Positions 1 through 64,000 of a stretch of 64,000 nt of DNA are shown piece after piece (positions within the stretch are counted from its first letter, which is position 1; each line of letters opens with the position of its first letter). The notes beneath the pieces were generated by a model. It was not told the origin of the DNA. It worked only from the letters and a program-made list of their open reading frames with translations, and did no database searches. Location of the stretch: assembly GCF_002633015.1 (NCBI RefSeq), contig NZ_NSIU01000005.1, positions 32,360-96,359 on the forward strand, given 5' to 3'. This DNA comes from Sulfuricurvum sp. PD_MW2. Lineage in GTDB: Bacteria; Campylobacterota; Campylobacteria; Campylobacterales; Sulfurimonadaceae. The position numbers were made by a program, and so were the translations under genes.

Positions 1-949
1 TCTTGGTCGGATCGAAAGGCTCGACATGCTCAAAATTATGCCCCCGAATCACACCGTTTTCAAAAAGCTGCCGGTTTTTCCCAAATCGGTATCCTCCGCA
101 GCACATGAAGTTTCCGACGGTGCGTCCCTCTCCGGCTTTGATGGAGTCACGATAGGCATTGATGAGCATCACCATATCCGGAATATAGGCACGTTCGATA
201 AAATCACGGACCTCTTTGATAATGAACAAAAAGTCGTTTAGCCGCTGAGGATTAAGCATATCCGCAACACTCGTAACACCGCCAACGACCAAGTTCTGAG
301 GGTGGGGAGTTTTGCCTGCAAAAATAGCTACCGCTTTAGAAAGCTCACGCTGTATCCGAAGCGCTTCAAGATAGTGATTCATATGGATGAGATTTTCTTC
401 AGGACTGAAACGGTATGTACTGTGCCCCCAATAGCCATTTGTAAACAGACCAAGCCGCCCCGCTTTGACAAACCCTTCAAGTTTCTCTTTGACCGATTCC
501 AGATGCCCTTGTGAATTACGGTAGGGGTGTTGCGACCACGATTCTGCATCATGCGAGGCTTTCGCACAATCTGCATTTAAAGCACTTGTGATATCGACAA
601 AATCAAGCGAATGAAGATGATAGTAGTGGACAATGTGATCTTGAACAAATAAAGAGAGGGTCACAAGATTTCGGATGATTTCGGCATTATCCGGAATTTC
701 AATCCCGTATGCCGCTTCCACAGCACTAATCGACGCACGATAATGGACATTTGTACATACTCCGCAAATGCGTTGCGCTATCAATCCCGAATCACGAGGA
801 TCACGCCCTTTTAAGATGGTCTCGATTCCTCGAAACAATTGACCGGAAGCCCACGCTTCTGTGATAATGTTGTTTTCATCGACTTCCACTTCAAGGCGCA
901 AATGACCCTCGATACGGGTAATCGGATCGATGATGATTTTTTTAGTCAT
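1..949 (-). CDS. hydB: [NiFe] hydrogenase large subunit, N-terminal part (cut by window edge)
   Basis: The frame starts with ATG at 949 and stays open to the left edge, giving about 316 residues of a protein that normally has 500-600. The L1 nickel-binding motif RICGVC with the following His is at residues 60-69, and the large-subunit motif GKTPHPQ is near residue 215. The C-terminal DPCxxC motif and protease-cleaved tail lie outside the window. In the family this subunit holds the Ni-Fe active site that splits H2. Its start overlaps the stop of the upstream small-subunit fusion by 8 bases, so the two are probably translationally coupled. The gene symbol is generic; the hydrogenase group cannot be fixed from this part. 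Confidence 0.93.
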   Translation of the reverse strand, partial: MTKKIIIDPITRIEGHLRLEVEVDENNIITEAWASGQLFRGIETILKGRDPRDSGLIAQRICGVCTNVHYRASISAVEAAYGIEIPDNAEIIRNLVTLSLFVQDHIVHYYHLHSLDFVDITSALNADCAKASHDAESWSQHPYRNSQGHLESVKEKLEGFVKAGRLGLFTNGYWGHSTYRFSPEENLIHMNHYLEALRIQRELSKAVAIFAGKTPHPQNLVVGGVTSVADMLNPQRLNDFLFIIKEVRDFIERAYIPDMVMLINAYRDSIKAGEGRTVGNFMCCGGYRFGKNRQLFENGVIRGHNFEHVEPFDPTK

Positions 950-3368
950 TAGCTTTTTCCTCTAGTTTACGATTATTGGCATAACGGTCAAATGCAATTT
1001 TCCCCTGTCCGCACCCGAAACATCCGTGCCCTGCTTGCACCGGCCAACTCGTCCCCTCATTGAATTTCACCAACGAACAGTTAAGATCGGCATAGGGTCC
1101 TTTACAGCCCATCTCAAAAAGGCACCATCCCTTCTTCGCCCCCTCATCACCCCATTCACGGACAAATTCTTCCGCATCATAGTGACCGCGGCGTTCACAG
1201 TTGTCATGCACACGAAAACCATATGCCCATTCAGGACGATTATGCGCATCGAGTTTTGGAAATTCATCGAACATGATGTAATGAAGTAAAGTACCCACGA
1301 TATTAATCGGATTGGTCGGACATCCCGGAAGATTGATAATATCCTCTCTACCCAAGGCTTCCGATACACCTACCGCACCTGTCGGATTAGGCTCAGCCGC
1401 AACCACACCTCCATCATAGGCACACGAACCTACGGCAATAATTGCTGCAGCTTTTTTAGAAACTCGGCGTAACAGTTCCACTCCGGTCTCCCCTTTGGGG
1501 CCAATTCGTAAAAATTTGCCATCCATCCCCAGCGGTACGGCTCCCTCAACGATCAAAAGAAACTTTTCGCTGTCATTATGGAGGATGCTTTCCAATGCCG
1601 ATTCCGATTGATCTCCCGATGCCGCCATCAAAAGCTCATGATAATCTAATGAGATGTACTTGAGGATTAGATCGTCTACTTTTGGATGAGAGGTTTTGAT
1701 AAATGCTTCCGAATTACCCGTACAATCGGAAAGCTCAAGCCAAATAATCGGTATTTTATTGAGCTGTACAACACTCTCCCCCACAACCTCTTCAAACTGC
1801 GGGTGTAGATGCATTGATGCAGTTATCATCGAAACCCATCGATTAAACTCACGGCTCATCTCATATGATTCCAACGCTTCATGAAAATTTTCACTGCTCA
1901 ACTGATTTTTAGGATGGAGACGATTGTACTTTTCGATACGCGCGCGTACTTTTTCGAGTTCGGCCGCTTGGGCCATAGCTACTTTTTCCGCACGCAATCG
2001 CGCTGCTTCAGTCGGATCGACCGGAGTGCTTGAAATAATCGTACAGATGTCCTGCTTGCACCGTCCGCAGACACGTCCCGCTTTTGTATGCTCTTTGAGT
2101 TCACCAAACGAGGTGATCGCATTTTCTTTGATGATGTCGATCAATTCTTGTTCATGCACCCCTTCACAACTGCATACCAATCGCCCCGATTCAGACATCA
2201 ACCGGTTGGAATACAAATAAGCCGCATCGATCACAGAATCATGTTCCATCAGTTGCTTGATAGCGAGAAGATCGATATTCGTATTTATCCCGATAAATCG
2301 CTTTAGTCGATCGTTCTTAACGATATACTGATCAATCCGATCTTTATGTGCGATCAGAATCGTTTCATTATCACTATCTTTTGGATTAAAATCGGTCGCA
2401 CTCACATCTGCGAACAAAAACGATCCTACTTTGAGCCCGTCAATCGCTACCTCTTTTCTAAATACCCTATCTTGATCTCCCAAAAGATTCGCAATCGCAA
2501 TATCCGCTTGCAACGTACACTCTTTCACCCTTCCGGCGATAAACCCTCCATGTCGCACTTCTGCCGCTTCACCGACACAATAAATATCCGGATCAGAAGT
2601 TTGCATCCGATCATCCACTAAAATGCCCTTCGCACATTCAAGTGTATGGCGTGCAAAATCGATATTGGGATCAATCCCAACTCCGAAAATAAGAAACGGA
2701 TTTTTAATTTCCCGTTGTTTGGTAATCACTTTCGTGATACGGCCATCTACAATCTCTTTATCTATGATTTCGTCATTAAATTGTATTTGTACCCGTTTAT
2801 CGACTTCAAAAATACCTCTGATCAACTCTAATGCTTCACGGCTGATCACTTCCGAATAGAGATAATTTTTACGTACCAATAACGTAATACTTTTGGGGGA
2901 TGAACTACGCATTAGGGTATCAAGCAACTCCAGTGCGATAGGACCAGCACCGACGATCACAACATTTTTATCGTTAATCCCTTGAGCAATCCGTTCACAA
3001 TCTCTTTGACTTCTAAAAGTTGCTGCATTACTCAGTTCTGAAATATCAAACAGCGTTTTTGGAATCGATCCTGTTGCGATAATCAATTTATCGTAATGGA
3101 ATGCGGCATGTTGGCTAAAAATCCGTTTTTCTTCGGGGGCAATAGATACGATTTTTTGATTGAGTTCCAGTTTTACTTTTGGATGAAGTTCCAATTCTAT
3201 CGAATCGGTACACGTGCAATCTTCTACCAGCTTGCATAAATGGATACGGTCATAAGGGGGATGTTTCTCATCTGAAACAATCAGTACTTCTAGCTGAGGG
3301 GATTTTTGGATAAGCGTATTAGCAATATAGACAGCGGCGATCCCACCTCCTACGATTACAATACGCAT
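942..3368 (-). CDS. Fusion protein: FAD/NAD oxidoreductase + BFD [2Fe-2S] domain + [NiFe] hydrogenase small subunit
   Basis: Three modules lie in one 808-residue frame. Residues 1 to about 320 are a two-dinucleotide-fold flavoprotein (VGGGIA near residue 5, a second GAGPIA near 137) of the nitrite-reductase/NADH-oxidase type. A BFD-like [2Fe-2S] domain follows, with CSC near 398 and CGRC near 434. From about 535 to the end is a hydrogenase small subunit with cluster-ligand cysteines in SCAYDGG, LPGCPTNP, HDNCERR, GWCLFEMGC and GCFGC. The proximal-cluster motif reads DCTGNSE near 548, so Asn replaces the usual second Cys. There is no Tat signal, so a cytoplasmic enzyme is likely. ATG at 3383 is also possible, but AGGAG at 3380-3376 is correctly spaced for ATG 3368 or 3371. 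It probably passes H2 electrons to or from NAD(P) or another acceptor (inference). Confidence 0.88.
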   Translation of the reverse strand: MRIVIVGGGIAAVYIANTLIQKSPQLEVLIVSDEKHPPYDRIHLCKLVEDCTCTDSIELELHPKVKLELNQKIVSIAPEEKRIFSQHAAFHYDKLIIATGSIPKTLFDISELSNAATFRSQRDCERIAQGINDKNVVIVGAGPIALELLDTLMRSSSPKSITLLVRKNYLYSEVISREALELIRGIFEVDKRVQIQFNDEIIDKEIVDGRITKVITKQREIKNPFLIFGVGIDPNIDFARHTLECAKGILVDDRMQTSDPDIYCVGEAAEVRHGGFIAGRVKECTLQADIAIANLLGDQDRVFRKEVAIDGLKVGSFLFADVSATDFNPKDSDNETILIAHKDRIDQYIVKNDRLKRFIGINTNIDLLAIKQLMEHDSVIDAAYLYSNRLMSESGRLVCSCEGVHEQELIDIIKENAITSFGELKEHTKAGRVCGRCKQDICTIISSTPVDPTEAARLRAEKVAMAQAAELEKVRARIEKYNRLHPKNQLSSENFHEALESYEMSREFNRWVSMITASMHLHPQFEEVVGESVVQLNKIPIIWLELSDCTGNSEAFIKTSHPKVDDLILKYISLDYHELLMAASGDQSESALESILHNDSEKFLLIVEGAVPLGMDGKFLRIGPKGETGVELLRRVSKKAAAIIAVGSCAYDGGVVAAEPNPTGAVGVSEALGREDIINLPGCPTNPINIVGTLLHYIMFDEFPKLDAHNRPEWAYGFRVHDNCERRGHYDAEEFVREWGDEGAKKGWCLFEMGCKGPYADLNCSLVKFNEGTSWPVQAGHGCFGCGQGKIAFDRYANNRKLEEKAND

Positions 3369-3461
3369 CATCTTACTCCTCATTCTTGTTTATGGATTTT
3401 ACCCGATTTTTTGATTGAATGAGGAGGATACAAGAGAAGTTATTGCGTCGTAAGCAATCCC

Positions 3462-5630
3462 CTATTCTAATATTTGCGGCTTACCGGTGAAATACCCTTG
3501 AGAGTAGTTGATTCCGATTTTTTTGACAATTGTATACGTTTCTTCATCGCTGACAAATTCAGCAATCGTTTTCGTCCCGATTTTATGCGCAAAATCTGTG
3601 ATCGTCTCGACAATCACATGGTGCCTTGGATTGGAATGAATCCCGCGGATCAAGGAACCGTCAATTTTTATATAATCAACATTCAACTTCAAAATATTTT
3701 CAAAATTAGAATACCCTGTTCCAAAATCATCAATAGCTATTTTTGATCCCAAAGCTTTTACTTCAGAGATAAATTTTGCGACCTCATCATAGTTCTCAAT
3801 CCCTTCGGATTCTAAAATTTCAAATACAATTTGAGACGCAGTACCGGTATGGATAATCGTATCTATGATTTTTTGCTTTGTCTTTTCATTCACAATATCA
3901 CTCACCGATAAATTGATCGAAAATTCTTCTTTGCGTTTTTCAAACAGTGTACATGCTTGATCGATCACTTCCGCGGTGATTTGAGGATATAGCTTCGTTT
4001 TTTTAGCAATAGGCAAAAATTCCATAGGCGAAATCGTATTTCCATGTTCGTCCAACATCCGTACCAATGTTTCATACTTATGAACTTTTCCAGTTTCGAT
4101 ATTAATAATTGGTTGATAGTGACAAAAGATACGTTTTTCATTTAATGCTTTTCGAATGGCATCTTCCATCGCCATATTGTTACGATAGGTCTCTTCTATA
4201 TTTTCATTTTCAATATAGCGTGCGATATGAATATTTTGCTCTCTTGCTTTGTTGAGTGCGATATCGGCTTGTGTGAGCAGCTTCGTTGTTCCTCCGATAG
4301 ATGCCCCTGCCGTCAATCGGACATTAAAACTTCGATGATTAACATAAAAAATACTTTTTTTGACAGCTGATAGTATCTTTTCAATTTTATGCCGAAGTTC
4401 ATCCCATCTAATTTCTTCATATTCTAAAATAGCGAATTCATCCCCACCGAGACGGTATGGAAAATAATTCATCGTATTAAACCACTGCCCGAGCTGATGC
4501 AATATCGCATCTCCGGTATCAATTCCATAAAAATCGTTAATCTCTTTAAAATCGTCAATATTGAAAATAACACATACTTTCGGTTTTTTCTCTTCAATAT
4601 CCAAGATCATCTTCTGCCGATTCGGAAGGCCTGTGAGTTGATCGTAATATGCCAATTTCAGAGCATTCTCTTGACTTTCACGCAATGGACTTAGATCACT
4701 GAAAACAGCCAAATAATTCTCTATCTCTCCAGTACTGTTTAAAACTGCACTAATACTGATCCATTCTGGATATACCTCTCCATTGGCGCGTTTGTTCCAT
4801 ATTTCACCACTCCAATGTTTTTTTTCTAATAATGTTGCCCACATTGCACTATAAAAATTTTGATCATGGTGCCCTGATGCAAAAATCTTCGGATTTTTTC
4901 CTATGACCTCTTCGGCACTATATCCGAGTGTTTCAATAAATGCGTTATTCACTTTTACGATATTATTGTTTTTATCAGTAATCATCATGCCATCTGTTGC
5001 GTATTTAACAGCAGTACCCAATAGTTCCAGCTCACGCTGATTATTATCGATCTGCGCTTCATATTCTGAACGTTTCAAGACGACATTGACGATAAACGCA
5101 CATATTTCCAGCAAACGTTTGTGGAAATCAGAAGGCGCACGATGTTCGAATGAAGAGAGGGCAAAACTTCCTACAGCACTTTTCATACTATTGCGGATAG
5201 GCATTGACCAACATGAACACAAATTAAAATCATAGGCGATATGACGTATATCGGACCATCGCTCATCGGTTTTTGTATCTGCTACAAACTGAGGTTCATT
5301 CCTAAATACAGCATTTCCGCATGAACCACCACCACTGCCTGGTTTGAGTCCTGCCAAAGCCTTATGCCCTACTTCAGGGATTGAAGGAGCTGATATTACA
5401 TTCATAAGCCCCGTTTTAGAATCCAATAGCATGATTGAGGCTACCGAATTTGGAAGCATTTTTTCTGCCAATTGACACAATCGTTCTAAAACAATTTTTT
5501 CATTATTCCCTACCGCAAGCAATTCAAAAATATTTTGCTGAATATCCAGTATCTTGCTGTATTCTAGAGGTGTCAAAATGACTTCTTGCTCTAATGCATC
5601 AAATGCAATACAGCTATTCGATTCATTCAT
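3462..5630 (-). CDS. GAF-PAS-GGDEF-EAL cyclic-di-GMP signalling protein
   Basis: 722 residues. A GAF-type sensor covers about 25-190, a PAS domain about 205-310, a GGDEF domain about 320-480 and an EAL domain about 495-715. The GGDEF motif itself is intact (LGGDEFAIL near 394), with no RxxD inhibitory site in front of it. The EAL motif reads ETLVR near 520. The other phosphodiesterase motifs are visible: DDFGTGYS, KIDGS, a late AEFV glutamate and QGY. Both activities are therefore possible. No transmembrane segment is seen, so it is likely a soluble cytoplasmic sensor. It is followed leftward by the hydrogenase genes in the same orientation after a gap of about 90 bases, but no functional link is shown. 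Confidence 0.9.
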   Translation of the reverse strand: MNESNSCIAFDALEQEVILTPLEYSKILDIQQNIFELLAVGNNEKIVLERLCQLAEKMLPNSVASIMLLDSKTGLMNVISAPSIPEVGHKALAGLKPGSGGGSCGNAVFRNEPQFVADTKTDERWSDIRHIAYDFNLCSCWSMPIRNSMKSAVGSFALSSFEHRAPSDFHKRLLEICAFIVNVVLKRSEYEAQIDNNQRELELLGTAVKYATDGMMITDKNNNIVKVNNAFIETLGYSAEEVIGKNPKIFASGHHDQNFYSAMWATLLEKKHWSGEIWNKRANGEVYPEWISISAVLNSTGEIENYLAVFSDLSPLRESQENALKLAYYDQLTGLPNRQKMILDIEEKKPKVCVIFNIDDFKEINDFYGIDTGDAILHQLGQWFNTMNYFPYRLGGDEFAILEYEEIRWDELRHKIEKILSAVKKSIFYVNHRSFNVRLTAGASIGGTTKLLTQADIALNKAREQNIHIARYIENENIEETYRNNMAMEDAIRKALNEKRIFCHYQPIINIETGKVHKYETLVRMLDEHGNTISPMEFLPIAKKTKLYPQITAEVIDQACTLFEKRKEEFSINLSVSDIVNEKTKQKIIDTIIHTGTASQIVFEILESEGIENYDEVAKFISEVKALGSKIAIDDFGTGYSNFENILKLNVDYIKIDGSLIRGIHSNPRHHVIVETITDFAHKIGTKTIAEFVSDEETYTIVKKIGINYSQGYFTGKPQILE

Positions 5631-6068
5631 CCAATATCCCTTATTATTTCTATAATAATATATATTATATAGGATAATACTAACACCGTAAATCTAAATA
5701 TCTCTTTAGAAAACCGATGTTTTACATACACAAAAATGGATGGATTGAAATAGTAGATGGTGGCGGTGGGGAAAATAGCCCAAATAACTTTCTGAGAAAC
5801 CTTAAAAACAGTGAACCTCCTGTTTGCGAACTTTGAAACTCATAAACAATCATGACCTTAGGTATAACAAATAACATCAAATATTTTTGCGTTTTGCAAA
5901 CATATGTATATTCCAAAAATAGAATGATCAATTCCATTTTTTTTGTTCCAAAAATCCTAAAAGTTTATTGCATTTTTCATTTTGACATTTTTGAACACTT
6001 TGTGAAACGCTGAAAGCTGTTACCTGTAACCTGCATTCATAAAACTAGGGATTTAGTTACAAAACACG
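5631..6068. other. Gene-free stretch left of the restriction-modification genes
   Basis: This stretch is AT-rich and no frame in it looks like a real gene. It holds a tRNA-3'-end-like repeat (described separately at 5756) and a short perfect inverted repeat GTTAC-CT-GTAAC at 6019-6030. No promoter or terminator is convincing. Confidence 0.6.
5756..5772 (-). repeat. tRNA-Met 3'-end-like repeat, left copy (possible attachment site remnant)
   Basis: GATGGTGGCGGTGGGGA on the plus strand matches, with one inserted T, the complement of the tRNA-Met 3' end at 9482-9498 and the second remnant at 9186-9198. On the minus strand it reads as an acceptor 3' strand plus CCA. It bounds the restriction-modification genes on the left. 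The match is short, so this is suggestive only. Confidence 0.45.
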
Positions 6069-6509
6069 CTATACATTTGGTTGACTTTCGGCTATAGATT
6101 GATCATCAAGATACAATTGAATTTGGTCCGCACAGGCTTTGACATCTTGTAGTATTTGCTTCTCCCAAAAGCGTAATACCTTCCAGCCTTCATCTTTCAG
6201 AACCTGATTTACTTTTCTATCACGTTCAATATTACGTTTCATCTTTTCTTCCCAAAAAGATGCATTCGTTTTGAACGTTTTTCCTTCATTCAGGTACTCA
6301 TACCCATGCCAAAATTCACTGTCACAAAAAACTGCAATTTTTTTACCTTTGAAGACAATGTCTGGTTTTCCATATACGGTCTTATCATTTTTCCTGTATC
6401 TTATTCCACGTGCCCAAAGTTCTTTACGCAGTGTAATTTCAATTTTTGTATCTTGCCCCCGAATCCTCGACATATTTTCTGATCTTGACATAGATTTATT
6501 TTTTTTCAT
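6069..6509 (-). CDS. vsr: Very-short-patch-repair (Vsr) type DNA mismatch endonuclease
   Basis: The protein carries the Vsr pattern: MSRIRGQDTKIE near the start, RYRKN, GKPDIVF (catalytic Asp region), EFWHGY, a central NxxFWxxKxxxNxxRD motif and GWKVLRFWE. Vsr enzymes nick at T:G mismatches left by deamination of 5-methylcytosine, which fits the divergent C5 methyltransferase 100 bases away. The cysteines that bind structural zinc in E. coli Vsr are not present: E occurs in SEFWHG and K in WEKQ. The frame is open from 6542, but I prefer ATG 6509 because the extra N-terminal residues are outside the family fold. No strong ribosome site decides this. The length is normal for the family. Confidence 0.87.
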   Translation of the reverse strand: MKKNKSMSRSENMSRIRGQDTKIEITLRKELWARGIRYRKNDKTVYGKPDIVFKGKKIAVFCDSEFWHGYEYLNEGKTFKTNASFWEEKMKRNIERDRKVNQVLKDEGWKVLRFWEKQILQDVKACADQIQLYLDDQSIAESQPNV

Positions 6510-6611
6510 AGTGATACTGTACTTTTTTATGGCATTTTGCAATAGTATAAATAAACCAAAGTGATAAGAGGGTAAAATACATAATTATTCTTTAGAAAAA
6601 AGGTCAACTGG

Positions 6612-7580
6612 ATGTTTACGTTCATAGATTTATTTGCAGGTATCGGAGGGATCCGTTTAGCATGTGAACGAAATGGTGGACAATGTGTATTCAGTAGTGA
6701 ATGGGATCCACACTCTCAAAAGACGTATCACGCTAATTTTGGTGAAACACCGCATGGGGATATCACTAAAATTGAGGCGAAAGACATACCATCGCATGAC
6801 TTTCTTAATGCAGGGTTTCCTTGCCAACCCTTTAGCACTATTGGAAAAAGGGAAGGATTTGAGCACAAAACACAAGGGACCCTTTTCTTTGATGTGGCCC
6901 GTATTTTGAAACACCATAAAACTAAAATGATCTTATTGGAAAATGTTCCTGGACTTGTTACTCATGAAAACGGTAATACTTTCTCGGTTATCCGAGATGT
7001 CCTTGAAAATGAATTGGGTTATGTGACATTTCATCAGGTCATCAATGCAGCAGAGTATGGGGTACCACAGGAGCGTAAACGGATATACATTGTTGGTTTT
7101 CTAAAAGAAGCCTATGGGGAAGATATCAAGTTTGAATGGCCTGAACCCGATACAGAGGATGTATTTATAAGTGACTTTCTCGAAAAACATCCAACTGGAT
7201 ACGGGATAAGTAAACATCTTCAGGATACATATCTTTTCAAAAAAGAGGATGGAAGACCACAGCTGATTGATAAGTCCAGTAAGATAAAAGTCAAAACACT
7301 GGTTGCTTCGTACCACAAAATCCAGCGTTTGACAGGCACATTTGTCAAAGATGGGGAAACAGGTGTGAGGCTTTTGAGCGAAAATGAGTGCAAAGCTATT
7401 ATGGGCTTTCCAAGAGATTACAAGATTCCAGTTAGTAGGACACAGATGTATCGTCAGTTTGGTAACTCAGTTGCAGTTCCTGTGGTTGAAAAAATTATTA
7501 AACAGATCTTGAAAGCTGCTGATTTTCCTTTTCAAGCCCCCATGAACGAGACGAAGCAATCATCCCTTTTCGATATTTGA
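6612..7580 (+). CDS. DNA (cytosine-5) methyltransferase of a type II restriction-modification system
   Basis: 322 residues with the C5 methyltransferase motifs in order. Motif I is DLFAGIGG (residues 6-13), motif IV is GFPCQPFS with the catalytic Cys (near 70), motif VI is ENVPG, motif VIII is QERKRIYIVGF and motif X is RQFGNSVAVPVV near the end. It transfers methyl groups from S-adenosylmethionine to cytosine and so protects host DNA from the neighbouring restriction enzyme. AAGG upstream of ATG 6612 is a plausible ribosome site. It is divergent from vsr and convergent with the restriction gene, whose stop is 14 bases beyond. The recognition sequence cannot be read from the protein by eye; the set resembles Dcm- or HpaII-like modules. 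Confidence 0.96.
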   Translation: MFTFIDLFAGIGGIRLACERNGGQCVFSSEWDPHSQKTYHANFGETPHGDITKIEAKDIPSHDFLNAGFPCQPFSTIGKREGFEHKTQGTLFFDVARILKHHKTKMILLENVPGLVTHENGNTFSVIRDVLENELGYVTFHQVINAAEYGVPQERKRIYIVGFLKEAYGEDIKFEWPEPDTEDVFISDFLEKHPTGYGISKHLQDTYLFKKEDGRPQLIDKSSKIKVKTLVASYHKIQRLTGTFVKDGETGVRLLSENECKAIMGFPRDYKIPVSRTQMYRQFGNSVAVPVVEKIIKQILKAADFPFQAPMNETKQSSLFDI

Positions 7581-7594
7581 TTTTTGCCCCGTAC

Positions 7595-8836
7595 TTACAG
7601 GATTATAGGCATTTTGAATTGAATTCTTAGCCCTCTTTGTTTTGAAGGGTAAGTCCAGCTGAATGGTATCCCGTAATTCAGTTTCGCTTGTTCACTAATC
7701 TTCTTGATATATGAAGGATAGTCCACACATACTTCTGTTGTATCGGTCACTATTAAAAGATAATTTGAAACCTGTTTGGCAGGTTCTATAAGATTTCCGA
7801 TGTCATGTTTTCCAGTCAAAGCCCATTCTGTCAACTTCACTTTGTATGGATTCAGAAGTTCCTCGAATTCAGACTTGCTATAACCCGCTGGTAAATTTGC
7901 TTCAAATGCCTCGTATGAAGGATAAGCCTGAAATAATTTGAAATAATCTGCGAGCTTGGTGTTTTCAATGTCCAACACACGGATATAATCGCTTACCTTG
8001 TAGTCATGGCAAGATACTACGGTTTTATTTGTACATTTTACCGAAATAGTTTCTGTACAAGTTCCTTCTGTGGTTACTATTGCGATTATAATATCAGTTT
8101 TTGCATTCCCACCGCTCAAAAGCTTAGGTATTGTATCTGTAGCTTGAATAGCAATTATATTTTCTTTATCAACATTGCCTGCACAAATCTGATTGATGAT
8201 TTTGTTGAATAATGGTTCTGCGCTCGTATTACTTTTGTAAGACTTTAAATTTGTTGTATTGTTTAAAATCTTGACAATTTCTTTTTCAAGTTTATTTCCC
8301 CGTTTTCCAAAATAGCTTCCATCTTTCTCTACTATATCTGTTTCGGTATCCACTGTTTCATCGGTTTCAATTGATGCACTATGGTTTTCCAGAAAGCTAT
8401 AAAGCTCACTGACAGTTAGAAGATATGTGGTAGGTGAATATGTAATACCATCCTTTACCCTTTGACGGAAGTTGATGAAGGTTTGGTTGTCTTCTAACTC
8501 TGAATCTGGATAAAGGGCTATTGCTGCAATAACATCGGATGAAATATATGAATGCTTTAAAACTCCTTCAATGTCATACGCCTGACCTTTGAAACGGTCA
8601 TTTCTGAAGGAAGTGCTACTATTGATAATGATGTATTTATTATCTAGGGTTTCAAGAAGAAAATTTACCAGATATTGTCTCGGATAGGAATATCCTTTAT
8701 GATTGTAATTTACATTTTTCTGGAAATTTAGAATAATGCTCTTATCCACCATCTCTTTGAATGTGTTTTCAAGAAAAACTTGTAATGCATCACCTGATAG
8801 ATTTTTAAGCCTATTACTTTCTGATTGGATATCCAC
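7595..8836 (-). CDS. Probable type II restriction endonuclease paired with the C5 methyltransferase
   Basis: 413 residues. The call rests mainly on position, directly convergent with a C5 methyltransferase and beside vsr. It is supported by a PD-(D/E)xK-like core: GGNAKTDIIIA near 260 followed about 15 residues later by SVKC. This arrangement resembles the MspI-like family, but I cannot confirm that. The start is GTG at 8836 with AAGGCGG upstream. The N-terminal 180 residues have no recognised domain. The gene is more AT-rich than the flanking housekeeping genes, which suggests transfer as a unit. Confidence 0.7.
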   Translation of the reverse strand: MDIQSESNRLKNLSGDALQVFLENTFKEMVDKSIILNFQKNVNYNHKGYSYPRQYLVNFLLETLDNKYIIINSSTSFRNDRFKGQAYDIEGVLKHSYISSDVIAAIALYPDSELEDNQTFINFRQRVKDGITYSPTTYLLTVSELYSFLENHSASIETDETVDTETDIVEKDGSYFGKRGNKLEKEIVKILNNTTNLKSYKSNTSAEPLFNKIINQICAGNVDKENIIAIQATDTIPKLLSGGNAKTDIIIAIVTTEGTCTETISVKCTNKTVVSCHDYKVSDYIRVLDIENTKLADYFKLFQAYPSYEAFEANLPAGYSKSEFEELLNPYKVKLTEWALTGKHDIGNLIEPAKQVSNYLLIVTDTTEVCVDYPSYIKKISEQAKLNYGIPFSWTYPSKQRGLRIQFKMPIIL

Positions 8837-9482
8837 AAAACCGCCTTATGAGTCTGAATGCATATCTCAAACAATATTCATTCCAATAAATGAAGAGGTT
8901 GCGGAAATTATCAGTAAAAAGAACGAACAAAAGAAAATATACGTGTGCTAAGTTTTGAACTAAGTACAAAAGATATAAAATGTTTGTTATGACACTAAAT
9001 ACAAAAACGAGGTAATTTCTTTGACTACAGGGATTCGGTAATGATGAAACAGCTCGTTGAAATGGGACTTTATATATTAACAAAAACATTGATAACTTCC
9101 AGAAACTGTACAATTTGGAACAGACAAACTTTTAAAATTAATCATCCAGTTTTGGAATAGTGATCATCTTATTTGGAATAATATAATGGTGGCGGGGAAA
9201 GGCGTTGAACCCATTTACCTTTTAAACCATCATTTTCATCCAAAACTTACGTGATTTTTGGAATTTTTCATTCAAATACAAATCATGTTTTTTATATAGA
9301 ATAATTTATATGACAAAATAATTTTAGAATCTTTTAAGTGGTTAGAGTAGCGATAAATAGGCATTTTTTGACTATGAAAAGTATAACAAGAGGTATGACA
9401 AAAGTATAAAAAAGCATTAAAAACGATGTAAAACTGAAACTTAAAGCCTTGGAAGCTTGTTAAATAGGGAGTTGTAATTAGA
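8837..9482. other. Gene-free stretch between the restriction gene and tRNA-Met
   Basis: About 650 bases of AT-rich sequence without a convincing gene. Short frames here look random. It should contain the promoter of the leftward restriction gene, but no clear -35/-10 pair stands out. The only structured element is a degenerate tRNA 3' end at 9186. Confidence 0.6.
9186..9218 (-). repeat. Degenerate tRNA 3'-half remnant (possible attachment site)
   Basis: Read on the minus strand this piece contains GGGTTCAACGCC, which looks like a T-arm, then CCCCGCCACCAT, which matches the acceptor 3' strand plus CCA of the intact tRNA-Met at 9483. No 5' half is present. It lies about 300 bases from the intact gene and bounds the restriction-modification genes on the right. 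Confidence 0.5.
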
Positions 9483-9559
9483 TGGTGGCGGGGGGGGGAC
9501 TCGAACCCCCGACCTCCGGCTTATGAGACCAGCGCTCTAACCAGCTGAGCTACCCAGCC
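9483..9559 (-). tRNA. tRNA-Met (anticodon CAT), elongator type
   Basis: 77 bases with an encoded CCA. The anticodon loop is CTCATAA, the D stem is GCTC/GAGC, the T stem is GGGGG/CCCCC and the T loop is TTCGAGT. G1-C72 pairing argues against an initiator; a CAT tRNA that reads Ile after lysidine modification cannot be excluded. The acceptor is GGCTGGG against CCCCGCC, which leaves a T4-C69 mismatch. That suggests the 3' strand was replaced during a recombination event. Confidence 0.93.
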
Positions 9560-9703
9560 ATCTATATTTTGAAAGATCGAAATTATAGTCAACGGTTGCT
9601 TATTAAAAGCTAAAAGTAATAAGCAGGAAATATATTTTGTTTGAAAAAACCACATATATAGTATTTAAACTCACAACTATTGAGTCAATGTGGCTAAAGG
9701 GTA

Positions 9704-9732
9704 TTGACAATTAAAGCAAACTCATGTAGAAT
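9704..9732 (+). promoter_or_regulatory. Sigma-70-type promoter of groES-groEL
   Basis: TTGACA at 9704-9709 and TAGAAT at 9727-9732 are separated by 17 bases, 36 bases before the groES ATG. A 5-base inverted repeat ACTCA/TGAGT lies at 9669-9685 upstream. No CIRCE (HrcA) operator was found. Confidence 0.75.
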
Positions 9733-9768
9733 CCCATCCATAAAAATCTCAACATAAAAGGAAATGCT

Positions 9769-10029
9769 ATGAACTTTCAACCGCTTGGAAAACGTGTCTT
9801 GGTACAACGTCTCGAAGAGGCGACCAAAACTGCATCGGGTATCATTATCCCGGACAACGCAAAAGAAAAACCTTCACAAGGTAGTGTCGTTGCCGTAAGC
9901 ACTGAAGTAGAAAACGTTTCTACAGGAGATACCGTCGTATTCGGTAAATACGCAGGAAACGAACTTACTTTGGATGGCAAAAGCTATTTGGTCATTGAGA
10001 CCGATGATTTACTCGGAATTATTAAATAA
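9769..10029 (+). CDS. groES: Co-chaperonin GroES
   Basis: 86 residues, the normal length of the 10-kDa chaperonin. It begins [17 protein letters not shown] and contains the mobile-loop region [18 protein letters not shown] and the end motif GTDDLLGI-like DDLLGIIK. It caps the GroEL cylinder during ATP-driven folding in the cytoplasm. AAAAGGAAATGCT upstream supplies the ribosome site. groEL follows after 24 bases in the same operon. Confidence 0.98.
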
Positions 10030-10053
10030 TTTAAAGACTATAAGGAATCAACA

Positions 10054-11685
10054 ATGGCAAAAGAAATTCATTTTTCAGACGAAGCACGCAATAAATTAGC
10101 TGCAGGAGTACAAAAGCTCACGGATGCAGTCAAAGTGACTATGGGACCACGCGGACGCAATGTCCTCATCCAACGCAGTTACGGATCACCGCTCATCACA
10201 AAAGACGGTGTTTCTGTTGCAAAAGAGATCGAACTTAAAGATACTCTTGAAAACATGGGAGCACAACTTGTTAAACAAGTAGCATCCAATACTGCTGATG
10301 AAGCGGGTGACGGTACGACAACTGCTACGGTGCTTGCAAACGCAATTTACCAAGAAGGTCTTCGTAATATCACAGCAGGTGCAAACCCTGTTGAAGTAAA
10401 ACGCGGTATGGACAAAGCACTTGAAGCGATCTTGGAAAACCTAAAAGCTTCAAGCCGTGTTATCAACGATAAAAAAGAGATCGCACAAGTTGCAACCATC
10501 TCGGCAAACTCGGACGAGCGTATCGGTGCCATGATCGCCGAAGCAATGGAAAAAGTAGGACGTGACGGTGTTATCACTGTTGAAGAGGCAAAAGGGATCA
10601 ATGATGAACTCGATGTTGTTGAAGGTATGCAGTTCGACCGCGGTTACCTTAGTCCATATTTCATCAACAACTCTGAAAAAATGACCGTTGAATTGGATCA
10701 TCCGTTCATCTTGTTATTCGATCAAAAAATCTCGAATCTCAAAGATTTGCTTCCGGTGTTAGAGCAAGTCCAAAAAAGTTCACGTCCGCTTCTCATCATT
10801 GCTGAAGATGTCGAGGGTGAAGCGTTGGCAACTTTGGTCGTTAACAAACTACGCGGTGTTCTCAACATTACAGCAGTTAAAGCTCCGGGATTCGGTGATC
10901 GCCGCAAAGCGATGCTCCAAGACATCGCAGTTCTTACTGGTGCACAAGTGATCAGCGAAGAGATCGGCCGCACACTCGACAGTGCTACCATCGCAGATTT
11001 AGGTAACGCATCACGCGTTGTTATCAACAAAGACAATACTACAATCGTTGATGGTGCAGGCGACAAAGCAATGGTAGAAACACGTATCAAAGAGATCCGT
11101 ACTCAAATCGAATCAACCACCAGTGAATACGACAAAGAGAAACTTCAAGAACGCTTGGCAAAACTTGCCGGCGGTGTAGCAGTTATCAAAGTCGGAGCGG
11201 CTACCGAAACTGAAATGAAAGAGAAAAAAGACCGTGTAGATGATGCACTCTCTGCAACCAAAGCAGCGGTAGAAGAAGGGATCGTTATCGGAGGTGGTGC
11301 GGCATTAATCCGTGCAGCAGCAAAAGTAAGCCTCGATCTCAGCGGCGATCAAAAAATCGGATGCGAAATTATCCTCCGTGCGATCAAAGCACCGGTTAAA
11401 CAAATCGCAGATAATGCCGGATACGATGCGGGTGTCGTTGTGAATACCATCGCTACAGCTACGGATGAAAACACCGGATTCAATGCGGCAACCGGCGAAT
11501 ATGTTGATATGTTCGAAGCAGGAATCATCGATCCTCTCAAAGTTGAGCGTGTCGCCTTGACCAATGCGGTATCGGTATCAAGTATGCTTCTCACAACAGA
11601 AGCAACGATCCATGAGATCAAAGAAGACAAACCTGCGATGCCGGATATGGGCGGCATGGGTGGCGGAATGCCAGGTATGATGTAA
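10054..11685 (+). CDS. groEL: Chaperonin GroEL
   Basis: 543 residues, full family length. It begins [19 protein letters not shown] and contains the ATP-binding [10 protein letters not shown] motif (residues near 87-96). It ends in the Gly/Met-rich tail [11 protein letters not shown] that is typical of GroEL. It forms the double-ring folding chamber with GroES. AAGGAATCAACA precedes the ATG. A strong hairpin 10 bases after the stop closes the operon. Confidence 0.99.
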
Positions 11686-11695
11686 GCTCAGCAAT

Positions 11696-11721
11696 AAAAT
11701 AACACGCTTGCGTGTTATTTT
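11696..11721 (+). terminator. Rho-independent terminator of groES-groEL
   Basis: AAAATAACACG-CTTG-CGTGTTATTTT is an 11-base perfect stem with a 4-base loop, just after the groEL stop. Its T-rich right arm serves as the U tract. The symmetry would also allow some function in the other direction. Confidence 0.85.
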
Positions 11722-11798
11722 GCTGAACAAACTTTTTCTCCCTTTTATCTCTTCTTTGATACACTGCCTCGAACAATCCAATACAGTGAAATACTTTT

Positions 11799-12047
11799 AT
11801 GCCAACATTTTTGCCTGATCTCATCGGAATTTTTGGAGTTATTGTTATTATCCTCGCATATGTACTTTTGCAGCTTGAAAAAATCGATGCTAAAGATCTG
11901 ATCTTTTCAATTTTGAATACACTCGGTGCATTTTTGATTATCGTATCGCTTTTGTACGATTGGAATCTTGCTTCATTTATTATGGAATTAACGTGGATGA
12001 TAGTGAGTTTGTATGGGATATGGAAATATTATAAACATACCGCCTAA
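11799..12047 (+). CDS. Small integral membrane protein, CBU_0592-like
   Basis: 82 residues with three hydrophobic segments: about 6-27 (LIGIFGVIVIILAYVLLQL), 35-55 and 58-75. This size and pattern, with a conserved YxxxQ-like region after helix 1, matches a widespread small membrane protein family of unknown role (CBU_0592-like). It stands alone between groEL and a convergent TerC-like gene. No strong promoter was recognised. Confidence 0.72.
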   Translation: MPTFLPDLIGIFGVIVIILAYVLLQLEKIDAKDLIFSILNTLGAFLIIVSLLYDWNLASFIMELTWMIVSLYGIWKYYKHTA

Positions 12048-12055
12048 AGAGGCGG
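12040..12055. terminator. Hairpin between convergent genes, possible bidirectional terminator
   Basis: CCGCCT-AAAG-AGGCGG overlaps the stop of the 11799 gene and lies 12 bases from the end of the convergent TerC-like gene. It has six G/C-rich pairs but no clear T run on either side, so its strength is uncertain. Confidence 0.5.
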
Positions 12056-12066
12056 CAGAAAGAAAC

Positions 12067-13047
12067 TTAGTGTTCTAAATTCGCTTGGCGGTTTTCCCAA
12101 AGAGAGTGTGCGAATGCAGCTGCAATGAGAGCAATCCCGATCGTTCCTGTAACCATTTCACTAATCTCGGTAGTAATTTTCATCAACATGATAACCGCCA
12201 AAATTCCGATCGCATAGTGTGCCCCATGTTCAAGATAACGAAAATGAGAAAGCACTTTATGTTCAACAAAATAGAGGGTAATACTTCGAACAAACATCGC
12301 CCCTACCCCTAAACCGATCATAATGATGAAAATATTGCTGGTCAAGGCAAATGCTCCAATGACTCCGTCGAAACTGAAACTCGCATCTAATATTTCCAAA
12401 TAAATGAATCCGGCCACACCGCTTTTGACCGTATCGGAAGAGAGAAAATGATCCAGCATACCAAGTAATGAGTGCAATAATACACCGTACATAAATGCCA
12501 AGACAATCCCGAAATCTTGCGTGATGTGCCCCAATGTAATCCCTACCATAATAGCCGTGATCAATTCGATATTCGCGACTCCGGAAAATTTTTCCATTAC
12601 CTTGGAACCCTCTACGAAGGTGACCCATTTGATATCTCTTTCTTCAAAGAAAAAGTCCAAAAAGACCATAAGCAAAAATGCCCCACCAAATGCAAAAATT
12701 GTCGTCTCGGTCGTTTTCAGTACCGCTTCATAGCGTTCGGGATCATCGATTGCCACTTGCAACGTTTCAAATAATCCCATTCCTGTCACAAGCGATACAA
12801 TTGCCAAAGGAAATACTAGTCGCATACCAAAAACAGCCAAAGGGAGACCAAATAAAATAAACCGTTTTTGCCAAATCGGATCCATCGTCTCTAACACCTT
12901 GGCATTTACCACCGCATTATCAAAAGAGAGAGAAATTTCAAGAACAATCAAAAGAAAGGTGATGTAAATAGCGGCAACTCCGCCTAAAAAATATCCCGCA
13001 ATCAGACCAAGAGCCATGATTAAAAACGAGCTGTAGAAATAACGCAT
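12067..13047 (-). CDS. TerC/DUF475-family integral membrane protein
   Basis: 326 residues, mostly membrane segments. It has the family signature ISLSFDNAVVNA near residue 40 and acidic residues within helices (SFDGVIGAF near 225). TerC relatives are linked to metal or tellurite resistance and, in some cases, to metal loading of exported proteins; the DUF475 branch has no fixed role. It is transcribed leftward and is monocistronic as far as can be seen. It ends against the convergent small membrane protein gene. Confidence 0.85.
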   Translation of the reverse strand: MRYFYSSFLIMALGLIAGYFLGGVAAIYITFLLIVLEISLSFDNAVVNAKVLETMDPIWQKRFILFGLPLAVFGMRLVFPLAIVSLVTGMGLFETLQVAIDDPERYEAVLKTTETTIFAFGGAFLLMVFLDFFFEERDIKWVTFVEGSKVMEKFSGVANIELITAIMVGITLGHITQDFGIVLAFMYGVLLHSLLGMLDHFLSSDTVKSGVAGFIYLEILDASFSFDGVIGAFALTSNIFIIMIGLGVGAMFVRSITLYFVEHKVLSHFRYLEHGAHYAIGILAVIMLMKITTEISEMVTGTIGIALIAAAFAHSLWENRQANLEH

Positions 13048-13083
13048 AGTTTTGCCCTTGCAAAAAAGATGCGAAATTATACC

Positions 13084-13779
13084 CTACATCAGAGCATCAT
13101 GCCATTGAACCAGTGAAAGTCGAAATCCCTCTTTGACCGGAAGCACTTCATGGGCAAAATAGGGATTACTCAAAAAAACGACCATATCCCCCGCTTCAGG
13201 ACGAAGTGTTATCGTGTTTCCGGCTTCATCGCATAGATAGTTAAAAAGCAGCTCTCCCCCACTAAAATGGTCACTGTCTGTGGGATTAGGTGTATAGGAT
13301 GTAGTAAAAAGAACGGTGGTAAGTTTACGCTCCGGTGCAACGGTACGGTAACCAACAACGTTGCCATCACTATCACGAAGCTCACTCGCATCATCTGAGT
13401 GTTTGACATAAAACGATCCACTTTCGTATCCAAGCACCTGCACATCAGTCGCCTTGGACAATGAAATTGCAAAAAATGTTTCTATCTCTGAACGCACCGC
13501 TTCAAAACGGCGGTCATAAAGTGCACGATGCTCGGTACTCAACGTGTGTAGATCGGTTTTACGGATTGCAGTATCGAGTGATTTACCTCGAAGCTCTGCT
13601 TGCATGGCATCTTTATCCGCTAATGCATGTGCAGTGATAGCGCGACATTCTGAGGGGCTGAGAACCCCCTCCAAAACCATATAGGGAAAATCATGATAAG
13701 GGTTGGGTAAGCGTTTTGTCGGAATATCCCAGGATAAAAGCTCGTCACTGGCATAGACATAATTACTGATTTGATGCAC
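13084..13779 (-). CDS. Fe(II)/2-oxoglutarate-dependent prolyl-4-hydroxylase-like oxygenase
   Basis: 231 residues. The iron triad is visible as HSD in YVKHSDD (near 123-125) and a distal His in YFAHEVLPV. The 2-oxoglutarate Arg is in GFRLSLVQWHD close to the C-terminus. The start is GTG at 13779, 5 bases after exbD. PiuC/PKHD-type relatives often sit beside TonB-dependent iron uptake genes, and the adjacent exbB-exbD fits that context. The substrate is unknown. Confidence 0.8.
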   Translation of the reverse strand: MHQISNYVYASDELLSWDIPTKRLPNPYHDFPYMVLEGVLSPSECRAITAHALADKDAMQAELRGKSLDTAIRKTDLHTLSTEHRALYDRRFEAVRSEIETFFAISLSKATDVQVLGYESGSFYVKHSDDASELRDSDGNVVGYRTVAPERKLTTVLFTTSYTPNPTDSDHFSGGELLFNYLCDEAGNTITLRPEAGDMVVFLSNPYFAHEVLPVKEGFRLSLVQWHDALM

Positions 13780-13784
13780 AGCGA

Positions 13785-14171
13785 TTACTTCTTATCCGTT
13801 ACAATATAGAGTTGCTCATGTCCGAGGCGTTTAAGGACATCCATCACTCCCACAAAATTTTGAAATGCCGCTTCTTTGTCACTGTAAAGGACTACGGTCA
13901 TCTCTTTGCCCCCTTCGACAACGTTTTGCTCGAATTGTTCCAACGAAATCGGGGTTTTCTCATCCCCTAACATCAAAGTTCCGTCTTTTTGGATGGTGAG
14001 TTTTAGCTCCGATGGCTTATGCTCTGCCGCCGTTCCCTTGGCATTTGGAAGATCGACCGGTATAAGTCCTGTTTTGATAAACGTTGCAGTCGTAAGAACC
14101 ATCACCAACAGTACCAGCATAATATCGATAAACGGGATAACGTTGATCGTATCAATCCGTTTCATTCTCAT
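13785..14171 (-). CDS. exbD: ExbD-type TonB energising protein
   Basis: 128 residues. It has the ExbD/TolR plan: a short cytoplasmic N-terminus, one membrane helix with the proton-path Asp (NVIPFIDIMLVLLVM) and a periplasmic domain ending YIVTDKK. With ExbB it uses the proton gradient to drive TonB. A longer frame from 14204 exists, but AGAGGA sits properly ahead of ATG 14171. No tonB gene is in this cluster. Confidence 0.92.
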   Translation of the reverse strand: MRMKRIDTINVIPFIDIMLVLLVMVLTTATFIKTGLIPVDLPNAKGTAAEHKPSELKLTIQKDGTLMLGDEKTPISLEQFEQNVVEGGKEMTVVLYSDKEAAFQNFVGVMDVLKRLGHEQLYIVTDKK

Positions 14172-14175
14172 ACTA

Positions 14176-14625
14176 TTATCCTCTGTTTTTATGGGCATTA
14201 ACATCCCATAATGTCAAAATTCGCTCCATTTTACGCAATAAAATGTTGTAAAACACGATAGAAGGAATTGCAACGACCAATCCCATCGCGGTTGCTTTGA
14301 GTGCCAATGCAAGACCTGTCATGATTTTTTTAGGATCAACTGCACCCACATCTCCAAGGCTATAAAACGTAATCATAATCCCCAATACGGTACCGAGCAA
14401 TCCGACATACGGAGCATTAGAACCTATGGTTGCGATAGTAGAGACATTGTCCCCCAAATCAAGTTCTAGTTCTTCTTTGGTTCCATAATCCTCTAAACGA
14501 ACTGCTTTATATGCCATTAAGCGTTCAATAAAAAGCCACAAAGAGACGATACTCATCATCACCAATACACCGATGATTCCGTAATCTACAGCATTATGCG
14601 CCATTCCCAGCCAACTATTTTCCAT
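14176..14625 (-). CDS. exbB: ExbB-type TonB energising protein (MotA/TolQ/ExbB family)
   Basis: 149 residues with three membrane segments and the family core APYVGLLGTVLGIMITF followed by GLALALKATAMGLVVAIPS. The start is ATG 14625, preceded by AAAGGA; the frame could run further upstream but without a ribosome site. It overlaps the 3' end of the histidine kinase gene by 11 bases and is followed 4 bases later by exbD, so it belongs to the same operon. Confidence 0.93.
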   Translation of the reverse strand: MENSWLGMAHNAVDYGIIGVLVMMSIVSLWLFIERLMAYKAVRLEDYGTKEELELDLGDNVSTIATIGSNAPYVGLLGTVLGIMITFYSLGDVGAVDPKKIMTGLALALKATAMGLVVAIPSIVFYNILLRKMERILTLWDVNAHKNRG

Positions 14626-15460
14626 TATTATCCTTTTGTTTAAATTCGAGAGTGACACACGTCCCCTCATTCATCCGCGATGCAATATGCAATCCTATGC
14701 CATAGCGGTCGCAATAACGTTTGACCAAACTAAGCCCGATCCCATAACCTGCCATCGTCGAATCATTTTGATAATAGCGATCGTAAATACGAATCAAGGT
14801 GATTTCATCCATCCCGATCCCCTGATCGCAAATACTCAACGTCTTGTGTTGAAGTGTGATTGAGATTATAGGATTTTTAGGTGAATATTTCACCCCGTTC
14901 TCGATCAAATTATCAATCACTTTGCCTAATCCAATCCGATCTCCATACACTTCACACGCTTCAATCTCCACCTGCCATTCTGCAGAGGGGTACAACGAGC
15001 GTAAAAAAAGGAGTCGATCTTCAATCACATCACGTAAATCAAAATGTTCAATTTTTTCTCTTTCACTCTGTTTTTTTATCATATAATCAAGCTCGTTGTA
15101 ACGCTCTTTTAACATTTTTGAGGCTATTTCAATCCGTTCAAGACGTTTGAGACTTTTTTCATCGCTGTGAGCTTTTCTGAGCATCTCAACGTTTGCGGTA
15201 ATAGTATTGATCGGAAGATTCAACTCATGCAGCGTCTCTTTGGAAAACCGTTCCAAATGATCAAAATGTTCACGCAAAGGGGTGATAGCAATCCGTGCCA
15301 TAATGCCTCCGACAACAAGAGTCAGTATCAGCGATACAAAAGCAATTATTCCCCACTGTTGAACACCGATGACATCGTGTACATAATAGATACCGGCAAT
15401 CAATACAGCCGTTGTGGTCACATACAAAGATGCTAATGCAATCTCAACATTACGAAACAA
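14615..15460 (-). CDS. Sensor histidine kinase
   Basis: 281 residues. Two N-terminal membrane helices (about 8-26 and 36-56) are separated by a very short loop, so there is almost no external sensor domain. The H box is KETLHELNLPINTI (His near 79), the N box is VIDNLIENGVKYS, and the G boxes are CDQGIGMD and GYGIGLSL. It autophosphorylates and passes the phosphate to the response regulator whose gene overlaps by 11 bases upstream. The signal is probably sensed in or at the membrane (inference). Confidence 0.92.
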   Translation of the reverse strand: MFRNVEIALASLYVTTTAVLIAGIYYVHDVIGVQQWGIIAFVSLILTLVVGGIMARIAITPLREHFDHLERFSKETLHELNLPINTITANVEMLRKAHSDEKSLKRLERIEIASKMLKERYNELDYMIKKQSEREKIEHFDLRDVIEDRLLFLRSLYPSAEWQVEIEACEVYGDRIGLGKVIDNLIENGVKYSPKNPIISITLQHKTLSICDQGIGMDEITLIRIYDRYYQNDSTMAGYGIGLSLVKRYCDRYGIGLHIASRMNEGTCVTLEFKQKDNNGK

Positions 15461-16106
15461 GACGATACCCTACTCCACGTATGTTGACAATCATATCGCT
15501 TCCGATCTCTTGTTTAAGGCGGTTGATATAAACCCTTATGGCTCCATCACTGATCATTTCAGAAGGGCTCCATAATGTATCCATAATCATCTCTTTGGTA
15601 ACGATTTCCCCTGCATTTCGAATCAATAACCCCATCAGCTGATACTCTTTGAGAGATAACTCAAGCTCTTTATCCCCCATTAAAATACACTTATGAAGTT
15701 CGTCAATGCAAAGTGTCCCGACACAATCACGGGATTTCCCCTTGGTTCGGCGTAAAAGAGCATGAATACGGACGATAAGTTCATCGATATTGAACGGTTT
15801 TTTGAGATAATCATCCGCACCGATCTCAAATGCTTGGGAAAGTTTTTCAATCTCATTGTGAGAAGTTAAATAAATAGTCGGAGTAAGATCGTTTGCGCGA
15901 CGCAGCTCTTTTAAAAGAGAGAGCCCATCTATCAGAGGGACATTGATATCCAGAAGATAAAGATCAAATTGATTTTTATACGTCTCATCCAACGCCGACT
16001 GTCCGTTACGGCACAGCACAACGCCAAATCCTTCCTCTTCCAGGACATCAACGATCGATTCACCAAATAGCAAATCGTCCTCTAACAGTAAGATTTTATT
16101 CGACAC
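15450..16106 (-). CDS. OmpR/PhoB-type response regulator
   Basis: 218 residues. The receiver domain has the acidic pair at residues 10-11, phospho-acceptor Asp53 in LLDINVP and Lys near 102 in LKKPF. The C-terminal half is a winged-helix DNA-binding domain with YINRLKQEIG and the end motif IRGVGYRLV. It overlaps pyrC upstream and the kinase gene downstream by 11 bases each, so the pair is co-translated. Its targets are not visible; the downstream exbB-exbD genes are candidates. Confidence 0.95.
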   Translation of the reverse strand: MSNKILLLEDDLLFGESIVDVLEEEGFGVVLCRNGQSALDETYKNQFDLYLLDINVPLIDGLSLLKELRRANDLTPTIYLTSHNEIEKLSQAFEIGADDYLKKPFNIDELIVRIHALLRRTKGKSRDCVGTLCIDELHKCILMGDKELELSLKEYQLMGLLIRNAGEIVTKEMIMDTLWSPSEMISDGAIRVYINRLKQEIGSDMIVNIRGVGYRLVS

Positions 16107-17103
16107 GCTCTATCGACCATTGGAGAGTTTCCCCAGCTCTCATCGGAACAACCGTTCCATAGATGTCGGGAACCACAAAATTGTGTTTGACCAATGTTAC
16201 CTCTTTGTATTCTGCACAGATACCGTAAATTTGTTGTGCATTATCGCTCACAAACGCTTGAAGGTTATCCAATTTATCGTGTGCTTCAAATACTTCGCAA
16301 AGTAACTGCAATGCAATCGGTGCAGTAAATACCCCTGCCCCGCAGCCGCACGATTCTTTCGTATGTTTCGGATGGGGGGCCGAATCAGAGCCGAACATTA
16401 CTTTCGGATGCGCTTCGAGAGCTACTTTCAAAAGGGCAGAACGATCTTCAGGACGTTTAGCTATCGGCTTGCAGAACAGATGAGGGCGCAACATGCCACC
16501 GGCTACATCATCCAAAGTAATAATGAGATGATGCACCGTAATGGTTGCATACAAATTTTCATATTTATCCAGCATAGCTACCGCAGCAGCTGTTGTAATA
16601 TGTTCCATCACTATTTTAAGTTTCGGGAAATTGCTTGCGAGCATCTCATAGACACTCATAAACTCCGCTTCGCGATCCATCACAAATCCGTTCGTCTCGC
16701 CATGCACGGAGAGGATGATTCCCAAATCACTCATCGCATTGAGTGTTTCGCGCATCGCTTCGATATCAAATGAAGCGACACCCCCTTCCGAATTTGTTGT
16801 TACACCGCTCGGATAAAGTTTGATGGCAGTGACGTCATCTTGAACACTTTCCAAAAATTCACGGCTGTAGTTTTGATAAAAAAGCGTCATATACGGTTCG
16901 AAATCGTCCCGTCCGATAGCGTGTTTGATCCGTTTTTTATACTCTTTGACTGCGTCCAAGGTTGTAACCGGAGGAACAAGATTGGGCATTACCAGCGCTC
17001 CGCTAAAGCTGTATGATGTCAATGGTGCAACGGTTTCGAGCATATCACCATCACGAAGATGCAAATGCATATCCAGAGGCATCGTTAATGTAATATTGTT
17101 CAT
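16096..17103 (-). CDS. pyrC: Dihydroorotase, class II
   Basis: 335 residues. It has the metal motif MHLHLRDGD (His13 and His15), HGE and ITVHHL metal-ligand regions, and a late GSDSAPHP motif with the catalytic Asp. It closes carbamoyl-aspartate to dihydroorotate in pyrimidine synthesis. It starts 3 bases after the phosphohexomutase gene and overlaps the response regulator gene by 11 bases, so a housekeeping enzyme is locked into an operon with a two-component system. Confidence 0.97.
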   Translation of the reverse strand: MNNITLTMPLDMHLHLRDGDMLETVAPLTSYSFSGALVMPNLVPPVTTLDAVKEYKKRIKHAIGRDDFEPYMTLFYQNYSREFLESVQDDVTAIKLYPSGVTTNSEGGVASFDIEAMRETLNAMSDLGIILSVHGETNGFVMDREAEFMSVYEMLASNFPKLKIVMEHITTAAAVAMLDKYENLYATITVHHLIITLDDVAGGMLRPHLFCKPIAKRPEDRSALLKVALEAHPKVMFGSDSAPHPKHTKESCGCGAGVFTAPIALQLLCEVFEAHDKLDNLQAFVSDNAQQIYGICAEYKEVTLVKHNFVVPDIYGTVVPMRAGETLQWSIERVE

Positions 17104-17106
17104 CTC

Positions 17107-18477
17107 TCAGACCTTCAATTGATTTTGTGCTTCTTGAATCAACGCGTTTAGCGCCTCTTCGTATCGCAGAGCTTCCGATTGTTCGGTCGATTCAAAACGG
17201 GTTACCAGTACCGGAGTCGTATTACTTGCACGAACCAATCCCCACCCTTTTTCAAATATGACCCGCACTCCGTCCACATCGATGATCTCTTTGATGGAAG
17301 GAAAAGATGCCGGAGGGGTTTGAAGAAGCTCTTTGAGTTTCGCCATTAAAGGAAATTTCTCTTTTTCAGTCGTTTTTACTTTGATCTCTTCGGTGGAAAA
17401 AACTTTTGGGAGTTTTGCAATCTCATCGTCCAAATCAACCCCTTCCTGTACCAATTCCAACATACGCAACGTCGCATAAATCGCATCGTCGTATCCAAAA
17501 TAGCGATCGGCAAAAAAGACGTGTCCGCTCACTTCACACGCCAAATCGGCATGCAGCTCTTTCATTTTTACTTTGAGATTGGAGTGTCCGGTTTTGTACA
17601 TCACTGCCGTTGCTCCACGTTGACGGAGAGTATCGTACATCACTTGGGAACATTTGACCTCACCGATAACGGTCGGATTTTTCATCTTCATGGCGTACAA
17701 AAGGGCCATCATATCGCCCTTGATGTTGTTACGAGGGGTCAATACGGCGATACGATCAGCATCTCCGTCATACGCAAATGCAATATCTCCATCGGAAGCC
17801 AGAAGCTTTTTAATATCCTCAAGATTATGCTCTTCACTCGGATCAGGATGATGATTCGGGAATGTTCCGTCGGGATCGACATAAATCCCTTTCGCATTGA
17901 ACCCTAGTTCCTTGAAAATCTCCTCAATCACCAGCCCTGCTACACCATTGCCGCAATCGTAGACAATTTTGGTGTCCAGCGCGCGAAGGTGTCCAAACGA
18001 CTCTATCATAAACCGTTTGTAGCGGCTTAAGGCATCGATCTCTATAACCTGACGCTCGACTTTTGATGGCATACCCATTGCATCGATTTTGCGCCCCAAT
18101 GCATAAATTTGTTCTCCGAAAAACGGCGCTTTATTGATTGTAATTTTAAATCCGTTGTATTCGCTCGGATTGTGTGAACCGGTAATCATCACAGAAGCAC
18201 ACGGAGTTATCCCATCAAATTCTTGGTAATTACAAAAATAGTTGACGGGAGTCGGCACCATTCCCATCCCAAGAACGTTCATTCCTCCGGCATTCAATCC
18301 TGCAGCCAAATATTCAAAAAGGATCGGAGAGTGTGAACGGGCATCATAGCCGACGGCAACATATTCGCCAAATTCTCGCATCTCTTCTGCCAAAGCATAC
18401 CCCAAACGGGTAATGCTCTCTTCATTTAACTCTTTTTCAAAAATTCCGCGAATATCGTACTCACGATAAATAGACAT
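17107..18477 (-). CDS. manB: Phosphomannomutase/phosphoglucomutase
   Basis: 456 residues in the alpha-D-phosphohexomutase family. The order is EYDIRGIF at the start, the phospho-serine loop TGSHNPSEYNG near 100, the metal loop DGDADR near 245, the sugar loop CEVSGH and the phosphate-binding RASNTTPVLVTRFE near the end. It converts hexose-6-phosphate to hexose-1-phosphate, the entry to nucleotide sugars needed by the glycan locus at 31-61 kb. ATG 18477 is preferred over 18492 because AAGGGAAAG precedes it. It is the first gene of the leftward operon. Confidence 0.92.
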   Translation of the reverse strand: MSIYREYDIRGIFEKELNEESITRLGYALAEEMREFGEYVAVGYDARSHSPILFEYLAAGLNAGGMNVLGMGMVPTPVNYFCNYQEFDGITPCASVMITGSHNPSEYNGFKITINKAPFFGEQIYALGRKIDAMGMPSKVERQVIEIDALSRYKRFMIESFGHLRALDTKIVYDCGNGVAGLVIEEIFKELGFNAKGIYVDPDGTFPNHHPDPSEEHNLEDIKKLLASDGDIAFAYDGDADRIAVLTPRNNIKGDMMALLYAMKMKNPTVIGEVKCSQVMYDTLRQRGATAVMYKTGHSNLKVKMKELHADLACEVSGHVFFADRYFGYDDAIYATLRMLELVQEGVDLDDEIAKLPKVFSTEEIKVKTTEKEKFPLMAKLKELLQTPPASFPSIKEIIDVDGVRVIFEKGWGLVRASNTTPVLVTRFESTEQSEALRYEEALNALIQEAQNQLKV

Positions 18478-18539
18478 ACTTTCCCTTTTCAAGCAACATT
18501 TACAAATTATACAACGAGGTAGTTAAAAGAGTCTTGTAC

Positions 18540-18554
18540 GGGGCTGCAAGCCCC
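18540..18554. terminator. G/C-rich hairpin after the amtB gene
   Basis: GGGGCT-GCA-AGCCCC lies between the end of amtB (18598) and the start of manB. The stem is strong but no T run follows in either direction, so it may be a weak or factor-assisted terminator, or an mRNA 3' stabiliser. Confidence 0.45.
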
Positions 18555-18597
18555 AAAGAAGAATAGTATAGAAGTGTTACAATAGTGTTAAGTAGAT

Positions 18598-19776
18598 TTA
18601 GATGGCGCGTTTAAATTCCGGATACGCTTCAAGTCCGCATTCGCTGACATCAAGCCCTTGAACTTGATCTTCATCGGAAGCGCGGAAAGGGATGAATTTA
18701 TTGATGATATAAATGACTGTAAATGAAATACTAAAGACGAAAACTGCAATCTCCACAACTCCTTTGAGCTGATTTGCAAACGTGATACCATGCGCTGGAT
18801 CTGATGCAAAAAGTCCTACAGCCAATGTTCCCCAAATGCCGTTGATCAAATGGACAGAGAGTGCTCCAACCGGATCATCGATACGCAAACGGTCAAACAA
18901 TGGGACGGCTACTACAACCAAAATTCCCCCTACGGTTCCAATCGTAATCGCATCTACTGTCGTATACAAATGTGGCCCTGCCGTAATCGCAACCAATCCT
19001 CCCAATGCACCGTTGAGAATCATGGTAATATCAAAAAGTTTGTAGCGAACATAAATAAGAACACCGGTAGCAATCGCTCCGGCAAGTCCTGCAGTATTGG
19101 TATTAAATATGGTCAATGCGACACTGTCAGCGGCTTCTTTGGTTGCGATAGAACCGACCGAACCGCCGTTAAATCCAAACCATCCGATCCATAGCAACAT
19201 TGCACCCAACACTACCAAAGGGATATTAGATGCAGGGATAACACGGATTTGTTCTCCCACATAACGCCCTTTACGCGCACCGATGATTAAAATCGCCGCC
19301 AGCAATGCCCAACCGCCCGTTGAATGGATAACGGTAGAACCAGCCAAATCGACAAAATTTAAATCAAAAATCGTATTTTTGATCCAATCACTTCCCCAGC
19401 TAATATTCACTGCTGTAGGATAAATCAACGCTCCCATAATAAGGGTAAACAGTGACAACGGCAAAATACGGGCACGTTCACCGACCCCACCGCTCATAAT
19501 ATTAATCGCTTTTCCCACAAACGCCATTTGGAACATGAAAAATGCCCACTGGCTCATCGTAAAAGAGTGAAAATCACCAAATGCCAAGTGAAATCCGATC
19601 AAGATAAACGCCATCGATGCAACGGCATAAATCATGACGTTAACGGTCAAAACACTTGAAACGTTTTTAGTTCGAACCAAACCGGCTTCGAGCATTGCAA
19701 ATCCGGGAACCATCAAAATAATCAGGGTAATCGAAAAAAGGGCAAAGAGAGTATCAATAACGTACGCAGTATCCAT
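18598..19776 (-). CDS. amtB: Ammonium transporter (second Amt copy of the cluster)
   Basis: 392 residues and about 11 membrane segments. Amt signatures include DTLFALFSITLIILMVPGFAMLEAGLVRTKN at the N-terminus (cited here only in part: PGFAMLEAG), HSTGGWALLAA and GFNGGSV. It lacks the cleavable signal peptide that the upstream copy has. AAGGTG precedes the ATG. It follows glnK by 82 bases. The gap contains an 18-base palindrome that is repeated ahead of the other amtB. It imports ammonium and is expected to be blocked by the uridylylation-controlled PII protein. Confidence 0.95.
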   Translation of the reverse strand: MDTAYVIDTLFALFSITLIILMVPGFAMLEAGLVRTKNVSSVLTVNVMIYAVASMAFILIGFHLAFGDFHSFTMSQWAFFMFQMAFVGKAINIMSGGVGERARILPLSLFTLIMGALIYPTAVNISWGSDWIKNTIFDLNFVDLAGSTVIHSTGGWALLAAILIIGARKGRYVGEQIRVIPASNIPLVVLGAMLLWIGWFGFNGGSVGSIATKEAADSVALTIFNTNTAGLAGAIATGVLIYVRYKLFDITMILNGALGGLVAITAGPHLYTTVDAITIGTVGGILVVVAVPLFDRLRIDDPVGALSVHLINGIWGTLAVGLFASDPAHGITFANQLKGVVEIAVFVFSISFTVIYIINKFIPFRASDEDQVQGLDVSECGLEAYPEFKRAI

Positions 19777-19844
19777 GCAGCACCTTTAGTTTAGAATAAA
19801 GGTGTGCATTATATAGTCAAATTATGGAATTGAAGAAGAAGGAT

Positions 19845-20200
<356 letters not shown>

Positions 20201-20207
20201 TTACTCC

Positions 20208-21593
20208 TTATAGGTTAAAGCCACGTTCACCGTGTACAGATTCATCCAAACCTTGGCTCTCTTGTTCTTCGTTAACACGTGAACCGCCTGTCAATGCCAT
20301 TGCGATATAGTAAACCACGATCGTTCCAACCAAAGTGAATAATCCAACTAAAACTGCTGATTCAGCTTGTACCATGATTTGTCCCATACGATCCCCAGAA
20401 TCTTTCAACGGTCCTGCCCAAAGAAGAGCGTTATCGCTATCAGGAGTATACAGAGCAAAGATACCGGTAGAAATTGCACCCCATAGACCTGCAAGGAAGT
20501 GAACTCCAAATGCATCCAATGAATCATCGTAACCCAGTTTTTTCTTGAGTGCCGTTACTCCGAAGAATGCGACTACCGCACCCACCATACCGATAATCAA
20601 CGCACCGCCGACACTAACAAATCCTGCTGCCGGAGTAATCGCTACAAGCCCTGCTACCGCACCGGATGCTGCACCAAGAAGCGTCGGTTTTTTGAATACC
20701 GCATACTCAACCACAATCCATGTCACCGTAGCAACTGAAGCTGCAATCGTTGTTGTCAAGAAAGCGACACCGGCGATAGCATTAGCACCGAAAGCTGAAC
20801 CGGCATTAAATCCGTACCAACCAAACCAGAGCAACCCAGCACCTAAAGCTGTCAAGATAACGCTTGCCGGTTTCATAGCCACTTTCGGGTATCCCGCACG
20901 TTTACCGATCAACACTGCCAAAACAAGACCGGCCAAACCACCGTTCATGTGAACTACTGTACCACCCGCAAAGTCAAGAGCACCTTCGTTGAACAAATAT
21001 CCACCGCCCCATACCATATGCGCAATCGGTGCATAAACTACGATTGTCCAGATGAAAGCAAAAACCATCCATGTCGAAAACTTCATACGCTCAATCACTG
21101 AACCCGCGACTATCGCTACCGTAATAGCAGCAAAGGTCCCTTGGAACGCAACAAAAACGAATTTCGGATAGAGTTGTCCCAATTCAACGCTGGCAAAATC
21201 GGTCCAGCTGATACCTTCAAGCATTACGTTCGAAAATCCACCGATAACTTGGTTCATTGCACCTTCTGCCGTACCGAATGCGATAGAAAATCCAGCAATT
21301 ACCCATGCAATCATGGCAACAGCAAACGCACCGAAAATCATTGCGTAAGTATTAAGAACGTTTTTAGAACGGGTCATACCGCCGTAAAACAATGCCAAAC
21401 CGATCGGGGTCATCAACATGACCAACGCGGTTGAAATCATCATCCATGCAGTATCTCCCGTATTAAGCACAGGGGCTACCGCTGCTGCAGCCGTTGTAAC
21501 AGCCGATGTGTTCGCGTCAACTGCGGTTGCGTTTGCATCATCAGCAAAAGCAGACACGCCTAGTAACGATAAAGCTAAAAGCCACTTTTTCAT
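20208..21593 (-). CDS. amtB: Ammonium transporter with signal peptide (first Amt copy)
   Basis: 461 residues. A signal peptide (MKKWLLALSLLGVSAFA) and a short Ala/Thr-rich segment come before 11 membrane segments. Amt signatures are MTPIGLALFYGGMTRSKN, HMNGGLAGL and GFNAGSAFG, and a cytoplasmic tail follows. It brings in ammonium and is normally gated by PII. It lies between the two PII genes: 199 bases after glnB and 10 bases before glnK. A candidate operator palindrome lies 70 bases upstream. Confidence 0.96.
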   Translation of the reverse strand: MKKWLLALSLLGVSAFADDANATAVDANTSAVTTAAAAVAPVLNTGDTAWMMISTALVMLMTPIGLALFYGGMTRSKNVLNTYAMIFGAFAVAMIAWVIAGFSIAFGTAEGAMNQVIGGFSNVMLEGISWTDFASVELGQLYPKFVFVAFQGTFAAITVAIVAGSVIERMKFSTWMVFAFIWTIVVYAPIAHMVWGGGYLFNEGALDFAGGTVVHMNGGLAGLVLAVLIGKRAGYPKVAMKPASVILTALGAGLLWFGWYGFNAGSAFGANAIAGVAFLTTTIAASVATVTWIVVEYAVFKKPTLLGAASGAVAGLVAITPAAGFVSVGGALIIGMVGAVVAFFGVTALKKKLGYDDSLDAFGVHFLAGLWGAISTGIFALYTPDSDNALLWAGPLKDSGDRMGQIMVQAESAVLVGLFTLVGTIVVYYIAMALTGGSRVNEEQESQGLDESVHGERGFNL

Positions 21594-21663
21594 TTTCTCT
21601 CCTTGTAACTTGAATGTCGAGTACCATTGTACAAAGTATTCAAACGCACAGAGTGCAATAAAC

Positions 21664-21681
21664 TGATTAATTTTTAATCAA
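21664..21681. promoter_or_regulatory. Palindromic candidate operator upstream of amtB copy 1
   Basis: This is exactly the same 18-mer, TGATTAATTTTTAATCAA, as at 19845-19862, placed 70 bases ahead of the amtB start at 21593. Matching position and sequence ahead of two paralogous transporters point to a shared regulator or promoter element. Confidence 0.55.
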
Positions 21682-21792
21682 TAAGCAGTATCAAAGAATA
21701 ACACGTAAAAAATTTCGATTTTTGTCTAGGTTTAGTGAAACATGAAGTATTCAAAGCCGAAGCTTTGAATGATTAGTAAAGTTTTGAAAGAG

Positions 21793-22134
<342 letters not shown>

Positions 22135-22209
22135 TTATAGACTCCACTTCTATCGATATTTTAGATAATTGTAACCTTATTTGACTAATTTATCAAATTA
22201 GAGAGATTT

Positions 22210-22238
22210 TTAGACTTTAAGGCTCATTGGGATATAAT
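22210..22238 (+). promoter_or_regulatory. Candidate gyrA promoter
   Basis: TATAAT at 22233-22238 lies 31 bases before the gyrA ATG. A weak TTAGAC at 22210-22215 is at 17-base spacing. Campylobacterota promoters often lack a -35 box, so the -10 is the main support. Confidence 0.6.
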
Positions 22239-22269
22239 CAGCAACTTTATCTTCACTTTTGGGGACTGC

Positions 22270-24750
22270 ATGAACGATTTGCTTGACAACAGCGAAATTA
22301 ATGACATTAATATAGAAGACACTCTCAAGAGCAGTTATCTTGATTACTCCATGAGCGTCATCATCGGACGGGCATTGCCTGATGTCCGTGATGGTCTCAA
22401 ACCTGTTCACCGACGTATTCTCTATGCGATGGACAAACTTAATCTCTCTGCCGGTGCAAAATACAAAAAATCAGCACGTATCGTCGGGGACGTAATCGGA
22501 CAATACCACCCTCACGGTGATACTTCGGTTTACGATGCATTGGTTCGTATGGCTCAACCTTTTGCAATGCGTTCCCCACTCGTTGATGGACAAGGAAACT
22601 TTGGTTCAGTCGATGGAGACAACGCTGCAGCGATGCGTTATACCGAAGCACGTATGACCCGCTATGCCGGTGAACTTCTCAAAGATTTGGATAAAGACAC
22701 TGTCGATATGGTTGATAACTACGATGGAACTACCCAAGAACCTGAAGTCCTCCCTACCCGTGTTCCGAATCTTCTGATCAACGGTTCAAGCGGTATTGCC
22801 GTTGGTATGGCCACCAATATCCCACCTCACAATCCTACTGAAATACTCAGTGCCCTTGTCTATCTAATCGACAATCCGAATGCCTCTTTGATCGACATCA
22901 TGCAGTTTATCAAAGCTCCTGATTTTCCAACAGGTGGAACCATCTATGGGAAAAAAGGGATTTTAGATGCGTATGAAACCGGACGCGGACGTATCCGTAT
23001 CCGTGCAAAAACACATATCGAGAAAAAATCAAACAAAGACGTTATCGTCATCGACGAACTCCCTTATCAAGTCAATAAAGCACGTTTGATCGAAAATATC
23101 GCGGAATTGGTAAAAGACAAATTCATCGAGGGGATCAGCGAAATTCGTGATGAATCAGACCGTGAAGGGATTCGTGTCGTCATCGAACTAAAACGCGATG
23201 CGATGAGCGAAATCGTCCTCAACAACCTCTACAAATCAACCAATATGGAAACAACTTTCGGGATTATCATGCTTTCGGTTTTCAACCAAGAACCGCGCAT
23301 TTTCACCCTACTAGAGATGTTGGGGCACTTCATCAATCACCGTAAAACGGTTATCATCCGCCGTACGATTTTCGATCTTGAAAAAGCAAAAGCACGCGCT
23401 CATATCTTGGAAGGTTTGAAAAAAGCTCTCGATCATATCGAAGCGATCATCAAACTTATCCGTGCAAGTGCGGATGGCGAAACAGCAAGAAACGGTTTGA
23501 TTTCCGAATTCGGTTTCTCACCGATTCAAGCCCAAGCGATTTTGGATATGCGTCTCCAACGCCTTACCGGTTTGGAACGTGATAAGATCGAAAATGAACT
23601 CAAAGAGATTTTGGCGCATATCGAATATCTCGAATCGATTCTTCGCAGTGAAGAGGTCCTCAAAGGGATTATCAAAGAAGAGTTTACCGAGTTGGTTGAG
23701 CAATTCAATACTCCGCGTGCTACCGATATCGAAGACAATTATGATGATATCAATATCGAAGATTTGATCCCGAATGAGCCAATGGTTGTTACCATCAGCC
23801 ATCGCGGATACATTAAACGTGTCCCTCTTGCAGCATATGAAAAACAACGTCGTGGCGGAAAAGGAAAAGTTGCCGTCACTACCTATGATGATGATTTCAT
23901 CGAAAAATTCTATACCTGCAATACCCATGATACTTTGATGTTTGTGACAGATCGCGGACAGCTCCACTGGCTCAAAGTATACAAAATTCCGGAAGGATCG
24001 CGCACAGCCAAAGGGAAAGCGGTTGTCAATCTTATCAACCTTGAAGCCGATGAGAAAATCCGCTCGATCATTCCGACGAGCGATTTTGATGAGAATAAAT
24101 CGCTGGTTTTCTTCACCCAAAACGGTATTGTCAAACGTACAGCTCTTAACGAATTCTCCAATGTCCGAAGCAACGGTGTTCGTGCAATCGTTCTGGATGA
24201 TGATGATACTCTCATTACGGCGCATATCGCGACCGAAGAGACCAAATACCTCTTCATCGTGACCAAATACGCACAATGTATCAAATTCGAAATTGAAAAA
24301 ACACGTGATCAGGGACGCAGTACCCGTGGGGTTCGCGGTATCAAGTTCAAAATCGAAGGTGACGTCGTCGTCGATGCCAATATCATCAAATCGGACGAAG
24401 AAGAGATTTTGATGGTCAGTGAAAAAGGGATCGGAAAACGTACAACCGCTGAAGAATATCGCCTCACAAACCGCGCAGGGTCAGGAGTTATCGCCATGAA
24501 ACTCAACGCAAAAACCGGAAGCACCGTCGTGGGATGTCTGATGGTCGATGAGACTATGGATATGATGGCGCTCACGAAAGCGGGTAAAATGATCCGTGTC
24601 GATATGCAAACGATCGCAAAATCAGGACGTAATACCAGCGGTGTTTACATCATCAAAGGGGATGATGTCGCCAGCATTTCACGTTGTCCGAAAAATGATG
24701 ACAACGATGACGAAACCGAAGAAGGGGATAGCACCTTAGAGTTGGAATAA
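22270..24750 (+). CDS. gyrA: DNA gyrase subunit A
   Basis: 826 residues, full length. [20 protein letters not shown] at 29-48 and the quinolone-resistance region ([17 protein letters not shown]) are followed by [11 protein letters not shown] with the catalytic Tyr. The C-terminal beta-pinwheel contains the GyrA box QRRGGKG near 523 and ends in an acidic tail. The QRDR carries Thr after HPHGD-type context (HGDTSV), where enteric bacteria have Ser. It introduces negative supercoils with GyrB. It stands alone with its own promoter. Confidence 0.99.
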
Positions 24751-24779
24751 TATTTGCTTAAATCGGTTAATTATTCCAA
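24742..24779 (+). other. Perfect 10-base stem-loop at the gyrA stop
   Basis: TTGGAATAAT at 24742-24751 pairs exactly with ATTATTCCAA at 24770-24779 across an 18-base loop that spans the gyrA stop. No T run follows. It may end gyrA transcription weakly or shape the leader of the next gene. Confidence 0.45.
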
Positions 24780-24800
24780 TATTTACCCGAAGGAACCCTA

Positions 24801-25259
24801 ATGCGAATCTCTGCTCTTCTTGCACTGTTTCTCACATTTCCCGCTCTTCATGCGGGACTCTTTTCAGTCGATGATTCTTCCGATACCAAAGTAAAATGTG
24901 TGTATAGCGGTACAGACGGCCACTGTGTCGAGCCTATTTTAAAATCTCAAAACGAACTTGTCATTACCGTCACAGGACAAGGCGTAGCCCCATCCGTCAC
25001 CGCATCCCCTGCACAAGCATACGCATTGGCAAAACGGGCGGCAATGGCAGATGGCTACCGTCAAATTGCCGAGAGGGTAAAAGGGGTGCAAGTCGAAGGG
25101 CAAGACACCATTAAAAATATGATGTTGCAGCAATCCAGCACCAAAACATCGGTAGAAGCACTCGTTCGCGGAGCCAATATCACCAACACTTCATTTAAAG
25201 AGGGTCTGTGCGAAGTCGAAATGGAAATAGCCCTTTCATATTCACGCATCTTGCATTAA
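24801..25259 (+). CDS. Exported LPP20-family protein
   Basis: 152 residues. A signal peptide (MRISALLALFLTFPALHA) is followed by an alpha/beta domain. The pattern AYALAKRAAMADGYRQIAERVKGV, then a QSSTKTSVEALVRGA region and CEVEMEI, is typical of LPP20, first described in Helicobacter pylori. No lipobox Cys follows the signal, so it is probably periplasmic rather than a lipoprotein. AAGGAACCCTA gives the ribosome site. The next gene overlaps its end by 52 bases. Confidence 0.82.
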   Translation: MRISALLALFLTFPALHAGLFSVDDSSDTKVKCVYSGTDGHCVEPILKSQNELVITVTGQGVAPSVTASPAQAYALAKRAAMADGYRQIAERVKGVQVEGQDTIKNMMLQQSSTKTSVEALVRGANITNTSFKEGLCEVEMEIALSYSRILH

Positions 25260-25615
25260 TCGCGACACTCAGCTTTGGAGCTGATAACTATTACATAGGG
25301 TATCGCTTCACGGCAAAAAACACACAAGCTATCAATGAAAAACTCTCCATCTCCAAAGCGATGCAACCCTGTTCTAAAAAAACAGAGTTGCCCGCTCTTG
25401 TCCTACAACGTCATTCCAATGAATCGTTTGAATCGGTATTGGGACGTGAAGAGAACCAATTTTTAGAATTTGCAGCGGCCCAAGAACTTCGGGTCAAAAG
25501 CAATGAATCCTTTACTGCCCAACACATGGATATCCAAAACTCCCTTATCCTACCGACACGCTGCTATGCAGTCGAGTTTAATAATGAGTCTGTTACAATA
25601 ACCGCAACTAAATAG
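25208..25615 (+). CDS. Hypothetical exported protein overlapping the LPP20-like gene
   Basis: 135 residues starting at GTG 25208 in another frame inside the previous gene. The N-terminus has basic residues then a hydrophobic stretch (FIFTHLALIATLSFGA), which looks like a signal peptide. Two cysteines (PCSKK and TRCYAV) could pair outside the cytoplasm. No known domain was recognised. It ends 12 bases before flgR. The overlap suggests translational coupling with the LPP20-like protein, but the start codon is not certain. Confidence 0.62.
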   Translation: MRSRNGNSPFIFTHLALIATLSFGADNYYIGYRFTAKNTQAINEKLSISKAMQPCSKKTELPALVLQRHSNESFESVLGREENQFLEFAAAQELRVKSNESFTAQHMDIQNSLILPTRCYAVEFNNESVTITATK

Positions 25616-25627
25616 GGCGGAGTATTT

Positions 25628-26782
25628 ATGAAAATTGCAATTGTTGAAGATGATATCAATATGCGCAAATCGCTAGAAATAGCAATGGGCGACTATGACA
25701 AATATGAGATTCATACCTTCAAAAATGCTCGCGATGCCCTCAAAAAACTCGATGATAGTTTTGAAATGGTCATTAGTGACATAAATATGCCGGGAATGGA
25801 CGGAATAGAGTTTGTCAAAACCCTGAACGGAAGATTTGAGGTTATTATCATTACCGGGAATGCGACACTAACACGGGCTATAGAATCGATACAGCTAGGT
25901 GTTAAAGATTTTCTCCTTAAACCCTTTGAGATAGAGACATTAGTCACTGCGATAGAGCGTACAGCAACTATTGCGAAAAAATCACCTAAAATGTTCCCGC
26001 AAGAGTGCCCTAAAAATGATAGTTTTTCAGGTTCTTCTCCGGCACTTGAGCAACTCTTAAATCGTGTTTCCAAAGCAGCTGTAACAGATGCAAGTATGAT
26101 GCTATTGGGAGAAAGCGGGGTAGGAAAAGAGGTTTTTGCGCGCTACATACACGAAAGTTCACCTCGTATGTCCAAACCTTTTGTTGCCATTAACATGGCA
26201 GCCATTCCTGATAATTTGATCGAAAGTGAATTGTTCGGCTTTGAAAAAGGCTCTTTTACCGATGCAACAGAGGCTAAAATAGGACAATTTGAATTAGCGG
26301 AGGGGGGAACCCTCTTCCTCGATGAAATCGCCGAAATGCCTTATCCACTGCAAGCTAAATTACTACGCGTTTTGCAAGAACGTGAAATACGCCGTCTAGG
26401 TTCCTCTAAAAATACAAAAATCGATGTACGTATCATCACTGCTACCAATGCCAATCTCCATGAAAAAATACAAGATGGGAAATTTCGCGAAGACCTTTAC
26501 TATCGTCTCAACACAATACCCATCCACATCCCGCCTCTTCGAGAACGTCGTGAAGAGATCCTCTCTATCGCCGAATCGGCGCTCGAGCGATATTGCGTTC
26601 AATACGGTTTTGAGAAAAAATGCTTCACTGCATCGGCACGCAATGCGCTTGAAAACTACAACTGGCCGGGGAATATTCGGGAGCTTATTTCCGTCGTCGA
26701 ACGTTCAGCCATTTTAAGCACTTCTGAAAATATTGATACCGAAGATCTTTTTTTAGAAGCACGGGGATTAGGGAGAATTTAA
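25628..26782 (+). CDS. flgR: Sigma-54-dependent response regulator, FlgR-like
   Basis: 384 residues. The receiver domain has acidic residues 7-9, phospho-acceptor Asp51 and Lys near 101. The AAA+ sigma-54 activation domain has Walker A GESGVGKE near 163, the sigma-54 contact loop as GSFTDA instead of GAFTGA, Walker B GTLFLDEIAEM and the sensor II region NWPGNIRELISVV. The protein stops right after the AAA+ domain, so the usual Fis-type DNA-binding domain is missing. Helicobacter pylori FlgR has this same plan and starts almost identically (KIAIVEDDINMRKSLE). It should activate middle flagellar genes with the kinase FlgS, which is not in the window. Confidence 0.9.
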   Translation: MKIAIVEDDINMRKSLEIAMGDYDKYEIHTFKNARDALKKLDDSFEMVISDINMPGMDGIEFVKTLNGRFEVIIITGNATLTRAIESIQLGVKDFLLKPFEIETLVTAIERTATIAKKSPKMFPQECPKNDSFSGSSPALEQLLNRVSKAAVTDASMMLLGESGVGKEVFARYIHESSPRMSKPFVAINMAAIPDNLIESELFGFEKGSFTDATEAKIGQFELAEGGTLFLDEIAEMPYPLQAKLLRVLQEREIRRLGSSKNTKIDVRIITATNANLHEKIQDGKFREDLYYRLNTIPIHIPPLRERREEILSIAESALERYCVQYGFEKKCFTASARNALENYNWPGNIRELISVVERSAILSTSENIDTEDLFLEARGLGRI

Positions 26783-26811
26783 CTTTTAATCCACTAAAAG
26801 CCATCATTGGA

Positions 26812-26817
26812 TATAAT
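26812..26817 (+). promoter_or_regulatory. Candidate -10 element ahead of asd
   Basis: TATAAT within TTGGATATAATCG, 52 bases before the asd start. The same TTGG-ATATAATC context occurs ahead of gyrA. No -35 box is evident. Confidence 0.5.
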
Positions 26818-26869
26818 CGCGTAAAAATATTTACGGGTGAATCCATTCATCCCCAAGGAAAGCTCCCCA

Positions 26870-27898
26870 ATGAAACGTTATAACGTTGCTATCGTCGGTG
26901 CCAGCGGTGCAGTCGGCGAAGAAATTTTACGCATTTTCGAAGAGATCGACTTCCCTCTAAACAAACTTGTCCCTTTGGCAAGTGCACGCAGTGCAGGTAC
27001 AACGGTCACTTTTAACGATACTGATTTGATCATCAAAGAGCTCACTCCTACCGTATTTGATGAAGAAGAGATTGATATCGCACTTTTCAGCGCAGGCGGA
27101 AGCGTATCAGCTGAATTTGCCCCCTATGCAGCCAAAGCAGGAGCTGTGGTTATTGATAATACCAGCCATTTTAGAATGTTTCCCGACGTTCCGCTTGTCG
27201 TTCCGGAAGTGAACCCTGAAGATATTGCACAGTGGAAAAATACAGGAATCATCGCCAATCCGAACTGTTCTACTATCCAAATGGTACAAGCGCTCAAACC
27301 GCTGGATGAAGCGTACGATCTTCAACGTATCGATGTCAGTACCTATCAGGCAACATCGGGTGCGGGAAAAACCGCTATGGAAGAGTTGGTTGAACAAATG
27401 CAAGCTTTCTTTTCATTCACACTTGATGATGCAGAACCGAAGAAATTTCCACACCGTATCGCTCTCAACGCTATCCCGCAAATCGACTCTTTCACTGATA
27501 GCGGCTACACCAAAGAAGAGCTCAAAATGGTGAATGAAACCAAAAAAATCATGCACAAAGATATCGAAGTAAGTGCAACCTGTGTCCGTATCCCGACACT
27601 ACGCGGTCATGCTGAAACACTGACACTTACATTTGACGGTGCGGTTGATGCGGATGAAGCACGCGAACTATTGCGCAAAGCACCGAATATCATCGTATTG
27701 GACGAACCAAAAGAGAGTATCTATCCGATGCCTTCATTATGTGTTGATCAAAATGAAACGTTTGTCGGGCGTATCCGCCGCGATCTTTATCGTGAAAATG
27801 TCTTACATCTTTGGGTTGTTGCCGACAACCTCCGTGTCGGTGCTGCAACCAATGCGGTACGTATCGCCCAAAAATGGGTAGAGATGCAAGGAGCATAA
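26870..27898 (+). CDS. asd: Aspartate-semialdehyde dehydrogenase
   Basis: 342 residues. The N-terminal NADP fold has VGASGAVGEE. The active-site Cys is in NPNCSTIQM (near 130), and the His region is CVRIPTLRGHAE. It reduces aspartyl phosphate to the semialdehyde for lysine, threonine, methionine and cell-wall diaminopimelate. The frame opens at 26837, but AAGGAAAG precedes ATG 26870 and fits the family N-terminus. The next gene starts 2 bases after its stop. Confidence 0.97.
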   Translation: MKRYNVAIVGASGAVGEEILRIFEEIDFPLNKLVPLASARSAGTTVTFNDTDLIIKELTPTVFDEEEIDIALFSAGGSVSAEFAPYAAKAGAVVIDNTSHFRMFPDVPLVVPEVNPEDIAQWKNTGIIANPNCSTIQMVQALKPLDEAYDLQRIDVSTYQATSGAGKTAMEELVEQMQAFFSFTLDDAEPKKFPHRIALNAIPQIDSFTDSGYTKEELKMVNETKKIMHKDIEVSATCVRIPTLRGHAETLTLTFDGAVDADEARELLRKAPNIIVLDEPKESIYPMPSLCVDQNETFVGRIRRDLYRENVLHLWVVADNLRVGAATNAVRIAQKWVEMQGA

Positions 27899-27900
27899 CC

Positions 27901-28428
27901 ATGAACTTCCTCGAAAAATTGTTCGAAAAAGTGTTGTGGAATTCTCGCTTTATGATCGTTCTAGCCGTTTTTTTCGGTTTGATAGGAGCGATTTTGCTGT
28001 TCGCCATTGCCAGTTTTGATGTATACAATACGGCTGCTTACGTTATCACTACCTACGCAACACACGCCCATCCTGAACATTTTCATGAAGAGGTTATCAG
28101 CGGGATTATCGGTGCTATCGATTTCTATCTAATCGGTGTCATCATGATTATCTTCTCATTCGGTGTCTATGAACTTTTTATCTCCGATATCGATCCAGCA
28201 AAAGATGAAAACGGCAAAGAAAACCAACTTTTGGCCGTCCACTCTCTTGATCAGTTGAAAGATAAAATATCAAAAGTTATTGTAATGGTTCTGGTCGTCG
28301 GTTTTTTCCAAAAAGTCGGACACACTCCATTCAACGGTGCGTTAGAACTCTTTTATCTCGCCCTCTCTATCACGGCGGTTGCCGTAGGACTTTACTTCTT
28401 GAGTAAAGTCGGACACCATGAGCACTAA
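27901..28428 (+). CDS. YqhA-family membrane protein (UPF0114)
   Basis: 175 residues from ATG 27901. It begins [17 protein letters not shown], then has membrane segments at about 19-42, 76-98, 115-132 and 140-160. The long [18 protein letters not shown] loop and [18 protein letters not shown] are typical of the UPF0114 family. The role is unknown. It sits tightly between asd and hemE (2 and 8 bases), so it is part of that operon. Confidence 0.87.
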
Positions 28429-28436
28429 GGAATACC

Positions 28437-29480
28437 ATGTCTAAAATTTTCGTTGATGCCTGCTTTGGCAAAGAAACCCCTTATACTCCAGTATGGATGA
28501 TGCGCCAAGCCGGACGCTATCTTCCTGAATACATGGAAGTACGCAAACGCGCCGGCAATTTTCTCAACCTCTGTCATGCACCCGATATGGCGGCAGAAGT
28601 AACGATTCAGCCCCTTGATCTTGTCGGTGTCGATGCAGCAATCTTGTTCAGCGATATTTTAGTCGTTCCTAATGAAATGGGGATGAAACTCGATTTCATA
28701 AAAGGTGAAGGACCCGTTTTCGAAAAACCGATCACTTCCGAAGAAGATCTCAATGAACTCATCGGCGATGAAGAAGCGGCATCAAAACTCACCTATGTTT
28801 ATGAAACTATCCGTGTTTTGCGCCAACAGCTCGATGGTCGTGATGATAATAAAGCCCTTATCGGTTTCACAGGGGCACCATGGACGCTTGCGACCTATAT
28901 GATCGAAGGACAAGGGACAAAAACCTATAACATCTGTAAGAAGATGATGTACTCCAACCCCGACTTGCTTCATAAAATCTTACGCAAAGTGACAGATGTC
29001 GTCAAACTCTATATGGAACACCAGATTGAGGCCGGCGTCGATGTTGTCCAAATTTTTGATAGCTGGGCAGCTGCTATTGAACCAAGTCGTTATGATGAGT
29101 TCTCTTGGAGCTATATGGTCGAAATTGCAGAATATCTCAAAGGCAAATACCCACATATTCCTGTCATAATGTTCCCAAAAGGAATTCCCGCATTTTTGGA
29201 CAAAGTGTATGGAAACTTCGACGTATTCGGCGTCGATTGGAGCACTCCGATGGAATTGGCCAAAGAGAAGCTCGGAGATCGCTACGTGCTTCAAGGGAAC
29301 ATGGAGCCATGCCGACTGTATTCCAAAGAACAAACAACCGCATGTGTCGAAGCAATCCAAGAGATCATGGGTGGAAAACGCCACATTTTTAATCTCGGAC
29401 ACGGAATTCTCCCAGATGTTCCGGTTGAACATGCACGTCATTTCGTTCGTGAATGTCAACGTGTGAGCAAAAAAGCATAA
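28437..29480 (+). CDS. hemE: Uroporphyrinogen decarboxylase
   Basis: 347 residues. It starts with the substrate-binding motif [16 protein letters not shown]. It has the [12 protein letters not shown] motif near 140, and a conserved late GHGILPD region. It removes four acetate carboxyls from uroporphyrinogen III to give coproporphyrinogen III in haem synthesis, in the cytoplasm. It is in an operon with the YqhA-like gene and a radical SAM gene. Confidence 0.98.
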
Positions 29481-29482
29481 TC

Positions 29483-30421
29483 ATGTCTACCATCTTCGGT
29501 CCGGTTCAATCACGCCGTTTCGGCGTATCGCTCGGGATCGATCTCTCCGCATCTACCAAACAATGTAACTTTGACTGTCTTTATTGTGAGTTAGCCCCCA
29601 AACGTGCCATGATGCACCAAGAGAGTATAACTCCCGTCGAAACCATTATTTCTGATTTAAAAGATGCTCTCTCCCATCACCCGACAATCGATGTAATCAC
29701 CATCACCGCAAACGGCGAGCCGACGATGTATCCTCATCTGCACGAATTGATTCAACAAATCAATACGATCAAAGGAAATATCGAGACACTGATCCTCTCT
29801 AACAGTGCTTGTCTAAATGATCCTGCCGTTTTTGAAACCCTTTTAAAACTCGATCAGGTCAAATTATCGCTCGATGCCGCAACACCCGAAACATTCAAAA
29901 AAATCGACCGACCTGCTGAGGGGATCACAATCCAAACGATTATCGAAAGTATTGCTCAATTTTCACATGCGTTCAGTGGCAAACTTTTTTTAGAGATCCT
30001 CTTTGTCAAAGGGATCAATGATACACCAAACGAAGTCGACGCACTCAATCATGCGTTAAAGGGGATAAAGTGCGATCGTATTGATATCGGCAGCGTAGAT
30101 CGTCCGCCCGCTTATCCGGTACAAGGTCTTAGTTTTGAAGAACTTTACAGTATCTCAAATCGTTTTGATCCCGTATTGCCTATCCATATCGTTTCTCGCA
30201 ACCACGCATCAGCCACACCGAGTTCCTATACCGATGATGAGATTCTCACAACTCTCGATAAGCGACCTCTTACCATTGAAGACATTAACGTACTGTTCGA
30301 TCCACCTTCCCAAGAGCGTTTCCATCGTCTTGTTGATGAGAAGAAAATTGCCCAAATTGAACGCTCAAACATCATTTTTTTCGTTCCAATTGAAAATTTT
30401 GATCGAAAACGATCAAAATGA
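29483..30421 (+). CDS. Radical SAM protein, wyosine-synthetase-like (COG0731 type)
   Basis: 312 residues. The [4Fe-4S] motif is CNFDCLYC near residue 30, after FGPVQSRRFGVSLGIDL. NGEPTMYP matches the radical SAM GGEP-like step, and KLSLDA follows. This form occurs widely in bacteria, where its substrate is unknown; archaeal relatives modify tRNA-Phe. ATG 29483 is used rather than 29453 because it starts 2 bases after hemE and begins the conserved fold directly. It is probably the last gene of the operon. Confidence 0.85.
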   Translation: MSTIFGPVQSRRFGVSLGIDLSASTKQCNFDCLYCELAPKRAMMHQESITPVETIISDLKDALSHHPTIDVITITANGEPTMYPHLHELIQQINTIKGNIETLILSNSACLNDPAVFETLLKLDQVKLSLDAATPETFKKIDRPAEGITIQTIIESIAQFSHAFSGKLFLEILFVKGINDTPNEVDALNHALKGIKCDRIDIGSVDRPPAYPVQGLSFEELYSISNRFDPVLPIHIVSRNHASATPSSYTDDEILTTLDKRPLTIEDINVLFDPPSQERFHRLVDEKKIAQIERSNIIFFVPIENFDRKRSK

Positions 30422-30432
30422 CTCTATTTTTA

Positions 30433-30461
30433 TTGACATTCGCACCTTCATAACGTATAAT
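30433..30461 (+). promoter_or_regulatory. Consensus promoter of the tRNA-Asn array
   Basis: TTGACA at 30433-30438 and TATAAT at 30456-30461 are 17 bases apart, a perfect sigma-70 consensus, 17 bases before the first tRNA. The later copies have only a 27-base spacer with no promoter of their own, so all four are probably made as one transcript. Confidence 0.88.
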
Positions 30462-30478
30462 TACGCCCTCATAAACAT

Positions 30479-30553
<75 letters not shown>

Positions 30554-30580
30554 CTTATGATACTTTTTTACTTTTTACGT

Positions 30581-30655
<75 letters not shown>

Positions 30656-30682
30656 CTTATGATACTTTTTTACTTTTTACGT

Positions 30683-30757
<75 letters not shown>

Positions 30758-30784
30758 CTTATGATACTTTTTTACTTTTTACGT

Positions 30785-30859
<75 letters not shown>

Positions 30860-30864
30860 CTTCT

Positions 30865-31269
30865 TTAATTTTTTATTTTATTCGTCTCATTATCATAATG
30901 ATCACATCGATAGTTTCTAAATCCTTCAACCATTCGAATAATATTTTTTATCGGTGTTGGATTGAAAAGCCGTCTAATTGAGTAATTATTGACACAATCT
31001 TCACATCGGTTTATGACACAATGTATCGCATCGCTCACCACTAAAACTGCCTGATTAGGATCTATTTGCAAAATATGTTCAATACATTGCTGACCGTTTT
31101 CAATCCCGTGATCGATAATCACAACATCAAATTTTTCTTTTTGAAACGCAATGAATACCTCACCTAACGTCAATGCGGTATCGACAATGCATTTGTCGAT
31201 AGCCTCTTCGATTAATATCTTCCGTGTTTGGAGTTGAAACCCCGTTTGATCAATCATTAGTATTCTCAT
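30865..31269 (-). CDS. Degenerate receiver-domain (CheY-like) protein
   Basis: 134 residues, a single receiver-like fold: MRILMIDQ at strand 1, a phospho-acceptor-like Asp in DVVIIDHG near 51, and VLVVSDA at strand 4. Only one acidic residue stands in the first acidic pocket, and the conserved Lys position reads LFNPTP. Canonical phosphorylation is therefore doubtful. A pair of cysteines (NRCEDCVNN) and a Cys in NYRCDHYD are unusual for the fold. It is convergent with the tRNA-Asn array and divergent from rmlA. No partner kinase is adjacent. Confidence 0.72.
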   Translation of the reverse strand: MRILMIDQTGFQLQTRKILIEEAIDKCIVDTALTLGEVFIAFQKEKFDVVIIDHGIENGQQCIEHILQIDPNQAVLVVSDAIHCVINRCEDCVNNYSIRRLFNPTPIKNIIRMVEGFRNYRCDHYDNETNKIKN

Positions 31270-31330
31270 ACGGTATTATCCTAAAAAATAGCATGATTAT
31301 TAATTAAAACGACCTCTTATGTTTTTTTAC

Positions 31331-31336
31331 TATAAT
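31331..31336 (+). promoter_or_regulatory. Candidate -10 element of the surface-glycan locus
   Basis: TATAAT preceded by a T-rich run (TATGTTTTTTTAC), 34 bases before the rmlA ATG. No -35 match is found at the expected spacing. It may serve the whole rightward operon. Confidence 0.5.
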
Positions 31337-31370
31337 ATCAATAATAAATTTCTTGAAAGAGCGGGGTTGT

Positions 31371-32261
31371 ATGAAAGGGATTATTTTAGCCGGTGGAAGC
31401 GGTACACGCCTTTACCCTATTACCAAAGGTGTTAGTAAACAACTTGTTCCTATCTACGACAAACCGATGATCTACTATCCCCTCTCTGTTCTGATGCTTG
31501 CCGGTATCCGTGAAGTTCTCATCATCTCTACACCGACCGATTTGCCGCGGTTTGAAGAGTTGTTGGGCGATGGAAATGACATCGGAATGTCTTTTTCCTA
31601 TTGTGTCCAGCCCTCACCTGACGGGCTTGCGCAAGCGTTTATCTTAGGTGCTGATTTTATCGGTGATGAGGATGTATGTCTTGTACTCGGAGATAACATC
31701 TTTTACGGGCATGGGCTCACCAAAATGTTAGCCCAATCCATTCGCAATGTCACCGAAGAAAAAAAAGCGACCGTTTTCGGCTACTGGGTCAAAGATCCGG
31801 AACGCTATGGTGTCGCGGAGTTTGATTCTGAGGGCAATGTCCTCTCTATCGAAGAAAAACCGTCTCAACCAAAAAGTTCTTATGCCGTTGTGGGTCTTTA
31901 TTTTTATCCTAACAGCGTGGTTGAAATCGCCAAAAACGTCAAACCGAGTGATCGCGGTGAATTGGAAATCACCACCGTCAACCAAACCTATCTTGCCCAA
32001 AATGCACTCAAAGTAGAGCTCATGGGACGCGGTTATGCGTGGCTTGATACGGGGACACATGAATCGTTGCTCGAAGCGAGCCTCTTTATTCAAACCATCG
32101 AAAATCGCCAAGGGCTAAAAGTGGCTTGTATCGAAGAAATTGCTTACGAGATGGGATATATCAGCAAAGAAAAATTGCTTGAATTGGCACAACCTCTTTC
32201 CAAAAATCAATACGGGCAATATTTGATCCGTCGTGCCAATGAGGGGAAAACGATTCGATGA
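31371..32261 (+). CDS. rmlA: Glucose-1-phosphate thymidylyltransferase
   Basis: 296 residues. The nucleotide-binding motif [13 protein letters not shown] is near the start. GDNIFYG and SIEEKP are sugar-nucleotide motifs, and [12 protein letters not shown] is near the C-terminus. It joins dTTP and glucose-1-phosphate to give dTDP-glucose, the first step of dTDP-L-rhamnose. The frame opens at a TTG further upstream; ATG 31371 fits the family and follows GAGCGGGG. It overlaps rmlC by 4 bases. Confidence 0.97.
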
Positions 32262-32830
32262 ATTTTACCCGTACTGCCATATCAGATGTTATTATCATCG
32301 ATCCAGTCATTCATGGAGATGAGAGGGGCTATTTCGTCGAAACATTTCGTAAAGACAAGCTCAGCGAATTTTTAGGCTACAACATCCCCTTTTGCCAAGA
32401 TAATGAATCCAAATCTTCGTACGGCGTTTTACGCGGGCTACACTATCAACTCCCTCCACTTGCGCAAACCAAATTGGTACGGGTAATCGAAGGTGAAGTG
32501 CTTGACGTCGCCGTCGATATCCGTGAAGGTTCTCCAACCTTTGGTCAGCATGTAGCCGTAAAACTCAGTGGTGAGAATAAACGCCAGTTGCTAATCCCTA
32601 GAGGATTTGCTCACGGTTTTGTCGTACTCAGCGAGACATGTACATTCGCTTACAAAGTAGACAATTACTACAGTCCTGAGTGTGATCGCGGCATTGCTTT
32701 TGATGATCCTTCATTGGGTATCGATTGGATCGTAGAAAAAGTGCATCTACAACTCTCCACCAAAGATACCAAACAGCCTTTACTCAATGCTGCAGATCTA
32801 TTTGATTTTGGAACAAACCAATATGAATAA
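32258..32830 (+). CDS. rmlC: dTDP-4-dehydrorhamnose 3,5-epimerase
   Basis: 190 residues of the cupin-like RmlC family. It has [20 protein letters not shown] with the catalytic His, [11 protein letters not shown] and IPRGFAHGF. It epimerises C3 and C5 of the dTDP-4-keto sugar. It begins inside the ATGA that overlaps the rmlA stop and ends 8 bases inside rmlD. Confidence 0.97.
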
Positions 32831-33692
32831 CATATTAGTTACCGGTACCAACGGTCAGCTTGGGCATGAGATTCAAAACCTCTCTCTAAAGTATCCGCAC
32901 TATAGCTTTACGTTCACCGATCGCACGGCCCTTGATCTTTCCGATCTTAGAGCAACGGAAGATTTTTTCAAAGGTAAACGATTTGACGCAATCATCAATT
33001 GTGCCGCTTATACCGCCGTCGATAAAGCTGAATCGGAAGATGAACTTGCCGATACGATCAACCATCGGTTTGTCTCGATGCTCGCCAAGATCGCTAAACG
33101 TGATGATTCTAAACTGATTCATATCTCTACCGACTACGTTTTCAACGGACAAAGCCACCGCCCTTATATCGAAAATGACCCCACCGAGCCACAAGGGATC
33201 TACGGAAAAACAAAGTGTGCGGGGGAAAAAGCCATTTTGGAGATTTCTCCGAAAAATACCATCATTCTCCGCACCTCATGGGTCTACTCTGCGTATGGCA
33301 ATAACTTTGTCAAAACGATGCTCCGTTTAGGTCGTGAACGCAATTCTTTAGGAGTTATTTTCGACCAAGTGGGAACCCCGACGTATGCTCGTGACCTTGC
33401 ATCGGTGATTTTAGAGATTATCCCAAAGATCGACAACCAAGCACCTGAACTTTATCACTATTCTAATGAAGGAGTTGCGAGTTGGTATGACTTTGCCAAA
33501 GCAATCTTTGAACTCTCCGGCATCACATGCGAAGTCAACCCGATCAATACCGATCAATACCCTACCCCTGCTTCCCGCCCCCATTACAGTGTTCTGAACA
33601 AATCAAAAATCAAAAATGATTTTAACCTCACCATAGCCTATTGGAGAGACAGTTTACAATCATGCTTAAAAGCGTTAGGAGAGAATGAATGA
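32823..33692 (+). CDS. rmlD: dTDP-4-dehydrorhamnose reductase
   Basis: 289 residues. The NADPH motif is VTGTNGQLGHE, and the catalytic region has STDYVFNG and YGKTKCAGE (YxxxK). It makes dTDP-L-rhamnose. ATG 32823 is chosen from the 8-base overlap with rmlC; a longer frame to 32787 adds residues not found in the family. It overlaps rmlB by 4 bases. Confidence 0.97.
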   Translation: MNNILVTGTNGQLGHEIQNLSLKYPHYSFTFTDRTALDLSDLRATEDFFKGKRFDAIINCAAYTAVDKAESEDELADTINHRFVSMLAKIAKRDDSKLIHISTDYVFNGQSHRPYIENDPTEPQGIYGKTKCAGEKAILEISPKNTIILRTSWVYSAYGNNFVKTMLRLGRERNSLGVIFDQVGTPTYARDLASVILEIIPKIDNQAPELYHYSNEGVASWYDFAKAIFELSGITCEVNPINTDQYPTPASRPHYSVLNKSKIKNDFNLTIAYWRDSLQSCLKALGENE

Positions 33693-34720
33693 AATCATTA
33701 TTAGTCACCGGTTGTGCAGGATTCATCGGAAGCAATTTCGTCCCCTACTTTTTGGAGAAATACCCCGACTATACCATCATCAATCTCGACTTATTGACCT
33801 ATGCGGGAAATATGGAAAACCTTGTAGAAGTAGCTAACAATGAGCGCCATATCTTTGTCCAAGGGGATATTTGTGACAGAGCACTCATCGAATCGTTGTT
33901 CTCTCAACACGATATTCGCGGGGTGATCCATTTCGCTGCCGAGTCTCACGTCGATAACTCGATCAAAAATCCGGGCGTATTTATCCAAACCAACGTCAAC
34001 GGCACCTTTACCCTTATTGATGTAGCCTACAAGACATGGATGGAGAAACCGTTTGTGTATAAAGCAGGATATGAGGAGTGCCGTTTTCATCATATCAGCA
34101 CTGATGAAGTATACGGCACCCTCAGCGATGATCCAAGCGATTTATTTACCGAATCAACCCCCTATGCTCCTAACAGCCCCTACAGTGCTTCCAAAGCGGG
34201 ATCCGATATGATCGTACGCTCTTATCATCACACCTATGGGATGAATACCGTTATTACCAACTGTTCCAACAATTACGGACCCAAGCAGCACAATGAAAAG
34301 CTAATCCCGACCGTCATCCGCAAAGCACTCTCAGGAGAAAATATCCCCGTTTACGGAGATGGTAAAAATATCCGTGACTGGCTCTATGTCTTAGACCACT
34401 GCAAAGGGATTGATCTGGTTTATCATACCGGACGAAGCGGCGAGGTGTACAATATCGGCGGACGTAATGAGCGCAATAACAATCAAATCGTCGATCGTAT
34501 CTGTACACTCCTTGATACGATGCAGCCCCGCGACAGCGGCACAAGCTATAAAGAGTTGATTACCTATGTCGAAGACCGAGCAGGACATGACCGACGCTAC
34601 GCCATCAACGCGACAAAAATCGAAACAGAACTGGGGTGGAGTGCTGATGAAAACTTTGATACCGGAATTGTAAAAACAATAGAGTGGTATTTGAAAAAAT
34701 ATGCTCCAAAGGCTTCATAA
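33689..34720 (+). CDS. rmlB: dTDP-glucose 4,6-dehydratase
   Basis: 343 residues, a short-chain dehydrogenase of the extended type. It has TGCAGFIGSNF, HFAAESHVDNSI, STDEVYGTL and YSASKAGSDM (YxxxK). NNYGPKQ and EKLIPTVI are typical RmlB motifs. It gives dTDP-4-keto-6-deoxyglucose. The order rmlA-C-D-B differs from the rmlBDAC order of enterics. galE starts at the very next base. Confidence 0.97.
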   Translation: MKSLLVTGCAGFIGSNFVPYFLEKYPDYTIINLDLLTYAGNMENLVEVANNERHIFVQGDICDRALIESLFSQHDIRGVIHFAAESHVDNSIKNPGVFIQTNVNGTFTLIDVAYKTWMEKPFVYKAGYEECRFHHISTDEVYGTLSDDPSDLFTESTPYAPNSPYSASKAGSDMIVRSYHHTYGMNTVITNCSNNYGPKQHNEKLIPTVIRKALSGENIPVYGDGKNIRDWLYVLDHCKGIDLVYHTGRSGEVYNIGGRNERNNNQIVDRICTLLDTMQPRDSGTSYKELITYVEDRAGHDRRYAINATKIETELGWSADENFDTGIVKTIEWYLKKYAPKAS

Positions 34721-35752
34721 ATGCATATTTTAGTCACTGGTGGAGCAGGATATATCGGGAGTCATGTTGTTAAACAGCTTCTCGAAGAGACCGAACATGA
34801 TGTAACTATTATCGATAATCTCTCGACAGGACATCAAAGTACCCTAGATACCCTTGAATCCATTGCTCTTGAATCCAAACATGGAGATCTCCGTTTTTAT
34901 CATGCTGATCTCTCCGATTTTGCGAGTATAGAAAAAATATTTTTAACAAACCGTTTTGATGCACTCATGCACTTCGCCGCATCAATTGTCGTCCCCGAAT
35001 CGGTTGAAAACCCTCTTAAATATTATATGAACAATACACTCAATACCACTAATCTGATCCGGTTGTGCACTGAATACAAAGTCGGAAAATTTATCTTTTC
35101 CTCCACTGCCGCAATTTACGGTGAACCGACCGAAATACCGGTAAAAGAAGCAACAGTGGCAAACCCTATTAATCCTTACGGTATGAGTAAACTGATGAGT
35201 GAGCGGGTATTGCAAGACACTGCCGCCGCTAACCCCGATTTTAATTTTATCATTCTACGCTACTTTAATGTGGCCGGTGCTGATGTACGAAACCGTATCG
35301 GGCAAAGCTTTCCCAATGCAACCCACCTGATAAAAGTTGCTGCACAAACTGCATTAGGCTATCGAGATAAAATCTACATATTCGGCACTGATTATGATAC
35401 ATCTGACGGTTCTTGTATCCGTGATTATATTCATGTTGATGATCTTGCTTCAGCGCATCTGAAAGCATTAAAATATTTATCTCAGGGAAATAAAGGTATT
35501 ATTCTCAATTGTGGATACGGTCATGGGTTTAGTGTTTATGAGGTAATAGATACTATGAAAAAAATAAGTGGCATCGATTTTTCGGTAAAAATTTCACCAC
35601 GTCGTAGCGGTGATCCAGCTTTACTCATTTCAGATTGCACTAACATCAAAAAAATTCTCGACTGGATTCCTCAATATGATGATTTAAATCTGATTTGTCA
35701 AACAGCTTTTGAATGGGAAAAAAAAACACTTCATCTTTCTAAGAAAATTTAG
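34721..35752 (+). CDS. galE: UDP-glucose/UDP-GlcNAc 4-epimerase (GalE/Gne family)
   Basis: 343 residues. The NAD motif is VTGGAGYIGSHV, then HFAASIVVPES, SSTAAIYGEP and NPYGMSK (YxxxK). The C-terminal region has RDYIHVDDLA and GHGFSVYEVI. It interconverts UDP-glucose and UDP-galactose; the campylobacter homologue Gne also acts on the N-acetyl forms and feeds N-glycan synthesis. Which substrate is used here cannot be told by eye. A 52-base gap separates it from metK. Confidence 0.93.
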   Translation: MHILVTGGAGYIGSHVVKQLLEETEHDVTIIDNLSTGHQSTLDTLESIALESKHGDLRFYHADLSDFASIEKIFLTNRFDALMHFAASIVVPESVENPLKYYMNNTLNTTNLIRLCTEYKVGKFIFSSTAAIYGEPTEIPVKEATVANPINPYGMSKLMSERVLQDTAAANPDFNFIILRYFNVAGADVRNRIGQSFPNATHLIKVAAQTALGYRDKIYIFGTDYDTSDGSCIRDYIHVDDLASAHLKALKYLSQGNKGIILNCGYGHGFSVYEVIDTMKKISGIDFSVKISPRRSGDPALLISDCTNIKKILDWIPQYDDLNLICQTAFEWEKKTLHLSKKI

Positions 35753-35804
35753 TTTCATATTTTATTAGTGTTACCCTCAATATAAATCAAGGAAACAGCA
35801 GTTT

Positions 35805-37007
35805 ATGTACCTTTTTACCTCAGAAGTCGTCTCTCCAGGGCATCCCGATAAATGCGCCGATATCATTGCCGACAGTATCGTTGATCGTCTCATCATCGGT
35901 GATCCGAAAAGCCGTGTTGCGAGCGAAGTTTTCGTAGCGGGAAAACATGTCGTTATCGGGGGAGAAGTTACCTCGAAAGTAGAGCTTAGCACCAAAGAGT
36001 ATAAACATATCGCCCTCGAAGCACTCAAAAAAATCGGCTACAACGGACATCCGCACTTCACTCGCGATGAGTGTCTCCATCCTGAGGATGTGGAAGTTCA
36101 AGTTCTCTTGAACCGTCAATCTCCCGATATCAACCAAGGGGTTGACCAAGAAGACGGAGAAACCGGTGCCGGAGATCAGGGGATCATGTTCGGATATGCC
36201 GATTGTGAAACCGCCAACTACATGCCAAGTGCTATTACCTATGCCAGAATGCTCATGGAAAAAGTATACCACTACGCATTGGCACATCCGCATAAACTCG
36301 GTGTCGATATCAAAACCCAAGTGACCATGGATTACGGATGCAAAGACAACTTTGAAATTTGCAATCCTCAATCGATCCATACCATCGTTGTCTCCGCACC
36401 ATGCGTCAACACAATGAGTATCGAGCAAGTACGCGAACTCATTATGGAGCTAATCCTTGATACAGGGTTACCGACCAATCTTTTTGATCCAAAAAACTGT
36501 ATTATCCACATCAATCCGACCGGTAAATATGTCTCTCACTCGAGTCTCCATGACAGCGGATTGACAGGACGTAAACTCATCGTTGATAGTTTTGGCGGAT
36601 ACGCTCCGATCGGTGGTGGTGCCCAAAGCTCCAAAGACTACACCAAAGTGGATCGATCAGGTCTCTATGCGGGACGCTGGATCGCGAAACATATCGTGTC
36701 AGCAGGGTTAGCTAAAAAAGCAATCGTTCAGATCAGCTACGCCATTGGGGTTGCGAAACCGACTTCTGTCGCTGTCGATACCTGCGGTACATGTATTGAT
36801 GGATTGAATGACGATATTCTTTCGGCTTTCGTTCATGACAACTTTGCCCTCACCCCAAACTGGATTACCCGCAAATTTGATCTTGATCACCCAAGCGAAG
36901 AGACGTTTCTCTATGCCGATGTCGCCTCTCGCGGTCAAGTCGGTCAAAGCGATTACCCGTGGGAAAAATTGGATGAATTGGATAAATTTGAAGGATTAAA
37001 ATCTTGA
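35805..37007 (+). CDS. metK: S-adenosylmethionine synthase
   Basis: 400 residues. SEVVSPGHPDKCAD at the N-terminus, GAGDQGIMFGYA near 122 and GGGAQSSKDYTKVDRSGLY are the signature segments. It makes S-adenosylmethionine from ATP and methionine. It is unusual inside a glycan locus. legB starts in the TTGA overlap at its stop, so its expression is tied to the legionaminate genes. Supply for methylation of glycans is possible, but no sugar methyltransferase is present. Confidence 0.98.
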   Translation: MYLFTSEVVSPGHPDKCADIIADSIVDRLIIGDPKSRVASEVFVAGKHVVIGGEVTSKVELSTKEYKHIALEALKKIGYNGHPHFTRDECLHPEDVEVQVLLNRQSPDINQGVDQEDGETGAGDQGIMFGYADCETANYMPSAITYARMLMEKVYHYALAHPHKLGVDIKTQVTMDYGCKDNFEICNPQSIHTIVVSAPCVNTMSIEQVRELIMELILDTGLPTNLFDPKNCIIHINPTGKYVSHSSLHDSGLTGRKLIVDSFGGYAPIGGGAQSSKDYTKVDRSGLYAGRWIAKHIVSAGLAKKAIVQISYAIGVAKPTSVAVDTCGTCIDGLNDDILSAFVHDNFALTPNWITRKFDLDHPSEETFLYADVASRGQVGQSDYPWEKLDELDKFEGLKS

Positions 37008-38191
37008 ACATACTGCCATTGATCGGTCGAGAAAAAGAACTCTTTGTCGACGATATTAATGCTTATGCGCAGAAACTTTCCGATACAGTCTCCACATCAT
37101 CGTTTCTTGTGATCGGCGGAGCCGGCTCGATCGGCCAAGCCGTCACCAAAGAGATTTTCAAACGCAATCCTCGTAAACTCCACGTCGTCGATATCAGTGA
37201 AAACAATATGGTTGAATTGGTGCGCGATATTCGGAGTTCCTTTGGATACATCGACGGTGACTTTCAAACTTTTGCCCTCGACATCGGATCCGTCGAATAC
37301 GATGCTTTTATCGCAGCTGACGGAGAGTACGACTATGTTTTAAATCTCTCTGCTCTCAAGCATGTACGGAGTGAAAAAGACCCTTTCACACTCATGCGGA
37401 TGATTGATGTCAATATCTTCAATACCGATAAAACATTGCATCAATCGATCGCTAAGGGTGCAAAAAAATATTTTTGTGTCTCTACCGACAAAGCGGCCAA
37501 TCCAGTCAATATGATGGGGGCGAGCAAGCGGATCATGGAGATGTTTTTGATGCGCCGAAGCCGCGACATCACCATCTCAACTGCCCGGTTTGCGAATGTT
37601 GCATTCAGCGACGGATCACTTTTACACGGATTTAACCAGCGGATTCAAAAACGTCAGCCGATTGTTGCTCCAAACGACATCAAACGCTACTTTGTTACTC
37701 CTCAGGAGTCAGGTGAACTGTGCCTGATGTCATGTATTTTCGGTGAAAACCGCGACATCTTTTTTCCAAAACTGAGTGAGGCGCTTCATCTCATCACATT
37801 CGCCAATATCGCCGTCAAATATCTCAAGAACCTGGGGTATACACCCTATCTATGCGACAGTGAAGACGAAGCCAGAGAGCTCTCTAAAACCCTTCCCGAT
37901 CAAGGACAATGGCCATGTCTTTTCACGACTAGCGATACAACGGGAGAAAAAGATTTCGAAGAGTTTTTTACCGATAACGAAACCCTTGATATGGAACGGT
38001 TTCATAATCTGGGAGTGATCAAGAATGATCCGATCTACGATGAATCGCAACTCAACCGCTTTACCGAAACAATCAATCAAATGAAAGCCGATAAGCAATG
38101 GACAAAAGATCAAATTGTTGCACTATTTTTTGAGATGATCCCTGATTTTGGTCACAAAGAAACCGGAAAATATCTCGACGGAAAAATGTGA
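37004..38191 (+). CDS. legB: GDP-GlcNAc 4,6-dehydratase of legionaminic acid synthesis
   Basis: 395 residues. It has a Rossmann motif VIGGAGSIGQA near 37, LNLSALKHVRSEKDP, VSTDKAANPVNMMGASK with Met in the place of the catalytic Tyr (MxxxK, as in PglF and FlaA1), and a distinct C-terminal region. The start is TTG 37004, overlapping the metK stop. In Campylobacter jejuni LegB acts on GDP-GlcNAc; the presence of ptmE downstream supports the same GDP route here. Confidence 0.88.
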   Translation: MNILPLIGREKELFVDDINAYAQKLSDTVSTSSFLVIGGAGSIGQAVTKEIFKRNPRKLHVVDISENNMVELVRDIRSSFGYIDGDFQTFALDIGSVEYDAFIAADGEYDYVLNLSALKHVRSEKDPFTLMRMIDVNIFNTDKTLHQSIAKGAKKYFCVSTDKAANPVNMMGASKRIMEMFLMRRSRDITISTARFANVAFSDGSLLHGFNQRIQKRQPIVAPNDIKRYFVTPQESGELCLMSCIFGENRDIFFPKLSEALHLITFANIAVKYLKNLGYTPYLCDSEDEARELSKTLPDQGQWPCLFTTSDTTGEKDFEEFFTDNETLDMERFHNLGVIKNDPIYDESQLNRFTETINQMKADKQWTKDQIVALFFEMIPDFGHKETGKYLDGKM

Positions 38192-39333
38192 TGGATTTTG
38201 ATGCCATAACAAACTTTATAAAAAAGACGTTTCACACCGAAACGTTTCTACCCCTTCATGAGCCCCGTTTTATCGGTAATGAAAAAAATTACCTCAATGA
38301 GTGTATCGATTCCACATTTGTCTCCAGCGTCGGTCCCTTTGTAGATCGGTTCGAAAAAGAATTCGCTACCTACGTAGGATCAAAATACGCTGTAGCTACC
38401 GTGAACGGAACGGCTGCACTTCATATTTCGCTCCTTTTGGCAGGTGTCGAACAAGGCAATGAAGTGATTACCCAACCTCTCACCTTTATCGCCACAGCAA
38501 ATGCCATCAGCTATATCGGGGCAAAACCTGTTTTTGTCGATGTCGACCGAGACACGATGGGGCTCTCTCCCGAGTCACTGAAAACATTTTTAGAGACGCA
38601 CTGTAATATTGTGGATAATCGCTGCATCAACACGACAACCCAAAAGGTGATCAAAGCGTGTGTCCCGATGCATACCTTCGGTCATCCGTGTCGGATCGAT
38701 GAAATCAAAGTACTTTGTGATCAATGGCATATCACACTAGTCGAAGATGCCGCCGAATCTCTCGGAAGCACGTACAAAGAGCGACACACCGGTACTTTTG
38801 GAATATTGGGAGCATTTAGTTTCAACGGCAATAAAATCATCACCAGCGGCGGCGGTGGAGTGATCGTCACCGATAATGAACAATTGGCTGCACGAGCCAA
38901 ACATCTCACCACCACGGCCAAAACTCCCCATCGTTGGGAGTATGTCCACGATGAGATCGGCTACAACTACCGTCTCCCCAATATCAATGCGGCACTCTTA
39001 TGTGCCCAAATGGAAACGTTAGACCTATTTTTAGAAAATAAGCGCCTTTTGACAAATGAATACGGGTCATTTTTCGATACAACGCCTATCAATCATGTCC
39101 GTGAACCGATAAATGCACGATCAAATTATTGGCTTCAAACACTGATCCTAAATAATAAAGATGAGCAAGAAGCTTTTTTAGCGTACACCAATGATCATGG
39201 AGTCATGACCCGTCCGATCTGGAGATTGATGAACAAACTGGAGATGTTTAAAGAGTGTCAATGCAGCGATTTGAGTAATGCTCTCTGGCTTGAAGAGCGG
39301 GTCGTGAATATTCCCAGCGGAGTGCGTCTATGA
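38191..39333 (+). CDS. legC: Aminotransferase of legionaminic acid synthesis
   Basis: 380 residues of the DegT/DnrJ/EryC1 PLP family. The PLP Lys is in [10 protein letters not shown] near 215, and [11 protein letters not shown] precedes it. It adds the C4 amino group to the 4-keto sugar made by LegB. ATG 38191 shares one base with the legB stop (TGATG); a GTG one codon earlier is possible. A paralogue for bacillosamine (pglE) lies at 56135. Confidence 0.92.
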   Translation: MDFDAITNFIKKTFHTETFLPLHEPRFIGNEKNYLNECIDSTFVSSVGPFVDRFEKEFATYVGSKYAVATVNGTAALHISLLLAGVEQGNEVITQPLTFIATANAISYIGAKPVFVDVDRDTMGLSPESLKTFLETHCNIVDNRCINTTTQKVIKACVPMHTFGHPCRIDEIKVLCDQWHITLVEDAAESLGSTYKERHTGTFGILGAFSFNGNKIITSGGGGVIVTDNEQLAARAKHLTTTAKTPHRWEYVHDEIGYNYRLPNINAALLCAQMETLDLFLENKRLLTNEYGSFFDTTPINHVREPINARSNYWLQTLILNNKDEQEAFLAYTNDHGVMTRPIWRLMNKLEMFKECQCSDLSNALWLEERVVNIPSGVRL

Positions 39334-39911
39334 AACCGAAACTACTCCTCATCGGCGGCGGCGGTCATTGCCGATCACTGATCGACGTTATCGAAGCAGA
39401 AGGAAAATATGAAATCGGAGGGATTCTCGATATTCCTGAGCGAATCGGTGAAAAAGTCCTCGGATATCCTATCATAGGGTCCAATAATGATCTTGAAAAC
39501 CTGTTTGGCACCTTTACACATGCACTGATCACCTTTGGTCAAATCAAATCTCCCGATTCACGAATCGCGATGTATGAACGATTAAAGGGTATCGGGTATA
39601 CCCTTCCTACCATTATCTCTCCCAGAGCATATGTTTCCAAACACGCCCGCATCGGCGAGGGGAATGTCATCCTCCATGATGCGCTTATCAATGCAAATGC
39701 CACCATCAGCGACAACTGCATCATCAATAGCAAAGCCCTCATCGAACACGATTGCGTTGTCGAAAGTCACTGTCATATCTCCACAGGAGCGATACTCAAC
39801 GGAGGATGCACCCTCAAAGAGGGGAGCTTTTTCGGAAGCAACGCCGTGTCCAAAGAGGCTATCACCATCGAAGAGGGCTCTTTTATCAAAGCGGGAAGTA
39901 TCGCCAAATGA
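39330..39911 (+). CDS. legH: N-acetyltransferase of the NeuD/PglD/LegH type
   Basis: 193 residues. The N-terminal Rossmann-like half has LLIGGGGHCRSLIDVI. The C-terminal left-handed beta-helix has hexapeptide repeats from about 95 to 190, with the catalytic His in IEHDCVV. It acetylates the 4-amino group of the LegC product. Because the window has no separate PglD next to pglE and pglF, this enzyme could also serve bacillosamine synthesis (inference). ATGA overlaps link it to legC and legI. Confidence 0.87.
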   Translation: MKPKLLLIGGGGHCRSLIDVIEAEGKYEIGGILDIPERIGEKVLGYPIIGSNNDLENLFGTFTHALITFGQIKSPDSRIAMYERLKGIGYTLPTIISPRAYVSKHARIGEGNVILHDALINANATISDNCIINSKALIEHDCVVESHCHISTGAILNGGCTLKEGSFFGSNAVSKEAITIEEGSFIKAGSIAK

Positions 39912-40903
39912 GTATTTTCATCATTGCCGAAGCGGGTGTCAACCACAACGGGTCTTTGGAGATTGCCAAAGAACTCATCGATGTAGCCGTACAATCAGGT
40001 GCAGATGCGGTGAAGTTTCAAACGTTCAAAGCCGATAAACTCGTTTCCAAAACAGCCCAAAAAGCCTCTTATCAAAAACAAACGACCGATGCGGACGAAT
40101 CCCAATATGCCATGATCAAAAAACTGGAGTTGGATGAGAAGGCACACCATGAACTCATTGAGTATTGCGCACAAGAAAACATTCTGTTTCTCTCCACCCC
40201 TTTTGACCATGAGAGTATCGATTTATTAGCCAATCTGGGGATGGAGATTTTCAAAATTCCCAGTGGAGAAATCACCAACCTCCCCTATCTCCGGCACATC
40301 GGTTCGCTTAAAAAAGAGGTGATCCTCTCTACAGGGATGGCAACGCTCGATGAAATCGATCAGGCACTTCGTGTATTGACAAGCGCAGGAACAGCAAAAG
40401 AGCACCTCATCGTATTACACGCAACAACCGAATATCCTTGCCCGATGGAAGAGGTCAATCTGCGTGCGATGCAGACCATACGGGACACCTTTGGTATACG
40501 GGTAGGATATTCCGATCATACGCGTGGTATTGAAGTCCCGATAGCTGCTGCTGCTATGGGTGCGAGTGTAATCGAAAAGCACTTTACCCTCAATAGAGAA
40601 ATGGAAGGACCCGATCACAAAGCGAGTTTGGAACCTAATGAGTTGATTTCGATGGTTCACGCTATCCGAAACATCGAAAAAGCATTAGGTGATGGGATCA
40701 AGCGCCCCTCGCCAAGTGAACTCAAAAACATCCCTATTGCTCGAAAAAGCATCGTTGCTTCCCGTACGATTACCAAGGGAGAGCGTTTGAGTGAGGAGAA
40801 CATCACCATCAAACGTCCCGGAAACGGAATCAGCCCCATGCGTTACGATGAGATTATCGGCACTGTCGCATCCAAAAACTATGTCGAAGATGAGGCGATA
40901 TGA
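39908..40903 (+). CDS. legI: N,N'-diacetyllegionaminic acid synthase (NeuB family)
   Basis: 331 residues from ATG 39908. IIAEAGVNHNG at the start, DAVKFQTFKADKL, STPFDHESIDLL and STGMATLDEI are NeuB motifs; a C-terminal SAF (antifreeze-like) domain begins near 275. It condenses the diacetamido-mannose sugar with phosphoenolpyruvate. It overlaps legH and legG by 4 bases each. Confidence 0.94.
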   Translation: MSIFIIAEAGVNHNGSLEIAKELIDVAVQSGADAVKFQTFKADKLVSKTAQKASYQKQTTDADESQYAMIKKLELDEKAHHELIEYCAQENILFLSTPFDHESIDLLANLGMEIFKIPSGEITNLPYLRHIGSLKKEVILSTGMATLDEIDQALRVLTSAGTAKEHLIVLHATTEYPCPMEEVNLRAMQTIRDTFGIRVGYSDHTRGIEVPIAAAAMGASVIEKHFTLNREMEGPDHKASLEPNELISMVHAIRNIEKALGDGIKRPSPSELKNIPIARKSIVASRTITKGERLSEENITIKRPGNGISPMRYDEIIGTVASKNYVEDEAI

Positions 40904-42060
40904 GAAAAATATGCGTCATTACCGGAACCCGCGCGGAATACGGTCTGCTTTGCTATCTGATGCGCTTCATCGAAGCCGATCCTGAACTCGAACTTCAGAT
41001 TATCGTGACAGGAATGCATCTGAGCCCCGAATTCGGACTCACCTACAAAGAGATTGAAAAAGAGTTTACCATCACCAAAAAAATCGAAATACTCCTCTCC
41101 AGCGATACCTCGGTGGGGATTTCCAAATCAATGGGATTGGCTCAAATCTCGTTTGCGGAGTGTTTTGAAGAGCTCAAACCCGATCTTATCGTTGTGCTTG
41201 GGGATAGATACGAAATATTCAGTGCCGCAAGTGCTGCGATGATCGCACGTATCCCTATCGCTCATCTGCACGGAGGGGAAACAACAGAGGGGGCGTTCGA
41301 TGAATCGATCCGCCATAGCATCACCAAAATGGCACATCTGCATTTTACCGCCGCTGAAGCATACCGTGATCGGGTCATTCAACTCGGAGAACATCCGGAG
41401 AGAGTCTTTAATGTCGGAGGGATGGGGATCGATGCGATCAAAAGGATCACTCTCTTGGAGAAATCCGAATTGGAAAAGAGTATCAACTTTACCTTCGGGA
41501 CCAAAAATCTCCTCGTAACCTTCCATCCCGTTACATTGGAAACCCATACGGCAACAGAACAGTTTCAAGCACTGTTAGATGCTTTGGATACCCTCGAAGA
41601 TACCCATATAATCTTTACCAAAGCCAATAGCGATACCGATGGACGCGCTATCAATGCCATGATCGACACCTACACAGCACACCATATCTCCAACACTATC
41701 GCATTCGCTTCTATGGGGCAACTGCGTTATTTGAGTGCGTTACAGTTTGTCGATGCGGTAGTTGGAAACAGTTCCAGCGGTCTGCTCGAAGCGCCAAGCT
41801 TTCATATCGGTACGATCAATATCGGTGATCGTCAAAAGGGGCGGCTAAAAGCCCTCAGCGTAATCGATTGTAAACCAACGCAAGAAGCAATCTGTGAAAG
41901 TTTAGCAAAACTCTATACCCCTGAATTTCAACAGCAACTTTTCACGCTCCAAAACCCTTACGGCGAAGGGGGAGCAGTTGAGCAAATCATTCAGATCCTC
42001 AAAAGCACCCCTTTGGATGATCTGCTCAAAAAATCATTTTATGATAGAGGACTTTCATGA
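40900..42060 (+). CDS. legG: Hydrolysing NDP-sugar 2-epimerase (NeuC/LegG family)
   Basis: 386 residues, GT-B-like fold. TGTRAEYGLL at the start, VLGDRYEIFSAASAAM, AHLHGGETTEGAFDESIRH and GNSSSGLLEAPSF are family motifs. It releases the nucleotide and inverts C2 to give the diacetamido-mannose-type sugar for LegI. Placed directly after legI with ATGA coupling. Confidence 0.94.
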   Translation: MRKICVITGTRAEYGLLCYLMRFIEADPELELQIIVTGMHLSPEFGLTYKEIEKEFTITKKIEILLSSDTSVGISKSMGLAQISFAECFEELKPDLIVVLGDRYEIFSAASAAMIARIPIAHLHGGETTEGAFDESIRHSITKMAHLHFTAAEAYRDRVIQLGEHPERVFNVGGMGIDAIKRITLLEKSELEKSINFTFGTKNLLVTFHPVTLETHTATEQFQALLDALDTLEDTHIIFTKANSDTDGRAINAMIDTYTAHHISNTIAFASMGQLRYLSALQFVDAVVGNSSSGLLEAPSFHIGTINIGDRQKGRLKALSVIDCKPTQEAICESLAKLYTPEFQQQLFTLQNPYGEGGAVEQIIQILKSTPLDDLLKKSFYDRGLS

Positions 42061-43106
42061 AACCGATAGATGCCATTAAACTCTCGTTAACCTCTACGAT
42101 CCGAGACGCTTTGCAAATCATCAACAACGGTGCGATGCAAATGGCGGTTGTCGTCGATTCAGAGGGGAAACTTTTGGGGACTATCACTGATGGCGATATA
42201 CGTCGCGGACTGTTGAACAATCTGCGTCTTGAAGATAGCGTTGAAACGATACTCCATACCACGCCGACCGTAGCAACGCTCAGCGATACGAAAGAGGAGA
42301 TCCTCCAAAAAGCGCTCACAAAAAAACTGCATCAAATTCCGATCATCGATGAAGAATACCGTGTTTTAGGGATACAAGAGATCAACGATCTCATCAAACC
42401 CCCAACCAAGCCTAATATGGTCGTACTGATGGTGGGAGGATTGGGAAGCCGCCTTCGACCGCTCACCGAAAATACCCCAAAACCGATGCTCAAAGTCGGA
42501 AACAAACCGATACTGCAAACCATAGTAGAGAAATTTGCCGAATACGGATTTAACGAAATTGTCCTATGCGTCAACTATAAATCGCACATCATCCAAGATT
42601 ATTTCGGGGACGGAAGCGCCTTTGGGGTGAATATCACCTATATCTTTGAAGAGGAGCGGATGGGAACGGCAGGAGCACTCAGCCTTCTTACAACCCTCCC
42701 GAATGAGCCTTTTTTCGTGATGAACGGCGATTTGCTCACCAATATCAATTTTGAACATCTATACAACTACCATCTCTCTCAAAACGCCATGGCGACAATG
42801 TGTGTCCGTGAATACGATTTTCAAGTCCCTTATGGCGTTGTCAACATGGAGGGGAACGCCATCCTCTCCATTGAGGAAAAGCCTCTCCATAAATTCTTTG
42901 TGAGTGCAGGGATCTATATGCTTGATCCGGAGGTCATCCAATACATCCCGAAAAACCAATTTTACGACATGCCAACCCTATTTGAAACCCTTATTAAAAA
43001 GGAGCAAAAAGCGATCTCTTTTCCGATACGGGAATATTGGCTAGATATCGGTCAGATGGAGGAGTACGAACGGGCCAATCAAGAGTATGCGGGTGTGTTT
43101 CAGTGA
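42057..43106 (+). CDS. ptmE: Glucosamine-1-phosphate guanylyltransferase with CBS domains
   Basis: 349 residues. Residues 1-115 hold a CBS pair (GAMQMAVVVDSEGKLLGTITDGD, cited only in part: GTITDGDIRR). Residues 120-345 are a nucleotidyltransferase with MVGGLGSRLRPLTENTPKPM, NGDLLT and SIEEKP. This fusion is the PtmE arrangement that makes GDP-GlcN in Campylobacter. It gives the GDP label that LegB then uses. Confidence 0.88.
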   Translation: MKPIDAIKLSLTSTIRDALQIINNGAMQMAVVVDSEGKLLGTITDGDIRRGLLNNLRLEDSVETILHTTPTVATLSDTKEEILQKALTKKLHQIPIIDEEYRVLGIQEINDLIKPPTKPNMVVLMVGGLGSRLRPLTENTPKPMLKVGNKPILQTIVEKFAEYGFNEIVLCVNYKSHIIQDYFGDGSAFGVNITYIFEEERMGTAGALSLLTTLPNEPFFVMNGDLLTNINFEHLYNYHLSQNAMATMCVREYDFQVPYGVVNMEGNAILSIEEKPLHKFFVSAGIYMLDPEVIQYIPKNQFYDMPTLFETLIKKEQKAISFPIREYWLDIGQMEEYERANQEYAGVFQ

Positions 43107-44014
43107 AAGCACTCATTGTCGGATACGGTTCTATCGGTCAACGGCACTATGATGTCCTCTCCTCGATGAGAGTTTTTGATGCAATTCATGTCGTCACTTC
43201 TCAAATGCTTCAAGACATCACGACATTCAAAACGTTGGAATCGGTTTGCGATATTAAGAGCTATGATTATTTCGTGATTGCATCGGAAACCAATAAACAC
43301 CTTTCTCAGCTCATCTATCTGGATACGCACGTCAAAAATAAAACGATTTTATGCGAAAAACCCATTTTTGATACATACCAAAACACCCAACTCCCGAATA
43401 ACGCTATTTATGTCGGTTACGTGTTGCGTTTTCATCCGATTTTTGAGCAGCTCAAATCCCTTTTGGGTACCGAAACTCCGATCGCCGTATCGATTAGGGC
43501 AGGCTCCTACCTCCCCTCATGGAGACCGCAAAGAGATTATCGTACCCTCTACAGCGCATCCAAGGAACAGGGGGGTGGCGTGTTGCTCGATCTGAGCCAC
43601 GAAATCGATTATGCCCAGTGGCTCTTCGGTCCCCTCTCCCTCCTCGGTGCGTATCAAAGCAAAATTTCCGATTTAGAGATCGATTCGGATGACATTACCG
43701 TTATAACGGCACAAACATCCCATAACGCATCGATCACCATTACTTTGGATTACATCAGTAAAATTCCCCTTCGTGAGATCGTTATCCATACGAATACCCA
43801 GACCCTCATTGTCGATATGATTGCAAACACGTTAAAAATCGGAGCCCTTGATGGGGAAATTGAAACGATTACCTTAGAGCCGTTTGAGCGCAATGAACTT
43901 TTTATCAAAATGCACCACTCTGCACTAAGCGACAAAACCGATCTATGCACACTGAGCGAAGGGCTGAGTGTCATGAAAACCATCACCGATATTCAGGAAC
44001 ACCATCATGGCTAA
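43103..44014 (+). CDS. ptmF: Gfo/Idh/MocA-type oxidoreductase (PtmF-like)
   Basis: 303 residues starting at GTG 43103, which overlaps the ptmE stop in GTGA. The NAD motif VGYGSIGQRH is followed by CEKPIF and a GGVLLDLSHEIDYAQWLFG segment that is typical of the family catalytic region. In Campylobacter PtmF helps supply the amino-sugar precursor; its exact step is less certain than those of the Leg enzymes. Confidence 0.82.
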   Translation: MKALIVGYGSIGQRHYDVLSSMRVFDAIHVVTSQMLQDITTFKTLESVCDIKSYDYFVIASETNKHLSQLIYLDTHVKNKTILCEKPIFDTYQNTQLPNNAIYVGYVLRFHPIFEQLKSLLGTETPIAVSIRAGSYLPSWRPQRDYRTLYSASKEQGGGVLLDLSHEIDYAQWLFGPLSLLGAYQSKISDLEIDSDDITVITAQTSHNASITITLDYISKIPLREIVIHTNTQTLIVDMIANTLKIGALDGEIETITLEPFERNELFIKMHHSALSDKTDLCTLSEGLSVMKTITDIQEHHHG

Positions 44015-44708
44015 AGTTTTATGTACGATATGCGCACGCGGAGGGTCAAAAGGGGTTAAAAACAAAAACATCAAACTCCTGGGCGGCAAACCCCTCATCG
44101 CTTACACCATCGAGCAGGCCGCTCAGTCGGGACTGTTTGAACACATCGTTATCAGTACCGATTCGGATGCGATAGCACAGTGCGCACAGGAATACGGTGC
44201 TGAAGTTTTTTTCAAACGTTCAGCAGAGATGGCATCCGATACTGCCGGAAAACTCGATGTCATCCGCGATGCGTTCAAACGCTCTGAAGAGTATTACGGT
44301 TGCACATTTGATACCTTGATCGATCTGGATGCCACCGCACCCCTTCGCAGTGTTCAAGACATTGTTGATTCCTACAGACAGTTTCTGCGAGATGATAACG
44401 ACAATCTCATCACTGCCATGCCCTCTCGCCGAAGCCCCTATTTTAATCTCGTCGAAGTAGATGCTTCAGGAAAGGTAGCGTTATCGAAAAAGCTCTCTGA
44501 TGGTGTCGTACGCCGACAAGATGCCCCAAAAAGCTACGATATGAATGCCTCCATCTATATTTGGAAACGGGATGTCATTTTAAATGAGAACACACTGTTT
44601 CTCGAAAAAACAGGCTTATATGTGATGCCGGAAGAACGTTCTATCGACATCGATACGGAACTCGATTTTGAGTTTGTCGAATTTTTGATGAGGAAGCAGA
44701 ATGATTAA
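44007..44708 (+). CDS. legF: CMP-legionaminic acid synthetase (PtmB/NeuA family)
   Basis: 233 residues. ICARGGSKGVKNKNIKLLGGKPL is the CMP-sialate synthetase N-terminal signature (the first part, CARGGSKGVKNKN, binds CTP). LDATAPLRS and EERSIDIDTELDFE follow. It activates legionaminic acid with CTP. Called ptmB in Campylobacter. It overlaps its neighbours by 8 bases on both sides. Confidence 0.92.
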   Translation: MAKVLCTICARGGSKGVKNKNIKLLGGKPLIAYTIEQAAQSGLFEHIVISTDSDAIAQCAQEYGAEVFFKRSAEMASDTAGKLDVIRDAFKRSEEYYGCTFDTLIDLDATAPLRSVQDIVDSYRQFLRDDNDNLITAMPSRRSPYFNLVEVDASGKVALSKKLSDGVVRRQDAPKSYDMNASIYIWKRDVILNENTLFLEKTGLYVMPEERSIDIDTELDFEFVEFLMRKQND

Positions 44709-45471
44709 AAACCACGTAGTCGTCATTACCGGTGGAGCGGGACTGATCGGAAAAGAGTTTGTAAAAGCAGTCGTGGCCAATAACGGAATCGCGATCATCG
44801 CCGATATTAATGAACAAATCGGCAACCGTGTGAAAGAGGAACTATCACTAGAGTTACAAACCAATGCTATCGATTTTATAGCATTGGATATCACCTCCAA
44901 AGAGTCTCTCAATACCGCAATAGCGTATTTACACGACACATACGGCAAAGTCGATGCATTGGTTAACAACGCCTATCCGCGCAATAAAAACTATGGAAAA
45001 CACTTTTTTGAAGTTGAATATGCCGATTTTTGCGAAAATCTCAATCTCAATCTCGGCGGCTATTTTTTAGCAAGTCAGCAGTTCGCCCTCTACTTTCAAA
45101 AACAAGGCTTTGGAAACATCATCAACATCTCCTCTATTTACGGTGTTATCGCTCCAAAATTTGAAGTCTACGACAATACTCCAATGAGTATGCCGGTTGA
45201 ATATGCCGCGATCAAATCGGCACTCCTTATGCTGACGCAATATATGGCAAAATATTTCAAAGGGATGAATATTCGAGTCAATGCAATCAGCCCAGGCGGT
45301 ATTTTCGATCATCAGCTGGAGCCTTTTTTAGAGAGCTACAAAAAGCAGTGCCTTAACAAAGGGATGCTTGATAAAAGCGATTTACAGGGGACGCTCGTCT
45401 ATTTGCTCAGTGACATGAGTCGATACGTCAACGGTCAAAATATTATTGTGGATGATGGATTTAGTCTATGA
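44701..45471 (+). CDS. ptmA: Short-chain dehydrogenase (PtmA-like)
   Basis: 256 residues of the classical SDR family. It has TGGAGLIGKEF, a VNNAYPRN motif in place of the usual NNAG, SSIYGVI and EYAAIKSAL (YxxxK), and VDDGFSL at the end. In Campylobacter jejuni PtmA belongs to the flagellin legionaminate pathway. It closes the set of nine legionaminate genes in this window. Confidence 0.87.
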   Translation: MIKNHVVVITGGAGLIGKEFVKAVVANNGIAIIADINEQIGNRVKEELSLELQTNAIDFIALDITSKESLNTAIAYLHDTYGKVDALVNNAYPRNKNYGKHFFEVEYADFCENLNLNLGGYFLASQQFALYFQKQGFGNIINISSIYGVIAPKFEVYDNTPMSMPVEYAAIKSALLMLTQYMAKYFKGMNIRVNAISPGGIFDHQLEPFLESYKKQCLNKGMLDKSDLQGTLVYLLSDMSRYVNGQNIIVDDGFSL

Positions 45472-46025
45472 TACAAGAGATCGTTTCCAAATATCGCTTT
45501 GACAAAAAGAGTGATCGCATCGGTCCGGATTGTCCGTTTACCCATTGGAAGCTTTATTTTAAATCGTCTATGGTGACTCTGTGCCAACAAAAATTTGCTC
45601 ATTTTGGAGTCAATGCAGAGTTTCGCCCCGGAGCATACGCTATTTGCTGCAGTAAGATCTTTATCGGAGACAATGTCGTTATCCGCCCGGGAACAATGCT
45701 TTTTGCTGATCCCAGAGAAGGGGAAAGCGGCTCGATCACCATCGAAGAGAATGTCATGATCGGATCTGGGGTTCATATGTATGTTCATAACCATCGGTTT
45801 GATAAGCCGAATCTTCCGATCATTGCTCAGGGTCACTATCCCTCAGAATCGATCACTTTGAAAAAAGGCTCTTGGATCGGAGCCAATGCAATCATCCTTC
45901 CCGGTGTCACCATCGGTGAAAACAGTGTTATCGGTGCAGGAAGTATTGTTACCCATGATATTCCCCCTTTTTCAGTTGCGGTAGGTTCACCCGCGCGCGT
46001 TGTCAAAAAAACCACGGAAAAGTAA
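45468..46025 (+). CDS. Hexapeptide-repeat acyltransferase (WbbJ-like)
   Basis: 185 residues with left-handed beta-helix repeats from about 55 to 175 (IFIGDNVVIRPGT, WIGANAIILPGVTIGENSVIGAG). MYVHNHRFD carries a likely catalytic His. Such enzymes O- or N-acetylate sugars with acetyl-CoA. It has no Rossmann half, so it is unlike LegH. The substrate is unknown; it directly follows ptmA by an ATGA overlap. Confidence 0.8.
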   Translation: MIQEIVSKYRFDKKSDRIGPDCPFTHWKLYFKSSMVTLCQQKFAHFGVNAEFRPGAYAICCSKIFIGDNVVIRPGTMLFADPREGESGSITIEENVMIGSGVHMYVHNHRFDKPNLPIIAQGHYPSESITLKKGSWIGANAIILPGVTIGENSVIGAGSIVTHDIPPFSVAVGSPARVVKKTTEK

Positions 46026-46026
46026 A

Positions 46027-47538
46027 ATGGCCGCGGAAGAGAGTCTTAAAAAACGCTACCTCATTAAGCTTCTCTCTAACCTTATCAACGGTGCAATCAA
46101 TATTCTCTTTCTTGCACTTGTCCCAAAAGCGCTCGGTCCGGTAGCCTATGGACAGTTTAGTTATTTGCAACAGTTATTTTCACAACTTTTCGGTTTGGCG
46201 GATGCTGGAACCTCGATGGCATTTTTCACCAAGCTCTCATCCCATCCTCAGCGCAAAGAATTAATCTCTTTTTACGCTTTGTATATGGGGGTGGTTTTAA
46301 TCGCTATCTCTCTTTTTGTCTATCTCCTACACTACACCCCATTCACCCAAACGCTATTCCCAAATATACCGCAAGAGTATATTGTTATCGGAATGGGACT
46401 GGGATTTTTGACATGGCTCAACCAGATTTTTATTAAAATTTCCGATGCCTATGCCCTGACCGTATCGGTCGAAATCCTGAAAAGTCTCCACAAATTTATC
46501 TCTTTGGGCTTGCTTTTTTATTTTCTCTACTATCTCACTTTCGATCTCACCGCCTATTTTCAGTTTAACTACATCGTCTCAGGCCTCTTTATTGCCCTTG
46601 CATCGCTCCTCTTTATACAACGCGGTGTTTTTAGCTCCGATTTATGGCAGCAACGCCTTCATATCCTCCAAAATATCAAAGAGTTCGCCCATTACAGCCA
46701 CCCGATCCTCTTATTCTCACTTGTCGGAGTAGGGATTGGAATGTTTGATATTTGGCTGCTCCAGAGCACCGGTGGAGCCGAACAAACAGGATTTTACACC
46801 TTGGCGTACTCCGTTGCCGCCGTCTCATTTTTGTTCACAAGCTCGATGACCCCGATCATTACCCGCGAATTTGCCCGCTCTTTTGCGCAAGGGAATATGG
46901 AAAAAATTCAACTCCATTTCAAACGCTTTATTCCGATGCTCTATTCGGTTGCCGCATTTTTTGCGGTATTTGTCGCCTTTCAATCAGATCAACTCATTCA
47001 CCTCTTTAGCGGTGAAAAATTTGCCCTTGCCGCACCGGCTCTCAGTGTCATTGCCCTCTACCCGATCCATCAAACCTACGGACAGCTCAGCGGATCGCTT
47101 TTTTTTGCCAATGGAAATACCTCGCAATATCGTAATATTGCGCTCTTTACCTCATTAATCGGCGTTATTTTTACATTTATTTTTCTCTACGTATTACATC
47201 TTGGTTCCCTTGGTCTCGCCTATAAAATGGTGATCACTCAGCTCATCGGGGTGAGTATACAGCTCTATTTCAATACGGTATTTTTAAAAATCAAAATAGC
47301 TCCGTTTATCTTCCATCAGATCTATGCTTTGCTCTTTTTTATACTCGCTGCATTTGTAAGTATTTTTGTCACATCATCGATACAAACACCGTGGATCAAT
47401 CTAGCGTCTTGTGCCGTTTTTTATGCGGTATTGACTATAATCGGGGCAATAATTTTCCCTCAGATTTTTGCAACATCCCGAGGAGAAATCAAAAAATTGT
47501 TTCTCAAAAAAAAGAAGGATATTTCTGTCGATGCCTAA
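46027..47538 (+). CDS. wzx: Wzx-type lipid-linked oligosaccharide flippase
   Basis: 503 residues with about 12-14 membrane segments from the N-terminus to near 490, and a short basic tail. N-terminal KRYLIKLLSNLINGAINILFL is typical of the polysaccharide transporter family. It should flip an undecaprenyl-linked glycan to the periplasm. The locus has no ABC-type PglK flippase, so this protein may do that job for PglB (inference). ATG 46027 starts 1 base after the previous stop. Confidence 0.85.
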   Translation: MAAEESLKKRYLIKLLSNLINGAINILFLALVPKALGPVAYGQFSYLQQLFSQLFGLADAGTSMAFFTKLSSHPQRKELISFYALYMGVVLIAISLFVYLLHYTPFTQTLFPNIPQEYIVIGMGLGFLTWLNQIFIKISDAYALTVSVEILKSLHKFISLGLLFYFLYYLTFDLTAYFQFNYIVSGLFIALASLLFIQRGVFSSDLWQQRLHILQNIKEFAHYSHPILLFSLVGVGIGMFDIWLLQSTGGAEQTGFYTLAYSVAAVSFLFTSSMTPIITREFARSFAQGNMEKIQLHFKRFIPMLYSVAAFFAVFVAFQSDQLIHLFSGEKFALAAPALSVIALYPIHQTYGQLSGSLFFANGNTSQYRNIALFTSLIGVIFTFIFLYVLHLGSLGLAYKMVITQLIGVSIQLYFNTVFLKIKIAPFIFHQIYALLFFILAAFVSIFVTSSIQTPWINLASCAVFYAVLTIIGAIIFPQIFATSRGEIKKLFLKKKKDISVDA

Positions 47539-49363
47539 CACCGTTGCTTCACTAGCTCCACGAAAATCGCACTACCGTAACATTTTTATTCTTGATTCAC
47601 TCGAATGGTGGGATGCAGCAAGCTATGACATTTCCACCGATTTGATTCTTACTTATGATTTTGGACTCAAACATAAAATCGACGCAATAGGGGGAGAGGC
47701 TTACTATATTGATCATCTCATCGACCCATCAATCATGCAAGAAAATAATTTTTTAGTGACCGATTTTTTGAAAAACTGGCATTATGACGCAAACGGACAA
47801 GATATTTTTACCTACAAAGAGATTCCGTTCGGATTCTCATTACGGCTCGATATCTGGAACGAACTGGTAACTCTCTCACGTCTTGCTCTATGTCTGGAAT
47901 CTTTAAAACACCTCTCTTTTTATAGGTTGTATTTGGGAAGCGACGATAAACGGATCAAAACGGTTTTAGATCGATACAAAATTGAAGCTCACTCTGTATC
48001 CAAATCGACCTCCGTCCCCATCTTTTATTTCCCGATAGCGCAATGGTTGGATGACAAAATCCGCTCAAGCGGCTTACGCGGTTTTTTGGTGCGTATTCGG
48101 GAAATCGTTACGGCATTCTACGGCTACATTGTCCCTTTTATGGATACCCTTATCCCTCGTTCGAAGCCACAGCGTTCCCTCTTCATCCAAGAGTACCATC
48201 CAACACGAAAACTGATTGAAATCCTCAAAAAAGACCCTTTATTGCGTGTTGTTTTGGTCAATTTCACCCGCGGCTCAAAACTGCTGGATCACCGATTTGA
48301 GCGTCTTATCCCTATCAGCGGTTCACTCCATTCCTTTGAGCCTATTGCATCAACATTGCTCAGAGCTTTCAAAGAACATCGCCACGCGTCTCTCATCCTC
48401 ACCAACGGCGAGGATATAAGCGATGAACTCTATACGATTATCGAGCAACGGATCGGATCTCGAATCGCACCTGTTCTTCGTACGCTTCACAGCGTTATCC
48501 GTTATCTCGATAAGCATCCGATCCAACTCGAAATTCTTATTGCCAATATGGGGTTAACCGCAACATTGGTCGATTGCGTCTGCAAAGCCAGAGGTATTCC
48601 TAGCTATCTGATCATAAACGGTATGCTGACGAAAGAATTTATGGACGAAGCCAAATACGCAACTTACATCAACGCTTATTCGACAAGTATTAAAGAGCAC
48701 TATTTTCGCAACATAAAGAACATCGTCTGCCTTGGAGACCCTCGGATGGACAACTATCCGCCGCTTAACGCTCCCAGAGTGATCAATCGGACCCGTCCAA
48801 CCGTCACCATTGGTACGTCCGGATTTAATCCGATCGATCTGAACTCCTACGTCGCGGTCGAATTTGAGTTTATGTACGACGTATTGAGCGCTCTGCAAAC
48901 GATGATTCAGCAAGATTTTCCGATGGATATTATCATCAAAGTACGTCCGAACGGCTATCTCAAACAATATGCCGATTTTGTCTCCGCTTTTTTCCCGAAT
49001 CTGAACATTGAGCTCATCAGTACCGCTCCGATGAAAAGTGTTTTGGATAAAACCGACCTCTACATCAGTATTTATTCGCAAACCCTTTTCGAGGCCTCTT
49101 GTCTAGGTATTCCTGCTATCTACCACAAAAAAGATACCGAAGTGATGGACCCACCGTTCAATGGAAAGTGCGAGCTTGTCACCACTCGAAATGTCGATAA
49201 TCTGATCCAAGCCTTAAACGATTTCAAATCGATCCATCCGCGTTATAATGCTTTCTTGGATCGCTCCGTTATGGAACGCTACATCGGTCCTCTGGATGGA
49301 AACAATATGCAGCGAAATGTTGATTATGTGTATGAACTCTTAAAAAAAGAGGATCTATCGTGA
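47531..49363 (+). CDS. Large GT-B-like putative glycosyltransferase of unknown family
   Basis: 610 residues from ATG 47531, which overlaps wzx by 8 bases. No family is recognised with certainty. The C-terminal half reads like a GT-B donor domain: [16 protein letters not shown] and the segment [18 protein letters not shown], which resembles the S-x-x-FEA donor motif of sialyl- and capsule-type transferases. No membrane segments are seen. Its position between a flippase and acetyltransferases, after the legionaminate genes, makes it a candidate nonulosonate transferase (inference). Confidence 0.6.
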
Positions 49364-50019
49364 TGATATCAGCGATAAAAAAATCGATCCGTCTATGGCA
49401 ATTACGCAGACGATTTCCTGCGAGTACTATTCATACCGGAGCAATTGCGGATGGCTTGTCCAGCTTAGGGATGCACACCGTTTTATTTCCCGAGGCAATA
49501 GTACTCCGCAGCGTGTTGGAAAAATACACGTATGTACAAAGCCACTCGGTGATCAATAACGCTCACATCGGCCCGTTTTGCTCCATCGCCGCCAACGTTC
49601 ATATCGGCTTGGCATCCCATCCGATCGACGGAGTGAGCAGTTCCCCCGTATTTTACGACGCGAGCCAACCGCTTCCTCACTTCTTTACCAAATCGGTATC
49701 CCCTGCCGACAATACCCCAAAAACGACTATTCATGCCGATGTCTGGATCGGTCAGGGAGCTATGATCAAAGCAGGTATCACCATCGGAGTAGGTGCAGTA
49801 ATCGGCGCAGGTGCGGTCGTCACCCGCGATGTCGAATCCTACAGCGTTGTCGGAGGTATCCCTGCACGTGAAATCAAAAAACGATTTGATGAGGAAACGA
49901 TTGAACGCCTTTTGATATCACGCTGGTGGGAGTTGGAGGAGACAAAACTCGAACAGCTTACCCCCTTGTTCGCTACCCCGGAAGCATTCTTAGATGCGGT
50001 AGAGGAAAAGAACCGATGA
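49363..50019 (+). CDS. Hexapeptide-repeat acetyltransferase (CatB/xenobiotic-type)
   Basis: 218 residues from ATG 49363, which shares one base with the previous stop; a GTG at 49360 is the alternative. Left-handed beta-helix repeats run from about 50 to 165, with a long loop ([15 protein letters not shown]) that is typical of the CatB-like acetyltransferases. [26 protein letters not shown] covers the central coils (cited in part: [11 protein letters not shown]). Likely O-acetylates a glycan residue. Confidence 0.8.
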
Positions 50020-50624
50020 TACCCTTTAGCTTTTATCGGCGAACCGTCAACGCTCTGCGACGCCGCTCTTTTGCCCTCTTTTTTTCCCATACGTTCAAGC
50101 GATTCGGGAAAAATGTAGCGATCATTTCTCCCGATATCATCGAGGGAGAGCGCTTTATTTCGCTGGGAGACAATGTCTCGATTAATACCCAGGCGTGGCT
50201 GTTGGCACTGCATCAAAACGATACACTCCCGCAACTCGACATAGGAGCAGGGACAACGATCGGCAGGTTTGCCCATATCGTTGCACTGCGAAAGGTGATC
50301 ATCGGCAACAATGTACTCATCGCGGATAAAGTGTATATCTCCGATAACCTGCATGGCTACGAAGATACAACCATAGCGATCAAGAATCAGCCGATTTTTT
50401 TTAAGGGGCGTGTCGAGATCGGTGATAACAGTTGGATCGGTGAAAACGTCTCCATTATTGGTGCTTCGATCGGGAAACACTGTGTTATCGGTGCCAATTC
50501 GGTCGTAACCCACGATATTCCTGATTATTCTATTGCCGTCGGTTCTCCCGCACGGGTAATAAAAAGGTATAATTCGTTCACACAACAATGGACAACTATA
50601 GACCAAGAAAGTACGCATGAATAA
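50016..50624 (+). CDS. Hexapeptide-repeat acyltransferase
   Basis: 202 residues from ATG 50016 (ATGA overlap). Beta-helix repeats run from about 50 to 185, including [16 protein letters not shown] and [10 protein letters not shown], with a DNLHGYED loop bearing a likely catalytic His. It is the third acyltransferase without a Rossmann half in the locus. Substrate unknown. Confidence 0.8.
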
Positions 50625-51753
50625 AACTGTTTTAATCACCGGCGGTGCCGGATTTATCGGTTCCAACCTCGCCCTACGCCTCATCGAAAAAGGGTATCAA
50701 GTTACCGTTTTGGATAACTTATCCCCCCAGATTCACGGCGATAATGGAGAAAATTCCGTCCTCTACCGCGCTATTTGCGATAAAGTCCGCTTCATCAAAG
50801 GGAGCGTTCTAAATTATGATGATTGGAAGAGCGCTCTTGAAGGAACACATATCGTTGTCCATTTGGCCGCAGAGACGGGGACGGGACAATCGATGTATGA
50901 GATCGAAAAATACACCGACGTCAATATCAAAGGGACCTCTATTTTCCTCGATATTTTGGCCAATGAAACCCATACAATCGAAAAGATGATTGTTGCTTCC
51001 TCACGAGCCATCTATGGAGAAGGAAAACATCGGTGCGACGATCATGGCATCGTCTACCCGACCGAACGGCTAGATTGTGATATGAAATCGGGGGATTTCA
51101 ATGTCAAATGTCCCCTTTGCGCCAAAAATACAGAGCTCATGAGCACCGATGAAGAGAGCAAAATCCACCCTACCTCTATCTACGGTATCACCAAACAGGT
51201 TCAAGAACAGATGTTTATGGTGATGGGCAAATCGTTGGGCATCCCCGCCGTGGCATTCCGCTACCAAAACGTCTACGGGGCGGGACAATCTCTCTCTAAT
51301 CCCTACACGGGGATCCTATCGATCTTCTCCACCCGCATCAAAAACGGCAACGACATCACCATTTTTGAAGACGGCGAAGAGAGCCGTGATTTTGTCTATA
51401 TTGACGATGTTGTAGAAGCGACGATCCTCGGAATCGAAAAAGAAGAGGCGAATTTTCAGGTTTTTAACGTCGGAGCGGGTGTCGCAACCGATGTTCTCAC
51501 GGTCGCCCGAACGCTCAAAAACGCCTACAAAAGTGACTCGAACATAACCGTGAGCGGAAACTATCGTCTCGGAGACATCCGCCACAACTATGCCGACTTG
51601 TCCCATATCCGCAACACACTCGGATTTAGTCCCGCTGTAAGCTTTGAGGAGGGGATACGCCGCTTTACCCAGTGGGTAGAAAAGCAAGAGGTTGTTGAAG
51701 ACAAATATCAAAAAAGCATCGATGAGATGAGAGCAAAAGGGCTCTATAAATGA
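50617..51753 (+). CDS. NAD-dependent sugar epimerase, dTDP-L-rhamnose 4-epimerase-like
   Basis: 378 residues. TGGAGFIGSNLAL, HLAAETGTGQS, SSRAIYGEG and SIYGITK (YxxxK) are extended-SDR motifs. An insertion with cysteines (DCDMKSGDFNVKCPLC) is characteristic of a branch annotated as dTDP-L-rhamnose 4-epimerase. With rmlACDB in the same locus it could make dTDP-6-deoxy-L-talose. It overlaps both neighbours. Confidence 0.78.
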   Translation: MNKTVLITGGAGFIGSNLALRLIEKGYQVTVLDNLSPQIHGDNGENSVLYRAICDKVRFIKGSVLNYDDWKSALEGTHIVVHLAAETGTGQSMYEIEKYTDVNIKGTSIFLDILANETHTIEKMIVASSRAIYGEGKHRCDDHGIVYPTERLDCDMKSGDFNVKCPLCAKNTELMSTDEESKIHPTSIYGITKQVQEQMFMVMGKSLGIPAVAFRYQNVYGAGQSLSNPYTGILSIFSTRIKNGNDITIFEDGEESRDFVYIDDVVEATILGIEKEEANFQVFNVGAGVATDVLTVARTLKNAYKSDSNITVSGNYRLGDIRHNYADLSHIRNTLGFSPAVSFEEGIRRFTQWVEKQEVVEDKYQKSIDEMRAKGLYK

Positions 51754-52739
51754 TCGATCTCGAAGGGAGAAGAGTCCTTTTTATCGCACCGAAATTTTAT
51801 ACGTACCATACGCAGATTATTGATTTCATCGAAGCAAAAAAGGGGTACGTCACGTTTTATCCCGAAGATATATACACCCCATTTTATCGCTTTGCTCAAA
51901 AACTTTTCCCTTCGATAGCATCTAACCTAAAAAAAAGATACCGCAATCACATCATCGAGAGTGTCACCACAGACGGTTACGATATTGTTTTCGTCATCCG
52001 TGGCGGTATTTTGTCCCCCTCAGCGATGGAGGCTTTAAAACAAAAACTTCCAAAAGCCCGATTTATCATGTATCAGTGGGACTCCAATCGCCAAAGCAAC
52101 TATAAACCGCTCATTGACTATTTCGATGTCGTTAAAACATTTGATAGAGTAGATGCTAGAGAATATGCACTAGAATATCTCCCTCTCTTTTACACCGACC
52201 GATTTACCCAAATCGCCAACAATAAACTGCCAAAACAATACGATCTTGTCTTTTATGGAGCATACCATAGTGATCGGTTGAAAGTCGTCCAACAGATTGA
52301 GCAATTTTGCCAAAACAACCATCTACGTTTTAAATACCATCTTTATATCACGAAAATGGCGCTCTTCCGATTGTTTTGTTTCGGCGTCATATCCCTAAAA
52401 GATTTAAAATATCTAAAAACATACTCTGTCGATATGGATCATATCTTAAACGTCTACCGTTCCTCCTTCGCCACACTCGATATTGAGCTTAACATCCAGC
52501 ACGGGCTCACCATGAGAACCTTTGAGGCTTTAGGAGCAGGATTAAAACTGATCACTACCAACGCACAGATTCAAGAGGAACCTTTTTATAACCCTCAAAA
52601 CATTGCCCTGCTGGATCGAAACCACATCCACATCGATTTGGATTTTTTCAAATCCCCTTTTTCACTCGACCCTTGTTTGAAACACTACCATATTGATCAA
52701 TGGCTCACCACCCTACTCACACAGGCCGATCCATCATGA
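51750..52739 (+). CDS. Putative glycosyltransferase (CgeB-like)
   Basis: 329 residues. No GT motif is certain, but the C-terminal third reads like a CgeB-type transferase: DIELNIQHGLTMRTFEALGAG followed by LITTN. The middle has MYQWDSNRQ. It starts in an ATGA overlap and ends in one with the following family 2 transferase. Acceptor and donor unknown. Confidence 0.65.
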   Translation: MIDLEGRRVLFIAPKFYTYHTQIIDFIEAKKGYVTFYPEDIYTPFYRFAQKLFPSIASNLKKRYRNHIIESVTTDGYDIVFVIRGGILSPSAMEALKQKLPKARFIMYQWDSNRQSNYKPLIDYFDVVKTFDRVDAREYALEYLPLFYTDRFTQIANNKLPKQYDLVFYGAYHSDRLKVVQQIEQFCQNNHLRFKYHLYITKMALFRLFCFGVISLKDLKYLKTYSVDMDHILNVYRSSFATLDIELNIQHGLTMRTFEALGAGLKLITTNAQIQEEPFYNPQNIALLDRNHIHIDLDFFKSPFSLDPCLKHYHIDQWLTTLLTQADPS

Positions 52740-53548
52740 ACAGCCCTTTGATTTCAATCGTTATCCCTCTCTACAACGGTGAGCGCTTTATTGCCCAGAC
52801 CCTTGAGAGTGTTTTGGCGCAAACCTATCGTAACATCGAAGTCATTGTCGTGGATGACGCATCCACCGATAGAGGATGTGAAATCGTCCGTGACTATAGT
52901 ACAAAAGATTCGCGCCTGAGACTACTACTATCCGAAACCAACTTTGGCGGTCCAGCAAGACCTCGTAATATCGGTATTGAAGTGGCACAAGGGGAATTTA
53001 TCGCTTTTGTGGATGCCGATGATATATGGAAACCCCATAAACTGCAGACCCAGCTCGATTTTTTGGTCCATAACCCTGACATCGATATGCTCTACTCCCC
53101 TGCCGAAATCATTGACGAACACGGAACCATTTCTCCTAGCCGAAAACAACGGTTTCTTTCACTCCTTTTGCGGCTCATGTCACCGAAAAATGCGATTATT
53201 TACGGTAACTTTATCAATATCAATACGCTGATGCTGCGACGACCCCTTATCAACCGCTTTATCGAAGAAAAGCGTCTTGTGGCAATTGAAGACTGGATGT
53301 TCCATATCCTCAATTTGTATGATGGCATGAAAGCCGCTGTCCTTGAAGAAGCGCTCATTTACTACCGTATCCATTCCGCGTCTATCTCGAACCGACACTC
53401 CGATAAAAGCTATCGCAAAATCTTTTATATGCTCTCTGTTCTGTTTCTAGAAGAGCGTATCAGCTTTACCCATTTTTTATTGGCGAATATCCTAAATAGC
53501 GCTAAACTGTTGCGACGTAACCTCGCGAATAGATGGAGTTCCCATTGA
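52736..53548 (+). CDS. Family 2 (GT-A) glycosyltransferase
   Basis: 270 residues from ATG 52736. SIVIPLYNGERFIAQTLESV, VDDASTDRG, GGPARPRNIG and FVDADDIW (the metal-binding DxD) are clear GT2 motifs. It transfers a sugar from a nucleotide donor to a lipid-linked acceptor at the inner face of the membrane. A frame from 52700 exists but would overlap the previous gene more and lacks family support. Confidence 0.92.
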   Translation: MNSPLISIVIPLYNGERFIAQTLESVLAQTYRNIEVIVVDDASTDRGCEIVRDYSTKDSRLRLLLSETNFGGPARPRNIGIEVAQGEFIAFVDADDIWKPHKLQTQLDFLVHNPDIDMLYSPAEIIDEHGTISPSRKQRFLSLLLRLMSPKNAIIYGNFININTLMLRRPLINRFIEEKRLVAIEDWMFHILNLYDGMKAAVLEEALIYYRIHSASISNRHSDKSYRKIFYMLSVLFLEERISFTHFLLANILNSAKLLRRNLANRWSSH

Positions 53549-54366
53549 CTACTCTTATCATCGGTCAAAACAGCAATCTCACCCGAGCACTGCTCTGCGT
53601 GATCCCAGACTCCATAGCACTCTCATCACGCCATTTATCCGATACCATAGAGTTGTTAGAACCTTACAAAAATCAAACCATCAATCTGATTTTTAACAAC
53701 TTTCAAACGGCTACGCAGCTTGGTGATACCCTTCATCTTACCCGATACATCGAAAATTCGATTCAGATTACCGCCAAAGTATTAGAGTATTTCAATCAAA
53801 CACCGATTGCGAAAATCATCTACACGAGCAGCAGTTCGGTGTATGGGAATAATATTTTTTGTGACGAACACGATGGTGTCATGCCCCTCAATCTGCATGC
53901 AGCACTCAAAGTGAGCAATGAAAAACTGATCGGACAATATGCCAAAAATCGTCATATCGATTACACTATTGCGCGGATTTTCAACATGTTCGGGGGAGAA
54001 GACAGCTTCTCCATTATCAGTAAAATCCTAACCGCACATAGAGAAAACACGCCGCTAACGATCGTCAATAACGGCAATGCCATCCGTGATTTCATCCATA
54101 TCGATACAGTTGTCGAAGTGTATCAAAAGCTCCTGAACACCATAGAAATTCCGATCATCAATATCGGAAGCGGCAAAGGGACGTCGATCCGAAACATCCT
54201 CGATTTTCTGAAGAATCACGGGATTTCTATACAAACGCAAAATCTTTCGCGAGAAGAGCTCAAAATCTCAACCGCCAATAATGCGATTATGGTCAATCTC
54301 CTCGGACACACTACATCTATCGATGTCGAAGAGTACCTTTTAAACCAACTCCAAAAGAACCGATGA
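53545..54366 (+). CDS. NAD-dependent epimerase-like protein with altered catalytic residues
   Basis: 273 residues. The fold is that of an extended SDR (YTSSSSVYGN, RIFNMFGG, RDFIHIDTV, NIGSGKGTSI). The catalytic Tyr position reads LHAALK, so His replaces Tyr in YxxxK, and the glycine motif is reduced to GQNSNL. It may be inactive, or act on an unusual substrate. TTG 53545 overlaps the upstream stop as TTGA with GGAG in front; ATG 53533 is the alternative. Confidence 0.75.
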   Translation: MTTLIIGQNSNLTRALLCVIPDSIALSSRHLSDTIELLEPYKNQTINLIFNNFQTATQLGDTLHLTRYIENSIQITAKVLEYFNQTPIAKIIYTSSSSVYGNNIFCDEHDGVMPLNLHAALKVSNEKLIGQYAKNRHIDYTIARIFNMFGGEDSFSIISKILTAHRENTPLTIVNNGNAIRDFIHIDTVVEVYQKLLNTIEIPIINIGSGKGTSIRNILDFLKNHGISIQTQNLSREELKISTANNAIMVNLLGHTTSIDVEEYLLNQLQKNR

Positions 54367-55523
54367 AAAAGAAAATTTCGATTATACTCACCGTCCCCCT
54401 CTCGATTGAGACGTGGTTTAAAGGGCAACCCCGCTATCTGAGCGATTATTACGATGTTGAACTGATCACCTCGCACAGCAAGAGCATCGAAAAAATCAAA
54501 GCATATGAAAACGTCACCGTTACGTTGGTCGATTTTACCCGTCAAATCAATCCCCTCAAAGATTTGAAAATTCTCTTTGTCCTTTGGCGCCATTTTCGGC
54601 ATCGACAACCCGATATGGTCTACTCCATCACCCCTAAAGCAGGATTGTTAGGGATGATTTCAGCATGGCTTGCACGTGTTCCGGTGCGCCTTCATCTCAT
54701 CGTCGGGCTCGCCTATTTCGGCTCAAGCGGAAAACGGCGTTTTCTTCTCAAAACCATTGAGAAAATCACCTATTTTTTTGCAACCCATCTCTACGCCAAC
54801 AGCCTCAACCTCCCTAAAATCATTACGGAGAAGTTAACTTCCAAAGCGGTAAATGTGATCGCTCACGGTTCGGTCAACGGAGTGGATACCGACTATTTCA
54901 AAGATACTATGAGTAGCGAAGAAAAATCTACTTTGCGTCAGCGTCTGAACATTGCACACGATGCTTTTATTCTCCTATTCACAGGTCGTATCGTCGGCGA
55001 CAAAGGGGTAAATGAGCTCATCAGCGCATTTGATTCGCTCTCTTCAACCTATTCCAAACTTACCCTTTTGATGGTAGGAGATTTTGAGCACCATTTGGAC
55101 CCTATTGCCCAAGATTCTTATGAAATTATCAAAAACCACCCCCGTATACGCGTCGTCCCTTTTCAAGACGATATTCGCCCCTATTTTTGTATTTCTGATC
55201 TATTGATTCTCCCCTCCTATCGCGAGGGGCTGCCCAATGTCCTTATCGAAGGGGGAAGTTGCGGCATTGTGATGATAGCCACTGATATCAACGGATGCAA
55301 CGAGGTGATCATTCACGGAGAAAACGGTCTGTTGATTGAGCCGAAAAATACGCTGCACCTCATCGAAACGATTCAAAAGCTGTTGAGAGAACCTGATCTT
55401 TATGCCTCTTTAAAACAAAATGCCCGTCAAAGCATCCTCAACCGATATGACCAGCATGCCTATTGGAATGCCCTTCATCATGAGTTGGAAACTTTATTAA
55501 ACATGGACAAATCGCATGTATAA
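54363..55523 (+). CDS. Family 4 (GT-B) glycosyltransferase, PglA-like position
   Basis: 386 residues. The N-terminal acceptor domain ends near 170. The donor domain has [15 protein letters not shown] near 205, [18 protein letters not shown] (the E-x7-E region) and NGCNEVI. It lies immediately before pglC, where Campylobacter has pglA, the enzyme that adds the second sugar to lipid-linked bacillosamine. That role is plausible, not proven. Confidence 0.88.
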
Positions 55524-56142
55524 ACACCTTTTTAAACCCCTCTTCGATCGGCTCGGTGCGTTCATCCTCCTGATCCTCTTTGCTCCCGTATTGATTGTGG
55601 TAGCGATTTGTATCTTTTTCACGATGGGTCGCCCCATCGTTTTTACCCAAAAAAGACCGGGGTATAAAGAGAATATTTTTACGATCTATAAATTCCGTAC
55701 AATGAGTGATGCACGTAATGAGAAGGGTGAACTTCTAAGCGATGAGCTACGCCTCAAAGGGGTTGGTAAAGTGATCCGAGGTCTCAGTCTCGACGAACTT
55801 CCTCAACTCATTAACGTCCTCAAAGGGGAGATGAGTTTTATCGGTCCGCGCCCGTTGCTGATCGAGTATCTTCCGCTGTATAATGCGGAACAAAAAAGAC
55901 GCCATAACGTTCTCCCCGGCATCACCGGATGGGCACAGATCAACGGACGAAACGCCATTAGCTGGGAACAAAAATTTTCTTACGACGTTGAATACGTCGA
56001 TACCCTATCGTTTTGGAAAGATCTAAAAATCATTTTTCTAACCGTTAAAAAAGTTCTGATAAAAGAAGGGATATCCCAAGAGGGAGTTGCAACCATGGAA
56101 AAATTTCTCGGAAATCCAACACAAAAGGATGAGCATGAATAA
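55516..56142 (+). CDS. pglC: Undecaprenyl-phosphate bacillosamine-1-phosphate transferase
   Basis: 208 residues, the small monotopic phosphoglycosyl transferase form. One re-entrant N-terminal hydrophobic segment (about 12-36) is followed by [34 protein letters not shown] and FIGPRPLL. PglC attaches a phospho-sugar to undecaprenyl phosphate and starts the glycan. It overlaps the upstream transferase by 8 bases and pglE by 8 bases. Confidence 0.93.
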
Positions 56143-57265
56143 ACGGATTTTTTTATCCCCTCCGCACATGGGAGGAAACGAACTTGCCTATATCCAAGAA
56201 GCATTTGAGAGCAACTATATCGCTCCGCTTGGGCATAATGTCGATTCATTCGAAGCACAGATAAAAGCCTACACAGGAGCCAAATACGCCTTAGCTCTCA
56301 CCAGCGGAACGGCAGCAATTCATCTGGCTCTGCGAGTTCTTGGGATCAAAGACGGCGATGAAGTGATGGCGAGCAGCTTCACGTTCATCGGCTCTGTTGC
56401 CCCGATCCTGTATGAACGCTGTACGCCGTTTTTCATCGATTCGGATAAGGAAAGCTGGAATCTCGACCCGAATCTCCTCGAAGAGGAACTATCACATCGT
56501 GCCGCTACGGGGAAAAAACAGCCCAAAGCACTCATCGTGACACATCTCTATGGACAATGTGCCGATATCAAACGGATTGCCGCCATTTGTGAACATTATG
56601 GGGTTCAACTCATCGAAGATGCAGCGGAGAGTTTGGGAGCCACCTCTGAGGGAAAACAGAGCGGAACCTTTGGCAAAATGGGAATTTACAGCTTTAACGG
56701 CAACAAAATCATCACCACCAGCGGCGGGGGAATGCTCGTCAGCGATGATGAATCACTTATCGCCCATGCACGCCATCTTAGCACCCAAGCACGCGAACCC
56801 GCACCTCACTATGAACATACCGAGTACGGATATAACTACCGGATGTCCAATATCGTAGCGGGAATCGGCAGAGGGCAAATGGAGGTACTCGACGAGCGTA
56901 TACGACGTCGAAGAGCGATATTTGAACTCTATTCTCAAGGCCTCGCAGAAATTGAGGGGATCTCTTTTATGCCGGAACTCAAAGGCTCAAGCGGAAACCG
57001 CTGGCTCACCACGCTGATGCTACCCGAAGCAATCTCTCCCGAACACCTTCGATTAGCACTAGAGAAAGAAAATATTGAATCCCGCCCTTTGTGGAAACCG
57101 ATGCATGCACAACCTCTGTTTCATGGGGCAAATCAAAAAATCACCGGCGTGAGTGATGAGCTTTTCGCACGTGGAATCTGCCTTCCGAGCGGTTCTTCTT
57201 TAAATGATGAGGATGTAGCGACTATTATCTCCATGGTAAAACATATTATCACCTCTGATAATTGA
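56135..57265 (+). CDS. pglE: UDP-4-amino-sugar aminotransferase of bacillosamine synthesis
   Basis: 376 residues of the DegT/DnrJ family. [18 protein letters not shown] and [11 protein letters not shown] at the N-terminus are PglE signatures. [11 protein letters not shown] and the PLP Lys in [14 protein letters not shown] follow. It aminates the UDP-4-keto sugar made by PglF. ATG 56135 is chosen from AAAGGA spacing and the 8-base overlap with pglC; ATG 56129 is also possible. Confidence 0.92.
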
Positions 57266-57319
57266 TAAAGCTCTCTCATTTAGCTAAAATACCCTATCAA
57301 AAACGGAGTAAGACATACA

Positions 57320-59431
57320 ATGCTAAAACTACACGAAGAGCGCAATTCTTTGCGTGCATTATTTATCTTTATTGCAATCGCTTACATTTTTGCCATTGCA
57401 GTCCGTTTCACATGGGTTGACGCAGTCAAAAACGCACCTCAATTTCATTGGAACAATGAATTGATGATCAACAATAATGACGGCTACTATTTTGCAGAAG
57501 GGGCACGCGATATTCTTGCCGGGAGCCATAATACCAACGATCAATCCCCTGTTGATGAAGCACCTTCACAACTAACCGCTTCTCTTTCTAAAATCGTTCC
57601 CGTCAGCTTTGAAACCTTGATTCTTTACATGCCTGCATTTATCGGTTCGCTGATTGTTATTCCTCTCATTCTTATCGGAAGAGCGCTTAATCAAACAACG
57701 ATGGGATTTATAGCTGCCTTGGTTGCATCCATCGCCAACAGTTATTATAATCGTACGATGGTAGGGTATTACGATACCGATATGCTTAATATCGTATTTC
57801 CTGTATTGGAAATGTTTTCTCTGATTCTCGCCATCACCCATCAGAGAAACCGCTATCTGATCCCCATTTCAATCTCGATTGCTCTGTATCAATGGTGGTA
57901 TCCGCAAGCATATGCGTTAGATACAGCCTTATTCGCGATGATTATAGGCTATACCCTTGTTTTCGATCGTAAAAATCTGTATTTCTATAAAATTGCCCTT
58001 TTTATCCTTATTGGGATTTTAGCGATCCCGTTCAGTGCAAAAGCGGGATTGGCCCTCGTTGTTTTTGCTGTTTTTCACTATAAAAAAGATCTCTCTTTCA
58101 GAGTGTTCGGAGCTATTTTCGCACTCGTCATTGCCTTATATTTTTTCACCGGCGGAATTGAGCCGATTCTCCATTTTATCAAAGGGTATCTCTTTAGCGG
58201 GAACAAAAACAATGCCCCTTCAGGCTTAGTTTTCTACAATGTCGTTTCAACCGTACGCGAAGCAGGGCATATTCCGTTCACCCTCTTTGCCGAGCGGATC
58301 AGCGGACATACCGTTACGTTTATTTTCGCACTCATCGGATATATTCTGGTTCTGATTGCGTATCGACCTCTTCTTATCACTTTACCGCTTGCGGGATTAG
58401 GTTTTATCGCTATGTCTGCAGGGCTACGATTCACCATTTATGCCGTTCCACCGCTTGCAATCGGACTCGCATTTTTAATACTATTGATCTCTCAGCAAAT
58501 GAAAAAACCTTTATTACAGTATCTTAGTATAGCCGTTCTTACCCTTGCGGCCTTATATCCCAACTATACCCATGCCAAAGAGTATCTCACCCCTACCGTA
58601 CTCAACGACAGCGAAGTGGTTGCGCTAACCGAACTCAACAAAATGGCCTCCGGTGAAGATTATATGATCGGATGGTGGGATTACGGATTTCCGATTCGGT
58701 ATTATTCCGACGTAAAAACATGGGCAGACGGGGCACAACACTCCGGAGGACAAAACTACCCGGTATCTTTTGTATTGACAGGGAATGATCCTCTCTCCGT
58801 TGCCCATATGATGCGGCTCAATACAGAGTATCTTGAAAAAATATTCCAAGAAAAAAATGCTACCTATCCGAGCGTATTAGAGTACATGATGAACAAAGAA
58901 GGATTTAAAGATCCTAACGACTTCATCAATGCTATCGCTCTGCCTGAATACAAAACTCCGACAAAAACGCGTGATGTGTATCTCTATCTTCCTTTACGAA
59001 TGATGGAAATTTTCCCTACCGTTACATTGTTTAGCAATCTTGATCTCAAAACAGGTAAAACGCTTCCGCAGCCTTTCTTTTACTTAACTCAAAATTTTCA
59101 AGATACCGGAAAAACAATCGATTTAGCACAAGGTGTTGCGATCGAAAAAGCAACGAGCAGCTTAAAACTTGGTACAAAAAATGTCCCTATCAAGGCATTT
59201 TACCAAGTAGGATATGACAACGACAAAAAACTTCAAATTACCCGACAGGCATTTGCTTCGGATGGACTAACGGTCATTTTTATGGCAAGTTACGGACAAT
59301 TCTTGGTAGTGGATGATTACTTTTTTAACTCAACCTATATCCAGATGTTTGTATTTGAACAATATGACAAAAATCTCTTCCAACCCGTCATTCTCAGTCC
59401 TCTGACAAAAATTTACAAATTAAAGATCTAA
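57320..59431 (+). CDS. pglB: Oligosaccharyltransferase PglB (STT3 family)
   Basis: 703 residues, close to the 713 of Campylobacter jejuni PglB. About 12-13 membrane segments fill residues 15-420. The first external loop has NNNDGYYFAEGARD with the metal-binding Asp. The periplasmic domain contains the STT3 motif WWDYG near 447. It transfers lipid-linked glycan to Asn in (D/E)xNxS/T sequons. A 54-base gap before it holds a weak -10 (TAAAAT) and a ribosome site CGGAGTAAG. Confidence 0.96.
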   Translation: MLKLHEERNSLRALFIFIAIAYIFAIAVRFTWVDAVKNAPQFHWNNELMINNNDGYYFAEGARDILAGSHNTNDQSPVDEAPSQLTASLSKIVPVSFETLILYMPAFIGSLIVIPLILIGRALNQTTMGFIAALVASIANSYYNRTMVGYYDTDMLNIVFPVLEMFSLILAITHQRNRYLIPISISIALYQWWYPQAYALDTALFAMIIGYTLVFDRKNLYFYKIALFILIGILAIPFSAKAGLALVVFAVFHYKKDLSFRVFGAIFALVIALYFFTGGIEPILHFIKGYLFSGNKNNAPSGLVFYNVVSTVREAGHIPFTLFAERISGHTVTFIFALIGYILVLIAYRPLLITLPLAGLGFIAMSAGLRFTIYAVPPLAIGLAFLILLISQQMKKPLLQYLSIAVLTLAALYPNYTHAKEYLTPTVLNDSEVVALTELNKMASGEDYMIGWWDYGFPIRYYSDVKTWADGAQHSGGQNYPVSFVLTGNDPLSVAHMMRLNTEYLEKIFQEKNATYPSVLEYMMNKEGFKDPNDFINAIALPEYKTPTKTRDVYLYLPLRMMEIFPTVTLFSNLDLKTGKTLPQPFFYLTQNFQDTGKTIDLAQGVAIEKATSSLKLGTKNVPIKAFYQVGYDNDKKLQITRQAFASDGLTVIFMASYGQFLVVDDYFFNSTYIQMFVFEQYDKNLFQPVILSPLTKIYKLKI

Positions 59432-59434
59432 CGG

Positions 59435-61237
59435 ATGAAATTAACCACTATCGAAGGGAGAGCGCCTCTGCTCTCTCCCAACTTTGTGAATCGGATGCTC
59501 TTTTTTTTAAGCGCTGATCTTATTTTATTTTTTATCACTCTCTATCTTGCCTACTCTTTGCGCTTTGATTTTATGATTCCCGATCACTATATGGCAAAAT
59601 TTTATATCGTCTTTTTTGCCCTTACCCTCTTGAAATGGGGCAGTTTTTATCTTTTCGGTATTTACCGTATGACATGGCGTTTTTTCGGCCTTCATGACGC
59701 CAAACAACTTTTTTACGCCCATATTCTGGCATCAAGTGCATTTTTTCTTTTATACGCCATTAATACGCCGCTATTTCTCCCGATGCCGCGCAGCGTTATC
59801 GGGATCGATTTAATCTTGTCCCTTGTTTTAGTAGGAGCACTCCGTTTTTCAAAAAGACTCTTAGTTGAATCAACAAAAACGGTAGCCAATAAAGCGACAA
59901 TTATTGTGGGAATTTCTCCTAATACCGCTAATCTCATTAAAAGTATGGTTGAAAGTTCGCACGACTATTATCCTATCTCCATTATGGCAATTGATGAATC
60001 AACACAAAACATGGTGGGATCGACTATTCAAAATATCAAAATTTCTGCCTCTTCAGACCTGAGCGGATTGATCAATACCCTTAACATCGAAGCTGCGATT
60101 ATCGACGGTTCACTCCCGAGCGAATCGCTTCAAAATGCATATCAGATTCTTTCCGATGCAGGCATCAGCGATATCAAACGCTCTACCCTTTTATCGGACG
60201 GGAAAGAATCAATTACTTCCTTATCGGTCGAAGAGTTGCTCGCACGCCATCCAAAAGATCTCGATACCCAAACCATCGAGGCTTTTATCCGCGGAAAAAA
60301 TGTCCTCATTACCGGCGCCGGAGGAAGTATCGGAAGTGAAATCTCGCTGCAATGCCACCGTTTCGGCGCATCCAAACTTCTTTTGGTCGAACATAGCGAA
60401 TTCAACCTCTATCAAATCGGAGAAAAACTCCCCTCTGCCGAACTGTATCTGTGCAGTATTACCGATAAAGAGACTTTAGATGAGATTATCCGAAACGGTG
60501 TACCTGATATTGTTATCCACGCCGCTGCATACAAACATGTACCTTTGTGTGAAGCCAATATCCCGATGGCAATCAAAAACAATGTTATCGGCAGTCGCAA
60601 CGTAATCGACAGCGCCATCGAGCATAATGTCCCAAAAATCGTCATTATCTCCACCGACAAAGCAGTTCGCCCCACCAATGTCATGGGGACAACGAAACGG
60701 ATTGTAGAACTCTATGCCCAGAACGTTGATCCTCGCAATAGTGAAATCGTAGCCGTCCGTTTCGGAAATGTCCTCGGCTCCAGCGGCAGTGTTATCCCGA
60801 AATTCAAAGCTCAAATCGAGACGGGCGGTCCGATCACCCTGACCCATCCCGATATTACCCGCTATTTTATGCTGATCAGCGAAGCGTGTCAGCTGGTGCT
60901 CCAAGCGGCAGCCATCGCACGAGGCGGAGAGCTGTTTATCCTCGATATGGGTGAAAGTGTTAAAATCGCTGATCTGGCAAAAACCATGATCCGTCTTTAT
61001 GCCACCCAGCCAATCGAAATCGTCTATACGGGATTGCGTCCCGGTGAAAAACTGTATGAAGAACTTTTGATCGATGATAGTGAACAAAAAACGTCGTATG
61101 AATCGATTATGATTGCCGGTTCAACCGATTATCCGATCGATATGTTAAAAGAAGATATTGAGAATCTATCCGAGAGCACGAATATTATAGAAGCATTGCG
61201 AAAAATCGTACCGGAGTTTCAACCCTCCGGTACCTGA
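59435..61237 (+). CDS. pglF: Membrane UDP-GlcNAc 4,6-dehydratase
   Basis: 600 residues. Four N-terminal membrane helices (about 18-150) and a regulatory Rossmann fold precede the catalytic SDR domain from about 285. TGAGGSIGSEI, HAAAYKHVPLCE and STDKAVRPTNVMGTTK carry the MxxxK active site of the PglF/WbpM group. It makes the UDP-4-keto-6-deoxy sugar for PglE. Starts 3 bases after pglB and ends 3 bases before the convergent ilvD. Confidence 0.95.
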   Translation: MKLTTIEGRAPLLSPNFVNRMLFFLSADLILFFITLYLAYSLRFDFMIPDHYMAKFYIVFFALTLLKWGSFYLFGIYRMTWRFFGLHDAKQLFYAHILASSAFFLLYAINTPLFLPMPRSVIGIDLILSLVLVGALRFSKRLLVESTKTVANKATIIVGISPNTANLIKSMVESSHDYYPISIMAIDESTQNMVGSTIQNIKISASSDLSGLINTLNIEAAIIDGSLPSESLQNAYQILSDAGISDIKRSTLLSDGKESITSLSVEELLARHPKDLDTQTIEAFIRGKNVLITGAGGSIGSEISLQCHRFGASKLLLVEHSEFNLYQIGEKLPSAELYLCSITDKETLDEIIRNGVPDIVIHAAAYKHVPLCEANIPMAIKNNVIGSRNVIDSAIEHNVPKIVIISTDKAVRPTNVMGTTKRIVELYAQNVDPRNSEIVAVRFGNVLGSSGSVIPKFKAQIETGGPITLTHPDITRYFMLISEACQLVLQAAAIARGGELFILDMGESVKIADLAKTMIRLYATQPIEIVYTGLRPGEKLYEELLIDDSEQKTSYESIMIAGSTDYPIDMLKEDIENLSESTNIIEALRKIVPEFQPSGT

Positions 61238-61240
61238 ATT

Positions 61241-62929
61241 TTATAACTCTGTTTTAAGAGCGGCGCCGTTAGAGGCATTAGAAACAAGAAGGCTGTAGCG
61301 TTTTAACCATTTGGAAGGGATCTCTTTTTTGATCGGTTTCCAATGCAAACGGCGTTGTTCCAATACTTCATAGCTTACATTGAGTTGCAAGAGGTGAGTA
61401 TCGACATCGAGTTCAATCTCATCGCCGTCTTCGATCAGGGCAATCAAACCGCCCTCCGCCGCTTCTGGACTGACGTGACCGATAGAGGCTCCGCGTGTCG
61501 CACCCGAAAATCGTCCGTCCGTGATGAGAGCAACGCTCTCACCCAGCCCCATTCCCATAATGAGGGCTGTCGGAGCAAGCATCTCCTGCATCCCTGGTCC
61601 ACCCTTCGGCCCCTCATAGCGGATAACAACGACATCGCCCGCTTTTACTTTGTGTCCGACGATTCCGGCAATCGCTTCTTGCTGGCTGTTAAAACAAACC
61701 GCAGAGCCTTTGAACTTGCGCATATTCGGAGTGATCCCTGCCGTTTTGACAACCGCTCCCTCTTCCGCAAGGTTACCGAACAAAATAGAAAGTCCGCCCA
61801 CAGGAGAATACGCATTTTCATTAGTATGGATAATGTTCGGATCTTTGATCACCGCATCTTTGATCCGCTCACCAAGTGTTTCACCCGTAACCGTCATCGC
61901 ATCGGTGTGAAGGATGCCGCCGCGTCGGCTAACCTCTTTCATAACCGCATTAACCCCGCCCGCTCGGTTGATATCATCCATATGTACGGTTGAGAGTGAC
62001 GGAGAGATTTTTGCGATATGAGCAACATTCTCAGAGATTTTATTGATTTGAGTAATGTCAAAATCAACCTCTGATTCTTTTGCGATACTAAGCATATGAA
62101 GAACTGTATTCGAACTTCCACCCATTGCCATATCGACAACAAATGCATTGTGAATCGCTTTTTCATTGAGAATATTGCGCATATTCCATTTAGCGCTATT
62201 TTCATCTTTGACCATTTCTACAATACGGCGAGCTGCTATTTTGACCATTTCGATACGCTCCGGAGTCATTGCCAAAACCGTACCATTACCCGGCAACGCT
62301 ACTCCCATCGCTTCACAAAGAGTATTCATCGAGTTTGCCGTAAACATACCTGAACATGATCCGCCGCTTGGACACGCTTCACATTCGATCTCATAGAGCT
62401 CTTCATCAGACATTTTACCATCAGCGTGTTTTCCGACCGCTTCAAACGCTGTTGCCAAATCGATCGGCGTACCGTCTTTCTTGTGTCCCGCCTTCATCGG
62501 TCCGCCCGAAACAAAGATAGTCGGAACATTGACGCGAAGTGCTCCCATCAGCATCCCCGGAACGATCTTATCACAGTTAGGGATACAGATAAGCCCATCA
62601 AGCTTATGCGCATTCATCACCGTTTCGATACTATCTGCGATCAGTTCACGGCTTGGCAAACTGTACAGCATCCCATCATGTCCCATTGCAATACCATCGT
62701 CAACACCGATCGTATTAAACTCAAACGGAACTCCTCCCGCTTCACGAATCGCCTCTTTGACAATTCGTCCATACTCTTGAAGAAAAAAGTGTCCCGGAAT
62801 AATATCGATATGAGAGTTCGCCACTCCGATAAACGGTTTATTGAAATCTTCATCTTTGAGTCCGGTAGCTCGGAGCAAGCTACGATGAGGCGTTTTATCA
62901 AATCCCCGTTTAATAGTATCACTGCGCAT
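61241..62929 (-). CDS. ilvD: Dihydroxy-acid dehydratase
   Basis: 562 residues. Fe-S ligands lie in [12 protein letters not shown] near 120 and [20 protein letters not shown] near 190. The C-terminal half has KGGPGMQEM and [10 protein letters not shown]. It forms the 2-keto acids for valine, isoleucine and pantothenate. AAAGGATTTCC precedes the ATG. It faces the glycan locus with only 3 bases between stops and no recognisable terminator. Confidence 0.98.
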
Positions 62930-63025
62930 GGAAATCCTTTATGTCTCGTTATCCCCGCAAAAGCGGAAATATCCAGCTCATTTTTATAGTTATCGTGATT
63001 ATACGAAAATTTTCTCTAAAAACTC

Positions 63026-63054
63026 TTTACACCGAATATTTTTTTTGCTATACT
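63026..63054 (+). promoter_or_regulatory. Promoter of the Gly-Leu-Cys-Ser tRNA cluster
   Basis: TTTACA at 63026-63031 and TATACT at 63049-63054 are 17 bases apart, 20 bases ahead of tRNA-Gly. Confidence 0.75.
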
Positions 63055-63073
63055 TCCATTCCACAAAAACAAT

Positions 63074-63148
63074 GCGGGAATAGCTCAGTGGTAGAGCACA
63101 ACCTTGCCAAGGTTGGGGTCGCGAGTTCGAACCTCGTTTCCCGCTCCA
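63074..63148 (+). tRNA. tRNA-Gly (GCC)
   Basis: 75 bases with encoded CCA. The acceptor is GCGGGAA/TTCCCGC, and the anticodon GCC lies in loop TTGCCAA. Confidence 0.97.
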
Positions 63149-63209
63149 TGTCATCTTAGCTGAAGCATTGATTTTGATGTTTGAGCTGAGATATTTTTTT
63201 CTACGTGAA

Positions 63210-63296
63210 GCCCGGATGGCGAAATCGGTAGACGCAAGGGACTTAAAATCCCTCGGTGGTAACACTGTGCCGGTTCAAGTCCGGCTCCGGGCACCA
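63210..63296 (+). tRNA. tRNA-Leu (TAA)
   Basis: 87 bases with encoded CCA and a long variable arm. The acceptor is GCCCGGA/TCCGGGC and the anticodon TAA lies in CTTAAAA. Confidence 0.97.
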
Positions 63297-63304
63297 TTTA
63301 TGGT

Positions 63305-63378
63305 GGCGGCATAGCCAAGCGGTAAGGCATGAGCCTGCAAAGCTTTGATCCCCGGTTCGAATCCGGGTGCCGCCTCCA
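63305..63378 (+). tRNA. tRNA-Cys (GCA)
   Basis: 74 bases with encoded CCA. The acceptor is GGCGGCA/TGCCGCC and the anticodon GCA lies in CTGCAAA. It follows tRNA-Leu by 8 bases. Confidence 0.97.
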
Positions 63379-63409
63379 AGTTAGAAAAAGATAGCTTCAA
63401 TTTTACTAC

Positions 63410-63497
63410 GGGTCACTGGCAGAGTGGTCGATTGCACCGGTCTTGAAAACCGGCGAGGGTAACACCTCCCAAGGTTCAAATCCTTGGTGGCCCGCCA
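63410..63497 (+). tRNA. tRNA-Ser (TGA)
   Basis: 88 bases with encoded CCA and a long variable arm. The acceptor is GGGTCAC/GTGGCCC and the anticodon TGA lies in CTTGAAA. It is the last member of the cluster; foreign-looking sequence with a ubiquitin-like gene begins after it. Confidence 0.96.
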
Positions 63498-63598
63498 TCA
63501 CATTCCACAAATCATTACGCCCATTCAACAATCAAGTACAACAACATTATTTTTATCGTGTAACTTCGAGTCATCAATCCATTGAGCACGCCGCTTTA

Positions 63599-64000
63599 TT
63601 AATAAGGACATATGTTCTTATCTGGAACTATTGAATCCGAGGGTATTGGCATTGTTTCTAAAACATTTTGTATATTATTTTCAATAGTCGTAGTAATCCC
63701 TATACGTTGGTCAACTATTTCGTCGCTATCACTTCGTCTTTCTTGTAAAGTAAGATTTAAAACAGCCTCTTTTCGGATGTTATAATCAGCCAAAGTATGC
63801 CCTTCTTTTAACTCACTTCCATTAAATATAAGAGTTTGCTGTTCTGGAGAAAGTCCTTCTTTATCTTGTATTTTAGCTTTTATATTTTCAATTGTATCGC
63901 TCGCTTCAACTTCTAAAGCAATCGTCTTTCCTGTCAGTGTTTTAAAAAAGATTTGCATTGCCACAGCATTCGAAACTAAAAGTAATGTACTGATATATAC
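63599..64000 (-). CDS. Exported ubiquitin homologue with C-terminal tail (start beyond window edge)
   Basis: The frame ends at TAA 63601-63599 and is open through base 64000. From the Met at 63958 it reads [20 protein letters not shown] and continues without gaps against eukaryotic ubiquitin. By hand I count about 52 of 76 identical positions. Lys 6, 11, 27, 29, 33 and 63, Leu8 and Ile44 are kept. Lys48 is Ser, His68 is Asn and Val70 is Thr. The LRLRGG end is LQERRS, followed by 43 extra residues with one Cys (NICPY end). Upstream in the same frame is a hydrophobic run, [11 protein letters not shown], ending in an A-V-A signal-peptidase site directly before Met1. An internal GTG at 63964 is therefore not the likely start. 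BfUbb of Bacteroides fragilis is a known exported precedent. Function unknown. Confidence 0.9.

Follow-up and report, generated by a model that had tools for sequence, protein, structure and literature searches.

Ubiquitin is a protein tag usually held to be typical of animals, plants, and fungi, and bacteria too have proteins of the ubiquitin-type fold, in the ubiquitin-like conjugation systems that serve antiviral defence. The closest described protein to the one analysed here is BfUbb of Bacteroides fragilis. As set out in PMC5705921, BfUbb is secreted, lacks the Gly-Gly end, and, as a synthetic mature protein, inhibits 13 of 40 B. fragilis strains, whereas bacteria on which BfUbb acts are not affected by bovine ubiquitin; divergence from eukaryotic ubiquitin thus goes with antibacterial action there. 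According to PMC3352274, BfUbb can also prevent ubiquitination in vitro and forms a covalent link with human E1. Both sources treat bacterial ubiquitin as a rarity ("one of a few bacteria" in PMC5705921).

The window (the whole stretch of 64,000 nucleotides of Sulfuricurvum sp. PD_MW2 DNA that was analysed) stops where its contig stops (C22 of genome G000; 96,359 bases), and an earlier note had read a minus-strand frame at this edge as a near-eukaryotic ubiquitin. The frame lies where it had been placed, and a Pfam scan matched it to PF00240 far beyond chance (score of 82.6 bits, with the cut-off at 25.4; E 1.7e-23). Its gap-free match to ubiquitin from Met1 to residue 74 was borne out by alignment; the hand count of 52 identical residues also held, but over a denominator of 72 (against Volvox, i.e., algal, ubiquitin) and not 76. 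The frame has no introns. The note had further seen most chain-forming lysines and the Leu8/Ile44 part of the binding patch as retained, which is correct for six lysines (K6, K11, K27, K29, K33, and K63), L8, and I44. However, K48 is replaced by Ser, and of the residues that we take as the ubiquitin hydrophobic patch (L8, R42, I44, K48, H68, V70, and R72), five of seven are altered (R42, K48, H68, V70, and R72; hypergeometric P 0.015). Patch changes amounted to 78/561 in 73 other sequences (14% versus 10% expected). A C-terminal tail replaces the LRGG end, and GG is absent past position 72 in the window protein and in two close relatives, P0047 and P0090 (see below); lacking Gly-Gly, the window ubiquitin cannot be conjugated. 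The fold prediction that the note had proposed gave an AlphaFold2 model with pLDDT of about 90 over the ubiquitin part and below 50 over the tail, which matches solved ubiquitins (beta-grasp fold; TM-score normalised by target of 0.95 for the first match). Judged from its sequence, the frame thus is a true ubiquitin domain, eukaryotic in type and of the exported kind. The gene start is absent from the window because the contig stops at 64000.

Table. Features at the end of the window (window coordinates)
Feature	Position	Strand	Basis
Ubiquitin gene (ubb-like)	63599..64000	-	Open frame; PF00240, 82.6 bits; stop codon 63599-63601
Predicted signal peptide, last 14 residues	63959..64000	-	P0047 and P0090; P0047 passes the simple rule
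Ubiquitin domain, positions 1-72 (Met1 at 63958)	63743..63958	-	PF00240 match; gap-free alignment; predicted fold
47-residue tail past position 72, ending CPY	63602..63742	-	Predicted disordered; matched only by P0047 and P0090
Insertion-sequence relic: last 20 transposase codons and terminal repeat (63519-63545)	63518..63588	-	93% identity over 71 bp
tRNA-Gly, tRNA-Leu, tRNA-Cys, tRNA-Ser cluster	63074..63497	+	Cluster region matched across the genus
ilvD, dihydroxy-acid dehydratase	61241..62929	-	IlvD 98% identical to that of S. kujiense

A first protein search with the window frame returned 4957 matches, the best 120 of which were mostly polyubiquitins, with two close relatives among them that are full-length at 139 residues: P0047 (96% identical to the window protein; 8 member sequences on 5 contigs) and P0090 (90% identical; one contig). 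In P0047, a 20-residue signal-like peptide precedes the ubiquitin domain, which begins at Met1 and is followed by a tail of 47 residues with CPY at its end. In both relatives the peptide directly abuts Met1, and in P0047 it passes the one simple, fixed rule by which signal peptides were called; for the window protein, the first 6 residues of the peptide lie beyond the window and are visible only in P0047 and P0090. The likeness to BfUbb drawn in the earlier note is supported, the plan of the two being similar (signal peptide, ubiquitin domain, no Gly-Gly). A search with the tail on its own matched P0047 and P0090 and no others. Between the window protein and P0090, 65/72 domain residues (7 differ) and 42/47 tail residues (5 differ) are the same, i.e., the tail is no less conserved than the domain, which makes its decay unlikely.

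Position at the extreme contig end and unlike base composition (GC of 0.326 versus 0.432 for the window, with 22 of 1272 segments of the gene's length as low; GC3 of 0.20 versus 0.45 in ilvD) might be taken as signs of misassembly or eukaryotic contamination, an explanation that we hold to be very improbable. The IlvD matches listed (120) that bore an organism name were all from Sulfuricurvum, with the exception of one "Campylobacterales bacterium". The relic behind the tRNA cluster is 93% identical to the end of an element repeated in other Sulfuricurvum genomes, and its transposase tail remains in frame; the intact transposase frame of the element encodes 361 residues with HTH_38 and rve domains, a combination typical of the IS30 family. 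This Sulfuricurvum insertion-sequence DNA fills the gap up to 10 bp from the ubiquitin stop codon, which marks the flank as native and renders a misjoin at the tRNA, raised in the earlier note, unlikely on sequence grounds. The signal-like peptide, the intronless frame, the occurrence of 90-96% identical relatives in other data sets, and an estimated genome contamination of 0.06 likewise argue against an artefact. With a Sulfuricurvum IlvD and a native insertion-sequence flank, the assignment of a eukaryotic-type ubiquitin to a Campylobacterota chromosome stands.

Close homologues, which the note had allowed might prove common in the genus, were found in 0/36 other Sulfuricurvum genomes (1/37 with the window's own). 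A first scan of genome contigs, with a three-row alignment, gave no match. The tRNA region preceding the gene was matched in 41/41 genus genomes, partly via short tRNA matches alone, and the DNA downstream of tRNA-Ser is variable: among the 30 loci fetched, 27 had at least 1000 bases past tRNA-Ser, and the commonest gene family occurred in 6 of these 27. The end motif of the insertion sequence was present in 9/41 Sulfuricurvum genomes. In 17 of 30 motif loci fetched, a tRNA gene 3′ end lay at most 100 bp before the motif, so that the element appears to favour sites behind tRNA genes. Other copies of the element end in the window's genome are at C67:1003-1029 (behind tRNA-Phe) and C68:229-255; the repeated insertion sequence was also found at loci L137 and L156, and the relic ends were joined to many dissimilar sequences. 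Low GC, the relic, and presence in a single genome of the genus agree with a gene carried as mobile cargo, as antagonism genes commonly are. The ubiquitin gene probably reached its site in this way, at a hotspot for insertion sequences behind a tRNA gene. Element integration at the tRNA-Ser 3′ end was considered and dropped in favour of this hotspot: the insertion-sequence end lies ∼20 bp past the tRNA, and a second copy of the tRNA-Ser end was not found in the window's genome with a 24-bp pattern allowing 1 mismatch. In G016, taken as S. kujiense, the tRNA-Ser 3′ end recurs as a 62-bp copy 11 kb downstream with an integrase gene before it, and the ∼11-kb island from tRNA-Ser to this copy (L040 1195-12368) carries integrase, C-5 methylase, HNH, and LRAT genes. 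Elsewhere in the window (30479-30859), four tandem tRNA-Asn genes are arranged at a regular 102-base spacing.

Ubiquitin matches were also scarce beyond the genus, with 3/397 genomes in the phylum sample and 3/398 in the order sample, the same three genomes in both and the window's own among them. The two other Campylobacterota carry ubiquitin before an outer-membrane barrel, clearly so in G378 and with weak support in G299. The G378 protein (475 residues) comprises a signal-like peptide, ubiquitin, a helical linker, and a PF03797 autotransporter barrel (138 bits), and its model (mean pLDDT of 65.6) matches EstA, NalP, and ubiquitin; this gene was found in 1/31 genomes of its genus. In the G299 protein (406 residues), PF03797 has no match, and the barrel is supported by a low-scoring match to the EstP model, far under the cut-off. 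P0047 aligns with the G378 protein over residues 1-93 without gaps at 60% identity. Both the architecture of these proteins and this alignment favour the idea that the window protein is the remnant of a surface-displayed autotransporter ubiquitin, which has lost its barrel and is now functionless or confined to a minor periplasmic role. Pfam scanning for PF03797 yielded no match in the window protein or P0047. A profile of autotransporter linkers scored on the tail better than on most shuffles (13 of 908 scored shuffles, from 1000 made, reached the observed score), whereas pairwise Smith-Waterman comparison of the tail with 64 such linkers was no better than chance, 368/500 shuffles reaching the observed score. 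Moreover, P0047 and P0090 have kept both the stop codon and the tail, which speaks against simple decay. We regard a barrel-less remnant as unlikely.

To place the gene in a wider frame, species genomes were scanned with a ubiquitin-domain alignment, which gave 559 candidate stretches, 285 of them encoding relatives. Ubiquitins with export-like signals occur across many bacterial groups, and the "second, separate acquisition" after BfUbb that the earlier note had envisaged is not supported. The best 80 of the 285 relatives, a choice that favours conserved ones, were kept for analysis. By the fixed rule, a signal-like peptide ends exactly at Met1 in 65/80, compared with a mean of 5.1 and a maximum of 13 of 80 when the upstream residues were shuffled. 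Among the 15 that do not pass, L044, L049, L061, and L084 have GG but lack a signal-like start, and could be intracellular forms or stem from eukaryotic contamination; a signal-like start is likewise missing from L065, L089, L093, L111, and L118 (actinobacterial titles); L083 is cut short upstream; and, on visual inspection, L097, L101, L103, L114, and L121 do have a signal-like appearance. Of the 80 records, 17 have titles other than those of metagenome bins, and 15 of these pass the rule, including the complete chromosome of Pseudomonas protegens FD6. As to bin names, some are doubtful: L095 ("cyanobacterium") and L110 (Methylophilaceae) share a near-identical linker and the same neighbour gene.

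The conjugation end is largely lost from this class. GG occupies positions 75-76 in 8/80 relatives, and in the 65 rule-passing sequences positions 1-72 are kept at 90% and positions 73-76 at 26%. What follows the domain differs: among 71 scanned proteins (67 of the 80 together with the window protein, P0047, G378, and G299; L049, L061, L084, and the ten longest were left out), 25 have an autotransporter barrel (PF03797), 4 OMP_b-brl, 4 SLH, 3 IPTL-CTERM, 2 T9SS tails, and 2 dockerins. No recurrent neighbour was general around the 80 loci; a conserved gene of ∼330 residues stands beside a barrel-type ubiquitin gene in 5/80 (L051, L076, L095, L108, and L110). Pedobacter cryoconitis (L066 5186-6588) has four tandem ubiquitin genes with signal-like starts. 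As to carriage by mobile DNA, 50,697 phage records gave 0 matches, and 3 of 72,556 plasmid records matched, that of Ruminococcus albus 7 alone being close. On Pseudoalteromonas plasmids (L039 1477-3249), a giant Ig-like/tandem-95 repeat protein has an N terminus 35-37% identical to the query. Viral contigs gave 1 match in a first scan and 8 in a second, 5 of the latter with a signal-like peptide and 3 without (L129, L130, and L133); L130 and L004 are one viral contig.

A tree of the 72-residue domains, an analysis that the earlier note had also called for, was built on 96 rows, but only 6/91 inner branches were starred, and the window row sits on a long branch in no starred group. With the short-domain tree so poorly resolved, neither the donor nor the number of transfers can be stated. 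Synonymous and nonsynonymous divergence was compared in 74 sequences (70 of the 80 plus the window, G378, G299, and R. albus 7, the 10 of the 80 that were dropped having either no signal-like start or GG together with a doubtful origin). The median pS of 0.89 against a median pN of 0.11 (2701 pairs) indicates amino acid constraint over a long separation. This constraint may have been exerted within bacteria, or else within eukaryotic donors from which the gene was then transferred repeatedly. The presence of ubiquitin genes with predicted export signals in many other bacteria suggests that ubiquitin serves outside the bacterial cell in a role that has drawn little notice and is probably antagonistic. 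A literature search of titles and abstract openings, outside subscription papers and preprints, found no description of ubiquitin autotransporters or surface-anchored bacterial ubiquitin. On balance, we lean toward regarding exported ubiquitin as a class of weapons, widespread and unrecognised, that bacteria secrete or display on their surface, in which, in many phyla, eukaryotic-type ubiquitin was fused exactly at its Met1 with a signal peptide and also with the lineage's own outer anchor, while its tagging end was dropped; the Sulfuricurvum gene would then be a fast-evolving, free-floating form borne by a mobile element.

For the window protein itself, our preferred but tentative reading, to which we give somewhat less than an even chance, is that of a ubiquitin without Gly-Gly, predicted to be exported via a signal peptide cut exactly before Met1, and most likely serving as a BfUbb-like weapon outside the cell against competing microbes. 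The protein is predicted to leave the cytoplasm by Sec export, with cleavage directly before Met1 yielding a ubiquitin fold with a flexible tail; it would then be released outside the cell and could harm nearby bacteria through a target bound by its ubiquitin surface, which has drifted from that recognised by eukaryotic partners. That an exported antagonist is meant is taken by analogy from the plan shared with BfUbb. In favour of antagonism we count the signal-like peptide at Met1 (P0047 and P0090), the lack of Gly-Gly, the conserved tail, the altered patch, low GC, the relic, presence in 1/37 genomes of the genus, and the same start plan in 65/80 relatives. The alteration of five of seven patch positions suggests that the target of this member is other than eukaryotic ubiquitin receptors; the relatives, with 14% of patch changes, could differ from the window protein in their reliance on such receptors. 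On the other side, the window protein has no barrel of its own for crossing the outer membrane, its tail is shared with few relatives (P0047 and P0090), and most relatives keep the eukaryotic surface (I44 in 61/74 and K63 in 73/74 sequences), which for the class would suit eukaryotic partners.

Such partners are central to a different reading, a possible one that we nevertheless think rather unlikely for the window protein, namely, an exported decoy or ligand directed at eukaryotes, e.g., grazing protists, in which unconjugable ubiquitin, once taken up, would occupy ubiquitin-binding proteins or inhibit E1/E2. The block of in vitro ubiquitination and the covalent E1 binding by BfUbb, as given in PMC3352274, are in line with a decoy, as are the loss of the conjugation end from exported relatives that mostly keep the eukaryotic surface and the pS and pN values above. 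Against a decoy stand the altered patch of the window member and, in PMC5705921, the inactivity of bovine ubiquitin on bacteria on which BfUbb acts. An intracellular modifier in a bacterial ubiquitin-like conjugation system appears least probable of all, next to negligible in our estimate. The predicted fold would suit such a modifier, and two ThiF-family (E1-like) genes lie on other contigs of the genome; ThiF-family proteins also occur in 12/14 control genomes, however, so that these two genes say little. The protein has a signal-like peptide and no di-glycine, PADLOC returned no match, and an E2 search of the genome found none, as was also the case in the control genomes; the DNA upstream of the gene lies beyond the contig end.

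If export-type ubiquitins are common, with an exact start and a discarded conjugation end, ubiquitin would have become an extracellular bacterial protein in many lineages. Two questions could then be tested: what it is in target cells that BfUbb-like proteins attack, and whether bacteria present ubiquitin to the protists that graze on them.

In comparison with known systems, the window protein differs from the antiviral ubiquitin-like conjugation systems in being of the exported type, without Gly-Gly, and without a PADLOC match. The plant-parasitic nematode Globodera rostochiensis secretes a ubiquitin that, as described in PMC5705921, likewise combines a signal sequence, ubiquitin, and a C-terminal extension, but it belongs to a eukaryote, and its extension has 12 residues and is cleaved off. 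Ubiquitin autotransporters such as that of G378 share the N-terminal signal-like peptide and ubiquitin and differ by their outer-membrane barrel. The R. albus 7 ubiquitin family protein (WP_013483628.1, plasmid pRUMAL01) is alike in its signal-like peptide before Met1, its lack of Gly-Gly, and its mobile replicon; it has another, longer C-terminal part (246 residues in total) and a Gram-positive host. BfUbb, as described in PMC3352274 and PMC5705921, comes from a different phylum and ends after 76 residues with Cys, whereas the 47-residue tail of the window protein has its Cys at the third position from the end; for BfUbb, secretion and antibacterial action have been demonstrated, and for the window protein they are proposed. 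The two nevertheless have in common a ubiquitin domain, a signal peptide abutting Met1, and the absence of terminal Gly-Gly, and the genes for both lie in low-GC DNA and are patchily present.
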